In this document: piece by piece, positions 1 to 64,000 of the stretch
How positions within the stretch are numbered: position 1 is the first letter of the stretch
Layout of the letters: each line of letters starts with the position of its first letter
Virus record (IMG/VR): IMGVR_UViG_3300030041_000009
Span: 186,001 to 250,000 of that record
Direction: 5' to 3' (one strand)
Length of the DNA stretch: 64,000 nucleotides
From: a virus
Translations under genes and position numbers: made by a program
The notes under the pieces: model-generated
Databases searched by the model: none
Seen by the model: only the letters and a program-made list of their open reading frames with translations
Told to the model about the DNA's origin: nothing

Positions 1-1
1 G

Positions 2-85
2 AGATATGATTCAGATGAAGAAGATGATATAAAAAAGTTTTTAAAATCATTTAGAAGGCATGATAGCGTTATATGCTTTGAGTAG
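2..85 (+). CDS. C-terminal fragment of a gene cut by the left edge
   Basis: An open frame enters from the left edge and ends at TAG (83-85). The visible 27 residues are acidic then basic (DSDEEDD, KKFLKSFRR). It overlaps the next start by 26 bases, like other tight junctions here. Without the upstream part no function can be given, and a chance open frame is possible. Confidence 0.35.
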   Translation, partial: RYDSDEEDDIKKFLKSFRRHDSVICFE

Positions 86-305
86 CAAAAAAATAATAAG
101 AGTTACGAAGGAAGAACTCAATGTATTAATAGGAGAAAAATTTGAAATTCTTTATGATGATGACGAAATAGTTCATGATCCAACTTTACCAAATGAATGG
201 AGATATGATGATGATGAATATGAAGAAATAACAAGATGGTTAGAATTATATAGAATATTAAAAGATCCTGAACAAGTTAATCAAACAATTAAATTTAACT
301 TATGA
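60..305 (+). CDS. small acidic protein with KFNL C-terminal tail
   Basis: 81 residues, very acidic in the middle (YDDDE repeated), ending TIKFNL. It carries the C-terminal tail of the MKYIKxFE array but not the N-terminal tag, so it may be the first cassette with a variant head, or its start may be misplaced. An in-frame TAA at 42-44 excludes a longer 5' end. Its TGA stop overlaps the next ATG by four bases (ATGA). Function unknown. Confidence 0.6.
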   Translation: MIALYALSSKKIIRVTKEELNVLIGEKFEILYDDDEIVHDPTLPNEWRYDDDEYEEITRWLELYRILKDPEQVNQTIKFNL

Positions 306-799
306 AATATATAAAAAGGTTTGAAAGTTTAGATCAAAATGATGCTGAATTTTATTTAGAAGTTACACCAGAAATTGCACTTAGTTTTTGTAATGGTAAG
401 CCGTTACCTTCTGATGATCCTATACCATTAAATCATCAAATTTTAGAATATGCATTTGGAATGGCTGATGATGTAACAGATAATGATTATATCTCTGCTG
501 CTATAGATGTTTGCGATTGGTTTGATGGTACTCCAAAATCAATAAAAGATGGAGTAAATGCTATCAATCAATATGAATTTGATTATGTAAGTGAAGGACC
601 AGATTTTGTATTAGGAGTCAATTACGATGGTGAATCAGCAGAATTTGGAGATATTCATGTATTTTTAAAAGATTATAGAAAAATTGAAGTAGTTTTTGTT
701 TATGATTGTAAGAAGGAAAAATTTATGACTCCGAAATATTTTAGAAATATTTATAGTATTCCTGGATTATATAATAATATAGATAAATTTAACTTATGA
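302..799 (+). CDS. array cassette, MKYIKRFE...DKFNL, unknown core
   Basis: 165 residues. N-terminus MKYIKRFE and C-terminus DKFNL are the fixed ends shared by about 25 proteins in this window; the core matches no family I recognise. It is acidic with aromatic-rich beta-like stretches near the C-terminus. ATGA overlaps on both sides imply translational coupling within array 1 (60-2022). Confidence 0.8.
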   Translation: MKYIKRFESLDQNDAEFYLEVTPEIALSFCNGKPLPSDDPIPLNHQILEYAFGMADDVTDNDYISAAIDVCDWFDGTPKSIKDGVNAINQYEFDYVSEGPDFVLGVNYDGESAEFGDIHVFLKDYRKIEVVFVYDCKKEKFMTPKYFRNIYSIPGLYNNIDKFNL

Positions 800-1047
800 A
801 ATATATAAAAAGATTTGAAAAGAAATTATTTAATCCTAACGATTGTAAAGTTGGTGATTATATAAAATATAGACAAAATAACTATACATTTGATGCTAAA
901 ATAATTAAAAAAGACGAGTCATTTTATTTAGTTCAAAATGAAATATGTAAAATTGGAATTATTAAAGAACAAATTTTAAGATTTTTAACTTCATTAGAAA
1001 TTGAAAATTTTGAATTATTATTAAATACCAATAAATTTAATTTATGA
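796..1047 (+). CDS. array cassette with VGDY small-barrel core
   Basis: 83 residues between MKYIKRFE and NKFNL. The core begins CKVGDYIKYRQN, the same turn (G-D-Y followed by a beta strand) as the PEVGDYV proteins at 1044, 1352, 33350, 34017 and 34382. This suggests a small SH3/KOW-like beta-barrel, by pattern only. Coupled by ATGA to both neighbours. Role unknown. Confidence 0.75.
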   Translation: MKYIKRFEKKLFNPNDCKVGDYIKYRQNNYTFDAKIIKKDESFYLVQNEICKIGIIKEQILRFLTSLEIENFELLLNTNKFNL

Positions 1048-1355
1048 AATATATAAAGAAATTTGAAAATAATATTGATTTACCAGAAGTTGGTGATTAT
1101 GTTTTAATGAATAGTTATAGTACTAATAGCGTTATAAATTTTGTAACTAAAAATTTTGGTAGATTAACAGCTGTAGAATTCGATCCAAATTTAAAAAAAT
1201 ATAAATGTAGAGTTAGATATGAAAATATACCAGATAATATAGATTTATTTTTTCATGATGGTACAAGAATTTTTGATATCGAATTATTAGTGGAATATGG
1301 AAAAACAATTGAAGAATTAAAATTGAAATTACAAGCAAATAAATTTAACTTATGA
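1044..1355 (+). CDS. array cassette, PEVGDYV barrel family
   Basis: 103 residues: MKYIKKFE head, PEVGDYVLM at about residues 14-22, central GRLTAVEF and NIPDNI segments, then a helical end (KTIEELKLKLQA) and NKFNL tail. The same order recurs in the proteins at 1352, 13295, 33350, 33670 and 34017, so these are paralogues that also share core sequence. Likely a small beta-barrel; ligand unknown. Confidence 0.8.
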   Translation: MKYIKKFENNIDLPEVGDYVLMNSYSTNSVINFVTKNFGRLTAVEFDPNLKKYKCRVRYENIPDNIDLFFHDGTRIFDIELLVEYGKTIEELKLKLQANKFNL

Positions 1356-1687
1356 AATATATAAAGAAATTTGAAAATATTAAAGATGAACCAAAAGTAG
1401 GAGATTATGTATTAATGAAATCTTCCATGCAGAATAAAGAAATGACTGATTTTATTGATAATACTATTGGTAAAATTATAAAAATTGAAATAAAATATCA
1501 TTTCAATACAGTAAGTGTTGAATACGAAGATATACCTATGGAGATTGCAAGTTTATTTGGATATGAGAATTATAATCTTAATCATAATATTGGATTTAGA
1601 GAATTTTTATATAGTAGTATTATTGATTATTCTGAAAATAAAGAAGATTTAGAATATAAAATAAAAGCAAAAAATTTTAATCTATGA
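1352..1687 (+). CDS. array cassette, PKVGDYV barrel family
   Basis: 111 residues, paralogue of the preceding gene: MKYIKKFE, PKVGDYVLM, GKIIKIE, YEDIPMEIA, a helical end with NKEDLEYKIKA, tail KNFNL. Adjacent paralogues suggest tandem duplication followed by divergence of the core while both ends stayed fixed. ATGA overlaps at both ends. Confidence 0.8.
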   Translation: MKYIKKFENIKDEPKVGDYVLMKSSMQNKEMTDFIDNTIGKIIKIEIKYHFNTVSVEYEDIPMEIASLFGYENYNLNHNIGFREFLYSSIIDYSENKEDLEYKIKAKNFNL

Positions 1688-2022
1688 AATATATAAATAC
1701 ATTTGAAAAATATGGTGATTGGAAATATGAGGATAAATATTGGCAAGTAACATTATTGCAACCATATTTTAGATTGTCTTTAAAAAAGATAGGAGTACCA
1801 GATGATTTAATTGAAGATTGGTGCCTTTGGTATACTAATGAAAATGTTCTTGTATATATTTATAAAGAAAAAGTTAAACAATATAATAGCTTAACAGATG
1901 ATTATGATGAATATTTTGAATGGATTTTAAAATTAGAACCAGATAATAGAGATCATGCATTATTTATGGGAAAGGTTAAACTTCAAGATTTTGAACTGAC
2001 ATCAGATAAATTCAACTTATAA
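1684..2022 (+). CDS. array cassette, aromatic-rich core, last of array 1
   Basis: 112 residues, MKYINTFE head and SDKFNL tail. The core is rich in Trp/Tyr (WKYEDKYWQ, WCLWYTNEN) and unlike its neighbours. Unlike internal cassettes it ends with TAA, because no cassette start overlaps it. No family recognised. Confidence 0.75.
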   Translation: MKYINTFEKYGDWKYEDKYWQVTLLQPYFRLSLKKIGVPDDLIEDWCLWYTNENVLVYIYKEKVKQYNSLTDDYDEYFEWILKLEPDNRDHALFMGKVKLQDFELTSDKFNL

Positions 2023-2085
2023 AAATTAATATATAATAATCATTAACAAAGTATTACAATTAAAAATTAATATTAATATACACTA

Positions 2086-2295
2086 ATGAAAGTTAGAATA
2101 TTAGAGTTATCACAAATAACTAAAGAAATCGTGACATCTAAATTATCTGAAAAAAATTTAGATTTGGATATGATAGATGAATATCTTGATATCTTATCTG
2201 CTATAAATAATAATCAGAGTGTATATAATATATCAACCACTGAAGGTGATTATATATTAATAATAACAGATAATCAATATAAAAAATTATCATAA
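2086..2295 (+). CDS. small hypothetical protein, untagged
   Basis: 69 residues, mostly helical with a beta-rich end (GDYILIITD). It lacks both array end peptides although it sits between array members; a 63-base A+T-rich spacer precedes it. Unknown function. Confidence 0.6.
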   Translation: MKVRILELSQITKEIVTSKLSEKNLDLDMIDEYLDILSAINNNQSVYNISTTEGDYILIITDNQYKKLS

Positions 2296-2304
2296 ACTAT
2301 TTAT

Positions 2305-2811
2305 ATGAAATATTTAAAAACGTTTGAAAAACAGAAAGAGAGAGAAATTACTTTATATAAGAATAAAGATTTTAATATTACTATAAATAACAGTAACGGA
2401 AATATGACTTATGGTACTAATTATCGGTCATGCTCTCCAATTTATGGTATTATTGAACAAATAATAGAAAAATCTGAATGCTTAAATGATCCTGAATTAA
2501 GAAAAATTATAATAACAGAAAAAGAGAGGGAATCAGCTATGCAATCAATGAATCCAAAATATTCAGTTAATAGAATTAAATATCATACATCACCAATTAA
2601 TGGATTTATAGGAGGTCCATCAAAAATTGAGATTAGGAAAATGCCAGATAACGTATACACTGAATTAACTGAAATATATTCACCTATAATAGAAAATATT
2701 ATTAAAAAATCTAAAACAATGGGTGATATAATTGATGAATTCAAAATTTTATATGATGTTATAACTGAAAATTTACCTCTTCATTTAGCATCTTCAAACT
2801 TTAACTTATAA
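2305..2811 (+). CDS. isolated cassette, MKYLKTFE...SNFNL
   Basis: 168 residues with the fixed ends MKYLKTFE and SNFNL around an unrecognised core. It stands alone, with neither end overlapping another cassette, ends with TAA and runs into a hairpin terminator. It shows that the end peptides are kept even when the gene is not in an overlapping array. Confidence 0.75.
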   Translation: MKYLKTFEKQKEREITLYKNKDFNITINNSNGNMTYGTNYRSCSPIYGIIEQIIEKSECLNDPELRKIIITEKERESAMQSMNPKYSVNRIKYHTSPINGFIGGPSKIEIRKMPDNVYTELTEIYSPIIENIIKKSKTMGDIIDEFKILYDVITENLPLHLASSNFNL

Positions 2812-2815
2812 AAAA

Positions 2816-2843
2816 GAATCAATTTAATTGATGCTTTTTTTAA
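2816..2843. terminator. bidirectional hairpin between convergent genes
   Basis: Stem ATCAATT/AATTGAT flanked by A-run on the left and T-run on the right, placed between the plus-strand cassette and the minus-strand Zn-finger gene, so it can serve both. Confidence 0.75.
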
Positions 2844-3533
2844 TTATTTCCATTTTTGTATAAACTTTATTTCTTGACTTCTAAATAAAATATCTAATCT
2901 ATACCCATCACAAGTAAGAATTTTTCCTGCAAAGTATTTAAATTTAATTTTACCATAATGACCTTCTGATTCAAACATTTTTTTAGCACATATTTTTAAT
3001 AATTTCTTATGCTTTCTTGAAAGTCTTTTATGCTCAATCTCCCACATTGAATGATTTGGATTTTTTGGCTTTGTAAAGTGATGTTTTTTACAATAATAAT
3101 TACCTTTATAATCAGTACTATATGCGGTTGGTTTACCACATTTACAACATTTAGTTAAAGGTTCAAATACAGTCGCTGAATATGAGCAATGTTTACAATA
3201 TGCATAACCATCTGTTCTATCTCTACGTTCCATTTCATGATTACAAGTTATAATCTTTTGAAATTTTTTCCAAGCACTTTCTTCAGCTTCTTCAATTGTT
3301 TTACCTTCTCCACGAATAAAGCAATCTGGAGTTTTAGGAAATGCTTCAAAAAATGCGGTAGTATAAGTTTCTTTACTTGATATTCCTTCTGATAATCCTT
3401 CTATTGGATTTCCAGAAAATAATTTATCAAAACTACCTGATGGTAAAACGATTCCAGATTCTCCACCTTGACAAAAACAATTCCAATCATATTTAGAATC
3501 ATAATCATTTTTGCTTGACATTCTTACTTTCAT
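2844..3533 (-). CDS. Zn-finger protein, double CxxC clusters
   Basis: 229 residues. The N-terminal half resembles a small alpha/beta domain ending in a helix (GKTIEEAEESAWKKF). Residues about 97-155 hold cysteine/histidine pairs (CNHE, CKHCS, CCKCGKP, YCKKHH) that could bind two zinc ions. The C-terminal third is basic. A nucleic-acid-binding role is plausible from the Zn clusters and charge, but no named family is recognised. Confidence 0.7.
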   Translation of the reverse strand: MKVRMSSKNDYDSKYDWNCFCQGGESGIVLPSGSFDKLFSGNPIEGLSEGISSKETYTTAFFEAFPKTPDCFIRGEGKTIEEAEESAWKKFQKIITCNHEMERRDRTDGYAYCKHCSYSATVFEPLTKCCKCGKPTAYSTDYKGNYYCKKHHFTKPKNPNHSMWEIEHKRLSRKHKKLLKICAKKMFESEGHYGKIKFKYFAGKILTCDGYRLDILFRSQEIKFIQKWK

Positions 3534-3534
3534 A

Positions 3535-3747
3535 TTAAAATATTTTTAATTTTTTTAATTTCATTTTTCTAATTTGATTTTCATCATAAAAATACTCATA
3601 TAACTTTGAATTTTTATCTAACTTAAAATGTATCCATGAGTTACTATCAATGATCATGTTTATAGTATTATCTCTACCTAATTCACTTTCATAATATTCA
3701 CCAAATATAAAATATGATAAATATGTCTTTTTACATAGATATTTCAT
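3535..3747 (-). CDS. MKYLCKK-family small protein
   Basis: 70 residues: N-terminus MKYLCKKTYL, then FGEYYES, and a C-terminus IRKMKLKKLKIF. The same ends occur in the four proteins at 5411-6327. The tail RKxKLxKL is also the tail of many unrelated small proteins on this strand. A TATCTTTG promoter box lies 15 bases upstream. Function unknown. Confidence 0.75.
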   Translation of the reverse strand: MKYLCKKTYLSYFIFGEYYESELGRDNTINMIIDSNSWIHFKLDKNSKLYEYFYDENQIRKMKLKKLKIF

Positions 3748-3761
3748 ATTAATCTTTTTTA

Positions 3762-3769
3762 CAAAGATA
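3762..3769 (-). promoter_or_regulatory. Bacteroidota -7 box (TATCTTTG)
   Basis: The plus strand reads CAAAGATA, the complement of TATCTTTG, which fits TAnnTTTG. It lies just upstream of the minus-strand gene starting at 3747. No clear -33 TTTG. Confidence 0.6.
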
Positions 3770-3910
3770 CAATAAATTTTTAAAAATATGACTTTTTTAT
3801 AAATTATTATTATAAATATTATTACGATGTAAAATATATTAACAAATTCATATTAAATATATAAACAAAATGTTGAAAATATACTAAATAGATAAAAATA
3901 ATTAACATGA

Positions 3911-5356
3911 ATGAATGAAAATGAAATAAGTGAAATAATAAGTGAAATAATAAATGAAAGTAATAATTTTGATTCAAATGATATTGAATTAATAAAAAAA
4001 CAAGGAGTTGTATTTACAAAAAGTATAGTATGTGAACAAATAATTGAATATTTAGAGCCAAAAATAACAGATATTATTTGTGAACCAAGTGTTGGTAAAG
4101 GTTCTTTTGTGTTTAGTCTTTTAGAATATTTTAGAAAACAAAATGTCGAATTAAATGATATGATATTTTTTGTTGAAAATAGATTATATTGTTATGATAT
4201 CGATATTAATTTTATAAATATTTTAAAAGAATTATTAAATAGATATTTTAATGTATTAGGATATAATAATCAATTATTATTAGTAAATATACAAAATAGT
4301 GATTTTTTATTTGTTGACATGAAATTTGATATCATATTTGGAAATCCTCCATATGTAAGAATTCAAAATTTAGAAAATGATTATGTTAATAAATTAAAAG
4401 AATTAAATTTTGAAACTATTAAAAAAGGAAATATAGATTTATATTATGCATTTATTGAAAAATCATTAAAAATTAGTAAGAAAGTAGGATTTATTATACC
4501 TAATTCATTTTTAATAAATAAAACAGGAGAAATATTAAGAGAAATTATAAATAATAGATTATTAAAAATATATGATAATAAAAATAATAAAATTTGGGAT
4601 AATATTTCAGCTTATACATGTATAATAATTTGTAATGATATAATTAATGATACTTTTGAATATGAAACAGAATCAGTTTCACAGATATTAAGTAAGAAAA
4701 ATTGTAATTGGTTTAAACAAGAGACATCAAATAATTTAAAAAATATAATTAAATATGCAAATGGCGGAATAGCAACACTTAGAGATAAAATTTACAAATT
4801 TGATTATTCTGATGATAATTATGTTTATAAAAATGATTCTAATATTAAAATAGAAAAAAATATTTGTAAAAAGGCATATAAATCAACTACTAAAAAAGAT
4901 TATTGGTTCATATATCCTTATATTAATAATAAAATTATAACTAAAGATATTTTAATTGAAGATTTTCCGTTAGCATATAAATATCTATTAGATAATAAAT
5001 ATGAATTAAATAAAAGAGATAATGGTAATATTACTAAATTATCTAAATATGATGCATGGTACGGATACGGTAGAAAACAAGGCTTATTAAAAGAACTGAA
5101 TGAAAATGAGATTCAGATAATATTACCTATTACATTTATAAAGGGCAAAATTCATTATAAAATAATGAAATCTCCTACGTTAATATTATCTGGATTATCT
5201 GTTGTTATGGATAAAAAAAATGTTGACTCATTTATTGAAATTATAGAAAGTGAAGATTTTCATAATTATTTAGAAAAAAATAATAAAGTATTATTTGATA
5301 CTGATAAAGAAAAAATATGGTTGACATTAACTACAACATCATTGATAAATTATTAA
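3911..5356 (+). CDS. N6-adenine DNA methyltransferase (gamma type, Eco57I/TaqI-like)
   Basis: 481 residues. S-adenosylmethionine-binding motif I is CEPSVGKGSF (residues 57-66), preceded by GVVFTKSIV, the motif X-like start typical of class gamma enzymes. Catalytic motif IV is NPPY (145-148). The C-terminal half is probably the target-recognition domain (YGYGRKQGL, GLSVVMD). It should methylate adenine N6 at a specific site. No endonuclease domain or partner gene is adjacent, so it looks like an orphan methylase, as phages use to mask their DNA; a restriction role is not excluded. Confidence 0.9.
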   Translation: MNENEISEIISEIINESNNFDSNDIELIKKQGVVFTKSIVCEQIIEYLEPKITDIICEPSVGKGSFVFSLLEYFRKQNVELNDMIFFVENRLYCYDIDINFINILKELLNRYFNVLGYNNQLLLVNIQNSDFLFVDMKFDIIFGNPPYVRIQNLENDYVNKLKELNFETIKKGNIDLYYAFIEKSLKISKKVGFIIPNSFLINKTGEILREIINNRLLKIYDNKNNKIWDNISAYTCIIICNDIINDTFEYETESVSQILSKKNCNWFKQETSNNLKNIIKYANGGIATLRDKIYKFDYSDDNYVYKNDSNIKIEKNICKKAYKSTTKKDYWFIYPYINNKIITKDILIEDFPLAYKYLLDNKYELNKRDNGNITKLSKYDAWYGYGRKQGLLKELNENEIQIILPITFIKGKIHYKIMKSPTLILSGLSVVMDKKNVDSFIEIIESEDFHNYLEKNNKVLFDTDKEKIWLTLTTTSLINY

Positions 5357-5410
5357 ATAAAAAACCGATTTAAATTTGTATTATATACAAAAAATAAACG
5401 AATGTTTAAA

Positions 5411-5620
5411 TTATTTGAATTCTTGTAATTTTGCTAGCTTTTTTCTTCTAATTTCTGGCATTGTTTCAAAATAGTCATGAATATTTCCTGTTTTAATTTC
5501 AGGAAAGTCAAAAAACATATGTTGATTTATTATTATAAAACCTTCATAATCATAGTTCTCACTATAATAATATTTTCCTACAATAAAATCTGGATATGAT
5601 TTTTTACATAGATATTTCAT
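5411..5620 (-). CDS. MKYLCKK-family small protein
   Basis: 69 residues, MKYLCKKSY head, VGKYYYSEN, tail RRKKLAKLQEFK. Its start overlaps the end of the upstream copy by 17 bases. Last of four tandem copies read from right to left. Unknown function. Confidence 0.75.
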   Translation of the reverse strand: MKYLCKKSYPDFIVGKYYYSENYDYEGFIIINQHMFFDFPEIKTGNIHDYFETMPEIRRKKLAKLQEFK

Positions 5621-5858
5621 ATAACTTTTTTAATTTAAGTTTTCGTAGTTCTTGAATATTACTAAAATATTCATATAATTTTGGATCTATTATAGTGTTA
5701 TTATCTAAAATAAATTTAGTGCTATTAATTAAAATATATTTATAATTATAGTTAATATTTCTATATGACATATTATCAGAATGAATATTATTATCAGAAT
5801 AATAATACTTTCCTACAATAAAATTTTCATTATATGCTTTTTTACATAGATATTTCAT
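5604..5858 (-). CDS. MKYLCKK-family small protein
   Basis: 84 residues. Nearly identical over its last two thirds to the next copy upstream (shared SYRNINYNYKYILINS, YEYFSNIQELRKLK), with a short insertion rich in Asn/Ser. A recent tandem duplication. Overlaps both neighbours by 17 bases. Tail RKLKLKKLYEISM. Confidence 0.8.
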   Translation of the reverse strand: MKYLCKKAYNENFIVGKYYYSDNNIHSDNMSYRNINYNYKYILINSTKFILDNNTIIDPKLYEYFSNIQELRKLKLKKLYEISM

Positions 5859-6078
5859 CTAATTTTTTTAATTTAAGTTTTCGTAGTTCTTGAATATTAC
5901 TAAAATATTCATATAATTTTGGATCTATTCTAGTGTCATCATCATCTAAAATAAATTTAGTGCTATTAATTAAAATATATTTATAATTATAGTTAATATT
6001 TCTATATGATATATTATCAGAATAATAATATTCTCCTACAATAAAATCAATATAATATTTTTTACATAGATATCTCAT
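5842..6078 (-). CDS. MKYLCKK-family small protein
   Basis: 78 residues, MRYLCKKYY head; near-duplicate of the 5604-5858 protein. A TATCTTTG box lies about 20 bases upstream, so it is probably the first gene of the three-gene transcript 6078 to 5411. Confidence 0.8.
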   Translation of the reverse strand: MRYLCKKYYIDFIVGEYYYSDNISYRNINYNYKYILINSTKFILDDDDTRIDPKLYEYFSNIQELRKLKLKKLDEISM

Positions 6079-6096
6079 AAATTATCTTATTTGAAA

Positions 6097-6104
6097 CAAA
6101 GATA
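6097..6104 (-). promoter_or_regulatory. Bacteroidota -7 box (TATCTTTG)
   Basis: Plus strand CAAAGATA, 19 bases upstream of the minus-strand ATG at 6078. Same box and spacing as at 3762 and 44411. Confidence 0.6.
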
Positions 6105-6111
6105 CAATAAA

Positions 6112-6327
6112 TTATTTAAATTCTTTCAATTTTTCCAATTTTATTTTTCGTATTTCTGTTTCGGTATAAAAATATTTATAAATTTTTGGCTCTGATAACA
6201 TATTATTATTAGCAACGAAATATAACTCTTCAATTTTAACATAATTTTTAGTAGATGTTAAATAATAATCATAAAAATTTCCAGCTATAATTTCTTTTGA
6301 GTATGTTTTTTTGCATAAATATTTCAT
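6112..6327 (-). CDS. MKYLCKK-family small protein
   Basis: 71 residues from ATG at 6327; a GTG at 6333 would add two residues, but MKYLCKK is the conserved start. Ends IRKIKLEKLKEFK. Its ATG overlaps the stop of the upstream gene (ATGA), so the two are coupled. Confidence 0.75.
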   Translation of the reverse strand: MKYLCKKTYSKEIIAGNFYDYYLTSTKNYVKIEELYFVANNNMLSEPKIYKYFYTETEIRKIKLEKLKEFK

Positions 6328-6527
6328 TTGCACTTATTCATTATATTTAATATTTCATATTTATCAGTAATATTATATTTTTTTAAATCTTTCATAATAT
6401 TAAGAGAGAATGTATCTTCAAATAATACTACATCACTTTTAAAATAATTAAAAAAACTTAAATAATCATCTAAATTTGCAATGTTTCTAAGTGAATCTTT
6501 TGATATAAATCTTTTATTGAATCCCAT
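6324..6527 (-). CDS. small hypothetical protein
   Basis: 67 residues with no array end peptides; contains DDYLSFFNYF and a helical C-terminus. First gene of the pair with 6112-6327 (ATGA overlap). Unknown. Confidence 0.6.
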   Translation of the reverse strand: MGFNKRFISKDSLRNIANLDDYLSFFNYFKSDVVLFEDTFSLNIMKDLKKYNITDKYEILNIMNKCK

Positions 6528-6644
6528 AATTTTATATTTTTACTTTATATAAATATTAGATTGATATGTTTTATATTTAATAATATTTAACTACAATATA
6601 ATGGTAATAATTGTTATATATTTTTATATATCAGATTTTTGTAG

Positions 6645-6652
6645 TATCTTTG
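6645..6652 (+). promoter_or_regulatory. Bacteroidota -7 box (TATCTTTG)
   Basis: TATCTTTG, 28 bases upstream of the ATG at 6680. It supports that start over the longer frame from 6611, which would place the promoter inside the gene. Confidence 0.65.
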
Positions 6653-6679
6653 TGTATCAATAATTTAAAACATAAACAT

Positions 6680-7450
6680 ATGAAACTAATTGGATTTGCA
6701 AATAAATTTTATACTCTTTGGAGTTATTCAGAAGAACCTTTGTATAGAACAATTAACACTGAATCATATCAATATGGTATTAAACAGAATTATAATTATA
6801 TAAAAAATATTTCTTTTGATTTAGATAAAGTAAAAGAACTTTACCCTGACGTGAAAATTGATGAAGAATTAAAAGGAAAAAGTCAAAGTTGGTCAAAAGA
6901 GCCAAAATTTGAATATCCAGATAAATATTTTCATTTTGGTAAATATGAAAGTCAACTTATTAGTGAATGTAAAGATCAATCTTACTTGATATGGTATTTT
7001 GAAACTGGTGTTTATGGTGAACGTTATGAAATAGTTAAAAATAGATTAATTGAATTAGGTTGTTATTTTTATAATGATATATTATTTACATCAAAAGAAT
7101 TACTTGATCAAAATATTGAACATGAAAAAAAAGAATTTGATAATAAAAAAATAATTGCAGAAACTTATGAAAAATATAAAATTTCTGGTATTTTTTCACA
7201 TAATTTTTATCATTCTTTAAATAGTGAAGGAAATTATAGAGACAATTCATTTGAATTCAGATTCAATGAATATTCTCAACAATCTTATTCTGGTTATGAT
7301 TATGGATTACCATTAATGAATGGTAAATCAAAAAGAATAAAAAATAAAGTTCTCGAAATGGAAGTTATTACAGAAGAAGATAAAACTTTTGGAGATAAAT
7401 ATTTTAGAGTTTTAAGCCTTAAATCAGTAAAAAATATAGAAAATGACTAA
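6680..7450 (+). CDS. hypothetical protein with DUF3820/ExoX-C-like segment
   Basis: 256 residues from ATG 6680 (MKLIGFANKF). A segment about residues 86-110 reads FHFGKYESQLISECKD then YLIWYFE. This is the FGK(Y/H)xGx...D..YLxW pattern of the small domain at the C-terminus of exonuclease X-like and DUF3820 proteins. The rest is Tyr/Asn-rich and unrecognised. Its stop overlaps the start of the PARG-like gene, so 6680-9197 probably form one transcript from the promoter at 6645. Confidence 0.65.
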   Translation: MKLIGFANKFYTLWSYSEEPLYRTINTESYQYGIKQNYNYIKNISFDLDKVKELYPDVKIDEELKGKSQSWSKEPKFEYPDKYFHFGKYESQLISECKDQSYLIWYFETGVYGERYEIVKNRLIELGCYFYNDILFTSKELLDQNIEHEKKEFDNKKIIAETYEKYKISGIFSHNFYHSLNSEGNYRDNSFEFRFNEYSQQSYSGYDYGLPLMNGKSKRIKNKVLEMEVITEEDKTFGDKYFRVLSLKSVKNIEND

Positions 7451-8249
7451 TCAAGAATTGATACATGTATTTGAAGACACCAAATCACATAGTTCAGAAA
7501 TGCTAAATTCAGAAACTACATTACATTTATTTGACGAACGATTAATGTCAGATATTAGGATTCCTTGTTATGAAAATATACAGGTTATAAATTCTGATAG
7601 TGTATCTGCAGTTACAGAATATAGTAAATTAGGTAAAACTTGCGTTCTTAATATGGCATCATATAAACATCCAGGTGGCGGAGTTGCAAGAGGATCAAAA
7701 GCACAAGAAGAATGCTTATTTAGATGCTCAAATTTAACTCATGTTATTAATACTGATAACTATCCATTAGGAGACGATAAAGCGTTATATACAAAGAATG
7801 CTGTGTTTTTCAAAGATGTAAATTATAATTATATAAATGAAGTTGAGTCAGATGTTGTAACTATTGCAGCATTAAATCTTAATAATGTAGAAGTTGATTT
7901 TAATGATTATTCTGATACAATTACAAAAGATAATATATCATCAATTAATATTAATTCTGAAAAAATAACGAAATGGGATTATGAAGAACTCACCAAAGAA
8001 AAAATAAGATTAATACTATCTCTTGCTATTAAAAATGATGTAGATATTATAATTTTAGGTTCATTTGGATGTGGAGTATTCAAAAATGATCCTGAAGAAA
8101 TGGCTAAAATGTTCAAACATTTATTAGTAAATGAAGGATATTCTAAATATTTTGAAAAAGTTATATTTGCCATTATCAATGATAGAAACTCAGTAGGTAA
8201 TAATTATGAAATTTTCAAAAATGTTTTTAGTAATTACTATTTAATTTAA
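7443..8249 (+). CDS. microbial-type poly(ADP-ribose) glycohydrolase (PARG/TIGR02452-like macrodomain)
   Basis: 268 residues. The signature HPGGGVARGSKAQEECLFR (residues 76-94) contains the PARG GGG...QEE motif; NMASYKHPGGG matches the 'N-A-xx-PGGG' loop of DUF2263/TIGR02452 proteins, and LGSFGCGVFKNDP near residue 204 is the second ligand-binding loop. These enzymes cleave ADP-ribose chains or related O-glycosidic bonds of ADP-ribose. Encoded next to an HD-domain protein. In a phage it could reverse ADP-ribosylation by a host defence or regenerate ADP-ribose; the window also encodes NADAR-like, ART-like, NadD and NadM-like proteins. Confidence 0.85.
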   Translation: MTNQELIHVFEDTKSHSSEMLNSETTLHLFDERLMSDIRIPCYENIQVINSDSVSAVTEYSKLGKTCVLNMASYKHPGGGVARGSKAQEECLFRCSNLTHVINTDNYPLGDDKALYTKNAVFFKDVNYNYINEVESDVVTIAALNLNNVEVDFNDYSDTITKDNISSININSEKITKWDYEELTKEKIRLILSLAIKNDVDIIILGSFGCGVFKNDPEEMAKMFKHLLVNEGYSKYFEKVIFAIINDRNSVGNNYEIFKNVFSNYYLI

Positions 8250-8253
8250 TAAA

Positions 8254-9001
8254 ATGAAAAACGCGTTAAGTTTATTACGGTCAAAAAAATTAACTGATAC
8301 TATTAATATGTTATATAAAGATGGTGATTTAGATATAATTTTACCAGAATTATGTAATTTACATACAACTACTAATGGTCATAAAAATAATTATTACCAT
8401 ACATTAGGCGTACTTAATAACGTGATTGAATATGATAATGATAACTTAAAAATGAAAATTGTTGCAGTATTACATGATATTGGTAAAATTTCTGTTAGAT
8501 CTAAAAATGATGATGGAAATTGGACATTTCATGATCATGAAAATGTAGGTGCAAAAATGGTAAAAAAAATATTAAAAAGATTTAATATAACTAATAAGAA
8601 AACTATTGATTATGTTTATAGAATGGTCAAATATCATGGTAGAGTAAAGATGCATAGGGATGTAACAGAATCAGCTATAAGAAGGTTAGATTTAGAAGTT
8701 GGACATGATATAGTATTAGAGTTAATTGAGTTCTGTAAGTGTGATATAACCACTAAATATGATGATAAAAGACAACGTATTATATCAGGATTGGATGAAA
8801 TAAAAAATAGAATATTGGAAGTTCGTAAGAAAGATAATGAATCTAAATGGAGATCACCAATAACAGGAACTATTATTATGGGAATGTTAAATATTACTAC
8901 TGGTAGAATGGTTGGTGATATAAAGAAAGTAACTGATGAAAAAATAAAATCAGGAGAATGGACTGAAGAAGATGCCATCAATTATATTAAAACATTTAAA
9001 A

Positions 9002-9012
<11 letters not shown>
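8254..9012 (+). CDS. HD-domain protein matching the C-terminal half of a CCA-adding enzyme
   Basis: 252 residues. An N-terminal helix and HTLGVLNN lead to the HD motif (VLHDIGKI, about residues 69-76) and HDHENVGAKM. The remainder (RMVKYHGRV, ESAIRRL, CDITTKYDDKR, then ITTGRMVGDIKK) follows the order of the HD and tail region of Bacteroidota-type tRNA nucleotidyltransferases (full length about 470 residues). The catalytic nucleotidyltransferase head is absent here but present as a separate gene at 29029-29751. Either a split CCA enzyme or an independent HD phosphohydrolase acting on tRNA 2',3'-phosphates or nucleotides. Confidence 0.8.
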
Positions 9013-9742
<730 letters not shown>

Positions 9743-9872
9743 ATTTTATTAAGGTCATCATGATCAGTTATTGAGTAGATTAAAAATAATATGTAGTGTA
9801 ATTAGCACTTTTGATATCCAAGAAAGAATAACAATTAAGCTCAAAAGGTCCTGTAAAATCAGGCATATTTAG

Positions 9873-9903
9873 AAAAAGATGATATATATGTATCATCTTT
9901 TTT
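9873..9903 (+). terminator. hairpin terminator
   Basis: AAAAAGATGATA / TATCATCTTTTTT stem with T-run. It ends the 6645-9742 transcript and precedes the epimerase gene. The stretch 9743-9872 before it has no gene; it holds a D-arm-like TAGTGTAATTAGCAC and a CCTG/CAGG hairpin, perhaps a tRNA relic. Confidence 0.7.
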
Positions 9904-9948
9904 GTTTTTATGACCATATATAATAAATATATAAAAATAAAAATAGGA

Positions 9949-10821
9949 ATGAATAATGTATTAATAACAGGAGGCGCTGGATTTGTAGGAACTAATCTTA
10001 TTAAATATTTAAAGAAAAATTATAAAGATATAAATATAACATCATTAGATAATTATTTCACAGGCAAAAAAGAAAATCATATAGATGGGGTAACATATTA
10101 TGATGGTAATACATGGGATGCTCCTGAAATATTTAAAGATAAAGAATTTGATGTAGTATTTCATTTTGGTGAATATTCAAGAATAGTAAAATCTTTTGAT
10201 GATATTAAATATGTAGAAAAAACTATTTTATATGGAACTCCAATAATAATGGAATTATGTAGAAAATGGAATGCCAAATTAATATATTCTGCATCTTCTT
10301 CTAAATTTGGAAATAACGGAGAAAATGAAAATTTAGCTCCTTATTCATGGATGAAAGCAAAAATAGTTGAACTAATTAAAAATTATAATACTTGGTATAA
10401 TTTACAATATGAAATTTGTTATTTTTTTAATGTGTATGGAGAAGGACAAATAACTACAGGTGATTATGCTACTGTAATTGGTATATTTGAGCAGCAAATT
10501 AAAGAAGGTAATAAATGTACAGTTGTTGAGCCAGGTACTCAGAGTAGAGATTTTACACACATTGAGGACATTGTGAGAGGTGTAGTATTATCATCATTCA
10601 CAAATATGAATCATGAATGGTATTTAAGATCTGGAATAAATACTACGATTATTGATGTTGCTAAAATGTTTGGAGATTTTGAATTTATTCCTAAAAGAAG
10701 AGGTGAAAGATATACTTCAGAAGAATTTGAAACTGATACTGAAAGTGAATTAAAATGGATACCAGAACATAAATTAGAAGATTGGATAAAAATAATAAAA
10801 AACAAAAAGAGAGATATTTAA
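9949..10821 (+). CDS. NAD-dependent sugar epimerase/dehydratase (extended SDR)
   Basis: 290 residues from ATG 9949 (MNNVLITGGAGFVG). A start at 9910 would add 13 residues ahead of the Rossmann GGAGFVG motif and crowd the terminator. Catalytic YSWMK (Y-xxx-K) and an upstream Ser-rich SASSSKF fit UDP-glucose 4-epimerase relatives; RDFTHIEDIVRGV is the usual C-terminal marker. Likely modifies a nucleotide-sugar for a glycan on host or virion. Ends in a palindromic terminator. Confidence 0.85.
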   Translation: MNNVLITGGAGFVGTNLIKYLKKNYKDINITSLDNYFTGKKENHIDGVTYYDGNTWDAPEIFKDKEFDVVFHFGEYSRIVKSFDDIKYVEKTILYGTPIIMELCRKWNAKLIYSASSSKFGNNGENENLAPYSWMKAKIVELIKNYNTWYNLQYEICYFFNVYGEGQITTGDYATVIGIFEQQIKEGNKCTVVEPGTQSRDFTHIEDIVRGVVLSSFTNMNHEWYLRSGINTTIIDVAKMFGDFEFIPKRRGERYTSEEFETDTESELKWIPEHKLEDWIKIIKNKKRDI

Positions 10822-10836
10822 TATCTCTATTTTTTA
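10805..10836. terminator. palindromic terminator spanning the stop codon
   Basis: AGAGATATT/AATATCTCT with A-rich left and T-run right; includes the TAA of the epimerase gene and serves both convergent genes. Confidence 0.7.
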
Positions 10837-11142
10837 ATAATTTATACCCTTAATAAACCGCATATAATCACAAAATTTTTCACCTCTTGCCATCATAGTA
10901 TTATCTTTTAAATAAAAATCTATTTGTTTTTTACAAATTTTTGATAATTTATTGTCATAAAAATCACAAATCAAATCATCATCATACTCAGATAAATCAT
11001 CAGATTGAATATTGTCTATTTCAATAATATTATTTTTAAAATCTTGATTAGACATATTACTATTATATTTGGATAAAAGATTAAATATAATATTAGTTAT
11101 CTTAATATCATCTACATATAAATTTAAATAGTTATTTTTCAT
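10834..11142 (-). CDS. hypothetical protein, acidic
   Basis: 102 residues with an acidic centre (SDDLSEYDDDLICDF) and a conserved-looking helical C-terminus. Ends at the convergent terminator. No family recognised. Follows the 11152 gene on the promoter at 11572. Confidence 0.65.
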   Translation of the reverse strand: MKNNYLNLYVDDIKITNIIFNLLSKYNSNMSNQDFKNNIIEIDNIQSDDLSEYDDDLICDFYDNKLSKICKKQIDFYLKDNTMMARGEKFCDYMRFIKGINY

Positions 11143-11151
11143 ACAATTGTA

Positions 11152-11538
11152 TTAATTAATTTCACATATTTTTAATTCTGAATTTACTTTTTCAACAAAA
11201 ATAATTATTTTTTCAACAACTTTTTCCATTGATTTTACTGTACATTTACGGAATTTAGAATTTAATCTTTCTCTTCTTGAAGAACCTTTTTGATGTAATG
11301 AACATTCAAATATTTCTACTTCACCAGATTGCTCAATATTCATTCTTAAATAGTTTGAGTTTTGGATATAACCATAATGCCAATTTTCTTTTTTATCAAA
11401 AGATAATGTCAATATAATAGTATCATTTCCCATGCAAGCATTTGATACTTTAACATATTCAACTTTATCAGTTAATTTATTACTTAAAAATTCAATTGCA
11501 TCTTTTTGTGATAAATTTTCAATATTAAATATTCTCAT
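11152..11538 (-). CDS. hypothetical protein
   Basis: 128 residues, mixed alpha/beta: an N-terminal helix (SQKDAIEFLSNKL), beta-rich centre, basic SSRRERLNSKFR, then a helix (SMEKVVEKIIIF). No family recognised. Preceded by a full TTTG-N20-TACTTTTG promoter at 11572-11603, so it is the first gene of a two-gene transcript. Confidence 0.7.
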   Translation of the reverse strand: MRIFNIENLSQKDAIEFLSNKLTDKVEYVKVSNACMGNDTIILTLSFDKKENWHYGYIQNSNYLRMNIEQSGEVEIFECSLHQKGSSRRERLNSKFRKCTVKSMEKVVEKIIIFVEKVNSELKICEIN

Positions 11539-11571
11539 AATTATATGATTTTAAATGATTAATTTGTACTA

Positions 11572-11603
11572 CAAAAGTACAACTAATTATTTATTATATC
11601 AAA
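11572..11603 (-). promoter_or_regulatory. complete Bacteroidota promoter (TTTG-N20-TACTTTTG)
   Basis: Minus-strand -33 TTTG (11600-11603) and -7 TACTTTTG (11572-11579), separated by 20 bases; drives the gene starting at 11538. Confidence 0.75.
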
Positions 11604-11613
11604 TAAATATCAT

Positions 11614-11793
11614 CTACTTAACATATTTTAATTTTTTTTCATATTCTATTGCATCTTTATCATAATAAAATATTTTACCATCTTCTGTTTCAAACGTATC
11701 TTTGGATATAGATGTTATTGTTTGAATTGTACCATTAATTGGATCTTTAATTATCGCAATAATTTTTTCAGCTTCAGCTTTAATTTTTTTCAT
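11614..11793 (-). CDS. small hypothetical protein
   Basis: 59 residues, MKKIKAEAEK start, GTIQTITSISKDTFET centre, a basic end (KKLKYVK). Ends with TAG. Lies between two other minus-strand genes with four bases to the upstream stop. Unknown. Confidence 0.6.
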   Translation of the reverse strand: MKKIKAEAEKIIAIIKDPINGTIQTITSISKDTFETEDGKIFYYDKDAIEYEKKLKYVK

Positions 11794-11797
11794 ATTA

Positions 11798-12121
11798 TTA
11801 TTCTTTTATAATATTACCTAGATTATCTAATTTTGTTTTTCTTACATATTGAACACATTCTTCATAATATCGTTTACAAGCGTTATTGTAATATTTTTCA
11901 AAATTATATTGACCTTTAATATTTGCTTCTTTTACAAGTAATGGTAAACAATCACTACAATAATATCCAAATAAAGTACTAAGTTTAGTATCAGATCCAA
12001 GAAAAACTGAAAACTCTTGATTGTTTTTTTTACATTTATTACATAATGATGATCCAACTGAATTACAAACTATAACAGTAGAGTATAATTTATAATATTG
12101 ATTTCTATCTGGCTTATTCAT
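11798..12121 (-). CDS. Zn-finger-like small protein with RKxKL tail
   Basis: 107 residues. CNSVGSSLCNKCKK and YYCSDCLP form a probable four-Cys zinc site. Tail VRKTKLDNLGNIIKE matches the RKxKLxxL tail of many minus-strand proteins. Start overlaps the upstream stop (ATGA). Confidence 0.7.
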   Translation of the reverse strand: MNKPDRNQYYKLYSTVIVCNSVGSSLCNKCKKNNQEFSVFLGSDTKLSTLFGYYCSDCLPLLVKEANIKGQYNFEKYYNNACKRYYEECVQYVRKTKLDNLGNIIKE

Positions 12122-12408
12122 TTTAATAATTTTAGTTTTTTCTTTCTTAAAAAAGAATTAATATTTTTATCTAAAATTTCTTTAGTTATAAGAATTTGAC
12201 GTTTTCCTTGAGGAAAATCATAATCATTTATCCAAAATTCAAATGTTATGCCATCAGAATCAATATCAGTGTGAGTTATTCTAGAAGTATGTAAAAAATT
12301 ATTAGATTTTTCTAATAATTCTGTAGCAAGTTCTAAATAATTTTCTGTTATAGAATCTGCTTTGATTATTAATTTATCTCTTTTAGCAAATGTTTCATCG
12401 TAATTCAT
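12118..12408 (-). CDS. hypothetical protein with RKKKLKLL tail
   Basis: 96 residues from ATG 12408 (MNYDETFAKR), which overlaps the previous stop as TAATG; an in-frame ATG at 12429 is less likely. Ends FLRKKKLKLLK. A helical N-half and a beta-rich centre (DGITFEFWINDYD). Unknown. Confidence 0.65.
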   Translation of the reverse strand: MNYDETFAKRDKLIIKADSITENYLELATELLEKSNNFLHTSRITHTDIDSDGITFEFWINDYDFPQGKRQILITKEILDKNINSFLRKKKLKLLK

Positions 12409-12740
12409 TAGATTTCTTCTTTTAACCAAGTTATAAAATCTATCTCATTTGAAAATACAAAATTCGAATCTTCATCATATGGGTCATCACACATCACACT
12501 TGAACCAGAGATATTTTTTTCTACTTTTATATCATCTGTTGTGAAATAAATTTTTATTTGTGTAGTTTCTCCTTCTTCATAATCATTCCATCCATATGTA
12601 GCTTCAATAACATTATCATAACTAACATCATATTCTAATATTGGTCCAGTTTCACTACCATTATGATAATAATCTGAATTTACTTTGTCTTCTTTATCAA
12701 ATAAAGAAATAACATTTAACATTACATCTGTTACATTCAT
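12408..12740 (-). CDS. hypothetical acidic protein
   Basis: 110 residues from ATG 12740 (MNVTDVMLNV). A longer frame to 12785 would start upstream of the -7 box at 12763-12770. Acidic, beta-rich (EATYGWNDYEEGE). First gene of the three-gene run 12740 to 11798. Confidence 0.65.
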   Translation of the reverse strand: MNVTDVMLNVISLFDKEDKVNSDYYHNGSETGPILEYDVSYDNVIEATYGWNDYEEGETTQIKIYFTTDDIKVEKNISGSSVMCDDPYDEDSNFVFSNEIDFITWLKEEI

Positions 12741-12762
12741 AATATTTATATTATTTAGAATA

Positions 12763-12770
12763 CAAAGATA
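12763..12770 (-). promoter_or_regulatory. Bacteroidota -7 box (TATCTTTG)
   Basis: CAAAGATA on the plus strand, 23 bases upstream of the ATG at 12740; decides the shorter start of that gene. Confidence 0.6.
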
Positions 12771-12854
12771 ATAAATATAATTCAATGATTATTATTATTA
12801 ATATAAAATATTCTTATTTTTATTTTTTAATAACTTAATTTAATATATAGTTAC

Positions 12855-13298
12855 ATGAAATATTTAAAAACATTTGAAAATAGGTTTACTAACGTATTTA
12901 AATCTCATGATTTAGATATGTGGAATTCAGCAGTAGAAAATGATTTAATACGAATGGGTATACGAATGGGTTATAATGCCCTGATGCAATCCGCTTATGA
13001 TGGTAATCTTAAAAGATTTATATATTTATTACCTGATTATATTGATAAATTAAATGACATATTAAAATATCAAACAGTTTTATTTTTTGTTATAACAGGT
13101 GAAGGAGATATATATGAAAAAAAGAAAATGATTCAATTATTATTAGATAACGGAATTGATTATAATATAAAATATAAAGGTGAAACATTTTATGATTTAA
13201 TTACAGATGATAAATTGAAAAAATGGCTTGATAAAAAATATCCAGAAATAGTTAAAGAACTTAAACTTAATAAAAATACTGATAAATTTAACATATGA
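12855..13298 (+). CDS. array 2 first cassette, degenerate ankyrin-like core
   Basis: 147 residues, MKYLKTFE head, DKFNI tail. The core has ankyrin-like pieces (ALMQSAYDGNLKRFIYLL, MIQLLLDNGIDYNIK) and ends FYDLITDDKLKKWL..YPEIVKEL, the same end module as the ankyrin cassettes at 13615, 24879, 26522 and 27525. First of five overlapping genes. Confidence 0.7.
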   Translation: MKYLKTFENRFTNVFKSHDLDMWNSAVENDLIRMGIRMGYNALMQSAYDGNLKRFIYLLPDYIDKLNDILKYQTVLFFVITGEGDIYEKKKMIQLLLDNGIDYNIKYKGETFYDLITDDKLKKWLDKKYPEIVKELKLNKNTDKFNI

Positions 13299-13618
13299 AA
13301 TATTTAAAAACATTTGAAAGATTAAATAGAGATATAAAAAAAGGAGATTATGCTATAATTAACTTTGAACCTAGAAACCAAGGGATATCAGTTTTTTTTA
13401 AAAATAATATTTGTAAAATTATTGATATAAGAGGAACCAATCCTATTTGGATTAAGTTTGGATATGAATATGTACCAGATGAACTAATTGAATGTTTTGA
13501 TAAAAAAGGAAAATATTATGTTTATCATATAGAGTTAAATTCAAGTGATGTTGAAAAATATGCTAGAACTAAAGAAGAATTAGAATTAGAATTACAAGCA
13601 AATAAATTTAACTTATGA
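13295..13618 (+). CDS. array 2 cassette, GDY barrel family
   Basis: 107 residues; MKYLKTFE head, KKGDYAIINFE, CKIIDIRG, YVPDELIECF, ELELELQA and NKFNL tail. Core is homologous to the cassettes at 1044 and 33670, so the same core type occurs in three separate arrays. Confidence 0.8.
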   Translation: MKYLKTFERLNRDIKKGDYAIINFEPRNQGISVFFKNNICKIIDIRGTNPIWIKFGYEYVPDELIECFDKKGKYYVYHIELNSSDVEKYARTKEELELELQANKFNL

Positions 13619-14187
13619 AATATATAAAACAATTTGAATTAACAAAATTTTATGATGAAAAAGATATATTTAAATATATTTATGAAATTGATTCACCTAA
13701 AATTAAAGAATTGATATCTAAAATCCCAAATATAAATCTTAATATTAAAAATAGTAATGGAGATACTCCTTTAATAATCACTATAAGGTATGGGTTATAT
13801 CAAATATTTAAAATTTTAATTGATTCAGGAGCTGATGTTAATACTACTGATAATTTTGGAAATACTCCATTGATATTAGTAGTACGAAATAAAAAAGAAG
13901 AAATGATTCAAGATTTAATAACAGCAGGAGCAGATATAAATAAAATAAATAATAATAGTGAAACTGCATTAATTGTGAATTCTAATTATAATTATAGAGA
14001 TAAAAAAGCATTAAAAATAACTAAGTTTTTAATTGAAAATGGAGCAGATTGGAATATAACTGATGATATTGACCATACATTTATAGATTATTTACCTCCT
14101 GCATATAGAAAAGAAATTATAGAAGAATATCCAGAAGAATATTCAAATTATTTAATGGTTAAAAATACAAATAAATTTAATATATGA
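13615..14187 (+). CDS. ankyrin-repeat cassette
   Basis: 190 residues. Three to four ankyrin repeats (GDTPLIITIRYG, ILIDSGADVNTTDNFGNTPL, LITAGADINK, LIENGADWN) follow MKYIKQFE; the end is FIDYLPPAYRKEII..YPEEYSNYL and NKFNI. Ankyrin repeats bind proteins; the target is unknown. Confidence 0.85.
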   Translation: MKYIKQFELTKFYDEKDIFKYIYEIDSPKIKELISKIPNINLNIKNSNGDTPLIITIRYGLYQIFKILIDSGADVNTTDNFGNTPLILVVRNKKEEMIQDLITAGADINKINNNSETALIVNSNYNYRDKKALKITKFLIENGADWNITDDIDHTFIDYLPPAYRKEIIEEYPEEYSNYLMVKNTNKFNI

Positions 14188-14633
14188 AATATATAAAAAC
14201 ATTTGAACATATAATGGATAATGTATTGACATTAAATGATAAAGGATTATTTATAATATCAAATATTCCAGATACAACAACAGAATTATATTGCTATAAT
14301 AATAATTTAAAAGAATTGCCAACATTACCAGAGACATTAGAGATATTATCTTGTTTTAATAATGTTTTGCGTGAGTTACCTACTTTACCGCACTCAATAA
14401 AAAAAATATTTTGCTATTCTAATAATTTAAAAGAATTGCCGACATTACCATATTCATTAAAGACATTAAATTGTAGTAATAATAATTTATCTGAGTTACC
14501 ATTATTACCAGAGACATTAGAAATATTAGTATGTGAAGGTAATAACCTACCTTATAACAATTTAGATGAATATAACAAATGGTTAGAGATAAATCATCCT
14601 GATATATTTAATGCTAAAAAATTTAATATATAG
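14184..14633 (+). CDS. LPX-type leucine-rich-repeat cassette
   Basis: 149 residues. About four repeats of roughly 21 residues of the form LPxLPxxLxxLxCxxNxLxE (ELPTLPETLEILSC, ELPTLPHSIKKIFC, ELPTLPYSLKTLNC, ELPLLPETLEILVC) between MKYIKTFE and KKFNI. The pattern recalls bacterial LPX leucine-rich repeats, which mediate protein binding. Ends with TAG directly followed by TAA. Confidence 0.85.
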   Translation: MKYIKTFEHIMDNVLTLNDKGLFIISNIPDTTTELYCYNNNLKELPTLPETLEILSCFNNVLRELPTLPHSIKKIFCYSNNLKELPTLPYSLKTLNCSNNNLSELPLLPETLEILVCEGNNLPYNNLDEYNKWLEINHPDIFNAKKFNI

Positions 14634-14637
14634 TAAT

Positions 14638-14949
14638 ATGAAAATACTAAAATTTAATGAGCATCAATTTACAATGTTAGATGATGATGTTATATTAGCA
14701 GGTAGATCTAAATATCCAGTAGGCACTAAAATCAAATTTAAAGAGGATGATGAGTATTTAACTGGTACTCTTACTCATCCATTTGGTTCCTGTAATGGTG
14801 ATGTTGGAGTGTATCTAGATCAAAAAGGAAAGTACGTGGATGATAGATTATGTTTAAAAAACAGAGAATATATAGTTATTGACGACGAAGTTGAAGAATT
14901 TATGAAAGATTATAAATTAAAACAAGATGCAAACAAATTCAATTTATAA
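14638..14949 (+). CDS. array 2 last cassette, variant head MKILKFNE
   Basis: 103 residues from ATG 14638 (MKILKFNEHQF), chosen over 14611 because the conserved head begins there. The centre is YPVGTKIKFKEDDEY followed by GTLTHPFG, a barrel-like pattern; tail ANKFNL, TAA. The head MKxxKFNE resembles the MKVKKFKELNE of 27995. Confidence 0.7.
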   Translation: MKILKFNEHQFTMLDDDVILAGRSKYPVGTKIKFKEDDEYLTGTLTHPFGSCNGDVGVYLDQKGKYVDDRLCLKNREYIVIDDEVEEFMKDYKLKQDANKFNL

Positions 14950-14993
14950 GTGAAATAACTTATAAAGTGTATTTATAAGTGAAATAGCTTATA
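14944..14993 (+). repeat. two tandem 22-base hairpin repeats
   Basis: TTATAAGTGAAATAACTTATAA and a second copy with one change each form stems TTATAAG/CTTATAA around a GAAATA loop, placed between array 2 and the terminator at 15001. Confidence 0.7.
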
Positions 14994-15000
14994 AATAAAA

Positions 15001-15036
15001 AATCCTATCTAATTTTTCAATTAGATAGGATTTTTA
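15001..15036. terminator. strong bidirectional terminator
   Basis: Stem ATCCTATCTAATT/AATTAGATAGGAT with T-runs on both sides; closes array 2 on the plus strand and the RNA island on the minus strand. Confidence 0.85.
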
Positions 15037-15039
15037 TTT

Positions 15040-15990
15040 TATATTGCTTGAGAATACAGCATTATAGAGAAGAACTTTAGAAACTATTATTTTTTCTGCT
15101 TCTTTTCCACCAATCTTTTGAATTGGTACTCCTCCAATGACGGTCAATTAGATTCACCACTCCTTTTGTTGTTAATTACTCTCTTAATAATCATTACTCA
15201 TCTAGAATGCCTTCCAGATTAAATCTTGCGGATTTAGAGAACTTTCTTAAAAATCATGTTGGACTTGGGGTCTTTCACGGCTACGACGAATTGCTTCTCA
15301 TAACTAGTAGTCACCTATCACTAACAACAGTCGAACTCTTTTCCTTTATTTGTTTATTTTAATTTGCATTAAATTTGCAGTTAAAGTTTGTTTTGTGGAT
15401 GATGAAAGTAGTGGTTCGACAACCAGCTTCTCAATCTTTTGAACTGAGCTATACTAAACTACTCTCTGAGATATCCCTACCTCCATATTTTAAGTCAACT
15501 AAGATACTCTCGTAACACTTGGTAATGTTAAGGTAACCTTAATTACAGCACCACCTGTACATTGTATTACAATCTAATTTACCTTTCGGTTTTAAGTCAA
15601 CTTTTATATTGGATAACGCAATTACACAACTGGAAATCGTATTTCTTGCAATAATCCTTCAGGTTATTCTTATTGATGTTCCCATCTCACTCAGACTACC
15701 CACATAGCCTTTGCATTAAACCACTTTCTCTACAGTGTTACCCTCGATAATCAAGGTTTAATGATATCCTGATTGTCTGCTCAAGTATTATTGTTTACAA
15801 TTAATTTTATTTCCGAAAAAATAAAATCAACTGCACATTTAATACCGCAAGTTATAGAAACAACTATAACTCACTTTATACTACTTTCGTAGTTTATTTA
15901 TGACTACAGACAGCCAAATATTTTCAATTTTACAAAGAACGCTTTAAAAAAACAACAGAATTAATATAGAAGAATTTTAAATAAGACTTA
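15040..15990 (-). ncRNA. large structured non-coding RNA candidate
   Basis: No open frame over 60 codons; G+C visibly higher than in the genes. Read on the minus strand it contains many consistent stems: ACTAC-GAAA-GTAGT (15880-15893, a GNRA hairpin), GTTATAG/CTATAAC (15851-15870), a three-way junction closed by AAACC/GGTTT around CCTTGA/TCGAGG and CACT/AGTG, TAAATC-CGCAA-GATTTA, and ACCAAT-TCAAAAG-ATTGGT. It ends at the terminator at 15001. Size and setting recall the large ornate phage RNAs (GOLLD, ROOL class), but I cannot assign a family by eye. Exact ends are uncertain. Confidence 0.6.
15407..15463 (-). ncRNA. closed multi-hairpin element within the large RNA
   Basis: AGTAGT/ACTACT closes a CTCA/TGAG hairpin with loop GTTCAAAAGAT and a GGTT-GTCG-AACC hairpin. 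It looks tRNA-like at first sight, but the T-loop lacks the TTC-A pattern, so it is treated as a domain of the surrounding RNA. Confidence 0.5.
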
Positions 15991-16138
15991 ACAAAAGCGA
16001 TAGAAAGACATTAACTTTCTGCTCATTATTGATCCACTTTCCTGGAATTTCAACCTACATAATTTTATATTAATTCATGTTGTTTTAAAAGTTCAAGTAC
16101 TTTTACTTGAAAATGTCACAAATCTATTTCAGTCCTTT

Positions 16139-16152
16139 GTTCTTCACAGAAC
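16139..16152 (-). other. GNRA hairpin (GUUCU-GUGA-AGAAC)
   Basis: Five-pair stem with a GUGA tetraloop on the minus strand, followed by AAAGGACUGA. Other copies at 16890-16901 (loop GAGA), 17223-17236 (loop GAAA) and 17942-17953 (loop GUGA) have different stem sequences, so pairing rather than sequence is kept. Confidence 0.6.
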
Positions 16153-16257
16153 TTTATCATTGGAACAATAAACATTTGGTTATGTTCATTATATCTACTC
16201 TTGTAATATAAATCCTTGAATTTTTATTACTTTTGCAATATTTACTTTTGTAATATT

Positions 16258-16301
16258 AATCTCTCCTTTTGCAAGCTTCAAGGTGGCTATTGCCTTTGAT
16301 T
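16258..16301 (-). ncRNA. cloverleaf-like repeat, short variant (copy 0)
   Basis: AATC/GATT closes GGC-AATA-GCC and the conserved CCTT/AAGG hairpin with loop GAAGCTTGCAA. The third arm of the full repeat is missing. The first arm is GGC/GCC instead of TGG/CCA: both sides changed together. Confidence 0.6.
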
Positions 16302-16330
16302 ATTTTTATTACTTTTTCAATTTCATTAAT

Positions 16331-16396
16331 ATCTAAGTGTGTTTAATTGCACTATCTCCTTTTGCAAGCTTCAAGGTGGTTTCTATCCCATTAGAT
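16331..16396 (-). ncRNA. cloverleaf-like repeat (copy 1)
   Basis: Closing stem ATCTAA/TTAGAT; arms TGG-GATAGAAA-CCA, CCTT-GAAGCTTGCAA-AAGG and GTG-CAATTAAA-CAC. About 66 bases. No T-loop or anticodon loop consensus, so not a normal tRNA. Confidence 0.7.
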
Positions 16397-16423
16397 TTTT
16401 TAGTTACTTATACAATATTTAAT

Positions 16424-16489
16424 ATCTAAGTGTGTTTAATTGCACTATCTCCTTTTGCAAGCTTCAAGGTGGTTTCTATCCCATTAGAT
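16424..16489 (-). ncRNA. cloverleaf-like repeat (copy 2)
   Basis: Essentially identical to copy 1 over the whole structured part; the flanks between the two copies differ. Confidence 0.7.
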
Positions 16490-16516
16490 TTTAATTGTTT
16501 CAGCAAGATACTTAAT

Positions 16517-16583
16517 ATATAAGTTGTGTTCATTTGCACTATCTCCTTTTGCAAGCTTCAAGGTGGTTTTTGTACCATTATAT
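16517..16583 (-). ncRNA. cloverleaf-like repeat (copy 3)
   Basis: Closing stem ATATAA/TTATAT: relative to copy 1 the C-G pair became A-T on both strands. First arm TGG-TACAAAAA-CCA; the other arms keep their stems. Confidence 0.7.
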
Positions 16584-16629
16584 TTTTATTGCTTCAATCT
16601 GAAATTTGATTTGTTTCATTATTGTAGTC

Positions 16630-16661
16630 CAAATTTACAAAAAGTTTTTTGTTTTACCAAA
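16630..16661 (-). promoter_or_regulatory. island promoter repeat 1 (TTTG-N20-TAAATTTG)
   Basis: -33 TTTG at 16658-16661 and -7 TAAATTTG at 16630-16637 on the minus strand; the 20-base spacer GTAAAACAAAAAACTTTTTG is the conserved repeat shared by most copies. Confidence 0.75.
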
Positions 16662-16776
16662 TATTTTTGAATTTTTATACTTTTTTAAATTAATAATAAT
16701 CTTACTAATCATAAATTGAAGTATCACATGGAAGCAATAAACTAGTTTCAATTAGATGATTATTATTTATTAAGTA

Positions 16777-16808
16777 CAAAATTACAAAAAGTTTTTTGTT
16801 TTACCAAA
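16777..16808 (-). promoter_or_regulatory. island promoter repeat 2 (TAATTTTG)
   Basis: Same 20-base spacer and TTTG as repeat 1, -7 box TAATTTTG at 16777-16784. Confidence 0.75.
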
Positions 16809-16889
16809 TATTTTTGAATTTTTTCTACATTTTTTTCAAGTACTCTTACTTGAAATGAGTATTAAAAAAAATCTTTTATCAGTTCTTTT

Positions 16890-16901
16890 AGCTTCTCAGC
16901 T
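16890..16901 (-). other. GNRA hairpin (AGCU-GAGA-AGCU)
   Basis: Minus-strand hairpin followed by AAAAGAACUGAUA, the same downstream motif as at 16139. Confidence 0.5.
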
Positions 16902-16973
16902 TAGAAAAAATAAATTTTCATTTATCATATTTATTCTTGTAATTTAATAATCTTACGATTATTATCATTATCA

Positions 16974-17041
16974 ATCTAAGAGTGTTTAATTGCACTATCT
17001 TTCCTTTTGCAAGCTTCAAGGTGGTTTTTATCCCATTAGAT
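16974..17041 (-). ncRNA. cloverleaf-like repeat (copy 4)
   Basis: ATCTAA/TTAGAT closing stem, TGG/CCA, CCTT/AAGG and GTG/CAC arms; an AA insertion between arms two and three and a C-to-T change at the base of arm three. Confidence 0.65.
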
Positions 17042-17084
17042 TATCTATTAAATCTGAATTATGATTTTCTTTTTTATTGTAGTT

Positions 17085-17116
17085 CAAATTTACAAAAAGT
17101 TTTTTGTTTTACCAAA
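17085..17116 (-). promoter_or_regulatory. island promoter repeat 3 (TAAATTTG)
   Basis: -33 TTTG 17113-17116, -7 TAAATTTG 17085-17092, conserved spacer. Confidence 0.75.
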
Positions 17117-17372
17117 TATTTTAATGTTAAAGTTTGAACTATTTTTCAAGTACTCCTACTTGTTTTTATCCAAGGAATTTTGATTAAATAATGTTATTAA
17201 ATCATATTATTTAAATTAACAGCTCTTTTTCAAGAGATTTCAATTAATTAATATACATTTTTTAATATTTATTATTTAACCAAAACTCGCTTGTTGTTGG
17301 TTATGAATATCAATAGTGGAACTTACTTTCAGAACAAGTTCTGATTTTCAGTGTTGAAATCAATATTCATAG

Positions 17373-17464
17373 TGAAGATAGAAGGAATTGAACCTTGTGT
17401 CATTGACACTTGCCCCTTCAAATTAGATTATTCTAATAATGATGCACCCTGTGTGCTTATCTCC
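17373..17464 (-). ncRNA. tRNA-like element with class II variable arm
   Basis: Acceptor stem GGAGATA/TATCTTC, a GCAC/GTGC D-like arm containing GG, a long variable arm GTGTC-AAT-GACAC, and a T-arm AAGG-TTCAATT-CCTT with proper T-loop. The anticodon region (ATTAG/CTAAT plus AAGGGG) does not give a 5-pair stem with a 7-base U33 loop, so decoding is doubtful. Candidate tRNA-like RNA or decayed tRNA-Ser/Leu. Confidence 0.55.
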
Positions 17465-17829
17465 AACATTTTATAATTTAATCAATAATCAGTCCTTGTA
17501 GTGGAATGAAAGTAGTTAGTCACGTCTCATCTAACATTAGGATTTTATCATATTCGAAATTTAATTCCAATATTCAATCTCCACGGTGTGGTTGCTTTGT
17601 ATATTTATAACAAGATAAGTTCTACATGTCTTATATATCTGTTTCAATGGACTGTCTATCTTTGATAATATTGATTATTTAAGATTATAATCTTATCATT
17701 GACTCACCACTATGAGCTTCTCATTCATCTGGTTGATATATATTTTCTTATAAATATATACACTCAGAGCGCAAATCTCGCTGATATTTCTTGTTTAAAT
17801 CTGATTTTTTGATTTAAATTATTATAGAA

Positions 17830-17861
17830 TAAATTTACAAAAAGTTTTTTGTTTTACCAAA
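17830..17861 (-). promoter_or_regulatory. island promoter repeat 4 (degenerate -7)
   Basis: Spacer and TTTG are conserved but the -7 box reads TAAATTTA; the final G is lost, so this copy may be weak. Confidence 0.6.
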
Positions 17862-18076
17862 TATTTTTGAAAGTATTTTCTATTTTTTCTCAAGTACGTT
17901 TACAAGAGTAAATAAAAATCAAATCATTTTCAGTCCTTTTTATCTTCACAGATTAGAAACAGTAAGTTTGAACTTACTATATTTACTTTTGTAATATTAA
18001 ATTTATTTTCAAGTTTCACTATAAACTTTTTCAAGATTAAAGTTTGTTTCCTTACTACTAAATTATTATTACATTA

Positions 18077-18144
18077 ATCTAAGTGTGTTCATTTGCACTA
18101 TCTATACTCTCGCAAGCTTTGAGTTGGTTTTTGTACCATTAGAT
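18077..18144 (-). ncRNA. cloverleaf-like repeat (copy 5, strongest covariation)
   Basis: ATCTAA/TTAGAT closing stem; the middle arm is ACTC/GAGT instead of CCTT/AAGG, with the AAGCTTGC loop core unchanged. Replacement of a whole stem with pairing kept argues for selection on RNA structure. Lies just downstream of promoter repeat 5. Confidence 0.75.
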
Positions 18145-18184
18145 TTTTTTCAATCTGAAGTTTGATTTGTTTTTTATTGTAGTT

Positions 18185-18216
18185 CAAAGTTACAAAAAGT
18201 TTTTTGTTTTACCAAA
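18185..18216 (-). promoter_or_regulatory. island promoter repeat 5 (TAACTTTG)
   Basis: -7 TAACTTTG 18185-18192, -33 TTTG 18213-18216, 20-base conserved spacer. Confidence 0.75.
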
Positions 18217-18294
18217 TATTTTAATGTTAAAGTTTGAACTTTTTTCAATTGAAATTTAATTTTTTAAAACTATATTTCTTTTTGAATTGTAGTT

Positions 18295-18326
18295 CAAAGT
18301 TACAAAAAGTTTTTTGTTTTACCAAA
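18295..18326 (-). promoter_or_regulatory. island promoter repeat 6 (TAACTTTG)
   Basis: 110 bases from repeat 5; identical box and spacer. Confidence 0.75.
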
Positions 18327-18403
18327 TATTTTTGAAAGTTTTTTCTACTTTTTTTCAATTAAAATATAATTTTTATAATTACTTTTCTTTTGATGTTGTA
18401 GTT

Positions 18404-18435
18404 CAAAATTACAAAAAGTTTTTTGTTTTACCAAA
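18404..18435 (-). promoter_or_regulatory. island promoter repeat 7 (TAATTTTG)
   Basis: 109 bases from repeat 6; -33 TTTG 18432-18435. A CAAGTA-AGAG-TACTTG hairpin (18468-18483) lies between repeats 7 and 8. Confidence 0.75.
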
Positions 18436-18501
18436 TATTTAATGTTAAAGTTTTGAACTTTTTTTCTCAAGTACTCTTACTTGATATTTTTTGTTGTAGA
18501 A

Positions 18502-18533
18502 TAAAATTACAAAAAGTTTTTTGTTTTACCAAA
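18502..18533 (-). promoter_or_regulatory. island promoter repeat 8 (degenerate -7)
   Basis: Conserved spacer and TTTG; -7 reads TAATTTTA. 98 bases from repeat 7. Confidence 0.6.
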
Positions 18534-18608
18534 TATTTAATGATAAAGTTTTGAAGTTTTTTTTTTTCAATACTATTACTTAAAAATTTTTGTTTTTTTA
18601 TTGTAGAA

Positions 18609-18640
18609 TAAAATTATAAAAATGTTTTCATTTCACCAAA
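18609..18640 (-). promoter_or_regulatory. island promoter repeat 9 (degenerate)
   Basis: TTTG 18637-18640, -7 TAATTTTA, spacer diverged but still 20 bases. Confidence 0.55.
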
Positions 18641-18689
18641 TATTTAATGTTAAAGTTTTGAAATTTTTTTCAAGTCCTCTTATTAAATT

Positions 18690-18734
18690 ATCAAATCAAC
18701 TAAGATATTTATTATTTTTCTTAGTTGATTTGAT
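18690..18734. repeat. 15-bp perfect inverted repeat
   Basis: ATCAAATCAACTAAG and its exact complement flank a 15-base A+T loop, directly downstream (minus strand) of promoter repeat 10. No T-run follows on the minus strand, so it is a stable transcript hairpin or a binding site rather than an obvious terminator. Confidence 0.7.
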
Positions 18735-18767
18735 TGTAAATAATTACATTTGTTTTTGTTTGTGATG

Positions 18768-18798
18768 CAAAATTACTAAAAGTTTTCATATCACCAAA
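18768..18798 (-). promoter_or_regulatory. island promoter repeat 10 (TAATTTTG)
   Basis: -33 TTTG 18795-18798, -7 TAATTTTG 18768-18775, 19-base spacer partly diverged. Entry point of the island on the minus strand. Confidence 0.65.
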
Positions 18799-18850
18799 TA
18801 TTTTAGTGTTAAATTTTAAAATATTTTTTAAATATTTATATATCAATAAA

Positions 18851-19180
18851 TTAATATTCTATATCGTAATAAAAACATAAATCTTTCATTGAGAAAAATA
18901 CTAATGTATCATTATTAGTTGCAAAATCAACTTCTTTATCTGCTCCGCTTGATTCTCCTGGTAATCTTAATATACAATCACAACTTTTTATCCATTCTAA
19001 ATCTAATTTCAACCAATCTTCATATGGTCTGGGATGATGCATATGTTGAAAATGGAAATATAATGGAACGAATGGCGCAAATCCTTTATTTATTAATTCA
19101 TCTGCCATATCAATTTGAGTTTTGACATTAACTGCAGGATCTCCTTTTGTATAAGGAGATGCAATATAAACTTTAATCAT
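18851..19180 (-). CDS. nucleoside 2-deoxyribosyltransferase-like (DUF4406/DUF1937) protein
   Basis: 109 residues. VYIASPYTKGDP at the start, KSCDCILRLPGESSGADKEVDFA near the end: this is the layout of small flavodoxin-fold deoxyribosyltransferase-like phage proteins (ASPY...LPGwxxSxGAxxE). Residues of the acidic catalytic type are present (E in GADKEVD). Related enzymes exchange bases on deoxynucleosides or hydrolyse nucleotides; the substrate here is unknown. Confidence 0.75.
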   Translation of the reverse strand: MIKVYIASPYTKGDPAVNVKTQIDMADELINKGFAPFVPLYFHFQHMHHPRPYEDWLKLDLEWIKSCDCILRLPGESSGADKEVDFATNNDTLVFFSMKDLCFYYDIEY

Positions 19181-19196
19181 ATTATTTATTTTATTT

Positions 19197-19370
19197 TTAT
19201 ACTAAAAATTCTAATGCAAGAAAAGCTAACACAAGAAGAATAACGCCAATTGTCATAATTATATTATTAGTTCTTTGAGTTTTACATGTACAATTTTTAT
19301 TTTTATGCCCACAAACTTCACATATCATATCGTCATTAATATCTTCTAACCATTTTTTATCGTCCTGCAT
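19197..19370 (-). CDS. small tail-anchored membrane protein with Cys cluster
   Basis: 57 residues: acidic start (MQDDKKWLEDINDD), CEVCGHKNKNCTC (possible zinc site), then a single transmembrane helix (TIGVILLVLAFLALEFLV) at the C-terminus. Immediately upstream of the deoxyribosyltransferase-like gene on the same strand. Confidence 0.6.
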   Translation of the reverse strand: MQDDKKWLEDINDDMICEVCGHKNKNCTCKTQRTNNIIMTIGVILLVLAFLALEFLV

Positions 19371-19403
19371 ATTTGATTTTTATTTTTTAATATATATGGT
19401 ATT

Positions 19404-19931
19404 ATGAAAAATATAAAAAGTTTTGATAAATACAATGAAGATGTACTAACTGATGGTTTTACTCCTGAAAATACTAGGTATAACGCAGGAATAAAAGCAA
19501 ATAAATTAATAGAACAACTTAAAAATTTATTATTACCTATTGGTAAATTAACTGAACAAGTAGTTACTAAATCAATAATATCAATAAATTCTCTAAATAG
19601 ACTCATTAATGATGAGATTATTGAAGATGAAGCAATGATAATTCAATTAAAAAAATCAGATCCTACAAATACTATATTTAATGTAATAAAAAACATAGAA
19701 GTTAATCCAAATGGAATAAATAGATCAACAAATAAATATTCTGCTACAATCAATTCTTTATGGTTAGGTGGTAATAAATATAATTTAGCAGTAAAACCTT
19801 TATCATATTGGTTAAATTTAGCTAAAAAGGATAGAGAAACTGAGAATATAATATCTAATCAATTATGCGGTTGGATTAATGCTAATATAAATTTAATAAT
19901 TGAATCTTTAAAAAAAATAACTCACAAATGA
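19404..19931 (+). CDS. hypothetical protein with MKNIKSFDKYNE head
   Basis: 175 residues, mainly helical. The head MKNIKSFDKYNED has the basic-aromatic-NE pattern seen in prohead-core or internal proteins of T4-like phages (T4 capsid-targeting sequence MKTYQEFIAE). Contains SLWLGGNKYNLAVKPL. Overlaps the metallopeptidase gene by four bases (ATGA). Function unknown. Confidence 0.65.
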   Translation: MKNIKSFDKYNEDVLTDGFTPENTRYNAGIKANKLIEQLKNLLLPIGKLTEQVVTKSIISINSLNRLINDEIIEDEAMIIQLKKSDPTNTIFNVIKNIEVNPNGINRSTNKYSATINSLWLGGNKYNLAVKPLSYWLNLAKKDRETENIISNQLCGWINANINLIIESLKKITHK

Positions 19932-20467
19932 GCAAAATAATAAAAATTGGAATAATAATTTTATCTTTACTAATAGTTACATTTATAATTTATAAATTAT
20001 CTACAGTTAAAGATAAACCATTTGATAAAATTGAATTTTATAAATATCATCATATTTATAATTTAACTAATAAATCATATTTAGATACTATAGTAGAATC
20101 AGGACTAAGATCACTTAAAATTGATACCGTAACTGTTATAATTAAAAATATTCAACAGACATCAGAAGAAATTAATGGAGAAGATATTGAATTAAAAGCA
20201 TATATAGTGGATTCTAATGATATATATTATATTCTTATTGGAAATTATGATAGAAGTCAAAATATTACTATATTATCTCATGAATTAATTCATTTAAAAC
20301 AATATTATGATAAAACATTAATCATTAGCAAAAGTGGTGCATATTTATGGTTGAATGAAGTGGTTGATATATCAGATATGAATTATGATCAACGTCCTTG
20401 GGAAGTAGAAGCGTTTGATGGTCAATCAGATAATGCAAAAAATATGAAAAATATTTTATATAAATAA
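19928..20467 (+). CDS. membrane-anchored HExxH metallopeptidase-like protein
   Basis: 179 residues: N-terminal transmembrane helix (about 7-23), then an extracytoplasmic domain with SHELIHLKQYY (H118, E119, H122) and a downstream RPWEVEAFD supplying a possible third zinc ligand (E159 or E161). This is the gluzincin-type layout of small phage and bacterial peptidases. Translationally coupled to the preceding gene. Substrate unknown. Confidence 0.75.
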   Translation: MSKIIKIGIIILSLLIVTFIIYKLSTVKDKPFDKIEFYKYHHIYNLTNKSYLDTIVESGLRSLKIDTVTVIIKNIQQTSEEINGEDIELKAYIVDSNDIYYILIGNYDRSQNITILSHELIHLKQYYDKTLIISKSGAYLWLNEVVDISDMNYDQRPWEVEAFDGQSDNAKNMKNILYK

Positions 20468-20468
20468 A

Positions 20469-20861
20469 TTATAAATTAAATTTATTTGCTGATATTAATG
20501 TTTCTAAATCTGATTTATCATCTGATAAATATTTTATATCTTCTCTATTAAAAGTTATTGAATTTTCATATTTTTTATTTATATCAGCTTTATTATATTT
20601 GATTTGGAATCCAGGTCTTAATATTTCTGGAATATAATCAAATTGAACAACATAAATATCACTACGTCTTCTTATATCCAAAATATCTATTATTTGTCCG
20701 ATATTATTCAATGTAAATTCATTAAGTTCAGGAAGTTCAGGAAATGTAAATGATGTTTTACATTCACATATAACATAATCTCCTATTTTATAATCTCTTG
20801 CTAATGCTTTTTTAGTTGGAGATTTTTTTATTATTTCATATAGTTTAAAATTTGTTATCAT
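20469..20861 (-). CDS. cassette (minus strand), GDYV barrel, variant head
   Basis: 130 residues. Head MITNFKLYEIIKK instead of MKYIKxFE, core YKIGDYVICECK, VVQFDYIPEIL, tail SANKFNL. Overlaps the upstream cassette by four bases. A two-gene copy of the array structure on the opposite strand. Confidence 0.75.
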   Translation of the reverse strand: MITNFKLYEIIKKSPTKKALARDYKIGDYVICECKTSFTFPELPELNEFTLNNIGQIIDILDIRRRSDIYVVQFDYIPEILRPGFQIKYNKADINKKYENSITFNREDIKYLSDDKSDLETLISANKFNL

Positions 20862-21157
20862 AAGTTAAATTTATTCGTTTGTTTCATTAATTCCAATTTA
20901 TCTTGTAGTACTTTTTTACTTCCTGAGAATTTATAAACATCTTTTTTGTCAATCCAAAACCCATCTTCATGATAATAATCTTTAAAATCAATTTTAAATT
21001 GTGTCTTACTTTTATTTATTATTTGAAAAATATTATTACTGATTTTATTTTTATATTGAATATCATAATTTATTCCTTTAAGAGCAGGAATAACATAATA
21101 TCCTATTGGTAAATCTACTTCTCTGCTAACGAATTCAAAAGTTTTTATATATTTCAT
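20858..21157 (-). CDS. cassette (minus strand), MKYIKTFE...NKFNL
   Basis: 99 residues, MKYIKTFE head, LPIGYYVIPAL barrel-like start, tail QTNKFNL. With 20469-20861 it shows the cassette ends also move to the other strand. Confidence 0.8.
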   Translation of the reverse strand: MKYIKTFEFVSREVDLPIGYYVIPALKGINYDIQYKNKISNNIFQIINKSKTQFKIDFKDYYHEDGFWIDKKDVYKFSGSKKVLQDKLELMKQTNKFNL

Positions 21158-21170
21158 ATTTTATAAATTT

Positions 21171-21178
21171 TATTTTTG
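21171..21178 (+). promoter_or_regulatory. Bacteroidota -7 box (TATTTTTG)
   Basis: TATTTTTG, 38 bases upstream of the nuclease start at 21216. Confidence 0.5.
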
Positions 21179-21215
21179 ATACTTATATATATTAATATAT
21201 AAAATAAAAAATCTT

Positions 21216-21815
21216 ATGAAAAAATTATCAATATTATTAATTTTTATGTTTGCAACATTATTTTCTTTTTCTCAAAGAACTAATGTTATAGTCAAAAACG
21301 ACATTTATACTGTATCATACAATGAGGTATATAAGCAACCTAATTGGGTTATTTATTATATAACTAATGTGACAAAGAATGTTTCAAGAGCAGGAATGGA
21401 TTTTTATGAAGTTCCAGGTATAATTACTTCAACTAATGCGGATTATTTGAATAATGTATGGGATAAAGGACATTTAGCTCCAGCCGCAACTTTTTCTGAT
21501 ACTAAAAATCATTTATATGAAACATTTTCATATTTAAATTGCTCTTTGCAATATTATACATTAAATAGAGTAACATGGGAACATTTAGAAAACTATGAAA
21601 GAACTACTCTATTTACTAAATATAAAAAATTGACAGTTAAAGTTGTATTAGATTTTACTGGAAATTTATTAATTCTAAAATCTGGTGCTCATGTTCCTAA
21701 TGGATTTTACAAACAAATAATATCGCCTACTAATGATACATTAACTTATTATTTTCCAAATAAAAATTTACCAAATGATTTTCAATTTTACAAAATAAAA
21801 AATAGAAAACTATAA
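21216..21815 (+). CDS. secreted DNA/RNA non-specific endonuclease (NUC family)
   Basis: 199 residues. Signal peptide MKKLSILLIFMFATLFSFS. Then DKGHLAPAATFSD (about residues 88-100), the DRGH-type catalytic motif with Lys in place of Arg, and the downstream N..LQ..TLNR..WEHLE segment that positions the magnesium Asn. Length is near the compact members of the family. Exported by the host Sec system, it could degrade extracellular or periplasmic DNA/RNA, including competing phage DNA. Followed by a terminator. Confidence 0.88.
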   Translation: MKKLSILLIFMFATLFSFSQRTNVIVKNDIYTVSYNEVYKQPNWVIYYITNVTKNVSRAGMDFYEVPGIITSTNADYLNNVWDKGHLAPAATFSDTKNHLYETFSYLNCSLQYYTLNRVTWEHLENYERTTLFTKYKKLTVKVVLDFTGNLLILKSGAHVPNGFYKQIISPTNDTLTYYFPNKNLPNDFQFYKIKNRKL

Positions 21816-21819
21816 AAAC

Positions 21820-21852
21820 AAAAAAGTTCAAGTAATTTACTTGAACTTTTTT
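21820..21852. terminator. hairpin terminator
   Basis: AAAAAGTTCAAGTA/TACTTGAACTTTTT with T-run, between convergent genes. Confidence 0.8.
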
Positions 21853-21868
21853 AATAAATATTATTTTA

Positions 21869-22315
21869 TTATTCATTAGAGCATTTACCAAATTTGAATG
21901 CTAATCTCATTGCTGTTAATATCATTTTTGATTTATCACCAAATTCATTTTCAAGAATATTTTTAATATTTTCATCAGTCAACCCTGAAATATCATATCC
22001 TAATCCAACGCATAATATAGCTTTAAAATTTGGAGTATTTTTTTCTATATTATCCATTTCTTTTTTATTTTCATCATACATGGTTTCAAGAATATTCATA
22101 ATTCTTTTATCATCAAATAGTATTTTTAAATTTGGATCACTATCCATATTTATGTTTATTGATAATTTATCGTCCATTATATATAATAATAATTCTTTTA
22201 ATTCATCATCATTATATTTCAATAACTCTATTTTTAAATTATTTGAATCAGTGTCATTCAAATTACTAAAGTCTATACTATTAATTTCAAATTTAGTTTT
22301 TTCAATATTTTTCAT
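21869..22315 (-). CDS. hypothetical acidic protein
   Basis: 148 residues, acidic and helical (EIKLLKYN-like helices, FKAILCVGLGYDISGL centre, SKMILTAMRLAFKFGKC end). No family recognised. A TATCTTTG box lies 84 bases upstream. Confidence 0.65.
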   Translation of the reverse strand: MKNIEKTKFEINSIDFSNLNDTDSNNLKIELLKYNDDELKELLLYIMDDKLSININMDSDPNLKILFDDKRIMNILETMYDENKKEMDNIEKNTPNFKAILCVGLGYDISGLTDENIKNILENEFGDKSKMILTAMRLAFKFGKCSNE

Positions 22316-22398
22316 ATTTTTATTTTTTAATTAATATAAAGTTTAATATAATATTTATGATATTTTTTTATCATAAGCATTAAAAATATTTAAGATTA

Positions 22399-22406
22399 CA
22401 AAGATA
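22399..22406 (-). promoter_or_regulatory. Bacteroidota -7 box (TATCTTTG)
   Basis: CAAAGATA on the plus strand, 84 bases upstream of the minus-strand start at 22315. Confidence 0.45.
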
Positions 22407-22495
22407 TAAATAATTATTCATAAATAAAAATAGTTTAATATAAAATAACGATCTTATTTTTTTATATATAATACAAATAAAAATATTAGTGCCTA

Positions 22496-24145
22496 ATGTT
22501 AAACTATAATGATTATAATAAACTAAATGAAGCTTTTTTTCATCGTAGTAAAGATGAATTGGAAAACCTTATTCATTCTTTTAAAAGCTTAATTATAAAT
22601 TTGAAGCAATCTATTGATAAAAAATACACATTAGATTTCTATAAAACTCAAATTAAAGAAGATTTAGAATCATATAAAACATATTTATTAAATAATTATA
22701 ATAAAAATACTATGGGTAAATTTAAAGATTTATTTAAAGATTTTTTAAATAATGTAGATGATGATATAATTAAACAGATGAGATTAGGTAAATTTGCTAA
22801 TGATATTCTAAAAATATATTCTATAACAAATTCATTTGATATTAATATAAAGAATGCAGATAGTGTTTTCAAAGCATATCTTGATAATGTTGATAGATAT
22901 ATAGATAACACTTATGAATTTTTCTACAATAAAATTGAAACTGATAAGTCATATGAACCATATAATAAAATAGATATTAAAATAAATAAAGTACCTTTTG
23001 ATGATTATCAAAAAACAAAATATAAATATCAAATAGAATTATTGAAATTACAAGAGTGGATTGTATATAATAATAAAAAAGTGTTAATTATATTTGAAGG
23101 TAGAGATGCAGCAGGAAAAGGATCTGCAATTAGAAATATAACAAGATTTCTTGATCCTAAGCATTTTAAAGTTCAAACTTTTGGTATTCCTTCAGAAGAA
23201 GAAAGTGATAATTGGTTTGAAAGATATGAAAAAGTGTTACCTAAAAACGGTGAAATTGTGTTCTTTGATAGATCTTGGTATACAAGAGGTTATGTAGAAC
23301 CTGTAATGGGATATTCAAATGAAGATAAATATAATAAATTCATGAAAGAAGTCAATAATTTTGAAGATAAATTAATTGATGATGATATAATACTTATAAA
23401 AATATGGTTTTCTATATCTCAGGATGTACAAAAAATGAGGTTTGAATTAAGAAAATCTAACCCATTAAAATATTGGAAATTTAGTAAGAATGATGAACAA
23501 ACTTTAGATAAATGGGACGAATTTACTAAATATATAAATGAAATTTTCAAAAAAACAAATACTAAAAATGCTCCTTGGATAATAATAGATGCAGATGATG
23601 AAAATTATTCCAGATTAGAATCATTTAATGGTATAATAAAAACTATTGAAAAAGATAAAGAAAAAGAAAAAGATGGAGGAATAAAAGTAATATTTGAAGA
23701 TATTGATGGACCACTTATTCCTTATAATAAAAATTCTGATGTAAATTATCATAAATTTTTTAATGAGCCTGATAAATGGAGTAAAACTGCCATGAGTAAT
23801 TTAAACACAATAATTGAAAAAACAGATGCTAAAGTTGTTTTATCTTCATCATATAGAGATGATAAACCTAAAAGTAAAATAGAAGATATGATGAAAAAAG
23901 CAGGTTTTAAATATAAAATATATGACTGTGTTCCAAATGACAAATCTAAAAAAAGAGGTGCCGATATAAAAGATTGGTTGAAAAATAATAAAATAGTTAG
24001 TAATTTTATAATTATAGATGATAATAAGCATGATTTATATGATGTATTTAATAAAAAACATATTGTTAAAACCACTCATGAATTAGGTATAACAGATGAT
24101 ATTATGAATGAAGCAATTGAAAAGTTAAATAATAATAATAAATAA
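22496..24145 (+). CDS. ppk2: polyphosphate kinase 2 (PPK2) fused to a HAD phosphatase
   Basis: 549 residues in three parts. Residues 1-165: helical region of unknown function starting MLNYNDYNKLNEAFF, which resembles capsid-targeting heads. Residues 166-385: PPK2 domain with Walker A EGRDAAGKGS (201-210), lid-type arginines, Walker B-like FFDRSWYTRGYVEP (256-269) and RKSNPLKYWKFS. PPK2 enzymes transfer phosphate between polyphosphate and nucleotides. Residues 396-545: HAD domain with FEDIDGPL (400-407, nucleophile Asp402), LSSSYR, KRGADIKDWL and FIIIDDN. The fusion could couple nucleotide phosphorylation with dephosphorylation. I know of no standard PPK2-HAD architecture. Confidence 0.85.
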   Translation: MLNYNDYNKLNEAFFHRSKDELENLIHSFKSLIINLKQSIDKKYTLDFYKTQIKEDLESYKTYLLNNYNKNTMGKFKDLFKDFLNNVDDDIIKQMRLGKFANDILKIYSITNSFDINIKNADSVFKAYLDNVDRYIDNTYEFFYNKIETDKSYEPYNKIDIKINKVPFDDYQKTKYKYQIELLKLQEWIVYNNKKVLIIFEGRDAAGKGSAIRNITRFLDPKHFKVQTFGIPSEEESDNWFERYEKVLPKNGEIVFFDRSWYTRGYVEPVMGYSNEDKYNKFMKEVNNFEDKLIDDDIILIKIWFSISQDVQKMRFELRKSNPLKYWKFSKNDEQTLDKWDEFTKYINEIFKKTNTKNAPWIIIDADDENYSRLESFNGIIKTIEKDKEKEKDGGIKVIFEDIDGPLIPYNKNSDVNYHKFFNEPDKWSKTAMSNLNTIIEKTDAKVVLSSSYRDDKPKSKIEDMMKKAGFKYKIYDCVPNDKSKKRGADIKDWLKNNKIVSNFIIIDDNKHDLYDVFNKKHIVKTTHELGITDDIMNEAIEKLNNNNK

Positions 24146-24163
24146 TAAATAATAAATAATAAT

Positions 24164-24574
24164 ATGAAATATATAAAAACATTTGAGAAATATGATTTAA
24201 CTGATAATAGTGCTTATTTTATGAATTTTTTAGTAAATTTTATATTATCATTAGATTTTAATCTAACTTCAAATTATAATAAAATATATAAATATCATAA
24301 TGAAATATCTTTTTATTCAAAGACACCTTCTTCAACAACATTTGAATTTGCTATAATATTAGGAGAAACTTATTTGAAATTATCAAATATTCATGATGAA
24401 TTTAATATTATTGAAGAATATTTTGAAACTATAGATGGATTAGATTTAGTTAAAAATGAATATAATTGTATATATACATTTAGCATAACAGCTAAACATG
24501 TTGATTATATAATAAATCAAATAAATAAAGATGATTTTGATTTGATAATAAGTTCAAATAAATTTAACATATGA
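24164..24574 (+). CDS. array 3 first cassette, unknown core
   Basis: 136 residues, MKYIKTFE head and NKFNI tail; core with alternating helix and strand (FEFAIILGETYLKL, NCIYTFSITAK) not recognised. Preceded by repeated AATAATAA. Opens nine overlapping cassettes. Confidence 0.75.
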   Translation: MKYIKTFEKYDLTDNSAYFMNFLVNFILSLDFNLTSNYNKIYKYHNEISFYSKTPSSTTFEFAIILGETYLKLSNIHDEFNIIEEYFETIDGLDLVKNEYNCIYTFSITAKHVDYIINQINKDDFDLIISSNKFNI

Positions 24575-24882
24575 AATATATAAAAACATTTGAAAAAATA
24601 GAATTAAATCTTAATATTGGATCATATTATAGTTTTAATAGTAATTATAATAAAAATAAAAAATATTTAGTTAAATTAATTGATTATAATGGAATCACAT
24701 ATACATTTGCAAAAATAGAAGATTTAGAATATCCACCATTTAGATATTATAATGGATCTAGTGATATTAATAAATTTACTGTTGAAAATTGGATAACTCA
24801 TAATAATTTTAAAGAAGAACCATTTTTTAGAATGTCAACTGATCCAGAACTTTGGAAGAATATAAATAAATTTAACATATGA
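24571..24882 (+). CDS. array 3 cassette, barrel-like core
   Basis: 103 residues, MKYIKTFE, LNIGSYYSFN, KYLVKLIDYNGITYTF, NKFNI. The opening resembles the GDY barrel cassettes but is diverged. ATGA overlaps on both sides. Confidence 0.7.
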   Translation: MKYIKTFEKIELNLNIGSYYSFNSNYNKNKKYLVKLIDYNGITYTFAKIEDLEYPPFRYYNGSSDINKFTVENWITHNNFKEEPFFRMSTDPELWKNINKFNI

Positions 24883-25223
24883 AATATATAAAATTATTTG
24901 AAGATAAAGGCATTGATTTATTTAATGCAATTTTAAAAGGTGATATTAATAGAATTAAACATTTAATTCGTACTGGCACTGATATAAATATTAAAGCTAT
25001 TGATGGTCGTACTCCATTATTTTATGCAGCACAGCATGATTATATGCAGATAGTTAACATTTTAATTGAAGCAGGAGCAGATTGGAATGTTAAAAATAAT
25101 AAAGGTTACTATTTTACATATTTATTGACTGATAAGCAATATGAAAATATTATAAAAAATTATCCAAATGAATATAATAACTATTTAATTAAAAAAGAAG
25201 CAGAAGAAAAATTTAACTTATGA
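24879..25223 (+). CDS. array 3 ankyrin cassette
   Basis: 114 residues: MKYIKLFE, two ankyrin repeats (LIRTGTDINIKAIDGRTPL, LIEAGADWNVKNNKGY), end module FTYLLTDKQYENII..YPNEYNNYL, tail KFNL. Short protein-binding cassette. Confidence 0.85.
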   Translation: MKYIKLFEDKGIDLFNAILKGDINRIKHLIRTGTDINIKAIDGRTPLFYAAQHDYMQIVNILIEAGADWNVKNNKGYYFTYLLTDKQYENIIKNYPNEYNNYLIKKEAEEKFNL

Positions 25224-25648
25224 AATATATTAAAATATATGAGAATTATAAAGATAAAATAAAATCAAAAATTCAATTTAATGATTTTATAACTGAATAT
25301 CCTTCAGGATTTTATATGATATATAAATCCGGTAGTTATAATTGGAAATTTAACAAGCAAAATAATTATTTAGCACTATGCAGAATTTTATCTCCAAAAA
25401 TTTTTGATGAATGTATTCAACTGAATGTAGATATTATTTCTTATATATGTGAACTAGATCAACATGAATTAAAAGAAAATGAAAAAATTCATATTGGAAG
25501 GGAAATAATAAACACATATCCTTCTTCATTTGAAAAAATATTTATATCATCATCGTTAAAAGTTTCTCAAGATAAATTTGAAGAATTAAAAGAAACTACA
25601 TATTATCAATGGGAATTAAATAACGCTACAAATAAATTTAACTTATGA
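25220..25648 (+). CDS. array 3 cassette, unknown core
   Basis: 142 residues, head MKYIKIYE (F replaced by Y), tail NKFNL. Mostly helical core with an ankyrin-like end feel (IINTYPSSFEKIF) but no repeats. Unknown. Confidence 0.7.
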   Translation: MKYIKIYENYKDKIKSKIQFNDFITEYPSGFYMIYKSGSYNWKFNKQNNYLALCRILSPKIFDECIQLNVDIISYICELDQHELKENEKIHIGREIINTYPSSFEKIFISSSLKVSQDKFEELKETTYYQWELNNATNKFNL

Positions 25649-26022
25649 AATATATAAAAGAATATGAAGATAAGAAAATAGATAGAAATGGATATAATAT
25701 AATGTTTAAAACATATTTTGAATATGAAAATGTATATGAAGATCTATATGAGCACATTGATATTTTAGATGAAAATAATATAGATTATGATATATTTTAT
25801 CATAAAAGTTTTATTAAAATTATAGCTTATGCAGCTAATGTACAGGAATATAATATTCTTATGAAAATTGATTTTAAGATAGATAGATATATACAACCTA
25901 ATATTTTATCAAGTATGACACTTGATAAAATTAGAAATATTACAACATTAAATTCAAAATGGAAGTTAACAAGTAAAGAAGCATTACCATATCTTAAAGA
26001 TACAAATAAATTTAACATATGA
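25645..26022 (+). CDS. array 3 cassette, unknown core
   Basis: 125 residues, head MKYIKEYE, tail TNKFNI; helical core (NVYEDLYEHIDIL). The junction DNA at both ends is conserved. Unknown. Confidence 0.7.
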   Translation: MKYIKEYEDKKIDRNGYNIMFKTYFEYENVYEDLYEHIDILDENNIDYDIFYHKSFIKIIAYAANVQEYNILMKIDFKIDRYIQPNILSSMTLDKIRNITTLNSKWKLTSKEALPYLKDTNKFNI

Positions 26023-26525
26023 AATATATAAAAAGATTTGAAAATATAATAACAAAACTCAATCTTGCTAATAAAGGTTTAACGTCTTTACCTGAATTAT
26101 CAGATACATTAACATATTTAGATTGTCATCACAATAAATTAAAATCATTACCAGAATTACCAAGTAATTTAGAAGAATTATTTTGTGGTAATAATGAATT
26201 AAAAACGTTGCCAGAATTACCAGATACATTAACAGGATTATATATTCATGAGAATAAATTAAAAACATTGCCTAAATTACCAAAATCATTAATAAATTTA
26301 TCTTGTGGTGGTAATAATTTAGAAGAATTGCCAGAATTACCAAGTAATTTAGAATATTTTTTATGCGAGAATAATAATTTATCTGAATTGCCAGAATTAC
26401 CAGAATCTGTAACACAATTTCAATGTTATAATAATAATTTACCATATAATGATTTGGAAGGTTATTGGAATTGGTTTTATAATAAATATCCAGATAGAAA
26501 ATTAGCAAAACAATTTAACTTATGA
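26019..26525 (+). CDS. LPX-type leucine-rich-repeat cassette
   Basis: 168 residues with six repeats of LPELPxxLxxLxCxxNxL (for example SLPELPSNLEELFCGNNEL), head MKYIKRFE, tail KQFNL. Same repeat class as 14184-14633; the capping DLEGYWNWFYNKYP also matches. Probably a protein-binding scaffold. Confidence 0.88.
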   Translation: MKYIKRFENIITKLNLANKGLTSLPELSDTLTYLDCHHNKLKSLPELPSNLEELFCGNNELKTLPELPDTLTGLYIHENKLKTLPKLPKSLINLSCGGNNLEELPELPSNLEYFLCENNNLSELPELPESVTQFQCYNNNLPYNDLEGYWNWFYNKYPDRKLAKQFNL

Positions 26526-27040
26526 AATATTTAAAAAAATTTGAGATTTCTATAATGAATTCTGATTTGAATTATATTTTAGAAGATGAAATATATTATG
26601 AATCAGATGCTATAAAATTATTAAAAAAAATAAGAAATGCTATTGATAATGGATGTATTATTGATAATATTGATGTAAATTGGATGAATAGAACTCCGTT
26701 AATTAAATGTTCAATTTTAAGTTGTTATATAAAAAATAATATATCTAAATATTATAATTTATATGCACAAATATCAACAGAACTATTGAATGCTGGCGCC
26801 AATATTGATTATGTTGATTGTGATAATAAAAGTGCATTAATATGGGCTGCAGATAGACATCATTATGATGTTATGGAATTATTAATAGAAGAAGGAGCTG
26901 ATTGGAATATTATTAATAAATATGAATTGGAATTTCTTGATTATTTAACTATAAAACATTCAAAAGAAATTATGAATAAATATCCTACGCAATATGAAAA
27001 ATACAAACTTAAAAAAGAAGCAAATAAATTTAACATATGA
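26522..27040 (+). CDS. array 3 ankyrin cassette
   Basis: 172 residues: MKYLKKFE, three ankyrin-like units (NRTPLIKCSIL, LLNAGANIDYVDCDNKSALIWAA, LIEEGADWNI), end module FLDYLTIKHSKEIM..YPTQYEKYKLKKEA, NKFNI. Confidence 0.85.
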   Translation: MKYLKKFEISIMNSDLNYILEDEIYYESDAIKLLKKIRNAIDNGCIIDNIDVNWMNRTPLIKCSILSCYIKNNISKYYNLYAQISTELLNAGANIDYVDCDNKSALIWAADRHHYDVMELLIEEGADWNIINKYELEFLDYLTIKHSKEIMNKYPTQYEKYKLKKEANKFNI

Positions 27041-27528
27041 AACATTTAATAACATATACTCAGAAAGAATTAGATGATGAATTATTAAAATATTCTGAAT
27101 CTAAATCATCTTTACAAAAAGTAAGAGAATTAATAACAGATGGAGCTAATGTTAATTGCTTTGATTCTAGTAAAAGTAGAACTCCATTAATTAAGGCTGT
27201 AATTAAATTAAATTATAGTATCATTAAATTGTTAATTGAGAGTGGAGCAGATGTAAATTTAACAAATAGAGTTAATGAAAATTGCTTATTTCATATTGTA
27301 GATAATAATCAATGGAATTATACCACATATAAATTTAAAATTGATAATATTATTGATTTAATAATGAAATCTGGAATTGATCTTAATACTAAAAATATAA
27401 AAGGATTAGATATTTTTAGTAGAATTAATAGTTCAAATCCAATAATATTACAATATATAATTGATAATTATCCTAAAAAATATGAAGAATATAAACTTAA
27501 AAAAGAAGCAGGTAAATTTAACATATGA
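27037..27528 (+). CDS. array 3 ankyrin cassette, diverged head
   Basis: 163 residues. Head MKHLITYTQKEL has lost the KxFE part, yet the DNA junction is kept. Ankyrin units LITDGANVNCFDSSKSRTPL, LIESGADVNLTNRVNENCL; end YPKKYEEYKLKKEAGKFNI. Confidence 0.82.
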   Translation: MKHLITYTQKELDDELLKYSESKSSLQKVRELITDGANVNCFDSSKSRTPLIKAVIKLNYSIIKLLIESGADVNLTNRVNENCLFHIVDNNQWNYTTYKFKIDNIIDLIMKSGIDLNTKNIKGLDIFSRINSSNPIILQYIIDNYPKKYEEYKLKKEAGKFNI

Positions 27529-27977
27529 AATACTTAAAAAAATTTGAAAATAATTATAATAATGATAATCTATATTTTTATATTAGAACTAAAAATATTG
27601 AAGAAATTAAGGAATTGATTGAAAAAACTGATGTTGATATAAACTCCAAAACAATGGAAGGTAATACTCCATTAATAACATCAGTTAATAAAGATTTTTT
27701 AGAAGGAGTTAAAGAATTAATAAAAGCAGGAGCTATTTTAGATTTGACTAATAATTTAAATAGAACAGCTTTATGGTATACTTCATATTATAGTAATATT
27801 CAAATTATGAATGAATTAATAAAAGCAGGTGCAAATTGGAACATAAAAGATAATGTAAATGATGAAGATTTTTTTGATGTTTTAAATTATAAATATAGAA
27901 AAGAAATTATTGACAAATATCCAGAACAATATAAACAATATAAACTAAAAAAAGAAGCAAGTAAATTTAATTTATAA
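27525..27977 (+). CDS. array 3 last ankyrin cassette
   Basis: 150 residues: MKYLKKFE, ankyrin units (GNTPLITSVNKDF, LIKAGAILDLTNNLNRTAL, LIKAGANWNIKDN), end module FFDVLNYKYRKEII..YPEQYKQYKLKKEA, SKFNL then TAA. Confidence 0.85.
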   Translation: MKYLKKFENNYNNDNLYFYIRTKNIEEIKELIEKTDVDINSKTMEGNTPLITSVNKDFLEGVKELIKAGAILDLTNNLNRTALWYTSYYSNIQIMNELIKAGANWNIKDNVNDEDFFDVLNYKYRKEIIDKYPEQYKQYKLKKEASKFNL

Positions 27978-27994
27978 ATTTAATATATACAAAT

Positions 27995-28213
27995 ATGAAA
28001 GTTAAAAAATTTAAAGAATTAAACGAAGCTGATACAAATCAGATGCCTGGTACATCATTAGATAAATATTATACTTATTATAAAAGATGGTGTGATGAAA
28101 ACGGAATTGAATATAATTTTGATTCCACATCAGAAGAAGATATAATAAATAAAGGTAAAAAATATGCACATGATAATAATTTACCGAATATGAATTATTA
28201 TCAAGATTATTAA
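27995..28213 (+). CDS. small protein with MKVKKFKELNEA head
   Basis: 72 residues. Head MKVKKFKELNEADTNQMPG resembles capsid-targeting peptides with a possible L-N-E/A prohead-protease site. The rest is helical and Tyr-rich. Follows array 3 and precedes a terminator. Confidence 0.6.
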   Translation: MKVKKFKELNEADTNQMPGTSLDKYYTYYKRWCDENGIEYNFDSTSEEDIINKGKKYAHDNNLPNMNYYQDY

Positions 28214-28228
28214 AATATTTAACAAAAA

Positions 28229-28262
28229 TTAATGAATTATTCAACAATAATTCATTTTTTTA
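28229..28262 (+). terminator. hairpin terminator
   Basis: ATGAATTATT/AATAATTCAT stem and T-run; ends array 3. Confidence 0.75.
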
Positions 28263-28265
28263 TTA

Positions 28266-28273
28266 TATATTTG
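28266..28273 (+). promoter_or_regulatory. Bacteroidota -7 box (TATATTTG)
   Basis: TATATTTG 14 bases before the ATG at 28287, immediately after the terminator. Confidence 0.6.
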
Positions 28274-28286
28274 TAATAAAAAATAA

Positions 28287-28451
28287 ATGAATAAAATGTC
28301 CAAATCATCAGATCGTTTAACTAAAATATTTTTTGTTTTTATGTTGATTTATTTAGGATTGTCTTTATGTGGTTCTATTATTTTATCAATTATAAAAACT
28401 TTTTTTAGAAAAAGATATAAATCAATTAAAAATAAATTTACAAAAAAATGA
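28287..28451 (+). CDS. small membrane protein
   Basis: 54 residues: basic start, one transmembrane helix (IFFVFMLIYLGLSLCGSIIL), then a Lys/Arg-rich end. The TGA overlaps the next ATG (ATGATG), so it is coupled to the cREC gene; the promoter at 28266 supports it. Confidence 0.7.
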   Translation: MNKMSKSSDRLTKIFFVFMLIYLGLSLCGSIILSIIKTFFRKRYKSIKNKFTKK

Positions 28452-28786
28452 TGAAAACATTACTTTGGCTAGATGACTCTCGTGATCCAATGAAAAATGA
28501 TTGGTTAGTTTTTAGTCCAATAGGAAAAGACGTAAATGTATCCTGGGTAACATCACAACTTGAATTTCAAGATTGGATTATGATCAATGGATTACCTGAT
28601 GCGATATGCTTTGATCATGACTTAGGTACAGGTAATGGGGATGGCTATGAGTGTGCGAAATGGTTATGTAGATACTGTGACATGAAAAAAATAAAACTAC
28701 CTGCATATGCAATGCAATCAGCTAATACAGTGGGTAGAGAAAATATTGATTGTTATTTAAAGAATTACATGAAACATTGTTATTAA
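28448..28786 (+). CDS. cyclic-phosphate-processing receiver (cREC) domain protein
   Basis: 112 residues. LWLDDSRDP at the start, DAICFDHDLGTGNGDGYE in the middle and MQSANTVGRENI near the end are the cREC layout (LDD-R-P...FDHDLG...GY...H/QSxNxxG). cREC proteins are receiver-like domains proposed to act on cyclic phosphate ends in RNA-repair settings. The window also encodes Pnkp and an RNA ligase, which fits that role. Catalysis is not proven for the family as far as I know. Confidence 0.8.
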   Translation: MMKTLLWLDDSRDPMKNDWLVFSPIGKDVNVSWVTSQLEFQDWIMINGLPDAICFDHDLGTGNGDGYECAKWLCRYCDMKKIKLPAYAMQSANTVGRENIDCYLKNYMKHCY

Positions 28787-28793
28787 TAATATT

Positions 28794-28994
28794 ATGAAAA
28801 CAGATAAAGAAAAAGAAATAAAGGAATTTGAAAATTGGAGAATAAGAGAAGAATTAAAACTTCAATTTTTAGTTGCAATAAATAGTGCAGTTAAAAATTT
28901 TAAATCCACTACAATTGAAGGTTATAAACCAACAAATAATGATATTAATTATGTTATAAGTGAAATTTTAAATAAACGTTTAAAGAAAAAATAA
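28794..28994 (+). CDS. small charged helical protein
   Basis: 66 residues, Lys/Glu-rich helix (EKEIKEFENWRIREELKLQF), basic C-terminus. Third gene of the 28287 transcript, ending at a strong terminator. Unknown. Confidence 0.6.
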   Translation: MKTDKEKEIKEFENWRIREELKLQFLVAINSAVKNFKSTTIEGYKPTNNDINYVISEILNKRLKKK

Positions 28995-29030
28995 AAAAAG
29001 AGTTGTGATTTAAATCACAACTCTTTTTTT
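28994..29030. terminator. strong bidirectional terminator
   Basis: AAAAAAGAGTTGTGATT/AATCACAACTCTTTTTT, 17-bp stem between convergent genes. Confidence 0.9.
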
Positions 29031-29751
29031 ATTTTTGAAATGATGGTTTCAACCACATCTTAGTATGATTAAATACATAATCTCTCAATTCAGGAAATTC
29101 ATTCAACATCAAAATTGTTTTTAATGTATCAAATTTAAAACACTTGGTAAGTTCATCTTGAATTCTTTCATTTGAAACTACTTGCATTTTTGATTCATAA
29201 TCATAATTTTTAATAGCAACTTCAATATCATCAGTCATTCTGAAACCTTTTGTAATACAAAAACGCTCACAACGTAAAATCCGTAATGGATCCTCATCAA
29301 ATGTAAGTTGGCAAGGTCTTGGCGTTCTAAGAATACCCATTTTAAGATCTTTTACTCCATCAAATAAATCAATCAAATTTTCATCTTCATCAAGTGCCAT
29401 AGCATTCAATGTGAAATCACGTCTGATTAAATCATCTTCAAGTGTACCAAGTTCTAAAATTGGACGTCTTGTTCCTTCGTAATAACCAATTTCCTTTCTA
29501 GCCATTACAAAATCTGCAGTTAACCCTTCATGCTTATGTCCTTTTGGAAACTTTGCTTTGATTGTGAAACATCTTGGAGTTGAATTATATACGGTGTAGC
29601 CATTTTTACGTAACCACAAGTCCATTGACATGAATCCAGATTCAACTGATTGATTCTTGTCATCCAATACAAAAGTAAAGTCTATATCTTTACAATCAAC
29701 TCCTAAGATACGGTCACGTACACATCCGCCCACTTCATAAATTTTTGGCAT
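29029..29751 (-). CDS. tRNA nucleotidyltransferase (CCA-adding) head domain
   Basis: 240 residues. GGCVRDRILG (8-17) and DIDF (22-25) form the nucleotidyltransferase metal site; GTLEDDLIRRDFTLNAMA and DEDPLRILRCERF are the C- and D-motif region; it ends after NERIQDEL and a short helix. This is the N-terminal half of a Bacteroidota-type CCA enzyme; the HD and tail half is absent here but matches the gene at 8254-9012. Head-only versions may retain nucleotide addition; whether the two proteins act together is unknown. Confidence 0.85.
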   Translation of the reverse strand: MPKIYEVGGCVRDRILGVDCKDIDFTFVLDDKNQSVESGFMSMDLWLRKNGYTVYNSTPRCFTIKAKFPKGHKHEGLTADFVMARKEIGYYEGTRRPILELGTLEDDLIRRDFTLNAMALDEDENLIDLFDGVKDLKMGILRTPRPCQLTFDEDPLRILRCERFCITKGFRMTDDIEVAIKNYDYESKMQVVSNERIQDELTKCFKFDTLKTILMLNEFPELRDYVFNHTKMWLKPSFQK

Positions 29752-29755
29752 AATT

Positions 29756-30013
29756 TTATATTTTATTTTTTTTAGTTTTTAATGTAATATATGAAATAAC
29801 TAATATAGTAATAAATATAATAAAAATTATCAATGAAACTAATCCTAAAACAATATAATTCTAAATACATTTATTTAATGAATAATAATGAATATTATAT
29901 AAATTATATGTAATTTTTATTGCACCAATTGTAAGTGAAAACATATATCCATATACAATCAATAAAATGAAATTATAAAAAATTTTAAAAATTTTAAAAA
30001 GTTTATCTTTCAT
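29756..30013 (-). CDS. two-helix membrane protein with an in-frame amber codon
   Basis: From ATG 30013, 50 codons give a basic start and one transmembrane helix (FILLIVYGYMFSLTIGAI). A TAG follows at 29863-29861, and the same frame then continues for 34 sense codons with a second helix (IVLGLVSLIIFIIFITILV) and a basic end before TAA. No frameshift is needed. Read-through of TAG gives an ordinary 85-residue two-helix protein. Compare the amber gene at 63054 and the CTA-anticodon tRNA at 62961. Confidence 0.65.
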
Positions 30014-30021
30014 AATACCAA

Positions 30022-30288
30022 TTATTTGAATACATAACCTTCTGGAAACTTTTTTCTACATTCTGGACCTACACCCATAATCCATGTGTCAGAATAAACT
30101 TCTTTATCATCAGATTTATACATACATCCACCATATATAGAATTGATGAAATATTCTGGATTTTTTAATTCTTTTCCACAGCATGGACAATGTTCTAAAT
30201 TCATATGTTCTGCTCTATCCCTATTTGAATAGAATAAATCAATATTATCAATTGTAGGAATATCAATTATATCTTTCGGCTCTTTCAT
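30022..30288 (-). CDS. small zinc-finger protein (DUF6011-like)
   Basis: 88 residues. CPCCGKELKNPEYF, a later Cys in GGCMYKS and GVGPECRKKFP: CxxCGxxL...GPxC is the pattern of small treble-clef-like phage proteins. An upstream TACTTTTG box supports it as a first gene. Function unknown. Confidence 0.7.
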   Translation of the reverse strand: MKEPKDIIDIPTIDNIDLFYSNRDRAEHMNLEHCPCCGKELKNPEYFINSIYGGCMYKSDDKEVYSDTWIMGVGPECRKKFPEGYVFK

Positions 30289-30312
30289 AAGTAGTTTGTT
30301 TTAATTACAATA

Positions 30313-30320
30313 CAAAAGTA
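30313..30320 (-). promoter_or_regulatory. Bacteroidota -7 box (TACTTTTG)
   Basis: CAAAAGTA on the plus strand, 24 bases upstream of the ATG at 30288. Confidence 0.6.
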
Positions 30321-30324
30321 TAAA

Positions 30325-30358
30325 AAAAACCTTGAATATAAAATATTCAAGGTTTAAT
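30325..30358 (-). terminator. hairpin terminator of the Pnkp transcript
   Basis: AAACCTTGAATA/TATTCAAGGTTT with eight Ts on the minus strand, just downstream of the Pnkp stop and overlapping the next promoter region. Confidence 0.8.
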
Positions 30359-30378
30359 TTAATGTTTTTTAATATTAA

Positions 30379-31317
30379 TTAGAAGAAATTAGCAGCATCA
30401 ATATATTTGAATCCACATCTTTTAGCAAATGTTTTATCACTTGTTAAATCTCCAACCATTATGCATTGAGATGGATCAAGTTTATATTTTTCAATAAATT
30501 CTATTCCTAGTCCAACTCCTGGTTTTCTACAATAGCAAGTTATTGGAGGAACTGAATGCCCACAATATTTATAATCAATATTAACTCCTAGCATTTCATT
30601 TGTTTTTTCAAAACAAGCTATTGCTGTATCATTAGATAATAATCCTTTTGCTATTCCACTTTGATTTGAAACTCCAAGTAATATATAACCTTGACTTTGT
30701 AATTCTAAAAGTTTTTCTGTTCTACCTGGAATTATTTCAATATCACTAATATCAGTTGGATAATGTTCACCACTTTTAGTTAATCTCAATGTACCATCAT
30801 AATCAAATAAAATTGCTTTATTTTTATATTCTGATGAATAACGTTTAAAATCTATTTTTTCTATATCATCAATACCTTCTGATAATTCAGGTGCTTCAAA
30901 ATTTTTATTAATTTTATAAAGTGCAGCAACAGGAAACATATGTGGATCATTAGAGTTAGAATATTCACTTAATTCTGTGAATAATTTACCATATTTTCTT
31001 ATCATTCTTGTTACCTGATTGAACATACAATCTTCAATTTTTGTAGTAAAATGAATACATAATATATAATAATTATATTTTTTTGCTAATTCAATAACAT
31101 CAGCCCTAGATAATTTAGTTGAATATGTTCCATCTAATACAATATCCACGCCATCTAACATTAATTGTTCAAGTTTTTTATTAAGAGAACTTAATGTATC
31201 TCCTTCAATATCTCTTGATAGTAATGTACATTTATAATCAACATATTTTTCAATGATGCTTGATTTACCTGCTGCTGGTAATCCACAAGATATGACTAAT
31301 TTTTTATCTTTTTTCAT
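30379..31317 (-). CDS. pnkp: polynucleotide 5'-kinase/3'-phosphatase (Pnkp)
   Basis: 312 residues, close to T4 Pnkp (301), in the same order: kinase first. Walker A GLPAAGKS (12-19), SRD at 34-36 and a lid region with RMIRKYG. HAD phosphatase from about 167 with DYDGTLR (172-178), SNQSG, and a zinc-type CGHSVPP..CYCRKP loop, then GDLTSDKTFA. The zinc loop is like HisB/GmhB-type HADs rather than T4 PseT. It should heal RNA or DNA ends: remove 3' phosphates and add 5' phosphates before ligation. Partner ligase probably the gene at 54818-55840. Confidence 0.9.
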   Translation of the reverse strand: MKKDKKLVISCGLPAAGKSSIIEKYVDYKCTLLSRDIEGDTLSSLNKKLEQLMLDGVDIVLDGTYSTKLSRADVIELAKKYNYYILCIHFTTKIEDCMFNQVTRMIRKYGKLFTELSEYSNSNDPHMFPVAALYKINKNFEAPELSEGIDDIEKIDFKRYSSEYKNKAILFDYDGTLRLTKSGEHYPTDISDIEIIPGRTEKLLELQSQGYILLGVSNQSGIAKGLLSNDTAIACFEKTNEMLGVNIDYKYCGHSVPPITCYCRKPGVGLGIEFIEKYKLDPSQCIMVGDLTSDKTFAKRCGFKYIDAANFF

Positions 31318-31345
31318 TTTTTAATATCTATAACTATTCCATTTA

Positions 31346-32005
31346 TCATTTTATAAATCCTAATTTATCAATTAAAATATCTTCATTACCTTTAATTAAA
31401 TCCATTATAATTTTGTTAACACTATAATATTCATTTTCAATATGTTCTTTTTCAAGCAATAAAGGTAAAATTTCTAATTTAGTACCAGACCAGAAATTTC
31501 TTGTTTCTATAACATAATAAGGTTCTTTTTTATCTGGAAATTGAATAAAATTAGATATAGATAATCTTAAGAATCTAATTTTTTGATCCCATGAAGTTTC
31601 ACCGTAATTATTATAAGTAACTTTTTTCCATTCATTACCACAATCATTACATTTATTAATTTCATACGTATCCATGCTTCCATGAATTGATCCTGAAGAA
31701 TATCCTGATCCAAATGACATTGATCCAAATGATGTTCCATTTATCTCTCCTTTCAATTGACTTATTTTATCAACAACTTTATTAGAAGAACATTTTGGAC
31801 AAATTTCATTCAATTTTTTTATTCTGTCTTTTTCTTTTTTTCTAAATTTGATACATGCATTAGATATCTTATCATTTAGTCGTTTGCTTTCTATATTATA
31901 TAGCGCATCCAATCTTTCAGCTTCAAGCTTAATTTTTTCAGATTCAAATTTAATTTTTTCAGCGTCAAGTTTTTTACGAGCATTACTTTTTAAAATATTC
32001 CACAT
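31346..32005 (-). CDS. coiled-coil zinc-ribbon protein
   Basis: 219 residues. N-terminal charged helix (KIKFESEKIKLEAERLDAL), zinc ribbon CPKCSSNK...CNDCGNEW with a long Gly/Ser-rich insertion (SFGSMSFGSGYSSGS) between the two knuckles, then a helical C-terminus. Lies between MgtC and Pnkp on one transcript. Function unknown. Confidence 0.7.
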   Translation of the reverse strand: MWNILKSNARKKLDAEKIKFESEKIKLEAERLDALYNIESKRLNDKISNACIKFRKKEKDRIKKLNEICPKCSSNKVVDKISQLKGEINGTSFGSMSFGSGYSSGSIHGSMDTYEINKCNDCGNEWKKVTYNNYGETSWDQKIRFLRLSISNFIQFPDKKEPYYVIETRNFWSGTKLEILPLLLEKEHIENEYYSVNKIIMDLIKGNEDILIDKLGFIK

Positions 32006-32024
32006 ATTTATTTATTTATTTTAT

Positions 32025-32654
32025 TTAATCATAAAAACTATTTATATGAGTATTATTGATTAAAAAATTATCAATTTTTTTCATATTTTCAATTGGATAA
32101 ATTATTACATTATATTCAACATTAATAATATTATTAGTTTTACCTATTTTATTTCTTTTATATGAAATTTCAAGTTCTGTCATTTCTTTTTCTAAATCTT
32201 CTAATGAATATTCAGAAAATATAAAATGTATAATATATAATTTAGAATGATGAAAAGTATCAAACAATTTCTCAAACTTAAATAGTACAATCATAACTAG
32301 CATAACTACTAATAAAACAAAGAAAGATAGTGCGTAATTTTGAAACCCAATACACATACCTATTGCTGATGCCATCCAAATGATAGCTGCAGAAGTTATA
32401 CCACGAACATTTCCACCTTCTTTAAATACAACTCCAGCACCAATAAATCCTATTCCTGTAACTATATTTGATGCTATACGATCACCACTAACTAAATTAA
32501 CTGATAGTATAGTGAATAAACATGAACTAACGCAAATCAATATCATAGTTTTAAAACCTGCAGGCTTACCATGAAATCCACGTTCTAATCCCAATATAGA
32601 GCCAGCGGCTAATGATGCTAAGATTTGAATAATGTGCTCGTATTCTGGTTGCAT
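32025..32654 (-). CDS. MgtC/SapB-family membrane protein
   Basis: 209 residues. Four to five membrane helices with the family signatures LAAGSILGLERG, KPAGFKTMILI, GIGFIGAGVVFKEGG and RGITSAAIIWMASAIGM, followed by a small cytoplasmic domain (LEDLEKEMTELEI). MgtC proteins inhibit the F1Fo ATP synthase or affect magnesium homeostasis and virulence in bacteria. In a phage it could lower host ATP use or alter membrane potential. It has its own TTTG-N20-TAATTTTG promoter. Confidence 0.9.
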   Translation of the reverse strand: MQPEYEHIIQILASLAAGSILGLERGFHGKPAGFKTMILICVSSCLFTILSVNLVSGDRIASNIVTGIGFIGAGVVFKEGGNVRGITSAAIIWMASAIGMCIGFQNYALSFFVLLVVMLVMIVLFKFEKLFDTFHHSKLYIIHFIFSEYSLEDLEKEMTELEISYKRNKIGKTNNIINVEYNVIIYPIENMKKIDNFLINNTHINSFYD

Positions 32655-32676
32655 ATTTTAATTTTTAATTACATTA

Positions 32677-32708
32677 CAAAATTATCACATTTTTTATTAT
32701 ATACCAAA
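32677..32708 (-). promoter_or_regulatory. complete Bacteroidota promoter (TTTG-N20-TAATTTTG)
   Basis: -33 TTTG 32705-32708 and -7 TAATTTTG 32677-32684, directly upstream of the MgtC gene. Confidence 0.75.
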
Positions 32709-32740
32709 AAATTAAATAATTTTTATATTTTTTTAACAAT

Positions 32741-33265
32741 TCAATTATATTTATTGATAGTAGTTTCAGAAATATAATCATAAATATGCCCAATATTCTT
32801 TAATTTATATTGCCATTGATATCCATCAAAGTATATTTTTTCAATTGTAACATTTTTTTTATCATAATTAAATTTAATTTCATTATTATATTTAGGATAT
32901 GTAGTTGGTTTATTTGGTTTAACTACTTCAAATTTAGATTTAATAATTTCATCGGTCAAATTATCACCATATTCTCTAAATTCAATATTTACTATATTAT
33001 AGTAAGGTTCTTTACATTTATCATAAAAATCTTTATTTATATCAAATTTATCACCAACAAATACAGTTTTTAATAAATAATGATTCTCACTAAATGAACC
33101 TATTTCATCAGAATATCCAGAATATTTTTTTTCAATCATTCCTTCAAAATCGTTAGCCCAATTTTTATTTTTTAATGCATAATCATATTTGATAGCATTC
33201 TCACGATATTGTTCACGTGTGGTATGAATTTTATATATCTTATAATCTACTACTTTTAGTTCCAT
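32741..33265 (-). CDS. hypothetical protein
   Basis: 174 residues, charged, beta-rich (FVGDKFDINKDFYDKC, YNEIKFNYDKKNVTIEKIYFDGY) and ending with a helix. No family recognised, no array peptides. Divergent from array 4. Confidence 0.65.
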   Translation of the reverse strand: MELKVVDYKIYKIHTTREQYRENAIKYDYALKNKNWANDFEGMIEKKYSGYSDEIGSFSENHYLLKTVFVGDKFDINKDFYDKCKEPYYNIVNIEFREYGDNLTDEIIKSKFEVVKPNKPTTYPKYNNEIKFNYDKKNVTIEKIYFDGYQWQYKLKNIGHIYDYISETTINKYN

Positions 33266-33349
33266 ATATTTATATTTAATATTATGTACAAAAATACTAT
33301 AATTATTTCAATTGAGGAATTTAATTATATTTTTTTAATATATAATAAT

Positions 33350-33673
33350 ATGAAATACTTAAAATTATTTGAAAATACTACTAATAAGCCTGAAGTAGGA
33401 GATTATGTTTCAATAAATAGTAGATATGAAGATTATAAAGATTTTTTTCTTAATTATCCAGGTAAAATAATTAAATTTTATAGTATTGGAAATAATATAC
33501 ATAGCGTTGAGGTATCATATGGTAAAAATATACCTGATAATATGAAAGAATTATTAGGATATATTGAAAAATATGGATATTTTAAAAATTTTCAATATAA
33601 CGAAATATATGCATTTTCTAAAACCAAAGAGGATTTGAAACTTAAAATTGCAGCAAATAAATTTAATTTATGA
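33350..33673 (+). CDS. array 4 first cassette, PEVGDYV barrel
   Basis: 107 residues from ATG 33350 (MKYLKLFEN), the conserved head; the longer frame from 33284 adds an unrelated leader. Core TTNKPEVGDYVSIN, YPGKIIKFY, KNIPDNMKELL, end KTKEDLKLKIAANKFNL. Confidence 0.8.
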   Translation: MKYLKLFENTTNKPEVGDYVSINSRYEDYKDFFLNYPGKIIKFYSIGNNIHSVEVSYGKNIPDNMKELLGYIEKYGYFKNFQYNEIYAFSKTKEDLKLKIAANKFNL

Positions 33674-34020
33674 AATACATAAAAACATTTGAAGAAATAA
33701 ATAATACTGATAAACTTGAAGTAGGAAATTACGTCATATGTGAATGGTATGAAGGTCATAATAATGAAAAATATAAAATATTTAATGATTTTATTAATAA
33801 TAATATAGGTAAACTTGTTGAAATTACTGGTAAATTATTTCCTGGAACTACACATTATATTATACAATATGATAATATTCCATTTGAATTAAATAATTTT
33901 AAAATATTTCTATCAAATAATGAATATGGATTTTCTATGAAAGCAATAGATATTATAAAATATTCTAAAAATAAAGAAGAATTAAAAGCTATATTACAAG
34001 CAAATAAATTTAACATATGA
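33670..34020 (+). CDS. array 4 cassette, VGNYV barrel
   Basis: 116 residues: MKYIKTFEE, LEVGNYVICEW, GKLVEITG, IPFELNN, NKEELKAILQANKFNI. The stretch EINNTDK is shared exactly with the cassette at 34382, so the head module extends beyond MKYIKTFE in some pairs. Confidence 0.8.
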   Translation: MKYIKTFEEINNTDKLEVGNYVICEWYEGHNNEKYKIFNDFINNNIGKLVEITGKLFPGTTHYIIQYDNIPFELNNFKIFLSNNEYGFSMKAIDIIKYSKNKEELKAILQANKFNI

Positions 34021-34385
34021 AATATATAAAAACATTTGAAAATACTACTAATAAGCCTGAAGTAGGAGATTATGTTTCAATAATAAGTAAAAAATATATT
34101 AATCATTTAAAAAGATACTATGATGAAAAAGAACTTGATAATTTAAAAGATTATCTTCTTAATCATCCTGGACAAATATATACATTTTTTAATGATGATA
34201 GAATAATTGTAACATATGGATTTAAAATTCCAGAAAATGTATTAAAGTTTTTTCCATATGATAAACCTTATGGAGGTTATAATAAAATATTTAATTTAGA
34301 GGATATAAATGCAATTGGAAAAACAAAAGAAGAATTAAAACAACGAATAGAAATTAAAAAAAATGCAAATAAATTTAACATATGA
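34017..34385 (+). CDS. array 4 cassette, PEVGDYV barrel
   Basis: 122 residues. Its first 25 residues (through TTNKPEVGDYVSI) are nearly identical to those of 33350, while the rest differs: a clear head-swap or partial duplication. End KTKEELKQRIEI..NANKFNI. Confidence 0.8.
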   Translation: MKYIKTFENTTNKPEVGDYVSIISKKYINHLKRYYDEKELDNLKDYLLNHPGQIYTFFNDDRIIVTYGFKIPENVLKFFPYDKPYGGYNKIFNLEDINAIGKTKEELKQRIEIKKNANKFNI

Positions 34386-34693
34386 AATACTTAAAAAGAT
34401 TTGAAGAAATAAATAATACTGATAAACCTGAAGTAGGAGATTATGTTATTCTTGATGTGAATAATATAAGTTTTTCAAATTCAGAATTAAAAAAATATTA
34501 TTTGAAAAAATTAACAAATAAAATTTTTAAAATAATTGATTATGAAACTGGAACTATGGCATCATATACAATTAATTTTTATGATTTTAGTCATACTAAA
34601 GGATGGATCATTTATCCAGATGCTATATTAATATTTGATAAAGATAAAGAAATAATTAAACTAAAAAATGCTGCAACTAATTTTAACTTATAG
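34382..34693 (+). CDS. array 4 last cassette, PEVGDYV barrel
   Basis: 103 residues: MKYLKRFE, EINNTDKPEVGDYVIL, NKIFKIIDY, tail TNFNL. Stops at TAG 16 bases before the convergent glycosyltransferase stop. Confidence 0.78.
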   Translation: MKYLKRFEEINNTDKPEVGDYVILDVNNISFSNSELKKYYLKKLTNKIFKIIDYETGTMASYTINFYDFSHTKGWIIYPDAILIFDKDKEIIKLKNAATNFNL

Positions 34694-34708
34694 TTCTTTC
34701 AGAATTTT

Positions 34709-35434
34709 TTAATTCCAATAATTATTATCTTTTCTGAAATAATCTATATTATTTTGATATAATAATCCATTTGATAATAATTTTATCATTTTGAAATATC
34801 CAAATCTTTTAAATCTTCTATTATCTTGTCCTACTTTATATTTACCTATTTTAAATTTATTTCTATTATATTTTTTAGATAATAGATAATCTTCTGAATG
34901 TATAACAGATTCATCAAAGCCACCTAATTTTTTAATAATATCAGTTTTTGTCATAAAAAACAATCCAATTGCAAACGGTTGAATATTAGATAATATTTTA
35001 TTTAAAGCGTTAAAAGATTTGAACATTATTTTTGCATATTTATCATTTACAATACAATATAATGGAGAAGTCATTAAATATAAATCATTATTTATCATAC
35101 AATTTAAATATTCATTTATTTGATTATCATTTTCTAATGTTGTATCAGCGTCCATAAATAAAACATAAGGAGTATCAACTAATTTCAATCCATTATTTCT
35201 ACCTACAGATACTCTACCACCTTCAATTATTTTAATTTTTAAATTATTTTTTAAATTATTTTCAAAACTACTAATTATATCTAATGTGTTATCTGTTGAT
35301 CCTGCATCAGAAATATAAACAATTATTCCTTTAACATTATTTTGATTATTAATATTAGTTAAAGTGCTTTCTATATATTTTTCTTCATTTTTACAAGGAA
35401 TAATAATTGTCAATAAATCTTTTATATTAATCAT
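34709..35434 (-). CDS. family 2 glycosyltransferase
   Basis: 241 residues, GT-A fold. TIIIPCKNEEKYIESTL opens; ISDAGSTDNT holds the nucleotide-binding Asp; VGRNNGL and FMDADTTL give the DxD metal site; GGFDESVIHSEDYLL is the acceptor-side motif with the catalytic E/D. No transmembrane helix. Transfers a sugar from a nucleotide-sugar to a glycan or lipid; overlaps the LpxH-like gene by eight bases, so both probably modify the same envelope molecule. Confidence 0.88.
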   Translation of the reverse strand: MINIKDLLTIIIPCKNEEKYIESTLTNINNQNNVKGIIVYISDAGSTDNTLDIISSFENNLKNNLKIKIIEGGRVSVGRNNGLKLVDTPYVLFMDADTTLENDNQINEYLNCMINNDLYLMTSPLYCIVNDKYAKIMFKSFNALNKILSNIQPFAIGLFFMTKTDIIKKLGGFDESVIHSEDYLLSKKYNRNKFKIGKYKVGQDNRRFKRFGYFKMIKLLSNGLLYQNNIDYFRKDNNYWN

Positions 35435-36131
35435 AATATTTTAAAGTGAATTTATTTTTATCATATATAATATATGAACAATTTTCAATCCAATCACCAG
35501 TATTTAAATATCTTACATTATTTATAATTTTATCATCAGGAGTGTGAACATGACCGCAAATTACAGTATCACAACCTTTTTTTATTGTATCTGTTATTAA
35601 AATTTCTTCAAATTTGTATATAAAATTGATAGCTTCTTTTACATTATTTTTTAACCATTTACTGAAAGATTTTTTATCTAAACCAAATAATTTTCTAATA
35701 TTACTAATATATTTATTTAAATAAAGAGCGATATCATAACCAATACTACCCAAATGAGCAATCCATTTATTATTCATAACTACAGTATCATATTTATCTC
35801 CATGAGTAATTAAACAATTATTCCATATCATTTCAGATATTATATGAATATTACCAAAATCAAATATATAATGTTTTAAAAAATCATCATGATTTCCTGA
35901 TATGTAATATATTTCTGTTCCATTTTTTGAATATGATAAAATTTTTCTAATTACATTTGTTTGTTCTTGATTCCAGTAATGCTTCTTTTTTAACGCCCAT
36001 CCATCAATGATATCTCCTATTAAAAATAATTTTTTTGGCTTATAATATTTTAATATTTCTAATAATTCAGTAGCTTTTGTATATTTTGTACCAAGATGCA
36101 CATCTGATATAAAAAGTGCTTCTATTTCCAT
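35427..36131 (-). CDS. LpxH-like metallophosphoesterase
   Basis: 234 residues from ATG 36131 (MEIEALFISDVHLG); a start at 36161 adds ten residues before the core. Motifs DVHLG, GDIIDGW, GNHD, THGDKYD and GHVHTP give the two-metal phosphoesterase site in the order of UDP-2,3-diacylglucosamine diphosphatase relatives. Such enzymes act on lipid or nucleotide-sugar diphosphates. Paired with a glycosyltransferase. Confidence 0.85.
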   Translation of the reverse strand: MEIEALFISDVHLGTKYTKATELLEILKYYKPKKLFLIGDIIDGWALKKKHYWNQEQTNVIRKILSYSKNGTEIYYISGNHDDFLKHYIFDFGNIHIISEMIWNNCLITHGDKYDTVVMNNKWIAHLGSIGYDIALYLNKYISNIRKLFGLDKKSFSKWLKNNVKEAINFIYKFEEILITDTIKKGCDTVICGHVHTPDDKIINNVRYLNTGDWIENCSYIIYDKNKFTLKYYD

Positions 36132-36226
36132 ATTTTTTATTATTATATATTTAATATTCACTATATTATTAGATGATTTACTATTAAAATTATATTAAAT
36201 TTATGTTATATAACTATTATATACGC

Positions 36227-36258
36227 AAAAAAAGTGAATGATTAATCATTCACTTTTT
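36227..36258. terminator. palindromic terminator
   Basis: AAAAAGTGAATGATT/AATCATTCACTTTTT; T-runs on both strands. Confidence 0.85.
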
Positions 36259-36480
36259 ATAAATTATTACAGGTATTTATTTCTACTATGGCATAGTTCA
36301 GTTCTTTCTTGGATCCCTCTCTAACTTAGACCTTGTAATCTTTTTAGTCCTGCGCCGAACTTACTAACTTTTTTCAATGGCATCTTAGTTCCACTTCGGT
36401 TTACAAATATTATTTCATAACCTCACCAAACCTGTTTATCTCTTGTTGTTATTTCACTAAATGAATAACATGAAGTTATA
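36227..36480 (-). ncRNA. candidate non-coding RNA with its own terminator
   Basis: This 250-base interval has higher G+C than its neighbours and no frame over 60 codons. On the minus strand it has a GGTTT/AAACC-closed hairpin, CTATG/CATAG, and ends in a perfect terminator GTGAATGATTAATCATTCAC plus seven Ts at 36227-36250. A 20-codon frame inside (MPLKKVSKFGAGLKRL) could be a micropeptide or chance. Confidence 0.5.
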
Positions 36481-36499
36481 ATAAAAATACTCTAATAAT

Positions 36500-36703
36500 T
36501 TATTTTTTAATATAATACTCTAATTTAGAATTATTACATTTTACATGATCAGAATATTCATGCATAAAAATCATGCTAGCACAAAAGAATAAGCATCCAA
36601 TAATATACATCATTAATCTATTTGATTTACCAAGAAATGCAAATCCAAAAAAAATAACAGAAATAATTCCTAAAAATACTGATAATATTAACATTGTACT
36701 CAT
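36500..36703 (-). CDS. small two-helix membrane protein
   Basis: 67 residues: helices MLILSVFLGIISVIFFGFAF and LMMYIIGCLFFCASMIF, then a short charged end. A TATCTTTG box lies 36 bases upstream. Unknown role. Confidence 0.65.
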   Translation of the reverse strand: MSTMLILSVFLGIISVIFFGFAFLGKSNRLMMYIIGCLFFCASMIFMHEYSDHVKCNNSKLEYYIKK

Positions 36704-36738
36704 AATAATATGATTTAATTGTTTAAAAATTTCAAATA

Positions 36739-36746
36739 CAAAGATA
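36739..36746 (-). promoter_or_regulatory. Bacteroidota -7 box (TATCTTTG)
   Basis: CAAAGATA on the plus strand upstream of the gene at 36703. Confidence 0.55.
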
Positions 36747-36793
36747 CCACATATATTTGGTATATGTAGTATCTTAAAAGTTAAATAATAATA

Positions 36794-37192
36794 TTAATAA
36801 CTAATATGTATTAAAATGCTATTGTGCACAATTGATTTTTTAAGAATATCAATGAAATGAGTTTCATCTTTATCTGTCCAGTGCTTATTTTTTATAACTT
36901 CTTTAATATTTAATATATCACTTTCTTTAATTTTAACAATGCAATCATTAAGCTCATTATTTTTAAAATATGATTTTTTATCATTTTTTATTTGACCATA
37001 TTCACTAATTAAATAAGTTAGTAATTGGTAATTATTTCTAAGATAATAAATTTCTATTACCTTTTTTTCAAAATCTTCAAATATTATTGAATTTTTTGCT
37101 TCATCTTCTGTATAATCATTATCTTTATATATAACTGGAGTTATCTCATTATATATATCTTTTGTTTTATAAAATGTTAAATCAAGGCCCAT
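36794..37192 (-). CDS. MGLDLTFYK-type hypothetical protein
   Basis: 132 residues. The opening MGLDLTFYK and internal YYLRNNYQLLTYLI are typical of a small uncharacterised family in phages and bacteria; helical. No catalytic motif seen. Confidence 0.65.
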   Translation of the reverse strand: MGLDLTFYKTKDIYNEITPVIYKDNDYTEDEAKNSIIFEDFEKKVIEIYYLRNNYQLLTYLISEYGQIKNDKKSYFKNNELNDCIVKIKESDILNIKEVIKNKHWTDKDETHFIDILKKSIVHNSILIHISY

Positions 37193-37203
37193 AATTATTA
37201 TTT

Positions 37204-37497
37204 TTATATTTTTCTAACCATTAATCCAGTTCCATCTGGTGAATCTACGTTATATATAAGTACAAGATTATGAGATGCTAAATATATAATTAAGTCATCA
37301 TAATCTTTTTTTGGTACAGAGTAATGTTTTTGTGGATTCGATTTTGTTCCGTCAATAAACCCTTTCTCATATCCAAATTGCCTACCTTTCTCATATGAAT
37401 CAGTATCAATTTTATATTTTTTAAGAATTAATTCTATTTTTTGCTTATGTATTTTTTCGAATATATAATCAATAAATTTCTTTATTTGAGATTTCAT
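37204..37497 (-). CDS. hypothetical protein
   Basis: 97 residues, basic helical N-half, centre GRQFGYEKGFIDGTKSN, end YNVDSPDGTGLMVRKI. Overlaps the upstream MIKPGD gene by 29 bases. Unknown. Confidence 0.6.
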   Translation of the reverse strand: MKSQIKKFIDYIFEKIHKQKIELILKKYKIDTDSYEKGRQFGYEKGFIDGTKSNPQKHYSVPKKDYDDLIIYLASHNLVLIYNVDSPDGTGLMVRKI

Positions 37498-37705
37498 TTA
37501 ATTCATTTAATTTAAGTTTTCTATATTCAGATAATTTTATAAAAATATGATAATTACTGGTGTATGCAACATTTTCAAATTCTTCAAATTCAAAAAAATG
37601 ATCATCATTTGTTGTTAGTTTAACATGTAAAGGTTTGAAAAGTTCAATTTTACTTGAACCTTCTTTATTATGAGTACAAATTAATATATCACCAGGTTTT
37701 ATCAT
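37469..37705 (-). CDS. MIKPGD-type small protein with YRKLKLNEL tail
   Basis: 78 residues: MIKPGDILICTHN head, LFKPLHVKL, then HIFIKLSEYRKLKLNELNE. Member of the large PGD(K)VVCI family on this strand. Two broken copies follow directly upstream (37706-38118). Confidence 0.75.
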   Translation of the reverse strand: MIKPGDILICTHNKEGSSKIELFKPLHVKLTTNDDHFFEFEEFENVAYTSNYHIFIKLSEYRKLKLNELNEISNKEIY

Positions 37706-37924
37706 TTAATTTATTTAATTTAAGTTTTCTATAATCAGATAATTTTATGAAAGTGTGATATTCAGATATATAAGTTTTACCTGGATATTCATAAAATTCA
37801 AATGTATCTCCATATTTTAAATGTTTAACATGCAATGGAGTAAAAAGTTTTAAGTTAGTGTTAGTGAACCCAAAACTTGAATTATGCTGAGTACAAATTA
37901 ATATATCGCCAGATTTAATTATTT
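37706..37924 (-). pseudogene. broken MIKPGD-type copy, start codon lost
   Basis: The frame IKSGDILICTQ..LFTPLHVKHL..YHTFIKLSDYRKLKLNKLN is open and clearly homologous to 37469-37705, but the start ATG is ATA. It may be silent or start at a rare codon through coupling. Confidence 0.65.
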
Positions 37925-38118
37925 AATTTATTTAATTTAAGTTTTCTATATTCAGATGGTGTAATAAATATATGACGGTTTTTATAATATAACCTATTTT
38001 TATATTCTTTAAATTCAATTCTAAATTGATCATTAGATACTACATGCAAAGGCTTAAATAATGGCAAATTACGAGTGAACGCATCAATTGAATTAATATT
38101 TTCAATGCAAATTATTAT
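37922..38118 (-). pseudogene. broken MIKPGD-type copy, N-terminus deleted
   Basis: IICIENIN..LFKPLHVVSN..IFITPSEYRKLKLNKLNN aligns with the two neighbours but lacks the first six residues and any start; it begins at the stop of the ART-like gene, as if the upstream gene replaced its 5' end. Confidence 0.6.
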
Positions 38119-38522
38119 TCAAATGGTTCTATAATTTTTTTAATATATTTAACTGGTATATCTACTTCACAGCATAAATGATTTCTATTTGATGATTGAT
38201 CTTGATTTGAGAAATTATCATCATAAAAAATAATACCATCTTTAATCAATTTTTGTACATCAAGTGCTACAATATACGATTTATCATAATATCTAAATAA
38301 ATCTTGAGTATTATGTAGTATAGGATAAGAAAAGAACAACATCCCTGTCTCAACAAGTGATTTATACTGAGGCTGGTTAATTTTCAGTCCATCATTTTTA
38401 ATATTTTCTATTCTATCTTCAGTTGTTACATGATACAAAACATCATATTTACTAATATCATGTTGAATAAATTCTTTTTCAAAAGACTCCTCATTAAAAG
38501 GTGATATAAATTGTTTTTTCAT
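38115..38522 (-). CDS. ADP-ribosyltransferase-fold-like protein
   Basis: 135 residues from ATG 38522, right after the upstream stop. YDVLYHVTTEDRIENIKNDGLKI is the Y-H-(V/I)-T...IL..G(L) opening of ART-fold proteins such as DarT and Tpt1/KptA relatives. FFSYPILHNTQDLF follows, and EVDIPVKYIKKI is the usual closing strand and helix. A catalytic Glu is not certain. It could ADP-ribosylate a host target or DNA, or be an inactive relative. Confidence 0.6.
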   Translation of the reverse strand: MKKQFISPFNEESFEKEFIQHDISKYDVLYHVTTEDRIENIKNDGLKINQPQYKSLVETGMLFFSYPILHNTQDLFRYYDKSYIVALDVQKLIKDGIIFYDDNFSNQDQSSNRNHLCCEVDIPVKYIKKIIEPFE

Positions 38523-38523
38523 A

Positions 38524-38721
38524 TTATTTATTTTCAATTAATTCTACTGTATGTATTCCAATATTTTCAACAGAATAATAAAAAAATGTCCAGTTTTTCA
38601 TTGCGTATCCTATGTTAAATGGTTCTATATCACCAAAATCCTTTATACATGATGGAATGAAAAGTTTTTTTAATTTATCTTTAAAATCTTCTCTATTTGT
38701 AACAATTTCAGTAGCATTCAT
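38524..38721 (-). CDS. small hypothetical protein
   Basis: 65 residues, YAMKNWTFFYYSVENIGIHTVEL end. Directly upstream of the ART-like gene with two bases between them; perhaps a partner. Unknown. Confidence 0.6.
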   Translation of the reverse strand: MNATEIVTNREDFKDKLKKLFIPSCIKDFGDIEPFNIGYAMKNWTFFYYSVENIGIHTVELIENK

Positions 38722-38722
38722 A

Positions 38723-39187
38723 TTATTTCATCATTGTTCTAGCATTGGTTAATTGTTTGATTATATTATCCATAAGATTTATATCGTTAATAGAAATTTT
38801 ATTAATTTTTTCACGTGCGTCAATCATTATATTATTAAAATTTTCAGATTGATCACTGAAAACATGAGTAGGTAACCATTTGCTTAGTATATCTTCTAAT
38901 ATATCAGAACTTTCATCATCTTCAAAAGGTTCTTCTAATCCTATTATAATATTACCTTCTTCATCAATAGCAATAATATTATCAGATATAGGTTGTAATG
39001 TACCGTTACTACCCCAATTATTATAACGGGACATAAATCTCAATTCATATCTGTCATTGAAAATTCTTTGACTTTCAAATGTAAGTGGAAATCCTAGTGA
39101 GCAATCATCAAGATCATCATTATCTTCATATGATTTGTTAATGAAATCTATAATTTCATTTCCGTTAATTTTTTTTAAATTAATCAT
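38723..39187 (-). CDS. hypothetical acidic protein
   Basis: 154 residues; the centre FESQRIFNDRYELRFMSRYNNWG then IIAIDEEGNIIIGLEEP is beta-rich, flanked by helices. Overlaps the gene at 39180 by eight bases. Unknown. Confidence 0.6.
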   Translation of the reverse strand: MINLKKINGNEIIDFINKSYEDNDDLDDCSLGFPLTFESQRIFNDRYELRFMSRYNNWGSNGTLQPISDNIIAIDEEGNIIIGLEEPFEDDESSDILEDILSKWLPTHVFSDQSENFNNIMIDAREKINKISINDINLMDNIIKQLTNARTMMK

Positions 39188-39518
39188 TATCTTCGATATA
39201 ATAATCTAAATCTAATCCGATATTATCGCAATAGTCACTAAATTTTTCTAAATATTCATCTGATAATATATCACAGCATCCATAATATCCTACTACATCT
39301 CCTTTATATTCAAATGATACTACATACAAATTTTTACATTGTATATTATTTTCTTTTGAGAATTTATCAAAAAAATTAAGAACAATATTTACTGACTCTA
39401 TACTATTTTTGATATGCTTTTTATAAAATATATCAAGAACATCAATTATCATAAATAATTTTTTTGCTTCGAATTCTTCTGTCGTAATAACTGGGTATTC
39501 TTTAATTTTTTCTTTCAT
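39180..39518 (-). CDS. hypothetical protein
   Basis: 112 residues; helix-rich with VSFEYKGDVVGYYGCCD in the middle and an acidic end (YYIEDND). Unknown. Confidence 0.6.
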   Translation of the reverse strand: MKEKIKEYPVITTEEFEAKKLFMIIDVLDIFYKKHIKNSIESVNIVLNFFDKFSKENNIQCKNLYVVSFEYKGDVVGYYGCCDILSDEYLEKFSDYCDNIGLDLDYYIEDND

Positions 39519-39552
39519 TTTAATTTTTATTTATTGTTTATTATAATTTTCT

Positions 39553-39786
39553 TTATTTATTTTTTAATGAATCCTTAGCAATTATATTTATTGCAACAGT
39601 TATTGATGTTGCTAGCCACTCTAATCCAAATTCAGTTTCATTTTTAATTTCATTAGCCAACTCTCGTCTGGAGTATACTTTCATTCCAACATGAAGATAT
39701 TCTACATCTAAATTTCTTGGAGATGTCATTAAATCATTAATCAATTCATTCTTTAATTTTAAAGATAATTCGTTTATATTTTCCAT
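39553..39786 (-). CDS. small helical protein
   Basis: 77 residues; NINELSLKLKNELIND and GLEWLATSITVAINII helices. Overlaps the upstream gene by 13 bases. Unknown. Confidence 0.6.
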   Translation of the reverse strand: MENINELSLKLKNELINDLMTSPRNLDVEYLHVGMKVYSRRELANEIKNETEFGLEWLATSITVAINIIAKDSLKNK

Positions 39787-40145
39787 ATATTTATATCAAT
39801 TTTATTGTAAAAATTTTCAATATATTTAAATTCTATAGTATCTAGAATATAATATCCAAAACATCTATTATCATTACTATTTAAAGATGAATCTAAATAT
39901 TCTATTTTTTTTATTCTTAAATAAAATTTAATAACTTTAATACTTATGCCGTTAAGTTTTTCTTTTATTTTGAACAATTTAACTTTAAGATCAACAAGCT
40001 TATTTGAAATTTCATCACAATCATCATTAGCTATGTTCCAATATAATTCTCCTCCCATCATATCTCGAATTTCAACCGCTTTATTCAAATTTTTTTGACC
40101 TTCTTCTAATGTATTAAAATTTAACAGTTCACTGAAATTATGCAT
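39774..40145 (-). CDS. hypothetical protein
   Basis: 123 residues, a long helical region (KLVDLKVKLFKIKEKL) after DMMGGELYWNIAND. Unknown. Confidence 0.6.
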   Translation of the reverse strand: MHNFSELLNFNTLEEGQKNLNKAVEIRDMMGGELYWNIANDDCDEISNKLVDLKVKLFKIKEKLNGISIKVIKFYLRIKKIEYLDSSLNSNDNRCFGYYILDTIEFKYIENFYNKIDINIWKI

Positions 40146-40151
40146 ATTTTA

Positions 40152-40463
40152 TTAATTAGATAAACATTTAAATTCTAATTTTAATCCATTTAATTTTTCA
40201 AAAATGAATTTATCTTTATTCCATAAACGTAAAAACTTTTTCCATTTTTTAGATAAATTATTATATTGTGTTTTTGTTAAATGTTTATGAAAAAGTTCAA
40301 AATCCATTATATTTAACCAATATTTATTTATAATAATATTCATCTCTATTGATTTTTCAGTAATAAAAATTTTATAAAGTTCTTCAACATTATCTACATT
40401 TACATCCCATACATTTTCAATATGGGTATAATCATCGGAATAAGTAGTTGTTACATAAATCAT
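40152..40463 (-). CDS. hypothetical protein
   Basis: 103 residues; beta start (MIYVTTTYSDDYTHI) then a basic helical part (QYNNLSKKWKKFLRLW). Overlaps NadD by four bases. Unknown. Confidence 0.6.
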   Translation of the reverse strand: MIYVTTTYSDDYTHIENVWDVNVDNVEELYKIFITEKSIEMNIIINKYWLNIMDFELFHKHLTKTQYNNLSKKWKKFLRLWNKDKFIFEKLNGLKLEFKCLSN

Positions 40464-41080
40464 ATTTTGTATAGATTATGTTGATGAATATATTTATTTA
40501 CTGTTTCTGGTACAAAGATACTAATATCTTCTGAATTTGCAACACTATTTCTTATTTTTGTTGAAGATAATGATGATATTTTAAAATCTTTCAAAAAAAC
40601 AGTATCTTTATTTATAATTACATTACTATTGAGTAATTCAGTTTTCTTATAAATAAAACATTTTTCATTTGTTTCTATATCAAAATCTCTTGGTAAAACT
40701 AAAAAAGGGTATTTTTCACATATAACCTTATAACTTTTCCATTTATCTATATCTAAAAAAATATCTAACCCCATTATCATATAATATTTAGTATCAGGAT
40801 TTAATTTACTTAACTCATTTAATGCATTAATGGTAAATGATGGTAAAGGTAAATAACGTTCGATATGATTTACTGTGATATTAGCATAATTTTCTACAGA
40901 TAACTCACACATATTAAATCTATCATTATAATCAGCTAAATCATGCTTAAATGGATTTTGTGGCGAAACTACTAATTGCACTTCATCAATATAATCTAAC
41001 TTAGATACACATTCAGCTACCTTAATATGTGTATTATGACAAGGATTATAGCTACCAAAAAAAAGTGCGATATTTTTCAT
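40460..41080 (-). CDS. nadD: nicotinate-nucleotide adenylyltransferase
   Basis: 206 residues, typical length. GSYNPCHNTH (9-18) is the nucleotidyltransferase GxFxPxHxGH motif; VSPQNPFK is the NadD-type substrate loop; IMGLDIFLDIDKWKSY matches the (G)xDxxxxxxxW region; SSLSSTKIRNS is the C-terminal ISSTxIR signature. It makes nicotinate adenine dinucleotide, the step before NAD+. Next to small unknown genes. A phage-borne NadD could help restore NAD+ pools drained by host defences. Confidence 0.92.
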   Translation of the reverse strand: MKNIALFFGSYNPCHNTHIKVAECVSKLDYIDEVQLVVSPQNPFKHDLADYNDRFNMCELSVENYANITVNHIERYLPLPSFTINALNELSKLNPDTKYYMIMGLDIFLDIDKWKSYKVICEKYPFLVLPRDFDIETNEKCFIYKKTELLNSNVIINKDTVFLKDFKISSLSSTKIRNSVANSEDISIFVPETVNKYIHQHNLYKI

Positions 41081-41295
41081 TTTAATATGTTATTATATTT
41101 TAAATATTCATCAAAGGCTCCAATCCAAGCTAGTACATCTTCTTCATATGATGTGTCTGGATCATAATAATCTAATTTAACTTTTGATGACATATCATCA
41201 GAAAAAATCAAATCATATTTAACATTCCAACTTAAATTGGAATTTATAATTTCATGAGCTTCTGAGTTTAAATCTATTAATTCTCCTATTTTCAT
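41077..41295 (-). CDS. small acidic protein
   Basis: 72 residues, ends DVLAWIGAFDEYLKYNNILK; overlaps NadD by four bases and is likely coupled to it. Unknown. Confidence 0.6.
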   Translation of the reverse strand: MKIGELIDLNSEAHEIINSNLSWNVKYDLIFSDDMSSKVKLDYYDPDTSYEEDVLAWIGAFDEYLKYNNILK

Positions 41296-41296
41296 A

Positions 41297-41509
41297 TTAT
41301 TTATATCTATGATTTGATAATAAAGTTATAAATAAAATTATAAATGAAATAATTCCTAATACAAAACAAAATGATGAAATCGCTAAATGTAAAAAACTAA
41401 AAGGTGATTTACTGCACGTTGCTAATAAAAAGAAAAACAACCATGTAGTCAATATACTATATTTGACTTCCCAAATAATTGCAAAATATGACATTAAAAA
41501 TTTTTTCAT
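41297..41509 (-). CDS. small two-helix membrane protein
   Basis: 70 residues: hydrophobic segments around ILTTWLFFFLLATC and FCFVLGIISFIILFITLL, short basic end. Unknown. Confidence 0.65.
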   Translation of the reverse strand: MKKFLMSYFAIIWEVKYSILTTWLFFFLLATCSKSPFSFLHLAISSFCFVLGIISFIILFITLLSNHRYK

Positions 41510-41512
41510 AAT

Positions 41513-41941
41513 TTAATTTATTTCTTCAATAGTTATTTTAACTTTTTTGCCTATAAATTGATCAAAATTTTTATGCTCTAAATTTTCATCCCAAGAACAA
41601 AGTTTGATATACATACCATTATCTTCACCTTCAGTTAAATCAATATGAAAGCATTTAAATTGGTTTCCATCTTCTATTTCAAGATCTTTAATGTTTAAGT
41701 TATCTTCAAATGATAAAAATGCTTTTTTTATTTTTATTTCATCTATAACTTCTAAATTACTTTCGAATACTGCGATATTTGAATAATGATAAATTTCACT
41801 AATTACTTTTTCATCTGGTTCAACTATATATAATCTACCAGTTAAAGGCATATCATTTGTTACCACTCCAACAATTTTACCTGTTCCAATAAGTAATTGC
41901 TCATGATATTTTACTCTTGTGCCTTGTTTTAATTCTTCCAT
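41513..41941 (-). CDS. hypothetical beta-rich protein
   Basis: 142 residues. TRVKYHEQLLIGTGKIVGVV, TGRLYIVEPD and a closing GKKVKITIEEIN suggest two small beta domains. The opening recalls SH3-like 'GTxVxx' folds. Unknown. Confidence 0.6.
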   Translation of the reverse strand: MEELKQGTRVKYHEQLLIGTGKIVGVVTNDMPLTGRLYIVEPDEKVISEIYHYSNIAVFESNLEVIDEIKIKKAFLSFEDNLNIKDLEIEDGNQFKCFHIDLTEGEDNGMYIKLCSWDENLEHKNFDQFIGKKVKITIEEIN

Positions 41942-42336
41942 TTTTTATTTAATTTATAAATTATTTCAATTTGATTAAAGTCATCTAAAATATAAAAATA
42001 TGTATCATTATTATACATATAAATAGATAGCGTATAAACATCATTCGTATAAAAACAATCAAAATTTATATTATTACTATATCTTTCAAGTTTTTCATTC
42101 ATATAAATGTATACTTTAGGCATATTTAATGCTAAAGTTATTCTTTTATTATCTTTATCTATATACAATTGACCATTGACTTTTTGCCAAGATTGCCATT
42201 CATATAGAGTATAACAATTTTCATATTTTACATTATTTACTCTTATTTTTACGCTATCAATAGAATATTTATCAATAGAATATGAATTTGAAAATATTCC
42301 AAATCCAAGTATAAGAAGAATTATAATTTTTTTCAT
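41929..42336 (-). CDS. secreted protein
   Basis: 135 residues from ATG 42336 (an ATG at 42342 adds two residues). Signal peptide KKIIILLILGFGIFSNSYS, then a beta-rich domain (KRITLALNMPKVYIYM, YTLSIYMYNN). No lipobox Cys. Exported; role unknown. Confidence 0.65.
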   Translation of the reverse strand: MKKIIILLILGFGIFSNSYSIDKYSIDSVKIRVNNVKYENCYTLYEWQSWQKVNGQLYIDKDNKRITLALNMPKVYIYMNEKLERYSNNINFDCFYTNDVYTLSIYMYNNDTYFYILDDFNQIEIIYKLNKKWKN

Positions 42337-42353
42337 ATTCATATTCTATAATT

Positions 42354-42521
42354 TTATTTTACATCATTAATTAATCCATCTGTTTCATTATAAGATTCAT
42401 TAATATCAACATCAGGCGTTAACACTGTTGATTCATCTACATCGTTTTCAGGAATTTCATGTTCTACATATGAATTAATTCCTACTTCATTTACTCCTAT
42501 ACAATAAGTTGCTTTTTCCAT
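42354..42521 (-). CDS. small acidic protein
   Basis: 55 residues, low-complexity acidic (EIPENDVDESTVLTPDVD). Sits snugly between two genes. Unknown. Confidence 0.55.
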   Translation of the reverse strand: MEKATYCIGVNEVGINSYVEHEIPENDVDESTVLTPDVDINESYNETDGLINDVK

Positions 42522-42523
42522 TT

Positions 42524-42922
42524 TTATTTTAAATTTAATATTTTTAATTTTTTTAATCTAATTTCTTTATTATATTTTTTCATATAATTTTCAATATTAT
42601 TAAATTCTTTTTTAGTAAGATAAATATCAATTTTATTTTTATTACTATTAATATTTGTAACATGATAACTAAGCTCATTATTTTTAAATGATCCACCTCC
42701 ATCACAAACTAATCCTAATGGCTTTAAAATTTTATCATCTATACTTCCACTATCAACTCCCCACACCATATTTATCATATTTAATTTATCATATTTAAAA
42801 AATCCAGGACATATAATTATATCATCATCAGGATTATCATTCTTATATCCACAATTTGTACATTTAGTACCATCGTAGAATCTATATGAACCACATTTTG
42901 GACATTTTGAATCTGATTCCAT
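42524..42922 (-). CDS. zinc-ribbon protein with KKLKIL tail
   Basis: 132 residues: zinc ribbon CPKCGSYRFYDGTKCTNCG at residues 8-26, then GFFKYDKLNMINMVWGVDSG and a helical end EIRLKKLKILNLK that fits the RKxKLxKL tail class. Confidence 0.7.
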   Translation of the reverse strand: MESDSKCPKCGSYRFYDGTKCTNCGYKNDNPDDDIIICPGFFKYDKLNMINMVWGVDSGSIDDKILKPLGLVCDGGGSFKNNELSYHVTNINSNKNKIDIYLTKKEFNNIENYMKKYNKEIRLKKLKILNLK

Positions 42923-43001
42923 AATTTAATTTTATATTATATAATATTAATTACTATTAGAAATTTATAATCATATATTTCTATTTCATTCATATTAAAT
43001 T

Positions 43002-43322
43002 TTAATTTGTTCTTTTCTTTTTAATGCTATTAATTTTCATCTTAACGTCTAATGCAGTTGATAAAGAAGCTAAAAAAAGAATTGCAGTAGGAATAAATAT
43101 TACTGGTAATAATATTGTATGATAACATAATGCAGCAATTATAATACTATAAATAATATCAAATATAATAATTCTTTTCCAATCGTTATGATTTTTCCAT
43201 AATTGAAAAAATGTAAGATCAGAATAATCTTGATAAAAAATTTCTTCTTTCAATTCTTTTTCTTTTTCTTCAATTATATTCAATTGCTCTTGCAATTCTT
43301 CCTTTGATAATTTAGTTTCCAT
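43002..43322 (-). CDS. coiled-coil membrane protein
   Basis: 106 residues: charged coiled coil (LQEQLNIIEEKEKELKEEI) followed by two membrane helices (IIIFDIIYSIIIAALC, ILLPVIFIPTAILFLASL) and a basic end. Unknown. Confidence 0.65.
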   Translation of the reverse strand: METKLSKEELQEQLNIIEEKEKELKEEIFYQDYSDLTFFQLWKNHNDWKRIIIFDIIYSIIIAALCYHTILLPVIFIPTAILFLASLSTALDVKMKINSIKKKRTN

Positions 43323-43359
43323 ATTTATTTATGTTTAATTTTTTATTTGGTTTATATTT

Positions 43360-43575
43360 TTATTTAGTTATTGTTTCACTTTTTTTGTTTTTATTTTTAA
43401 TAGTATTTTTCAAAAGATAAATCCAATATATTATAGCAATTGTATCAAATATAAAATACTTAATATTAATTTCAGCGCCTATTAAATAATATGATACAAG
43501 ATCAATTAAATAAAATGACATTAATAATATCACGAAAAAACATAAGAATATTTTTAATTTTTTACCTTTTTTCAT
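43360..43575 (-). CDS. small two-helix membrane protein
   Basis: 71 residues, KIFLCFFVILLMSFYLIDLV and FDTIAIIYWIYLL helices, Lys-rich end. Overlaps the HAD gene by four bases. Confidence 0.62.
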   Translation of the reverse strand: MKKGKKLKIFLCFFVILLMSFYLIDLVSYYLIGAEINIKYFIFDTIAIIYWIYLLKNTIKNKNKKSETITK

Positions 43576-43970
43576 TTTATATATTTTTGTAATAAATTAT
43601 TGCAGTTAACTTTCCAATCTATCATTTTATCATTTAATATACATATAACATTTGTTTCCGCATTAATAAAACTCATAGCAATATCATCATCATCAAGATG
43701 CCAAATAAAATCTGAATTATCTAAAAAAAATTTATGTTTATCTGTCATATTAAGGAAATGAATATTATTTTTATTAATTCCTAATTTTTCAACTACTTCA
43801 AACAAATAATCATTTGTGTATGCGCATTTAGTTGTATTTTCAAATCTATCAGTTACAATATGAACTTCTATTCCTTTTTCGATCAATAATTTTGCATAAT
43901 CCTGAATATTAGTTTTTGATAATGTACTATCAAAATCGAATGAAACTTTTTTATTTTTATGTTTGTTCAT
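43572..43970 (-). CDS. small HAD-family phosphatase
   Basis: 132 residues from ATG 43970. VSFDFDSTLSKTNI has the nucleophile Asp in DxDST; HIVTDRFENT is motif II; WHLDDDDIAMSF is the acidic motif III/IV. Resembles 5'-nucleotidase-like or phage HAD proteins. Substrate unknown. Confidence 0.75.
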   Translation of the reverse strand: MNKHKNKKVSFDFDSTLSKTNIQDYAKLLIEKGIEVHIVTDRFENTTKCAYTNDYLFEVVEKLGINKNNIHFLNMTDKHKFFLDNSDFIWHLDDDDIAMSFINAETNVICILNDKMIDWKVNCNNLLQKYIK

Positions 43971-44145
43971 CAGTATCATTATTTGATTTGACTAATGCAA
44001 TTATAAGATATGGTAATAAACTATAACTAAAAAATATCAAAAATAATACTCTTATTAATAATTTATCAATATCAAAATAATTTGACAATCCAGCACACAC
44101 TCCACAAAAAATACCATGCTCCCTATCTAAATTAAATTTTTTCAT
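43957..44145 (-). CDS. PspC-domain membrane protein
   Basis: 62 residues from ATG 44145 (MKKFNLDREHG). GIFCGVCAGLSNYFDIDKLLIRVLF is the PspC signature (GVCaGla.Y...d..lvRl), split here only for length; one membrane helix follows. PspC domains act in phage-shock membrane-stress sensing. Phage copies might dampen or mimic that response. Confidence 0.82.
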   Translation of the reverse strand: MKKFNLDREHGIFCGVCAGLSNYFDIDKLLIRVLFLIFFSYSLLPYLIIALVKSNNDTDEQT

Positions 44146-44378
44146 ATTATACATTTATTTATTTTATTTAACTTATTTTTTCTATTTTCAGATTGAGTTA
44201 TAAAATCTTTTTCTGTATATGAATATTGTGGATGCTCATCAAGACATATAAAATTTGCAGAAAATCCTACCATATGATAATCTTTTACTGTATATGTTTT
44301 ACCTACATATAATCTTGGACTCCCCATAAAGGCTCCTCTTGTGTTACATATACAAACTACTTTATCCCCTTGTTTCAT
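44142..44378 (-). CDS. MKQGDKVVCI-type small protein
   Basis: 78 residues from ATG 44378 (MKQGDKVVCICN); the frame from 44399 adds seven residues. Centre YVGKTYTVKDY, end SENRKNKLNKINK, the RKxKLxK tail. A complete promoter lies 33 bases upstream; PspC follows with a four-base overlap. Confidence 0.78.
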   Translation of the reverse strand: MKQGDKVVCICNTRGAFMGSPRLYVGKTYTVKDYHMVGFSANFICLDEHPQYSYTEKDFITQSENRKNKLNKINKCII

Positions 44379-44410
44379 AATATAAATTAATAAATCCATA
44401 ATATAGCTTA

Positions 44411-44442
44411 CAAAGATACAACTATATTATGGATTAACCAAA
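44411..44442 (-). promoter_or_regulatory. complete Bacteroidota promoter (TTTG-N20-TATCTTTG)
   Basis: -33 TTTG 44439-44442, -7 TATCTTTG 44411-44418; start of the transcript 44378 towards 42354. Confidence 0.8.
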
Positions 44443-44566
44443 TAAAAAATTCAATATTTTATTATTATTTCAAAAATTCAAAAAAAGTTTTTTCATCATC
44501 ACAAACTTTTCAGTTAAATAAAAAATTATTTTTTTGAGTATGTGATTTCATATTTTTAAATTTTTG

Positions 44567-44659
44567 AAAGAAAGGTTGGATTCGAACCAACATAAATGAA
44601 TATTTTTTATATAAACGCTTTTTTGGCTTTACTAGTCTGACCTTTTGACTTACTTTCTT
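44567..44659 (-). ncRNA. tRNA-like element A (class II size)
   Basis: Acceptor AAGAAAG/CTTTCTT, D-arm AGTC/GACT with GG in the loop, T-arm GTTGG-TTCGAAT-CCAAC: three of four arms are textbook tRNA. The anticodon position has TAAA-GC-CAAAAAA-GC-G-TTTA, a bulged stem with an all-A loop lacking U33. No usable anticodon is seen. Confidence 0.6.
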
Positions 44660-44675
44660 TAATTAATATTATTTA

Positions 44676-44736
44676 GTGAAAATGTGGGAGTTGAACCCAC
44701 ATACTAATGCTTTTTTGGCTTAGATCCGTCTTTTCA
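44676..44736 (-). ncRNA. tRNA-like element B (D-arm missing)
   Basis: Acceptor TGAAAA/TTTTCA, T-arm GTGGG-TTCAACT-CCCAC. Between them only 29 bases: no D-arm, and the hairpin CTAA-GC-CAAAAAA-GC-A-TTAG. The outer stem differs from element A (TAAA/TTTA) with pairing kept, while GCCAAAAAAGC is identical. Confidence 0.55.
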
Positions 44737-44746
44737 TTTTTAAATG

Positions 44747-44844
44747 TAGTTAGGATAGGACTCGAACCTATATAAGAAATAATCTTTGAGCTACCTCACT
44801 AATGGGACTTTTACCCAAACGTCTAACCTTTCCGCCACCTAGCT
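44747..44844 (-). ncRNA. tRNA-like element C (Leu/Ser-like)
   Basis: Acceptor AGCTAGG/CCTAACT (one mismatch), D-region TGGCGGAAAGGTTAGACG like tRNA-Leu, T-arm ATAGG-TTCGAGT-CCTAT. The anticodon hairpin is TGGG-TAAAAGT-CCCA, again A-rich and without U33. Confidence 0.55.
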
Positions 44845-44937
44845 ATCTCCACCTGAGAATACAATGAATAGATGTAACCAATGTTTTTTTACTTTGAAAA
44901 AAACAACTTAATCGTCTTACTGAATTAAAAAAAGTCA

Positions 44938-45005
44938 CCTAAAATGGGGGAATTGGTTATTCCTTATCCATTTAGCACTATTAAACTATAGCACAATCAG
45001 TATCA
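44938..45005 (-). ncRNA. structured element D
   Basis: CTAAATGG/CCATTTTAG closes a GGAAT-AACCA-ATTCC hairpin next to CTAT-AGTTTA-ATAG. No T-loop. The rest of 44443-45149 shows nothing coding; a palindrome TTTGCAATTTGCAAATTGCAAA-like stretch lies at 45104-45125. Confidence 0.4.
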
Positions 45006-45149
45006 TTTTTTACGTAAATAATAAATCGTTAAGCTTCTCTAACTTAATTAATTGATAGTTAAATTAATAACTCACAATCATAAACTATATATAAAATTTT
45101 TAAATTTGCAATTTGCAAATTGCAAATATTATTTATAATTTATTCATCC

Positions 45150-45368
45150 TCAATAATTTAATTCCTCTTTTTCTATTAAATATTCAATGATATCGTCGTT
45201 CAAATATTCAGTAGATTCAAATGTATCGCCTGCATCTGAATGTTTTTTTCCTAATAAATATGATTTTTTTAGATTTTCTTTATTTGGTACATCACAAAAA
45301 TCTATTTCATTTTTGAATCCTAATATATAAAACTCAAGTAATCTATTTTTTAATTTATCTGTTTTCAT
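45150..45368 (-). CDS. small hypothetical protein
   Basis: 72 residues; KNRLLEFYILGFKNE and YLLGKKHSDAGD then an acidic end. Overlaps the upstream gene by four bases. Unknown. Confidence 0.6.
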   Translation of the reverse strand: MKTDKLKNRLLEFYILGFKNEIDFCDVPNKENLKKSYLLGKKHSDAGDTFESTEYLNDDIIEYLIEKEELNY

Positions 45369-45586
45369 AATTCATTAATTTTTTCAAGTTTTGTTTTTCT
45401 TAATTCTTTTTTTTCGTAATATAAAAAGGTATATATTAAATATTCTTTAGTATTTGATTGTGTGAATTGTTTAATTTCAGGTTTATCATATTCTATCCAA
45501 TGATTCAATTCATACTCAAGTTTAGTAATAGTATCAGCATATGCAAGTCTGGTACCGAAATAGTAATTAAATATTTTAATTTTCAT
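45365..45586 (-). CDS. small protein with RKTKLEKINEL tail
   Basis: 73 residues, Tyr-rich (IFNYYFGTRLAYADT), end ELRKTKLEKINEL. The tail class is shared but the head is not MFKPGDK or MKYLCKK. Confidence 0.65.
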   Translation of the reverse strand: MKIKIFNYYFGTRLAYADTITKLEYELNHWIEYDKPEIKQFTQSNTKEYLIYTFLYYEKKELRKTKLEKINEL

Positions 45587-45589
45587 AAT

Positions 45590-46291
45590 TTATATATTTA
45601 AAATGTAACAATATTCTGGCAAGGAGTCAATATATGTAACAGATGAATTTATATTTGGTATTTCATGATGAACTATTTTATCTGTGTGGGTATGACCGCA
45701 AATTTGATGACAATTCTTTAATGGTTTAGTCCATGATTCAGTTTTATCAGCCCACAATGGACCGCTAACTTTATTATATCCACCACGTACATATCCGCAA
45801 TCAAGTAAGCATTCTAACTCAAATTCAAATGCTAAATTTAATTTATCTGATATAGTACCTTCAAAATCAGAAACTTTTTTAAATTCTATTAAAAAATGGT
45901 CATACCATCCACGATGAATTCCTGCATGGGTCCAAATATAATTTTCGTATTGATAAGATAATTGAAATAATTTTAAATTATTATGAAATATTTCATATAA
46001 ATCAAAATGCATTTCTGCTCTATATCCAGAGCAATGTCCTAAAATATTCATACTAGGTGGTCGTATAGCATATTGATAATCATGATTACCTAATAATAAA
46101 ATAACTTTATCTGGATATTTTTTCTTAAATTCAATGATATCTAATAAATTATTTAATATTGTAATATTACTTAGATGATATTCATCAACATAATCTCCTA
46201 CAAATATTATTTTATCATATTGAGAAATATCATCTACAAATTTTTTCCATGAATCAAATCCGTGAATATCCCCTATGTTTAAAATTTTCAT
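45590..46291 (-). CDS. calcineurin-like metallophosphoesterase
   Basis: 233 residues. GDIHG, GDYVDEY, GNHDYQ, WTHAGIHRGW and ICGHTHT give the full PPP/ApaH-like two-metal site. Resembles phage lambda-type Ser/Thr phosphatases and symmetrical dinucleotide hydrolases. Substrate unknown. Confidence 0.85.
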   Translation of the reverse strand: MKILNIGDIHGFDSWKKFVDDISQYDKIIFVGDYVDEYHLSNITILNNLLDIIEFKKKYPDKVILLLGNHDYQYAIRPPSMNILGHCSGYRAEMHFDLYEIFHNNLKLFQLSYQYENYIWTHAGIHRGWYDHFLIEFKKVSDFEGTISDKLNLAFEFELECLLDCGYVRGGYNKVSGPLWADKTESWTKPLKNCHQICGHTHTDKIVHHEIPNINSSVTYIDSLPEYCYILNI

Positions 46292-46464
46292 TTTTTTAAA
46301 AAATTAGAATAATTTCTATTCGTTATGTTACATGCTATAATATTGGCATCTTCATCTATATCAAATTCACCAATTTCAATTGTATTAACAACTGTTTCTA
46401 TATTCTGATTATCTTCAACATCAATAATCATTTTAACATTAAATTCGACTTCTATTCTTTTCAT
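46288..46464 (-). CDS. small hypothetical protein
   Basis: 58 residues, MKRIEVEFNVKMIIDVED beta-like opening typical of small phage proteins, end NYSNFLKK. ATGA overlap with the phosphoesterase start. Confidence 0.6.
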   Translation of the reverse strand: MKRIEVEFNVKMIIDVEDNQNIETVVNTIEIGEFDIDEDANIIACNITNRNYSNFLKK

Positions 46465-46766
46465 TATATTAATATAAAATGATCATTTAAATAATCTTCA
46501 GAATATGCACCTAATGATGTTTCAATTTCATTTACATCAAATATAATATAATCATTCATTTTAACTGATTCACTCATTGTACCATATTCTCCATTATGAG
46601 TTATTATTAAAATTTTATCGTCATTATCAACATCTTTACTTGCATTTAAAGTATCTTGATGTTCTTTATTAAATGATTTTACTGCATTATTAATTTCATC
46701 AATAATTGAAAAATCACCAGTCCAATGAAACACTAAAATATCTTCTAATCTTCTATATCTTTTCAT
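46464..46766 (-). CDS. hypothetical protein
   Basis: 100 residues, centre DDKILIITHNGEYGTMSESVK. Touches both neighbours. Unknown. Confidence 0.6.
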   Translation of the reverse strand: MKRYRRLEDILVFHWTGDFSIIDEINNAVKSFNKEHQDTLNASKDVDNDDKILIITHNGEYGTMSESVKMNDYIIFDVNEIETSLGAYSEDYLNDHFILI

Positions 46767-46768
46767 AT

Positions 46769-47008
46769 TTAAATTGTTATTTCTTTTATTATCACTTTAG
46801 TATTACTATTCATAGTATTCATTCGTTCAGAAAATGATATATCATGCTCCATGGAATGCTCTAAATGATTAATATTTCTATGTCCAGTATCTTCTAAATC
46901 TACTTCAAATCCAAATTCTTTAAGAGCTTTTACTATTGCTAGTGTAACAGCGGATTTGCCGATTGCAGTTGCTCCCTCCACTTTGACTGTAATATTATTT
47001 TTATTCAT
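46769..47008 (-). CDS. minimal P-loop protein
   Basis: 79 residues. VEGATAIGKSAVTLAIVKAL is a Walker A loop with its helix, followed by one strand (FEVDLED) and a short tail. Far too short for a complete NTPase: the Walker B part is missing. Seen in phages as a small ATP-binding orphan. Confidence 0.65.
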   Translation of the reverse strand: MNKNNITVKVEGATAIGKSAVTLAIVKALKEFGFEVDLEDTGHRNINHLEHSMEHDISFSERMNTMNSNTKVIIKEITI

Positions 47009-47022
47009 TTTTATTCATTTAA

Positions 47023-47199
47023 TTAATTAATTTTTCTTGATTTTTCATCTACATATATAAATATTCCTAAATATATAAAAAATGCTATTATTGATAATCC
47101 AATATGTAATTTATCATTTGGCTGATAATATATTAAATAACAAAATAAACCAGTTAGAGACATTAGCATAAACAACATAAAATATAATAGTATTCTCAT
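47023..47199 (-). CDS. small two-helix membrane protein
   Basis: 58 residues: LLYFMLFMLMSLTGLFCYL and IGLSIIAFFIYLGIFIYV helices. Unknown. Confidence 0.6.
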   Translation of the reverse strand: MRILLYFMLFMLMSLTGLFCYLIYYQPNDKLHIGLSIIAFFIYLGIFIYVDEKSRKIN

Positions 47200-47216
47200 T
47201 ATTTTTTAATTTTTCT

Positions 47217-47378
47217 TTATTTTTTATTTTTATATAAAAAAAAAGTTAAATATGATAAAAATAATACTGATATAACTATAGTTTGAAATTTGAGATCAAA
47301 TGGATAAGATATTAGATACCCTAAAATACCACATAATATTATCAGAATAAATACATTAATATATTCTAATTTTTTCAT
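47217..47378 (-). CDS. small two-helix membrane protein
   Basis: 53 residues: NVFILIILCGILGYLI and IVISVLFLSYLTFFLY helices with a Lys-rich end. Unknown. Confidence 0.6.
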   Translation of the reverse strand: MKKLEYINVFILIILCGILGYLISYPFDLKFQTIVISVLFLSYLTFFLYKNKK

Positions 47379-47382
47379 ATTT

Positions 47383-47871
47383 TTAATTATTTATATAATT
47401 TAATTTGAATTCATATTCAGGTTTATATTCAGGTATATTTTCATTAAATATAGGAAACTCAATATTAAATTTAGTACTATCTGATTTCAATAATTCACAT
47501 CCTATTATAAAATAAGATTCATTTTCACTAATAGTATCATTACTATTTATTGTACTATCAGAGTTGCTTTGAACATATAAAATATAATCATTTTTAATTC
47601 CTATAATTTTTTTCTTAATTTGAATTGTATCTTCAAATGGATTATCTTTATTAAGAATATAAATCCAAGTTTGCCCAACTTCAATATTTGGGTCAACAGG
47701 ATTCATTACATTTAAATAATAATTCAATTCTGTATTTTGACCAATTTTAGTTCCAAATTGGAATGCCATAAATGCTAAAAATGCTACACCAATAACAATT
47801 AATGCATGTTTAAATGATGATAATGATCTATTTTGTTTATATTCATAATAATCTTCTTTTTTTATTTTCAT
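47383..47871 (-). CDS. single-pass membrane protein
   Basis: 162 residues: cytoplasmic basic start, helix ALIVIGVAFLAFMAFQFG, then an exported beta-rich domain (PNIEVGQTWIYILN). GQTWIY followed by strands is common in surface proteins of Bacteroidota. Role unknown. Confidence 0.65.
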   Translation of the reverse strand: MKIKKEDYYEYKQNRSLSSFKHALIVIGVAFLAFMAFQFGTKIGQNTELNYYLNVMNPVDPNIEVGQTWIYILNKDNPFEDTIQIKKKIIGIKNDYILYVQSNSDSTINSNDTISENESYFIIGCELLKSDSTKFNIEFPIFNENIPEYKPEYEFKLNYINN

Positions 47872-47901
47872 TTTAATTTATTTTTTTTATTTGATAAAAT
47901 A

Positions 47902-48192
47902 TTAAAATCTAATATTTGATAATCCATATTTTTCAAGTAAATTATAAAAACCTATCCATGTAAGGAAATATTCATCTTTATCTTTACATGATTCATAACA
48001 AACACATATTTCTTTATCACTATCTAATATTGGCTTAGTAATACGAATACATGGTTTGGAACTACTATATGTCATAACAAAAATTTCAGTTGGAGACTTT
48101 TCAATCATAAGTTTTTTTATCTCATGATATGTTAAATCAATTTCGATCTCTCTTGTAACTAACTCAGTTCTTACTAATCTATTATCTTTCAT
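47902..48192 (-). CDS. hypothetical protein
   Basis: 96 residues, RTELVTREIEIDLTYHEIKKL start, FLTWIGFYNLLEKYG end. Unknown. Confidence 0.6.
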   Translation of the reverse strand: MKDNRLVRTELVTREIEIDLTYHEIKKLMIEKSPTEIFVMTYSSSKPCIRITKPILDSDKEICVCYESCKDKDEYFLTWIGFYNLLEKYGLSNIRF

Positions 48193-48236
48193 TTTTAATT
48201 ATATCTTTATATATAAAATATTATTTATTTTTTAAT

Positions 48237-48485
48237 TCATATTGGTAAAGAATACGGTGAGTATGTATAAATATTTACATCAATATCTATTATACCACCA
48301 TGTTTAGTTTCAAAATAATTAAATATTGACATCTCAGCTTCAAAGAATGAATCATATTGATATTTAAAATTATTGTAAATAATATTTGCTGGAGTCCAAC
48401 CAATAAAATTCTTTTTATATACAACAAAATTAGTAATATTATTTTGATATGTGTGAACTTGTTTAATTATTTTAAATTTTTCCAT
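48237..48485 (-). CDS. hypothetical protein
   Basis: 82 residues, aromatic-rich (KKNFIGWTPANIIYNNF). Overlaps the next gene upstream by 14 bases. Unknown. Confidence 0.6.
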   Translation of the reverse strand: MEKFKIIKQVHTYQNNITNFVVYKKNFIGWTPANIIYNNFKYQYDSFFEAEMSIFNYFETKHGGIIDIDVNIYTYSPYSLPI

Positions 48486-48747
48486 TTTTATTTATTTCTT
48501 CTAATTTTTCTTTTCTTAAATTCATTGGATCAATAGTACATAATTTATCTAATTCTAATAAAACTTTATCTCTTTCTTCTTCTGTATCAAATTCGACTTC
48601 TAATTCTGTAATACCATCTGGTACGTCACGTTCAATTACAATAAACCAACGATCATTTTCTTCAACTGTAGTAGGATAATATGCAAATATACTATCAATT
48701 TTTAATCTATAATCACCTATTTTAATTTTATCTCGTTCTATTATCAT
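48472..48747 (-). CDS. small protein, paralogue of the next, LRKEKLEEI tail
   Basis: 91 residues: IKIGDYRLKIDSIFAYYP, ITELEVEFDTEEERDKVLLELDKL, NLRKEKLEEINK. Shares the plan of 48728-48988 (IKIGYMRINIDTILCYY, DIEIDFDNNIECEKSLAELDSL): a duplicated pair with the RKxKLxE tail. Confidence 0.72.
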   Translation of the reverse strand: MIIERDKIKIGDYRLKIDSIFAYYPTTVEENDRWFIVIERDVPDGITELEVEFDTEEERDKVLLELDKLCTIDPMNLRKEKLEEINKNGKI

Positions 48748-48988
48748 TTAGTTCTTCTATTTTTAATTTTCTTATATAATTATGAGCATTTAAAACTAAT
48801 AATGAATCTAATTCAGCTAATGATTTTTCACATTCTATATTATTATCAAAATCTATTTCAATATCATTTATATCATCTAGTGATCTTTGAATTATAATAG
48901 TTTTATCACCTCTACCAATATAATAGCATAAAATAGTATCTATATTAATTCTCATATATCCTATTTTAATTATATTTCTATTTACCAT
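48728..48988 (-). CDS. small protein, paralogue of 48472-48747
   Basis: 86 residues, end YIRKLKIEELNDNRTR. Overlaps its paralogue by 20 bases. Confidence 0.7.
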   Translation of the reverse strand: MVNRNIIKIGYMRINIDTILCYYIGRGDKTIIIQRSLDDINDIEIDFDNNIECEKSLAELDSLLVLNAHNYIRKLKIEELNDNRTR

Positions 48989-49320
48989 AAATCTTCAGAT
49001 GTTAATACACTACCTATTAAATCTTGTTTTAACTGATCATTTGATTTAACTAATTCTAAAGCTTCTTCTCTATTAAGAAATCTATTTTTTGTAGTTAAAA
49101 ATCCTTCAACAGTCAACATTCCATATTTTTCAGCAGGATAAATTTTATTTGTTTGCTCATATATGCAAGGATGCCGTACGCTATTATAGCAAATTCCTTT
49201 ATCTATATTATATGGCTTATAAAGATAATCTATTCCATCATCTATCCAATTAGAAGCGCACATAACATATTCTATTTTACCATTATTAAGGTGTTCTTTT
49301 AATCTTTTTTTATCAATCAT
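48982..49320 (-). CDS. hypothetical protein
   Basis: 112 residues: EYVMCASNWIDDGIDYLYKP then NRFLNREEALELVKSNDQL. The second part resembles the 'RFVdReEAl.ia' strand-helix of small phage proteins. Unknown. Confidence 0.65.
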   Translation of the reverse strand: MIDKKRLKEHLNNGKIEYVMCASNWIDDGIDYLYKPYNIDKGICYNSVRHPCIYEQTNKIYPAEKYGMLTVEGFLTTKNRFLNREEALELVKSNDQLKQDLIGSVLTSEDLW

Positions 49321-49321
49321 T

Positions 49322-49621
49322 TTAATTATAATTAGGATATATTATTGATTCAAAATAATCAGTTAATTTTTCTTTTATATTTTCAATAGCTTCATCTAAT
49401 GTAATAACGCTAAATAAAGTATTTGAAAAATATTTTTTAAAATGCTCATCATATTGTTCATCAGACATATCTTTAAAAAAATGAGTTAACTCACGATTTT
49501 TAATATAACAATCTTTAATATTTATATCACAAAGTTCAATTGCTTTATTTTTATCTGAAAATACTTCAACTATTTCAGACATACACATATCATATAATAC
49601 CCAAGTTTCATTTAATTTCAT
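49322..49621 (-). CDS. hypothetical protein
   Basis: 99 residues, helical, Asp/Glu-rich, starts MKLNETWVLYDMCMSEIVEVF. Unknown. Confidence 0.6.
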   Translation of the reverse strand: MKLNETWVLYDMCMSEIVEVFSDKNKAIELCDINIKDCYIKNRELTHFFKDMSDEQYDEHFKKYFSNTLFSVITLDEAIENIKEKLTDYFESIIYPNYN

Positions 49622-49625
49622 AATA

Positions 49626-50753
49626 TTATTTTAACCAATAATTACTTTTTTTAATTCCTTTAACATTCATCATTTCTAAAAATTCATTTGGAAATTCTGT
49701 ACCCCATGCAAATGCAACATCACAATGAGAATCTTCAGAAAAATTAGTTATACTATAAGATGTAGAAAATAATAAAGGATCTTCTCTTCTTGCTAATGCT
49801 TGTTGGACTTCAAGGTTTAATGTTTTAATTTGTTCAGCTTGCTGAATAGCTAGTTGTTGCTGACGAATTTGTTCTTTTGATATTTTTTCAAGTTCTGACT
49901 GAATTCTACAAATATTTTGTTCTATTCCTTTTACTTGCTCTTTTAAAACTTTTGTTGAATTTTCAAGTGCATCTACTCTATTACCAAGATTTACCATAGT
50001 TTCATACATACTTCTGAATAATGGTAAATTCATACCAACATTCATACTAACCATTGATAATGAACTAGGAAAATAAACATCATAGTATTTTTGAGATTTT
50101 ACATGTTTTTCAAAATCATAAAATCCAATTGGACATAAAATGTAAAAATATCTTTCTGAATTTGCAAATTTATAATTGTTAATTGCAGATTCAATATCTA
50201 CAGATTTTCTTTTTGGATCACAAGTTAAAATTGAATTTTTTGCTAATTCTAATGGAATTATCATAAATCCAAATGTTTCTGCTATTTCTACGATAGAACT
50301 AAGTTTTGAATTTAATCTTGAATTTAGATATTTATTATAATTTTCATCTGTTTTAATTAAAATTTGATTATATTTTTCACTTGATGATCCATTATATCTA
50401 CAACCAGATTTAATTTCTTCAACTTCTAAATCATATTTAATTAAATTATCTGGTACTTTAATATTAAAGTTTTTTAATTCTCTTAATATACTATTATAAT
50501 TATTTACTTTATCCGTGATTTCATATCCTAAATGTTTGAAAATTTCTTGTTTAGTAGAAAAATTAGTTTTAGAATTATCAGAATAATAGTGACTATGGGT
50601 ATCAATAATTTTAACTTTTTCTAATACTCTCAATGTTAATATAAAATCCTTTATGTCAGATTCTATTACATTAAGTTTATTTAATAATCCAAGTTTATCA
50701 ACTTTTTTTGTTGATGATACTGTTGTTGTTGGTGTTACATTTAATAAATTCAT
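49626..50753 (-). CDS. coiled-coil hypothetical protein
   Basis: 375 residues, the longest unrecognised protein of the right half. Helical N-half (LEKVKIIDTHSHYYSD), a beta centre (YFYILCPIGFYDFEKH), then a coiled coil (VKGIEQNICRIQSELEKI, Gln-rich to ALARREDP) and SVDVAFAWGTEF-like end. First gene of its transcript, with a complete promoter upstream. Confidence 0.7.
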   Translation of the reverse strand: MNLLNVTPTTTVSSTKKVDKLGLLNKLNVIESDIKDFILTLRVLEKVKIIDTHSHYYSDNSKTNFSTKQEIFKHLGYEITDKVNNYNSILRELKNFNIKVPDNLIKYDLEVEEIKSGCRYNGSSSEKYNQILIKTDENYNKYLNSRLNSKLSSIVEIAETFGFMIIPLELAKNSILTCDPKRKSVDIESAINNYKFANSERYFYILCPIGFYDFEKHVKSQKYYDVYFPSSLSMVSMNVGMNLPLFRSMYETMVNLGNRVDALENSTKVLKEQVKGIEQNICRIQSELEKISKEQIRQQQLAIQQAEQIKTLNLEVQQALARREDPLLFSTSYSITNFSEDSHCDVAFAWGTEFPNEFLEMMNVKGIKKSNYWLK

Positions 50754-50805
50754 ATTATTATTATTTTAATTAAACATGAAAACAATTTTTTATTGATTTC
50801 AAATA

Positions 50806-50836
50806 CAAAGATAATAAAAAAATTCAAATACACAAA
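50806..50836 (-). promoter_or_regulatory. complete Bacteroidota promoter (TTTG-N19-TATCTTTG)
   Basis: -33 TTTG 50833-50836, -7 TATCTTTG 50806-50813, upstream of the coiled-coil gene at 50753. Confidence 0.75.
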
Positions 50837-50851
50837 TTATTCTCAACTATT

Positions 50852-51130
50852 TTAAATATTAATTTTATTACAATAATGATAATATTTTGATAATTGTTTT
50901 AACTTATCTTTTCTAATATCAATTTTAGCATTATATTCTATTGCATTTTTATATTTATTTTCATATTCATTTAATGATTTCATAATATTAACATAATTAT
51001 TACAATCATTAACCGATTTTATATGTACTGTTTTAATATTATTTTCAATTGTAATATGCTCCTTTTCAAATTCAGTTAACTTATTTTTATAATAGTTAAT
51101 CTCGGATAATATAATATTTACTTTAATCAT
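50852..51130 (-). CDS. coiled-coil small protein with RKDKLKQL tail
   Basis: 92 residues: LSEINYYKNKLTEFEKEH coiled coil, later IDIRKDKLKQLSKYY, the tail class again. Divergent from the NADAR-like gene with 32 bases between starts. Confidence 0.68.
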   Translation of the reverse strand: MIKVNIILSEINYYKNKLTEFEKEHITIENNIKTVHIKSVNDCNNYVNIMKSLNEYENKYKNAIEYNAKIDIRKDKLKQLSKYYHYCNKINI

Positions 51131-51162
51131 AACTTTTTTATTTTTATACCATATAATATAGA

Positions 51163-51651
51163 ATGGAAATATTAGATATTAAATTTAGAACTGATGGTTT
51201 AGAAAAAAAACTATCAAATTTATATCCTTATCAATTCGAGATTGACGGTATATCTGTGGCTTCATATGAAGGCTTTGTACAGTCTTTAAGGACTCCAGAT
51301 ATACAAATTAAAGAGAATATATGGAAACTATCAGGGTTTGAAGCATGGAAAGCTGGTCAATATTTAAATTGGGTAGATAAGCAAAAATTATATTGGATAT
51401 CTACTCCAATTGATAGACAATCCGAAGAATATGATAATTTAATAACAAGATCTTATGATTGCTTATTTGAAAAAAATGAATATTTTAGAAATAGTTTAAA
51501 AGAATCAATACCTTATAAATTAGAACATTCTATTGGAAAATCTGGAAAAACTAATACATTAATAACAAAAAGTGAATTCTTAATTCAATTAAATAGATTA
51601 AGGTCCAAATTCACAGAAAGAACATATTTTAATTTACTTGATTTGTTCTGA
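51163..51651 (+). CDS. NADAR-superfamily (YbiA-like) N-glycosidase
   Basis: 162 residues. LSNLYPYQFEIDGISVASYEG (here spanning residues 17-37) follows the family opening LSNFyp.pf.idG..y.s.Eh, and KLSGFEAWKAGQY the family AkktG-like loop. NADAR proteins cleave N-glycosidic bonds of riboflavin intermediates or ADP-ribosylated guanine; the 'Ehayq' Glu appears as YEGFVQ. The only plus-strand gene in 36-64 kb, which suggests a separate acquisition. Confidence 0.75.
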   Translation: MEILDIKFRTDGLEKKLSNLYPYQFEIDGISVASYEGFVQSLRTPDIQIKENIWKLSGFEAWKAGQYLNWVDKQKLYWISTPIDRQSEEYDNLITRSYDCLFEKNEYFRNSLKESIPYKLEHSIGKSGKTNTLITKSEFLIQLNRLRSKFTERTYFNLLDLF

Positions 51652-51734
51652 TTTATAAAAATTTCTAAATCTTTTAAATTTTCATAAGAAATAACCTTTA
51701 AATTCTTGTCGTAATAAACTGCGGTATAATCCAT
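51585..51734 (-). CDS. possible small protein antisense to the NADAR gene end
   Basis: 49 residues (MDYTAVYYDKNLKVI...). It overlaps the 3' end of the plus-strand gene by 67 bases. The first 30 residues look like a real small protein; the rest is antisense coding. Confidence 0.35.
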   Translation of the reverse strand: MDYTAVYYDKNLKVISYENLKDLEIFINQNKSSKLKYVLSVNLDLNLFN

Positions 51735-51737
51735 AAT

Positions 51738-51890
51738 TTATTTTTTAGAATTTAAGTTTTTATTTGATATTGGTGGTTTAAATCCACCAATTCCACTATT
51801 TCTGTTTTTACCAAAAATAGTAGATATTGCTAAAAATATAAAAAATATCGCAAGCGGAATGCATATGCATAATATTGTTATATCATCCAT
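51738..51890 (-). CDS. small membrane protein
   Basis: 50 residues: one helix (LCICIPLAIFFIFLAISTIF), then GIGGFKPPISNKN. Upstream of 51734 by three bases. Confidence 0.55.
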   Translation of the reverse strand: MDDITILCICIPLAIFFIFLAISTIFGKNRNSGIGGFKPPISNKNLNSKK

Positions 51891-51896
51891 GATTTA

Positions 51897-52172
51897 ATTA
51901 TTTAAATTTAATTGTTTGTAATTTTTATTCATTAATCCATAATAAATTAAATAATCAATAAGTCAATAAATATTTAAATCATGACTATCAATATATTCAT
52001 CATATTCCAAATTTTCTTTATCATTATTCATAATTCTATAATAAGGATTATCTACATTAGTAACTATAATAACATCGCATTTTTTATTGTGATAATTATA
52101 AAATTATAAATATTTCTATAATTTTATATATTTTTTACAACTCTGTAAATAATTTCTTTATTTTGTTCCATA
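51897..52172 (-). pseudogene. decayed gene (TAA, frameshift and TGA)
   Basis: MEQNKEIIYRVVKNI ends at TAA. After a shift the frame KKCDVIIVTNVDNPYYRIM..EYDEYIDSHDLNIY runs to a TGA, then LIDYLIYYGLMNKN follows in the same frame. Three lesions in 90 codons mark a dead gene rather than recoding. Confidence 0.6.
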
Positions 52173-52181
52173 ATATATTAT

Positions 52182-52469
52182 TTATCTAATTGTATCTCCA
52201 ATATCTTTTGTTTTTGCTATAATATCAATTAATTCTGATTGTGAATCATATTCTTTAATTATATTATTGGCATCTTTAACTACAATAGAATATATAGTAT
52301 CACTAGAATAAAATTTAGATCTAATATTAGTAATTACTACTGGAGATTTCAACTGATTAATGGAATATTCTACATATTGATCATAATTATCAAACTCTTG
52401 TCCATCATAATGTATTTTATTATTACAGCTAAATAATAAAATGCAACTAAATAATATTAATTTTTTCAT
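52182..52469 (-). CDS. lipoprotein
   Basis: 95 residues with a signal peptide and lipobox (KLILFSCILLFSC, Cys15), then a small exported domain (SPVVITNIRSKFYSSD). Phage-encoded lipoproteins often act in superinfection exclusion; role here unproven. Confidence 0.75.
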   Translation of the reverse strand: MKKLILFSCILLFSCNNKIHYDGQEFDNYDQYVEYSINQLKSPVVITNIRSKFYSSDTIYSIVVKDANNIIKEYDSQSELIDIIAKTKDIGDTIR

Positions 52470-52494
52470 ATTTATAATTTTTTAATTTAATTTA

Positions 52495-52941
52495 TTATAA
52501 TGTTATTGGTATTAATTTTTCTGGAATATATTTTTCTGGAATATTTATAATATAATATAGGAAGTTATAGTTAGAAAATGGATCTGGACATTCTCCTATA
52601 GAAAGTAAAGAGTTAATATTTAATTCGTAATTACTATAATAAACAAATTGTAATGTTGGAGTAATTATATTGTTATTGATCTTTATTCTAACGCTCTTCA
52701 TTGGCAACTCAATTAATCTATACATACCATCTACGTTTCCTAAACATCTAACCATCAATTCGGTTTTTTCTTTAGAGTTATAAATCCCATAAACCAATAA
52801 AAAACTACCACTTGCTGATTTATTTGATACTTCAGTTTTAACCATTTGTCTTAAAACAACTGGTTTTGTCACATATGTTTTATATTTTTGACAAGACAAA
52901 AATAATACACTAAACAATGCACATAAAAATAATTTTTTCAT
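52495..52941 (-). CDS. lipoprotein
   Basis: 148 residues: KLFLCALFSVLFLSC lipobox (Cys17), then a beta-rich domain (VVLRQMVKTEVSNKSASGSF). Overlaps the upstream gene by four bases. Role unknown. Confidence 0.75.
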   Translation of the reverse strand: MKKLFLCALFSVLFLSCQKYKTYVTKPVVLRQMVKTEVSNKSASGSFLLVYGIYNSKEKTELMVRCLGNVDGMYRLIELPMKSVRIKINNNIITPTLQFVYYSNYELNINSLLSIGECPDPFSNYNFLYYIINIPEKYIPEKLIPITL

Positions 52942-53405
52942 ATATTTATTTCTTTAATGTAATTTTTCCATTTATATTCAATAGTTCTCCAATTTTTCCT
53001 TTCATAACTATCATCTGAATATTCATAATATTTCTTACTATTAACATATTCTTCATAATCATTTACAATTCCTACCTTTCCTTCTACTACTGTTTTTCTT
53101 TTATATTCTTTTCTTTCAAAAATATAATCAGGTTTTATTTTTTCGATTTTTTCGATTTTTTTATTAACTGTATAAGTTTTTTCAATAATCTCATTGCCTA
53201 CAATAGTATATTCTGTATTAAATTTATTAAGATATGATAAGTGAGGATTAGAAAATAACACAACATATATCATTAACTGTGTGTGCGTTTCATCATCTAA
53301 TTTATCACAATTAATAATTTCTATTTCTTTCATCAAACTAAATGCTTGAATTCTTTTTATTTGTTTTTGTTCTTCATCAGAATAACTATAAAACTCTTTT
53401 TTCAT
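52938..53405 (-). CDS. hypothetical charged protein
   Basis: 155 residues; helical start (YSDEEQKQIKRIQAFSL), then highly charged (EKIEKIKPDYIFERKEYKR), Tyr/Trp-rich end. Unknown. Confidence 0.62.
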   Translation of the reverse strand: MKKEFYSYSDEEQKQIKRIQAFSLMKEIEIINCDKLDDETHTQLMIYVVLFSNPHLSYLNKFNTEYTIVGNEIIEKTYTVNKKIEKIEKIKPDYIFERKEYKRKTVVEGKVGIVNDYEEYVNSKKYYEYSDDSYERKNWRTIEYKWKNYIKEINI

Positions 53406-53421
53406 ATATTTATTTAATTAA

Positions 53422-53838
53422 TTAAAACCAAGATCTATGTGTTTCTTCTATTGATTCATGTCCATCATCTTCTTCTCTAATATACCATTCAACATCATCT
53501 GGAATTTCAACAATTTTTATTTCGTCAGGTTTTATTTCTTCCACTGCTTTAACTAAATTTACATCATCTCTTAAAATTTCCATTTGATCAAAATAATTTT
53601 CTTTATCAAAAATGTTATTTTCATTTGTTAATTCTTTTCCTAAATCATTAAATGAAGTATAAAAATAATCATCAGCATCTTCAATTTTTTTATATTTAGT
53701 GATATTTAAATAACTATAATCTCTGATATAAAAATATGGTTTACCCAAATTTGAAAGTTCGAAATATCTACGTATAACTTTTGTTGATAATGAAAAAGTA
53801 CAACCATTATTACTATTTACTATTACTATTTTTTGCAT
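53422..53838 (-). CDS. hypothetical acidic protein
   Basis: 138 residues: beta start (KIVIVNSNNGCTFSLSTK), then acidic, ending EEDDGHESIEETHRSWF. Unknown. Confidence 0.62.
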   Translation of the reverse strand: MQKIVIVNSNNGCTFSLSTKVIRRYFELSNLGKPYFYIRDYSYLNITKYKKIEDADDYFYTSFNDLGKELTNENNIFDKENYFDQMEILRDDVNLVKAVEEIKPDEIKIVEIPDDVEWYIREEDDGHESIEETHRSWF

Positions 53839-53843
53839 ATTTT

Positions 53844-54188
53844 TTATAATTTTTCTAATTTTTTTAATTTTTCTTTTCTAATAACGCTAACAAGTATTTT
53901 TTTACCAAAATCAGATAATATATATTTATCAGTATATTCTGAAAAATATTTATCAACTAATGAATATTTTATTAACTCTGGTATTAAATAAAGTGTACCG
54001 TCACAATTTCTTATTTTAAATTCTTCAACAAGATTCAAATATAATGAATTGCCTATAAAATCAGAGATAGATTGATATTGTGGATCTTTATATTCAGCAC
54101 TACCATTCTCATAAATATAAATTAATAATTTATGAGCATCATGACTAATATTATTAATAATATTTCTGCTATTTATTATATTTTGCAT
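53844..54188 (-). CDS. small protein with RKEKLKKLEKL tail, intact paralogue of 54402-54724
   Basis: 114 residues: helix AHKLLIYIYENGSAEYKD, EEFKIRNCDGTLYLI, YILSDFGKKILVSVIRKEKLKKL. The plan looks winged-helix-like (helix, strand pair, then SDFGKKIL helix). Reference for the broken copy upstream. Confidence 0.7.
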   Translation of the reverse strand: MQNIINSRNIINNISHDAHKLLIYIYENGSAEYKDPQYQSISDFIGNSLYLNLVEEFKIRNCDGTLYLIPELIKYSLVDKYFSEYTDKYILSDFGKKILVSVIRKEKLKKLEKL

Positions 54189-54397
54189 ATTTTTTTCAAT
54201 TTTTCTATTCTTTGATATTTTATATCTAATTTAAATTTTTCTTCTTCTATATAAAAACCAGGCGGATACTGTAATATTACATAATATTTTTTTCTATTTT
54301 TCACATATCCAGTACGTTCAATAATATAAGAATTATTTATTACAATTAAATTATCATATGTTTCTAATGCAATTACTACATCACCATGTTTAAACAT
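54176..54397 (-). CDS. MFKHGD-type small protein
   Basis: 73 residues: MFKHGDVVIALE head, SYIIERTGYVKNRKKYYVIL, tail YQRIEKLKKICKI. Member of the PGDKVVCI family with diverged tail. Overlaps 53844-54188 by 13 bases. Confidence 0.72.
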   Translation of the reverse strand: MFKHGDVVIALETYDNLIVINNSYIIERTGYVKNRKKYYVILQYPPGFYIEEEKFKLDIKYQRIEKLKKICKI

Positions 54398-54401
54398 TTT
54401 T

Positions 54402-54724
54402 TTATATTTTATTTAAATTTTCTAATTTAATTCTTCTACAATTATTTTCTAACATTTTTTTACCTATTTCAGTTAATATAAATGTAGGATGCCATGCAAA
54501 ATTATTACTACAAACTAAATTATGTATCTCAAGTCGATTAAATAATAAGTTCCATTACAATTTCTATGTTTAAATTGTTCAACTGTAATAAATTCATTAT
54601 TAGATTTTATAAATTTATCTATATTTTCAAATTCATAATCACGATATTCTGCTTGTTTATGCTCTTTAATGTACATCAATAAATTAAATGCTTCATCACT
54701 AATTTTAAATTTAAATTCTACCAT
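54402..54724 (-). pseudogene. frameshifted copy of the 53844-54188 gene
   Basis: Frame 1 (from ATG 54724) gives AFNLLMYIKEHKQAEYRD..FKHRNCNGTYYLIDL and reaches TAG at 54517. One base shift at about 54538 continues as EIHNLVCSNNFAWHP..FILTEIGKKMLENNCRRIKLENLNKI to TAA at 54402, matching the intact paralogue throughout. Either a mutation, a sequencing error or a -1 frameshift. Confidence 0.72.
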
Positions 54725-54817
54725 TGTAATTCACTAATATTAAATGTATTATAAAAAAGATGCAAGATCATGATATATAATATAAATATATAATATCTTC
54801 CCGTAATTTGTTGATTA

Positions 54818-55840
54818 TCAATTAATTAAATATTCATTGTTAATGACCTTAAAACTTATTGATGAATCAATTGATTTAAATACACTTCCCTCCCTTTTTG
54901 ATGAATTTGTTAATACAGATTTGCCTTCAACATGTTTTAATATTTCATCAATAGTGCCAGGTAATTTATAATAACTACAAATTAAAGGAACCGTGTCAGC
55001 ATTTAATACATTAGTTACAATATCAACGAATGTATTATAATCTTCCAATTTATATTCATCTATATTAAAAACTCTAAAATATTTTATTGTTTTATGGCTT
55101 AATTTATAGTTATTGCCTTCTATTCCTGAACCAATTAATTCACCTTGAACAGCAATATTTTTACCATATATTCTTAATTTCTCTTCAATATTATTTTCAA
55201 TTGCAAATTTCCAAAATAAATTATTTGGATTTCTTTTAAATTCCCAGTTTCTACCACACACGCCAAATACTCCATTATGTAAATACATAGTGGTAGATTG
55301 ACCATCAAGTTTCTCTGTTTCATAGAATATTACATTATCTTTTTTCCATTCATCGAAATCATCAGATAAATTTTGTGCGCGTTCTTCATTTGTCTTCAAT
55401 ATGAATGAAGGAATAGGACCAACAACATCAGCTTTAAGTTCATCAGGTATTGGAACTTCAAATTTTACAACATTTAGATAATCAGATACATCATCACCTT
55501 CTGTCAATTTAAATATATGACAAGGTGTATCATTTAAAATATCTAATGACATTATTAGTCCACATGAAAATTGTTTGCGTAATTTGACCGTTCTCAAGAG
55601 GAAACCTTCTTGTTCATCAGTTTTTCTATATGAACTATTTCTAAGAAATTCAAATTCTTCTCTAATAGGTAATAGTGAATCAATTTCAAAATAAACAACT
55701 TTGTCACCTACTTTAAATTCGTCTTTTTTAACTACTACTTTCCAACCTTTTATGCGTGCAACCTCTATTCTATCTGCTCCTTTAATTGGTAATATGTCTT
55801 TAATTACCTGAATTGTTGCTAATTTTCTATCTATATTCAT
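54818..55840 (-). CDS. RNA ligase (Rnl5/DraRnl, TIGR02306-like)
   Basis: 340 residues. The N-terminal about 130 residues are an OB-like domain (IKGADRIEVARIKGWKVVV) as in Deinococcus-type ligases. Motif I is EKLDG (Lys177 is the AMP attachment site), then GVCGRNWEF, motif IIIa/IV QGELIG and EGSVFK, motif V SFKVIN. It should seal 3'-OH/5'-phosphate ends, including nicked duplexes. Together with Pnkp it makes a complete RNA-repair pair. Confidence 0.9.
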   Translation of the reverse strand: MNIDRKLATIQVIKDILPIKGADRIEVARIKGWKVVVKKDEFKVGDKVVYFEIDSLLPIREEFEFLRNSSYRKTDEQEGFLLRTVKLRKQFSCGLIMSLDILNDTPCHIFKLTEGDDVSDYLNVVKFEVPIPDELKADVVGPIPSFILKTNEERAQNLSDDFDEWKKDNVIFYETEKLDGQSTTMYLHNGVFGVCGRNWEFKRNPNNLFWKFAIENNIEEKLRIYGKNIAVQGELIGSGIEGNNYKLSHKTIKYFRVFNIDEYKLEDYNTFVDIVTNVLNADTVPLICSYYKLPGTIDEILKHVEGKSVLTNSSKREGSVFKSIDSSISFKVINNEYLIN

Positions 55841-56120
55841 AATTTGCTTCTATTATATATTCTTTTATTTGGTTATAAAGTAATCTATCTGGTTCATATA
55901 ATTTTGATTCTATATCATTAGAATCATTTATTTTTATGAAATCTTTATTAATTTCTTTTATTATAATAATACTTTGATGATCATATCTACCAGATTTTGC
56001 TTGAATTATATACAATAATCTTGCTTTATTACCTATTGCTTTCTTTTTATATAATATTAAACCACATTGTTCAATAACAGCATTATAATTAATATCATTA
56101 TTGTGATTGTGCTCTTTCAT
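55827..56120 (-). CDS. hypothetical protein
   Basis: 97 residues: NAVIEQCGLILYKKKAIGN, SGRYDHQSIIIIKEIN; overlaps the RNA ligase start by 14 bases. Unknown; position suggests co-expression with the ligase. Confidence 0.6.
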   Translation of the reverse strand: MKEHNHNNDINYNAVIEQCGLILYKKKAIGNKARLLYIIQAKSGRYDHQSIIIIKEINKDFIKINDSNDIESKLYEPDRLLYNQIKEYIIEANYEYR

Positions 56121-56124
56121 ATCT

Positions 56125-56361
56125 CTATTTTAATTGTGAAATATAAGAGCAACCGTTATCTAATCTATATGTTAGTTTAGTATCATATTTTTTTTCATAT
56201 GCTGAAATATATCTTTCTAATTCTTCTATATTATTATGTAGATAAATAATTTCCTCAAATGGTTTTGTATAGTATATTCCAAGAAATTGATCATTCCAAG
56301 ATTCAATGCACGTTTCCATCCACATTTTTTTAAATTCTTTATCAAAATAATCTTTTGCCAT
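56125..56361 (-). CDS. small hypothetical protein
   Basis: 78 residues, helical, acidic (ELERYISAYEKKYDTK). Unknown. Confidence 0.6.
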   Translation of the reverse strand: MAKDYFDKEFKKMWMETCIESWNDQFLGIYYTKPFEEIIYLHNNIEELERYISAYEKKYDTKLTYRLDNGCSYISQLK

Positions 56362-56369
56362 AATAATTA

Positions 56370-56654
56370 TTATTTAAAATAAATTCTTTTGTATTCATTA
56401 TTAAAATCAAAATATAGAAATTCACTTATATTACCATTTAGTTCACTATCTTTATATAAAAAATCAAATTTATCTGAATTTTTTGGAAATCCAATTCCAA
56501 GTTCTTTCTCCCATTCTTTTGATAATTCAATAAAATCTTTCCATATCATAACGCTAGTGTCTCCTTGCCCATCATAAAAAACAAATACTAATCTATTTAA
56601 TTGTTCTTCTGTGAAATTATCAAGTTCATCTTTTGTTATATAAATATTTTTCAT
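56370..56654 (-). CDS. hypothetical acidic protein
   Basis: 94 residues; YITKDELDNFTEEQLNRLVFVFYDGQ resembles small phage 'TKEELxxLxxxxL' proteins. ATGA overlap with the NadM-like gene. Confidence 0.6.
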   Translation of the reverse strand: MKNIYITKDELDNFTEEQLNRLVFVFYDGQGDTSVMIWKDFIELSKEWEKELGIGFPKNSDKFDFLYKDSELNGNISEFLYFDFNNEYKRIYFK

Positions 56655-57202
56655 TCTTTATTTAATTCAATAAATGATTTAATCGTATTTCTGTTATTAT
56701 AGACTGATTTTGGAACCATGTTTTTTAGCTCAGGAGAATTGCTCAGTATAGCTTTTCTAACTTCGGTAGCAGATACACCATCTTCAACAGTTCCTCTTGC
56801 TAATAGCACCAGAGATACATTATTTTTGAACATAAATCCTGGAAACCATTTAGTGATGATTTCAAATCCATCTGAATAATACATAGTGAAACAACTATCT
56901 TTAATTTGATCTACTATTTTAGTATAAAGATAAAAACCCCATTCAATAGAATTATCACTTTCTGAAGTTAAATCATCTAATGGTATTATTAAACATTTAT
57001 CAATCAACTTAGCTTCTTTTAATGCATCTTTTAGCATTTCAATTCTAATGCTAACTGGAATTGGATTTCTTGAGTCAACTTTATCCGCACTTCCAACTAA
57101 AAATACTACATTTTCATTTTCATCATATGCCTTTTTAATTAATGCCATATGACCATTATGTACTGGCTGAACTCTTGCTAATATTACTCCGAATTTATTC
57201 AT
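56651..57202 (-). CDS. NMN adenylyltransferase-like protein (NadM/NadR type)
   Basis: 183 residues. GVILARVQPVHNGHMALI holds the RxQPxHxGH nucleotide-binding loop; FLVGSADKVDSRNPIPVSIRIEML (by parts) is the GSAxxxRxxxNPxxxxxR substrate region of NadM/NadR and Nudix-linked NMN adenylyltransferases; GVSATEVRKAI is the SxTxxR motif. It should form NAD+ from NMN and ATP. With NadD it gives two routes to NAD+ intermediates. Confidence 0.85.
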   Translation of the reverse strand: MNKFGVILARVQPVHNGHMALIKKAYDENENVVFLVGSADKVDSRNPIPVSIRIEMLKDALKEAKLIDKCLIIPLDDLTSESDNSIEWGFYLYTKIVDQIKDSCFTMYYSDGFEIITKWFPGFMFKNNVSLVLLARGTVEDGVSATEVRKAILSNSPELKNMVPKSVYNNRNTIKSFIELNKE

Positions 57203-57419
57203 ATATTTTTAATTTTTTTAATTTTTTTTTTCTAATTTCTGATACTGTTATTAAATTTTTTGGTTCAAAATAATACATTGGAAGTTCATATAAAGAAATA
57301 ATGGTGAAATTATCGCTAAAATAATCTTTGATTGTAAAAATATTATATCTATTATCTGTTATATATTTATGATGTTCATAAAAATAATCAGTAAATAAAA
57401 CTTTATCTCCTATTTTCAT
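57195..57419 (-). CDS. MKIGDK-type small protein with RKKKLKKL tail
   Basis: 74 residues: MKIGDKVLFTDYF, YNIFTIKDYF, EIRKKKLKKLKIYE. Overlaps NadM-like start by eight bases. Family of MFKPGDK proteins. Confidence 0.75.
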   Translation of the reverse strand: MKIGDKVLFTDYFYEHHKYITDNRYNIFTIKDYFSDNFTIISLYELPMYYFEPKNLITVSEIRKKKLKKLKIYE

Positions 57420-57531
57420 TTATTTTTAATAATTTTCTTTTTCTTAATTTACTTCCAACTAAATCTTTTTTTATGATAACTTTCATATCATGATTAATCC
57501 ACATGGTTGATATATTAATAGGTATACCGTC
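57412..57531 (-). pseudogene. C-terminal remnant of an RKxKL-tail gene
   Basis: An open stretch bounded upstream by TAA reads VDGIPINISTMWINHDMKVII..LVGSKLRKRKLLKINENRR. Only ATG 57501 is available (33 residues). The body of the gene seems replaced by the structured segment 57541-57800. Confidence 0.5.
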
Positions 57532-57540
57532 AACTTAAAC

Positions 57541-57800
57541 TTATACAAATTTGTACTTGCTGTGACGTTTGAATTTCGTTTGATGAAATTCTTTATCCGA
57601 ACACACTATTCTTTAATAATTTAAAGAAATCGTAGTCGCTTTTAATTATTTAAACTACATAACGAACAACCATTTTTAAGACTTATTATAGTCCGTTGTT
57701 AAGATGTATTTAAAAGTGTATTAATCGTTCTATGTTTACTGTAATCAATATTATTGATATGTATAACGATTAAAAGTTTCAGTTTGATTTTTAATCAAAC
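57541..57800. ncRNA. cluster of seven consecutive hairpins
   Basis: No gene. Stems: TACAAA/TTTGTA (57544), GAATTTC-N7-GAAATTC (57571-57591), TTCTTTAA/TTAAAGAA (about 57609), GTAG/CTAC (57632-57658), AACAAC/GTTGTT enclosing GACT/AGTC (57665-57700), TAATCGTT/AACGATTA enclosing ATCAATA/TATTGAT-like (57722-57772), GTTTGATT/AATCAAAC (57782-57800). A structured RNA, ribozyme/intron or an origin are all possible; strand unclear. Confidence 0.5.
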
Positions 57801-57877
57801 TTATTACTTTTATCATGACATCAAAGAACTATTTGTTTAATTATATTTAATAGTATAATATTTTAAAAAAGTTTATT

Positions 57878-58144
57878 TTATTTACACTTTTTTATATTTT
57901 TATTTAATTTTTTTGTAACGGAATCTTTACCTTTTGGTGCTTTATATTTTATAAGAAATCTTTTAACTGATTTTAAAGAATAATAATTACTAGTATATTC
58001 ATATTTATAAAAATTGAAGTCATCTTCTTTTTCCCATCTTAATAATTCACAATTCCACCAATAACCATTTATATTAATTGAAAATGGTCTTTTGAATGAA
58101 TATTTAATTCTCGCCCCTTTTTGCTTAGTATATGTTATTTTCAT
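57878..58144 (-). CDS. hypothetical basic protein
   Basis: 88 residues, very basic (SVKRFLIKYKAPKGKD, KKLNKNIKKCK), with INGYWWNCELLRWEKEDDF. A TATCTTTG box lies 31 bases upstream. Nucleic-acid binding is possible from charge alone. Confidence 0.65.
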   Translation of the reverse strand: MKITYTKQKGARIKYSFKRPFSININGYWWNCELLRWEKEDDFNFYKYEYTSNYYSLKSVKRFLIKYKAPKGKDSVTKKLNKNIKKCK

Positions 58145-58174
58145 GAGTATTTTAAATAATTATTATAATGATGA

Positions 58175-58182
58175 CAAAGATA
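58175..58182 (-). promoter_or_regulatory. Bacteroidota -7 box (TATCTTTG)
   Basis: CAAAGATA on the plus strand, between the MFKPGDK array and the gene at 58144. Confidence 0.55.
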
Positions 58183-58237
58183 TAAAATATAAATGATTTA
58201 GATATTAATATATTATTTATTTTATTGATTTTTAACT

Positions 58238-58486
58238 TTAAATATTAAAATCTTTATATAATTTTTTAAGTTTTTCTTTTCTACATTCTTTAATAGATAA
58301 ATATTTATTAATTCTATGATAATTTTCTGCATCTTCATTGATTGATATTAAACCATTTTCATAATCATAATCATTCACTATCATATCATTATAATTTGAT
58401 GAATATGATATAGTTTTTATATAATCACAGAATGTGAAAATTTTGTTAGTTGATATTTCTAATAACTTATCTCCTGGTTTGAACAT
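58238..58486 (-). CDS. MFKPGDK array member
   Basis: 82 residues, MFKPGDKLLEI head, KECRKEKLKKLYKDF tail. Last of the array; its start overlaps the end of the upstream member by 28 bases in a different frame. Confidence 0.78.
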   Translation of the reverse strand: MFKPGDKLLEISTNKIFTFCDYIKTISYSSNYNDMIVNDYDYENGLISINEDAENYHRINKYLSIKECRKEKLKKLYKDFNI

Positions 58487-58704
58487 AATTTTAATAGTTT
58501 TTGTTTTCTATATTCTTTTAATGTTATAAATCTATTTTCATGATATTCAAAATCATTTTCTAATATAATATAATTAAAATGATCTGATTGATATGTAAAG
58601 CATAGTTTAATTATATAAATATGGTTTAATAATAATTTTCTCATACTATTATCATCTAAATAAGAATTATCAATACAAATTACTTTATCTCCTGGTTTTA
58701 ACAT
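58459..58704 (-). CDS. MLKPGDK array member
   Basis: 81 residues, MLKPGDKVICID, HIYIIKLCF, LKEYRKQKLLKLCSNQEISY. The terminal CSNQEIS is the out-of-frame translation of the next gene's MFKPGDK start. Confidence 0.8.
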   Translation of the reverse strand: MLKPGDKVICIDNSYLDDNSMRKLLLNHIYIIKLCFTYQSDHFNYIILENDFEYHENRFITLKEYRKQKLLKLCSNQEISY

Positions 58705-58922
58705 AATTTTAATATTTTTTGTTTTCTATATTCTTTTAATGATATAAATCTATTAGAATTAAATTCAAAATTATATTTTTCTAATATCATACCAATATAA
58801 TTATTTTCTGTATCATAACTAAAAATATCTTCAATTATATAAATATTATTTAATTGTAATAGATTTATATCATATAAATAAGAATTATCAATGCAAACTA
58901 CTCTATCTCTTATCTTGAACAT
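58698..58922 (-). CDS. MFKIRDR array member
   Basis: 74 residues, MFKIRDRVVCID, IYIIEDIFS, LKEYRKQKILKLC. Close paralogue of 58459-58704 (both contain NSYLxD). Confidence 0.8.
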   Translation of the reverse strand: MFKIRDRVVCIDNSYLYDINLLQLNNIYIIEDIFSYDTENNYIGMILEKYNFEFNSNRFISLKEYRKQKILKLC

Positions 58923-59191
58923 TCTTCTAATTTTTTTAGTTTTTCTTTTCTCATTAAAATTTCTATATTTTTACCAGTTTTTTTATAATAAATATCTTTT
59001 AATTTTTCAATATTAATTATGAAAATATACAGGTTCGAATTCATTTTTTTATCTATGAAAAAAACATTAGTAGATGATTCAATGCATATTATATAATTAT
59101 TATCAATTATATAGTTAGTATCAAAACATTCATGGGTTTTTCTAAGATTTAGATTTTCTATATAATTAACAAGACTTGATTCACTTATCAT
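58910..59191 (-). CDS. small protein with RKEKLKKLEE tail, different head
   Basis: 93 residues. The head MISESSLVNYIENL and core are unlike the MFKPGDK family, but the tail LMRKEKLKKLEECSR is the same: tail-only membership. Confidence 0.7.
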   Translation of the reverse strand: MISESSLVNYIENLNLRKTHECFDTNYIIDNNYIICIESSTNVFFIDKKMNSNLYIFIINIEKLKDIYYKKTGKNIEILMRKEKLKKLEECSR

Positions 59192-59420
59192 TTTTATTTA
59201 ATTTTAATAATTTTAATTTACGATATTCTTTTAATAGCATAAAACAATTATAATTATATCCATATTTTATATCTTTGAAACAAATAATAAAATTTTCACT
59301 AAATAATTTTTTATATCTTATATCTTTATATTCTGTAACTTCTAATATTGTATTAGGTAAATTGTATTTTTTTCTATATTGTTGATCAATGCAAACTACT
59401 TTATCTCCTGGTTTGAACAT
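59181..59420 (-). CDS. MFKPGDK array member
   Basis: 79 residues, MFKPGDKVVCIDQQ, ILEVTEYKDI, LKEYRKLKLLKLNK. Confidence 0.8.
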   Translation of the reverse strand: MFKPGDKVVCIDQQYRKKYNLPNTILEVTEYKDIRYKKLFSENFIICFKDIKYGYNYNCFMLLKEYRKLKLLKLNKNDK

Positions 59421-59662
59421 AATTCTATTTGTTTGAGTTTTTGTTTTCTATATTCTTTTAATAATATAAATCTCTCTGAATAAAATGTCTCATTACAACA
59501 TTCTTTTATTTCAACTCTTGATCTACCAAAACTTGATCTATCAAAAACTGAAAAATCTATATTAATTGTATAAATATTATATTTAATTAGGTTTACATTA
59601 TAATTATTATTATTATATTTTTTAACATCAATACAAACTACTTTATCTCCTACTTTGAACAT
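59396..59662 (-). CDS. MFKVGDK array member
   Basis: 88 residues, MFKVGDKVVCIDVKK, LIKYNIYTINIDF, LKEYRKQKLKQIELCSNQEIK; 25-base overlap with the next start. Confidence 0.8.
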   Translation of the reverse strand: MFKVGDKVVCIDVKKYNNNNYNVNLIKYNIYTINIDFSVFDRSSFGRSRVEIKECCNETFYSERFILLKEYRKQKLKQIELCSNQEIK

Positions 59663-59886
59663 ATTTCTAATAATTTTTGTTTTCTATATTCTTTTAATGA
59701 TATGAATCTGTGTGAAAAATACATACGTTTACATTCATATAATACAACTCTATCTGTATTGCTACCTGAAATTTCTGCAATTCTATTTATTGTATAAATA
59801 TTATATTTAATCATTTCTATTATAGATTTATCATTATAAAAATATTTATCATTAATACACACTACTTTATCTCCTGGTTTGAACAT
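59650..59886 (-). CDS. MFKPGDK array member
   Basis: 78 residues, MFKPGDKVVCINDKYF, MIKYNIYTINRIAEI, LKEYRKQKLLEICSK. Confidence 0.8.
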   Translation of the reverse strand: MFKPGDKVVCINDKYFYNDKSIIEMIKYNIYTINRIAEISGSNTDRVVLYECKRMYFSHRFISLKEYRKQKLLEICSK

Positions 59887-60104
59887 AATTCTATTTGTTT
59901 GAGTTTTTCTTTTCTATATTCTTTTAATAATATAAATCTAGTATTATAATATAAACTATTTTCATGATATTCTAATATTATTCTATTATTGGTATATTCA
60001 TGTAACTCTTTTACAATATAAATATTATATTTAATTAGATTTATATTTGGATCACAATTATTTTCATCATTTATGCAAACTACTCTATCTCCTGGTTTAA
60101 ACAT
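59862..60104 (-). CDS. MFKPGDR array member
   Basis: 80 residues, MFKPGDRVVCINDEN, LIKYNIYIVKELHEY, LKEYRKEKLKQIELCSNQEIK; 25-base overlap downstream. Confidence 0.8.
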   Translation of the reverse strand: MFKPGDRVVCINDENNCDPNINLIKYNIYIVKELHEYTNNRIILEYHENSLYYNTRFILLKEYRKEKLKQIELCSNQEIK

Positions 60105-60423
60105 ATTTCTTTAAGTTTTTGTTTTCTATAATATTTAATAAAATCAAAATCTGTTAATATAATATCACATTCATTGGCTGCATAATATGGATATATAAAA
60201 ACATCATTTATGTTTATATAATCATTTACTTGATATTGAATATGAATTTTATAATTACAATTAAGATAATTTAAATTATCCATCATTTTACGACTAAAAA
60301 CAACAGCAACTCCATAATCATTAAAATTTTTAGATATTTCTTTATATAATAATTCGTAAAAATCCTAGTAGTTTTTAATATATAATTATCAAATATTTCA
60401 ACATTAAATTTTACTATTTTCAT
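60080..60423 (-). pseudogene. frameshifted array gene with adjoining amber codon
   Basis: ATG 60423 gives MKIVKFNVEIFDNYILKTT. The homologous continuation DFYELLYKEISKNFNDYG..VVFSRKMMDNLNYL..YYRKQKLKEICLNQEIE is in another frame (only 60286-60080 has its own ATG). Restoring one A in the run near 60382 gives LKNY-TAG-DFYELL, so the repaired frame would still meet a TAG. The tail is of the RKQKL type. Confidence 0.6.
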
Positions 60424-60775
60424 TATAATAATTATTTATTTTTTCTATTTTTAATTTTCTATTATATTGTTTAAAATCTATTTTATTATTAGATAAATAA
60501 AAATCCCCTTCTTGTAAATCTGTGTTTATATAAAGATAACAGTCATATAATATTCCGATATAAGGTTTTGATGATTTGTAAGAAATAAGATGAAATTTAT
60601 CGGAATATAAAATAAAATCAAAACAATCCTTACCTACATAAATATGAGGATTATTTTTATATATCATTATATAATTATTTATATAATTTTTAATAATATT
60701 ATATATTCTATTTGAATCTATTTCTTCAGATTGATAATTTATTGAAAAATCTATATTATAATATTCTACTATCAT
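60404..60775 (-). CDS. hypothetical protein with NRKLKIEKI tail
   Basis: 123 residues, Tyr/Asn-rich; KNNPHIYVGKDCFDFILYS centre; end FKQYNRKLKIEKINNYY. Tail class kept, head unrelated. Overlaps the next gene upstream by four bases. Confidence 0.68.
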   Translation of the reverse strand: MIVEYYNIDFSINYQSEEIDSNRIYNIIKNYINNYIMIYKNNPHIYVGKDCFDFILYSDKFHLISYKSSKPYIGILYDCYLYINTDLQEGDFYLSNNKIDFKQYNRKLKIEKINNYYNENSKI

Positions 60776-61200
60776 AATTTTGATAATTTTTGAAGTTTAA
60801 TCATTCTAAAATATTTTTTAATATATTTATCATCATTAATCATCATATTAAATTGATGTAAAGTTATTCCTTTAATATCTTCTATATCTTGATTTATAAA
60901 ATGATACCATCCATTAAACACATCTATTTTATTATCAAGCACATCAAATCTATATTGAAAAATTCTAAAAAAATCTTCTAATTCCAATTCATCTACATGT
61001 TTCATTTCAACTAGCATTATACCTATTAAACTACGAATAGAAGCAAAATAAACATCTCTATTTTTATACTCTATTAATTTATTTATTATTACATCAAATA
61101 AATGAGATATAGAATTATATTTATCATTAGGAATACAGACTTCAATAAACAAATTATGTTTAGTAAATAATTCTTTATTATATAACTTTACGTTTATCAT
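60772..61200 (-). CDS. hypothetical protein, paralogue of 62402-62827
   Basis: 142 residues. ELELEDFFRIFQYRFDVLD and DIEDIKGITLHQFNMMINDD..FRMIKLQKLSKL; the 62402 protein has YSIKGLTLLELTHIID..YIRKKKLEKI in the same place, so they are distant paralogues. Confidence 0.7.
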   Translation of the reverse strand: MINVKLYNKELFTKHNLFIEVCIPNDKYNSISHLFDVIINKLIEYKNRDVYFASIRSLIGIMLVEMKHVDELELEDFFRIFQYRFDVLDNKIDVFNGWYHFINQDIEDIKGITLHQFNMMINDDKYIKKYFRMIKLQKLSKL

Positions 61201-61411
61201 AATATTATTTTAGATAATTTAAATTTTCTTATATATTTTACGTATTCTAAAATATAAATATAATAATTAAATTGTTTATATTTATTATCAGCTATTAAAT
61301 ATGTAATATCAATATTAATTTCATTATTGATATATGATATTTTATATCGTCAATAGTATATTTTTTATTAAGAATAAATTCTTCATCATGATTCAATATA
61401 TAAATCATCAT
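61197..61411 (-). pseudogene. frameshifted RKxKL-tail gene
   Basis: ATG 61411/61408 reads MIYILNHDEEFILNKKYTIDDIKYH, then loses frame at the A-run near 61340; the second frame gives YINNEINIDITYLIADNKYKQF..YVKYIRKFKLSKIIL to TGA at 61197. One base is missing relative to a continuous gene. Confidence 0.62.
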
Positions 61412-61673
61412 ATCCTTTTTTGTTATTTTCATCTATTTTCATTTTCTTAAATTTTATTCTTCTAGTTTCTCTAATATAATCTCTAATATTAACATTTACT
61501 GTAATACTTGTACATAATTCAGAATCAACTTTAATTAAATATCGTACAGTTATACATAATGTATTTCTAATTATATTATATGATATACGATCTATAACAT
61601 ATCCTTCTGATATATAAAAACGTTCAACGTTATTTATAACATAAATCAATAATTCAAAATTAGATATTTTCAT
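61386..61673 (-). CDS. hypothetical protein with RRIKFKKMKI tail
   Basis: 95 residues, NFELLIYVINNVERFYISEG start, REYTRRIKFKKM-type tail followed by an acidic extension (DENNKKGYDD). Overlaps neighbours by 14-26 bases. Confidence 0.65.
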   Translation of the reverse strand: MKISNFELLIYVINNVERFYISEGYVIDRISYNIIRNTLCITVRYLIKVDSELCTSITVNVNIRDYIRETRRIKFKKMKIDENNKKGYDDLYIES

Positions 61674-61941
61674 TTAATTTTTCTAATTTAATTTTTCTAA
61701 GATAATTATTAAATGAATTAAATGATATTTCTTTTTCATCTGAAAACATAGTATCTACATTTATAATATAATATGACAATTTAACTTTTATGCTAAATTC
61801 ATAAGTTGTTAATTTCATATATGAATAAAATTCATATTTTTCATTATCTTTTTTAATAATATAATCAAAAAATAATGGTAATTCATTTTTTCTTTCTATC
61901 CATTTATTTATCCAATCATTCATATTTTGATAATTTTTCAA
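61660..61941 (-). CDS. small protein with LRKIKLEKLNENI tail
   Basis: 93 residues: MNDWINKWIERKNELPLF, beta-rich centre, FNNYLRKIKLEKLNENI. Similar plan to 61916-62170 (both W-rich start, then SxNEYNNFIRKTK/FNNYLRKIK). Confidence 0.7.
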   Translation of the reverse strand: MKNYQNMNDWINKWIERKNELPLFFDYIIKKDNEKYEFYSYMKLTTYEFSIKVKLSYYIINVDTMFSDEKEISFNSFNNYLRKIKLEKLNENI

Positions 61942-62170
61942 TTTTTGTTTTTCTTATAAAATTATTATATTCATTAGCAGATAATGTTATATTTGAAAAA
62001 AAAACTTGTCTTGATATATTACTATCATAGTATATTATTCTAAAATTAGTATATTTATCAAAAGATGTACCCATTTTATAAGATTTAAGATTATAATTTT
62101 TATTATCTTTTTTTATATAGTTATCAATACAATAAAATGTTGAATTATGTTTTTTTACCCAAGCTTGCAT
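61916..62170 (-). CDS. small protein with FIRKTKIEKLSKYE tail
   Basis: 84 residues, MQAWVKKHNSTFY head; paralogue of 61660-61941. 26-base overlap. Confidence 0.7.
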   Translation of the reverse strand: MQAWVKKHNSTFYCIDNYIKKDNKNYNLKSYKMGTSFDKYTNFRIIYYDSNISRQVFFSNITLSANEYNNFIRKTKIEKLSKYE

Positions 62171-62409
62171 ATATTTGATAATTTTTTTAGTTTTTCTTTT
62201 CTATAATCTTTCAATGATAAAAATTGTTCTGAATAATAATCATCAACAATTATAGCTTCTTTTATTCTAATTACAGTAGTAACTCCTCCTATTACAATAT
62301 TATTACGGCAATCAAATATATGTAAGATTGTTAATTCTTTATTTGATGGTAAATCTATATTGTATCATAAAGATTTAATAAAATAAATTTTGTCTCCAAC
62401 GTTAAGCAT
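62155..62409 (-). pseudogene. MLNVGDK-type gene with an in-frame TGA
   Basis: ATG 62409 gives MLNVGDKIYFIKSL, then TGA (62367-62365). The same frame continues YNIDLPSNKELTILHIFDC..FLSLKDYRKEKLKKLSNI to TAA at 62155. A single substitution (for example from TGG or AGA) explains it; TGA is a working stop in dozens of overlapping cassettes here. Confidence 0.65.
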
Positions 62410-62827
62410 CTATCATTATTTTTTCAAGTTTTTTCTTTCTAATATATGTTCGTAATTTCTGAAATGAATTATCAGGATTATTATCAATTATGTGAGTTAA
62501 TTCTAATAAAGTTAAACCTTTTATTGAATATATTTCATCACTTATAGATATAGTATTTGTGCCAATTATTATACCAATCATTCTCAACATATCAGTAAAA
62601 TCTTTACATTCTTTTAATTGACATATTTCATACATACGAATTTCTTTAACGAACCATAATAGTCCACCTAAATTTATATTATTTATTTTCATTGATATAG
62701 TAATATCAAGCATCTTATTAAAATCTAATATTTTAATAGAATCATTATTATTATAAAAAATATTATAATCAGTATTTAATGATATATATGAACTACTCAT
62801 TACATAATTTACAATATTTACAATCAT
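62402..62827 (-). CDS. hypothetical protein with YIRKKKLEKI tail
   Basis: 141 residues from ATG 62827 (MIVNIVNYVM); an ATG at 62854 overlaps the promoter's -7 box. DFTDMLRMIGIIIGTN and SIKGLTLLELTHIID; tail RTYIRKKKLEKIM. First gene of the long array transcript. Confidence 0.72.
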   Translation of the reverse strand: MIVNIVNYVMSSSYISLNTDYNIFYNNNDSIKILDFNKMLDITISMKINNINLGGLLWFVKEIRMYEICQLKECKDFTDMLRMIGIIIGTNTISISDEIYSIKGLTLLELTHIIDNNPDNSFQKLRTYIRKKKLEKIMIDA

Positions 62828-62851
62828 TTTTATAAGTTTTAAAATAAGATA

Positions 62852-62883
62852 CAAATATAACTATTAAATTTTGAATGTGCAAA
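62852..62883 (-). promoter_or_regulatory. complete Bacteroidota promoter (TTTG-N20-TATATTTG)
   Basis: -33 TTTG 62880-62883, -7 TATATTTG 62852-62859; likely drives the array from 62827 leftwards. Confidence 0.78.
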
Positions 62884-62894
62884 TTTTTATACAT

Positions 62895-62927
62895 AAAAAA
62901 AGGATTGAAATGAATTTCAATCCTTTT
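62895..62927 (-). terminator. terminator of the tRNA transcript
   Basis: AAAAGGATTGAAAT/ATTTCAATCCTTTTTT with T-run on the minus strand, just downstream of the tRNA and upstream of the array promoter. Confidence 0.8.
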
Positions 62928-62960
62928 AAAAATAAATATACCTTATGAAAAATATATTTG

Positions 62961-63031
62961 TGCTCACTATCGGATTCAAACCGATGTAGGTAGTTTTAGA
63001 GGCTACCGCCCTATCACTGGACTAAATGAGC
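62961..63031 (-). tRNA. tRNA with anticodon CTA (candidate amber suppressor)
   Basis: 71 bases. Acceptor GCTCATT/AGTGAGC, D-arm GTCC-AGTGATA-GGGC, anticodon arm GTAGC-CTCTAAA-ACTAC (last pair C-A), variable CTAC, T-arm ATCGG-TTTGAAT-CCGAT, discriminator A, no encoded CCA. The 7-base loop has U33 and anticodon 5'-CTA-3', which reads TAG. If the loop is drawn with 9 bases the anticodon is less clear. It lies 23 bases from a gene with an in-frame TAG on the same strand. Confidence 0.75.
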
Positions 63032-63053
63032 ATTTTTATTAAAATCGGGGTGC

Positions 63054-63374
63054 TTATAAAGCACCCCAAAGTTTTAAATTACGAAATAGAGAATCATTGC
63101 CATGTACTGCTAATGCAGTTGGTTTATTATCTAAATCAGGTTCATAGAACACTGTGAAATCTATATTTTTAAGAGTTAACTTAAATATCCATTTTTCAAG
63201 TTCTGCAGATAGAAAAATTAAGTATTGATTATTCCAGGTTTGCACCTATTTATGATCAAGTAACCATTGGCATGAAGCGTGAGCACCTTGAACTCCTCCA
63301 TAAGTAACATCAAGCTTGTTGTCAATTAATATAAATAATTTATCTTTTTCTAAATCATCTTTGACGTTTTTCAT
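63054..63374 (-). CDS. peptidyl-tRNA-hydrolase-II-like protein with in-frame amber codon
   Basis: From ATG 63374: 42 codons (KLFILIDNKLDVTYGGVQGA, HASCQWLLDHK), TAG at 63248-63246, then VQTWNNQYLIFLSAELEKW, FTVFYEPDLDNKPTALAVHG and TAA at 63054, all in one frame. The two parts form one domain: VQGAHAS..WLLDH and the FYEPDLxxxxTALAV strand are found together in a common phage and bacterial family whose plan recalls Pth2. With TAG read as an amino acid the protein is 106 residues. The part after TAG alone would need a GTG start at 63245. Confidence 0.7.
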
Positions 63375-63381
63375 TATCATA

Positions 63382-63705
63382 TTAAATAGATGCTAATGAT
63401 TCATCTTTAATTTCTTCTATCACATTATATTTTTCAACTAATTTATCAATTGAATTTTTGTAATATGATAAAGGCAATTTATCTGGTTTATTTTTAGGTT
63501 CAATTTCTTCAAATATTTTACCTTTTAATACTGCATAAGCTGCATATAACATTCTTAATTCATGTCTGTTTTCAGAATGTAAATAATCTGCTTTCCATGA
63601 TTCCATTACTCTTTCACCTTTAATGTGAATAGTTTTTCTTTGATTTCTGAGATTTGATTGATTCTCCGCCAGTTTTTTTATATCATTTTTTATTGTAGTT
63701 TTCAT
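63382..63705 (-). CDS. conserved phage protein of unknown function
   Basis: 107 residues. RNQRKTIHIKGERVMESW and NRHELRMLYAAYAVLKGK are recognisable from small phage proteins (RQRKTV..KGER...NR..LR.LY.AY...RGK). Upstream of the amber gene by seven bases, so they share a transcript with the tRNA. Confidence 0.7.
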   Translation of the reverse strand: MKTTIKNDIKKLAENQSNLRNQRKTIHIKGERVMESWKADYLHSENRHELRMLYAAYAVLKGKIFEEIEPKNKPDKLPLSYYKNSIDKLVEKYNVIEEIKDESLASI

Positions 63706-63873
63706 ATTTTTATTATTTTTTTATTAAATTATTAATTTTTTTAAATACTAATTGATTAAAAATAATAAAAGGTGAACCTCTATCAAATGATAAAACCTAA
63801 TGTTGATGTTTCATAATTTTCTTTTTTTTTTGTTAAGCATAACAATATTGTCATGTTTGGGTTTATATAATGA

Positions 63874-63999
63874 TTATTTTTTTAATTGTTTAATTTTTAA
63901 ATATCTAAGTATTTTATTATAAGTTTTAATATTATAATTTATTGCATTACAATCATCATATATAGAATATTTAGTTAAAAAATCAAGTGATTTTTTATA
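63874..63999 (-). CDS. C-terminal part of a gene cut by the right edge
   Basis: 41 codons open from the right edge to TAA at 63874: SLDFLTKYSIYDDCNAI and ILRYLKIKQLKK. The basic end resembles the RKxKLxKL tails. The stretch 63706-63873 holds no gene I can see. Confidence 0.5.
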   Translation of the reverse strand, partial: YKKSLDFLTKYSIYDDCNAINYNIKTYNKILRYLKIKQLKK

Positions 64000-64000
64000 T

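Follow-up and report, generated by a model that had tools for sequence, protein, structure and literature searches.

Introduction

The cages formed by GOLLD RNA (Rfam RF02032) are among the largest natural ones known to consist of RNA only. The multimeric cage has been resolved by cryo-EM, in the published molecule a 5′ domain of ~420 nt lies ahead of a 3′ domain, and GOLLD genes are often found near tRNA islands (PMC12286853). The Bacteroidota sigma-ABfr promoter, which is relevant to the locus described here, has the consensus −7 box TAnnTTTG and −33 box TTTG, with about 20 bases between them (PMC7366714). Promoters of this kind are known in tandem ahead of stable RNAs: in Bacteroides 16S leaders, TTTGG promoters stand in tandem, two or three to a leader and with A tracts ahead of them, and GTTCTTTGA lies downstream of the promoters. 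We take GTTCTTTGA to be boxA, judging from boxA sequences as generally known and from its place in the 16S leaders.

Here we analyze a stretch of 64,000 nucleotides (the window; positions 186,001 to 250,000 of IMG/VR virus record IMGVR_UViG_3300030041_000009), in which a first-pass annotation had reported ten near-identical promoters in a gene-free stretch of 2.2 kb. The locus may bear on the control of GOLLD expression and on the function of this RNA.

Results

All ten promoters reported by the first-pass annotation are present where it had placed them, and all lie on the minus strand (Table 1). They share the left-facing pattern TTTG-N19/20-TAnnTTTG/A, and each has an A-rich tract upstream. 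Measured against the sigma-ABfr consensus (PMC7366714), seven of the ten match exactly and three end in A, the −7 box reading TAAnTTTG in the former and TAAnTTTA in the latter (17830, 18502, and 18609). The earlier description of this array as the Bacteroidota consensus is supported. The 20-base spacer GTAAAACAAAAAACTTTTTG is exact in 8/10 promoters; that of P9 keeps the length of 20 bases but has diverged in sequence (GTGAAATGAAAACATTTTTA), and that of P10 is both diverged and 19 bases long. The spacer includes the near-palindrome CAAAAA-nn-TTTTTG. The outer promoters P6 to P9 are spaced only ~100 bp apart. Within 15045-18850, the strict pattern TTTG-N20-TAnnTTTG/A occurs nine times on the minus strand, compared with a mean of 0.07 and a maximum of 2 in 500 dinucleotide shuffles, and the plus strand of this block has no promoter of the array type. 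When up to two mismatches were allowed, the relaxed pattern was found at 10 places in the whole 256,033-base record, namely, nine promoters of the array (P10 is unable to match owing to its 19-base spacer) and one other site.

No open reading frame of ≥60 amino acids is present in 14950-18850, and a coding function of the block was rejected on this ground. The gene-free block is, however, ~3.9 kb long (14950-18850) rather than 2.2 kb, and it has GOLLD inside. This RNA, missed by the first-pass annotation, lies downstream of all ten promoters and on their strand. The match covers the complete Rfam model (1-416/416) with 278.9 bits, the gathering cut-off being 150 bits; it was the sole match in an Rfam scan of 14600-19400, which returned no rRNA, and a genome-wide search found a single GOLLD copy. 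The 416 positions of the model probably correspond to the conserved 3′ domain. Conserved sequence upstream of the match extends to about 15880 and probably represents the 5′ domain, given the published domain sizes (PMC12286853); within it, 15644-15768 is 74.8% identical over 125 bases to the GOLLD locus of LR745206.1.

Table 1. Features of the RNA cluster (window positions; all on the minus strand)
Feature	Position	Strand	Remarks
P10	18768..18798	-	promoter; 19-base spacer, diverged
P9	18609..18640	-	promoter; spacer GTGAAATGAAAACATTTTTA; first 16 bases as in LR745206 pre-GOLLD promoter
P8	18502..18533	-	promoter; exact spacer; −7 box ends TTTA
Unit-end hairpin CAAGTA/TACTTG	18468..18483	-	no U tract
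P7	18404..18435	-	promoter
P6	18295..18326	-	promoter; extra unit, not in lineages B, C
P5	18185..18216	-	promoter; cloverleaf-bearing unit follows
Cloverleaf	18074..18148	-	model R1, 90.2 bits
Cloverleaf, weak, degenerate	18003..18067	-	28.8 bits
Unit-end hairpin, weaker	17891..17906	-	end of P5 unit
P4	17830..17861	-	promoter; ~690-nt RNA follows
Candidate ~690-nt structured RNA	17136..17822	-	after P4; conserved in A, B, C
tRNA-like domain in ~690-nt RNA	17373..17465	-	four arms, 8-bp acceptor-like helix
Unit-end hairpin	17147..17162	-	~690-nt RNA unit
P3	17085..17116	-	promoter; cloverleaf-bearing unit follows
Cloverleaf	16971..17045	-	88.4 bits
Unit-end hairpin	16837..16852	-	P3 unit
P2	16777..16808	-	promoter; not in lineages B, C
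P1	16630..16661	-	promoter; nearest of ten to GOLLD
Cloverleaf tandem copy 1	16512..16587	-	upstream of GOLLD; 99.7 bits
Cloverleaf tandem copy 2	16419..16493	-	102.5 bits
Cloverleaf tandem copy 3	16326..16400	-	102.9 bits
Cloverleaf copy 4, diverged	16235..16305	-	30.8 bits
Hairpin	16094..16109	-	after tandem cloverleaf copies
boxA-like GTTCTTTGTAAAATTG	15925..15940	-	only GTTCTTTGNNANATTG match in 256-kb record
GOLLD 5′ domain (probable)	15467..15880 (upper limit approximate)	-	conserved sequence; domain sizes PMC12286853
GOLLD RNA RF02032	15045..15466	-	Rfam, 278.9 bits
Intrinsic terminator	14998..15035	-	17-bp stem + U tract, directly after GOLLD

A minus-strand scan of 14900-19200 revealed a single terminator-like site, 14998-15035, and no intrinsic terminator between the promoters. 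Because this sole terminator lies directly after GOLLD, read-through is the default reading. The very short RNAs of about 60 bases that the first-pass annotation had expected in the absence of read-through are thus not supported, and the long inter-promoter units are structured and conserved. Several units close with the hairpin CAAGTA/TACTTG, which lacks a U tract and is closely followed by the next promoter's A-rich tract. By eye, two further hairpins are apparent: a long, near-perfect one in the P10 unit (ATCAAATCAACTAAGA / TCTTAGTTGATTTGAT, 18686-18737), and one long hairpin occupying the P2 unit (16670-16776, minus strand), which is found in lineage A only (below) and has no B/C counterpart.

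The suspicion that structured RNAs lie downstream of the promoters was well founded, as these include not only GOLLD but also covarying cloverleafs and a candidate RNA of ~690 nt. The cloverleaf element is a 74-nt repeat with five clear and two weak copies in the window. RNAalifold applied to 16 copies gave a four-helix cloverleaf of 16 pairs, with 96.5% of cells paired as opposed to only 27-54% in partner-slide controls. Two-sided base changes occur in five pairs, and 0/500 shuffles were as high as the observed values, a result that is not a probability since copies within one locus are kin. The G-U pairs are consistent with a minus-strand RNA; for this reason, and for want of array-type promoters on the plus strand, a plus-strand function was rejected. 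The loop AAGCUUGC is invariant in 16/16 copies, and the AAGCUU palindrome within it could form loop-loop contacts. No Rfam family matches the element, and it was not found in this genome outside the cluster. In the cluster, there were neither ARAGORN tRNA calls nor Rfam tRNA matches, so that neither resource recognizes the cloverleafs as tRNAs. Beyond the three lineages described below, no convincing copy was found, the more distant GOLLD loci included; a weak match in L026 (E 0.047) was taken as chance.

The stretch after P4 is a candidate for a structured RNA of ~690 nt. Predicted folding of 17180-17830 is more stable than that of shuffles (z −3.8), and identity among the three lineages is 78-81%. 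In the consensus, which is built from three sequences only, 133 pairs were counted, with 97% paired and 10 showing two-sided changes, a number attained in 1/500 shuffles. This RNA matched no Rfam family, and a wider search for relatives returned the same three lineages only; that it might be a second GOLLD copy was rejected, the genome search having returned one GOLLD only. It contains a tRNA-like domain with an acceptor-like helix of 8 bp (TGRAGATA/TATCTTCA) and a T-loop-like sequence, GGTTCAANTCC (GGTTCAA). A true tRNA was rejected, as ARAGORN gave nothing but forced hits, under its most permissive setting, and Rfam gave none.

The first-pass annotation had proposed a search for the spacer repeat in related phages, and exact-pattern scans of IMG/VR uncovered the array in three phage lineages: A, the window type, for which several near-identical contigs were counted as one phage; B (L002 and L011); and C (L014, L009, and L012). 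Lineage A has 10 promoters, B has 7, and C has 6, with P6 and P2 present in A only. In a three-way alignment, the order of units is common to A, B, and C, and the promoter spacers are unchanged while other parts have diverged. Orthologous promoters keep both boxes and the spacer across lineages, and the spacer is identical in nearly all B and C copies, too. The outermost promoter of lineage B seems, from the alignment, to serve a protein-coding stretch.

Scanning for the GOLLD 5′ motif yielded ~18 further phage contigs, and Rfam confirms GOLLD in L026, L038, L044, L045, and L050. Tandem promoters, near-identical or similar, precede GOLLD in LR745206.1 (three), L038 (three), L044 (two), L045/L048/L052 (three), and L050 (two). 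Those of L044 resemble the window promoters (TTTGGTGAAAACAAAAACTTTTTTTATTTTTG). Distant GOLLD phages have other spacers, with only a central A tract in common. In the available sequence upstream of GOLLD, none or one strict promoter is present in L037/L039, L040/L041/L051/L053, L042, L043, and L046/L054. Of the independent GOLLD lineages retrieved by the motif scan, about half have fewer than two strict-consensus promoters; in some of these, the contig ends first or tRNA arrays occupy the upstream side. The view that such an array is no known phage feature thus stands in part: no description was found in the literature searched, but two or three near-identical promoters before GOLLD recur in Bacteroidota-type phages.

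In LR745206.1 and L038, tRNAs or tRNA-shaped RNAs lie between the promoters. The GOLLD cluster of L038, with its tandem promoters, contains four tRNA-shaped RNAs (reverse complement 230-331, 503-619, 788-877, and 908-1005) that are nearly alike in acceptor and T arm; hairpins are inserted in their D loops, and their anticodon arms are unusual. LR745206.1 has an identical 96-nt tRNA-shaped RNA flanking GOLLD on both sides (L026 5553-5648 and 6748-6843). Two phage contigs encode a tmRNA within ~1.2 kb of GOLLD and on the same strand (L046 6934-7315, plus; L050 1277-1681, minus).

A second shared element is GTTCTTTGA, which at 8/9 or better precedes the GOLLD 5′ motif by 148-292 nt in 19/19 GOLLD contigs examined, near-duplicates included. 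It resembles the boxA of antitermination. The exact string GTTCTTTGAAATATTG of LR745206.1 recurs 86-187 nt before 16S rRNA in Bacteroidota genomes, often at contig ends. The boxA-like sequence of the window, spotted only after its relatives had been inspected, agrees with this 16-base string at 14/16 positions; most other GOLLD loci agree at 12/16, and L037/L039 read ATCTTTGA. A literature search on boxA in Bacteroidota gave nothing specific, and no mention of boxA together with GOLLD was found in the literature searched.

As for the surroundings, genes for ankyrin-repeat and leucine-rich-repeat proteins adjoin the RNA cluster (13615-14633, plus), and an Eco57I-type DNA methylase is encoded at 3911-5356 (plus). 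The window also has a set of RNA-repair-type genes (22496-24145, plus; 30379-31317, minus; 54818-55840, minus), comprising a fusion of PPK2 with a HAD domain whose name refers to RNA repair proteins, a kinase/3′-phosphatase (PNK3P), and an RNA ligase; a Pnk/ligase pair would be in keeping with the mending of cleaved tRNAs. ARAGORN also placed a tRNA at 62960-63031 (minus), which has the anticodon CUA, goes under the name tRNA-Pyl, and is possibly an amber suppressor.

Discussion

In our view, the array likely provides the promoters for a stable-RNA operon of the phage under rRNA-operon-style control, of which it would be an extreme form. According to this model, ten sigma-ABfr-type promoters in tandem on the minus strand would feed one operon. 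The inner promoters would serve the cloverleaf-bearing units and the ~690-nt RNA, whereas the outer ones, which precede almost no RNA content, would supply extra RNA polymerase. As there is no terminator between the promoters, transcripts are expected to read through to GOLLD and to end at the terminator behind it. Just before GOLLD, the boxA-like element probably brings in the Nus antitermination complex of the host, in the manner of the host's own rRNA operons, and we propose that the long untranslated RNA is therefore completed. The outcome would be GOLLD and its companion RNAs in large amounts, freed by processing. At the sequence level, this model draws on the promoters and their direction, GOLLD, the placement of the terminator, the covariation of the cloverleafs, the conservation in three lineages, and the occurrence elsewhere of tandem promoters with a GTTCTTTGA-like element; from these we infer promoter firing, read-through, antitermination, processing, and high output. 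Several observations count against it. With P6 to P9 ~100 bp apart, tandem firing could interfere; the boxA match of the window is 14/16 and was spotted after its relatives; about half of the GOLLD lineages scanned have fewer than two strict promoters; and the block encodes no rRNA. Moreover, the 20-base spacer is kept unchanged beyond the demands of the sigma consensus. Because of this excess constancy, the spacer may possibly be maintained by gene conversion or be bound by an additional protein.

The latter leads to the alternative of a phage-specific regulon, in which a phage or host regulator binds the near-palindrome of the spacer and the array is switched on (or off) as a unit at one infection stage. 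Sigma recognition does not require the spacer, which is the same in eight window copies and in nearly all B/C copies, and its sequence is confined to this cluster. However, distant GOLLD phages have other spacers with only a central A tract in common, and copies in a tandem array would also be held identical by gene conversion. A regulon of this kind seems rather unlikely to us as the explanation of the array; a possible spacer-bound regulator is compatible with the stable-RNA operon. The recurring hairpin, which closes several units just ahead of the next promoter, and the modular build of the units would also suit independent small-RNA genes, each promoter making one discrete short RNA that ends at CAAGTA/TACTTG. 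These hairpins lack a U tract, though, no terminator-like site lies between the promoters, and the P6 to P9 units amount to little more than a leader and a weak hairpin. Short discrete sRNAs were rejected for want of terminators between promoters, and we hold small-RNA genes of this type to be improbable. About as doubtful is an evolutionary by-product, that is, a promoter-hairpin cassette duplicated in tandem with most outer copies functionless: copy number differs among lineages, P9 and P10 have diverged, and P6 and P2 are restricted to lineage A, but from one lineage to the next, the orthologous copies show no change in either box or in the spacer. Finally, titration of the sigma factor, with the promoters as a DNA decoy draining host RNA polymerase, would fit the many copies that look strong and have kept their spacers, as well as the short outer units nearly without RNA content, yet it is highly improbable and unnecessary to explain the array. 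The promoters are directed toward GOLLD and structured RNAs, this layout is used in related phages for tRNAs, the number of copies varies among lineages (10, 7, and 6), and ten sites are few compared with the host genome.

Returning to the stable-RNA operon, we would tentatively extend it, with more reservation than conviction, to the GOLLD of Bacteroidota phages in general, which might be located in an operon that copies host rRNA control through tandem rrn-like promoters and boxA antitermination and co-expresses cloverleaf or tRNA-like partners or cargo, here a new cloverleaf class and a new ~690-nt RNA. GOLLD itself and tandem promoters of stable RNAs are already known; in the literature searched, we found no description of an array of ten, of the cloverleaf element, of the ~690-nt RNA, or of an rRNA-operon-like leader ahead of GOLLD. 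If the GOLLD operon uses rRNA-type promoters and boxA, the host factors NusB and S10 become testable requirements, GOLLD timing should track rRNA transcription, and the co-transcribed cloverleaf RNAs are named candidates for GOLLD partners. Moreover, those who read phage genomes and meet a "gene-free" promoter stack should seek large structured RNAs there.

Among known systems, the Bacteroidota rRNA operon leader shares with the window the tandem TTTGG-N20-TAnnTTTG promoters with A tracts upstream, followed by GTTCTTTGA before a large stable RNA. The window likewise has tandem promoters ahead of a large stable RNA and a boxA-like sequence in between, but it encodes GOLLD and other noncoding RNAs and no rRNA, has ten promoters instead of two or three, and matches boxA at 14/16 positions. 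By analogy, then, the block would work like an rrn leader without being one. The uncultured phage LR745206.1 (634,780 bp) has three near-identical promoters in the same direction ahead of GOLLD, one unit that is a short RNA-poor stretch, and a promoter whose first 16 bases (TTTGGTGAAATGAAAA) are common with P9 of the window; in contrast, its units are tRNAs or tRNA-shaped RNAs with no R1 cloverleaf match, and its spacer is another. Compared with GOLLD (RF02032) as described, the window offers a complete Rfam match on a phage, with the adjoining cloverleaf and tRNA-like elements recalling the published tRNA islands, and differs by what lies upstream, namely, ten promoters along with two structured RNAs that appear not to have been described.
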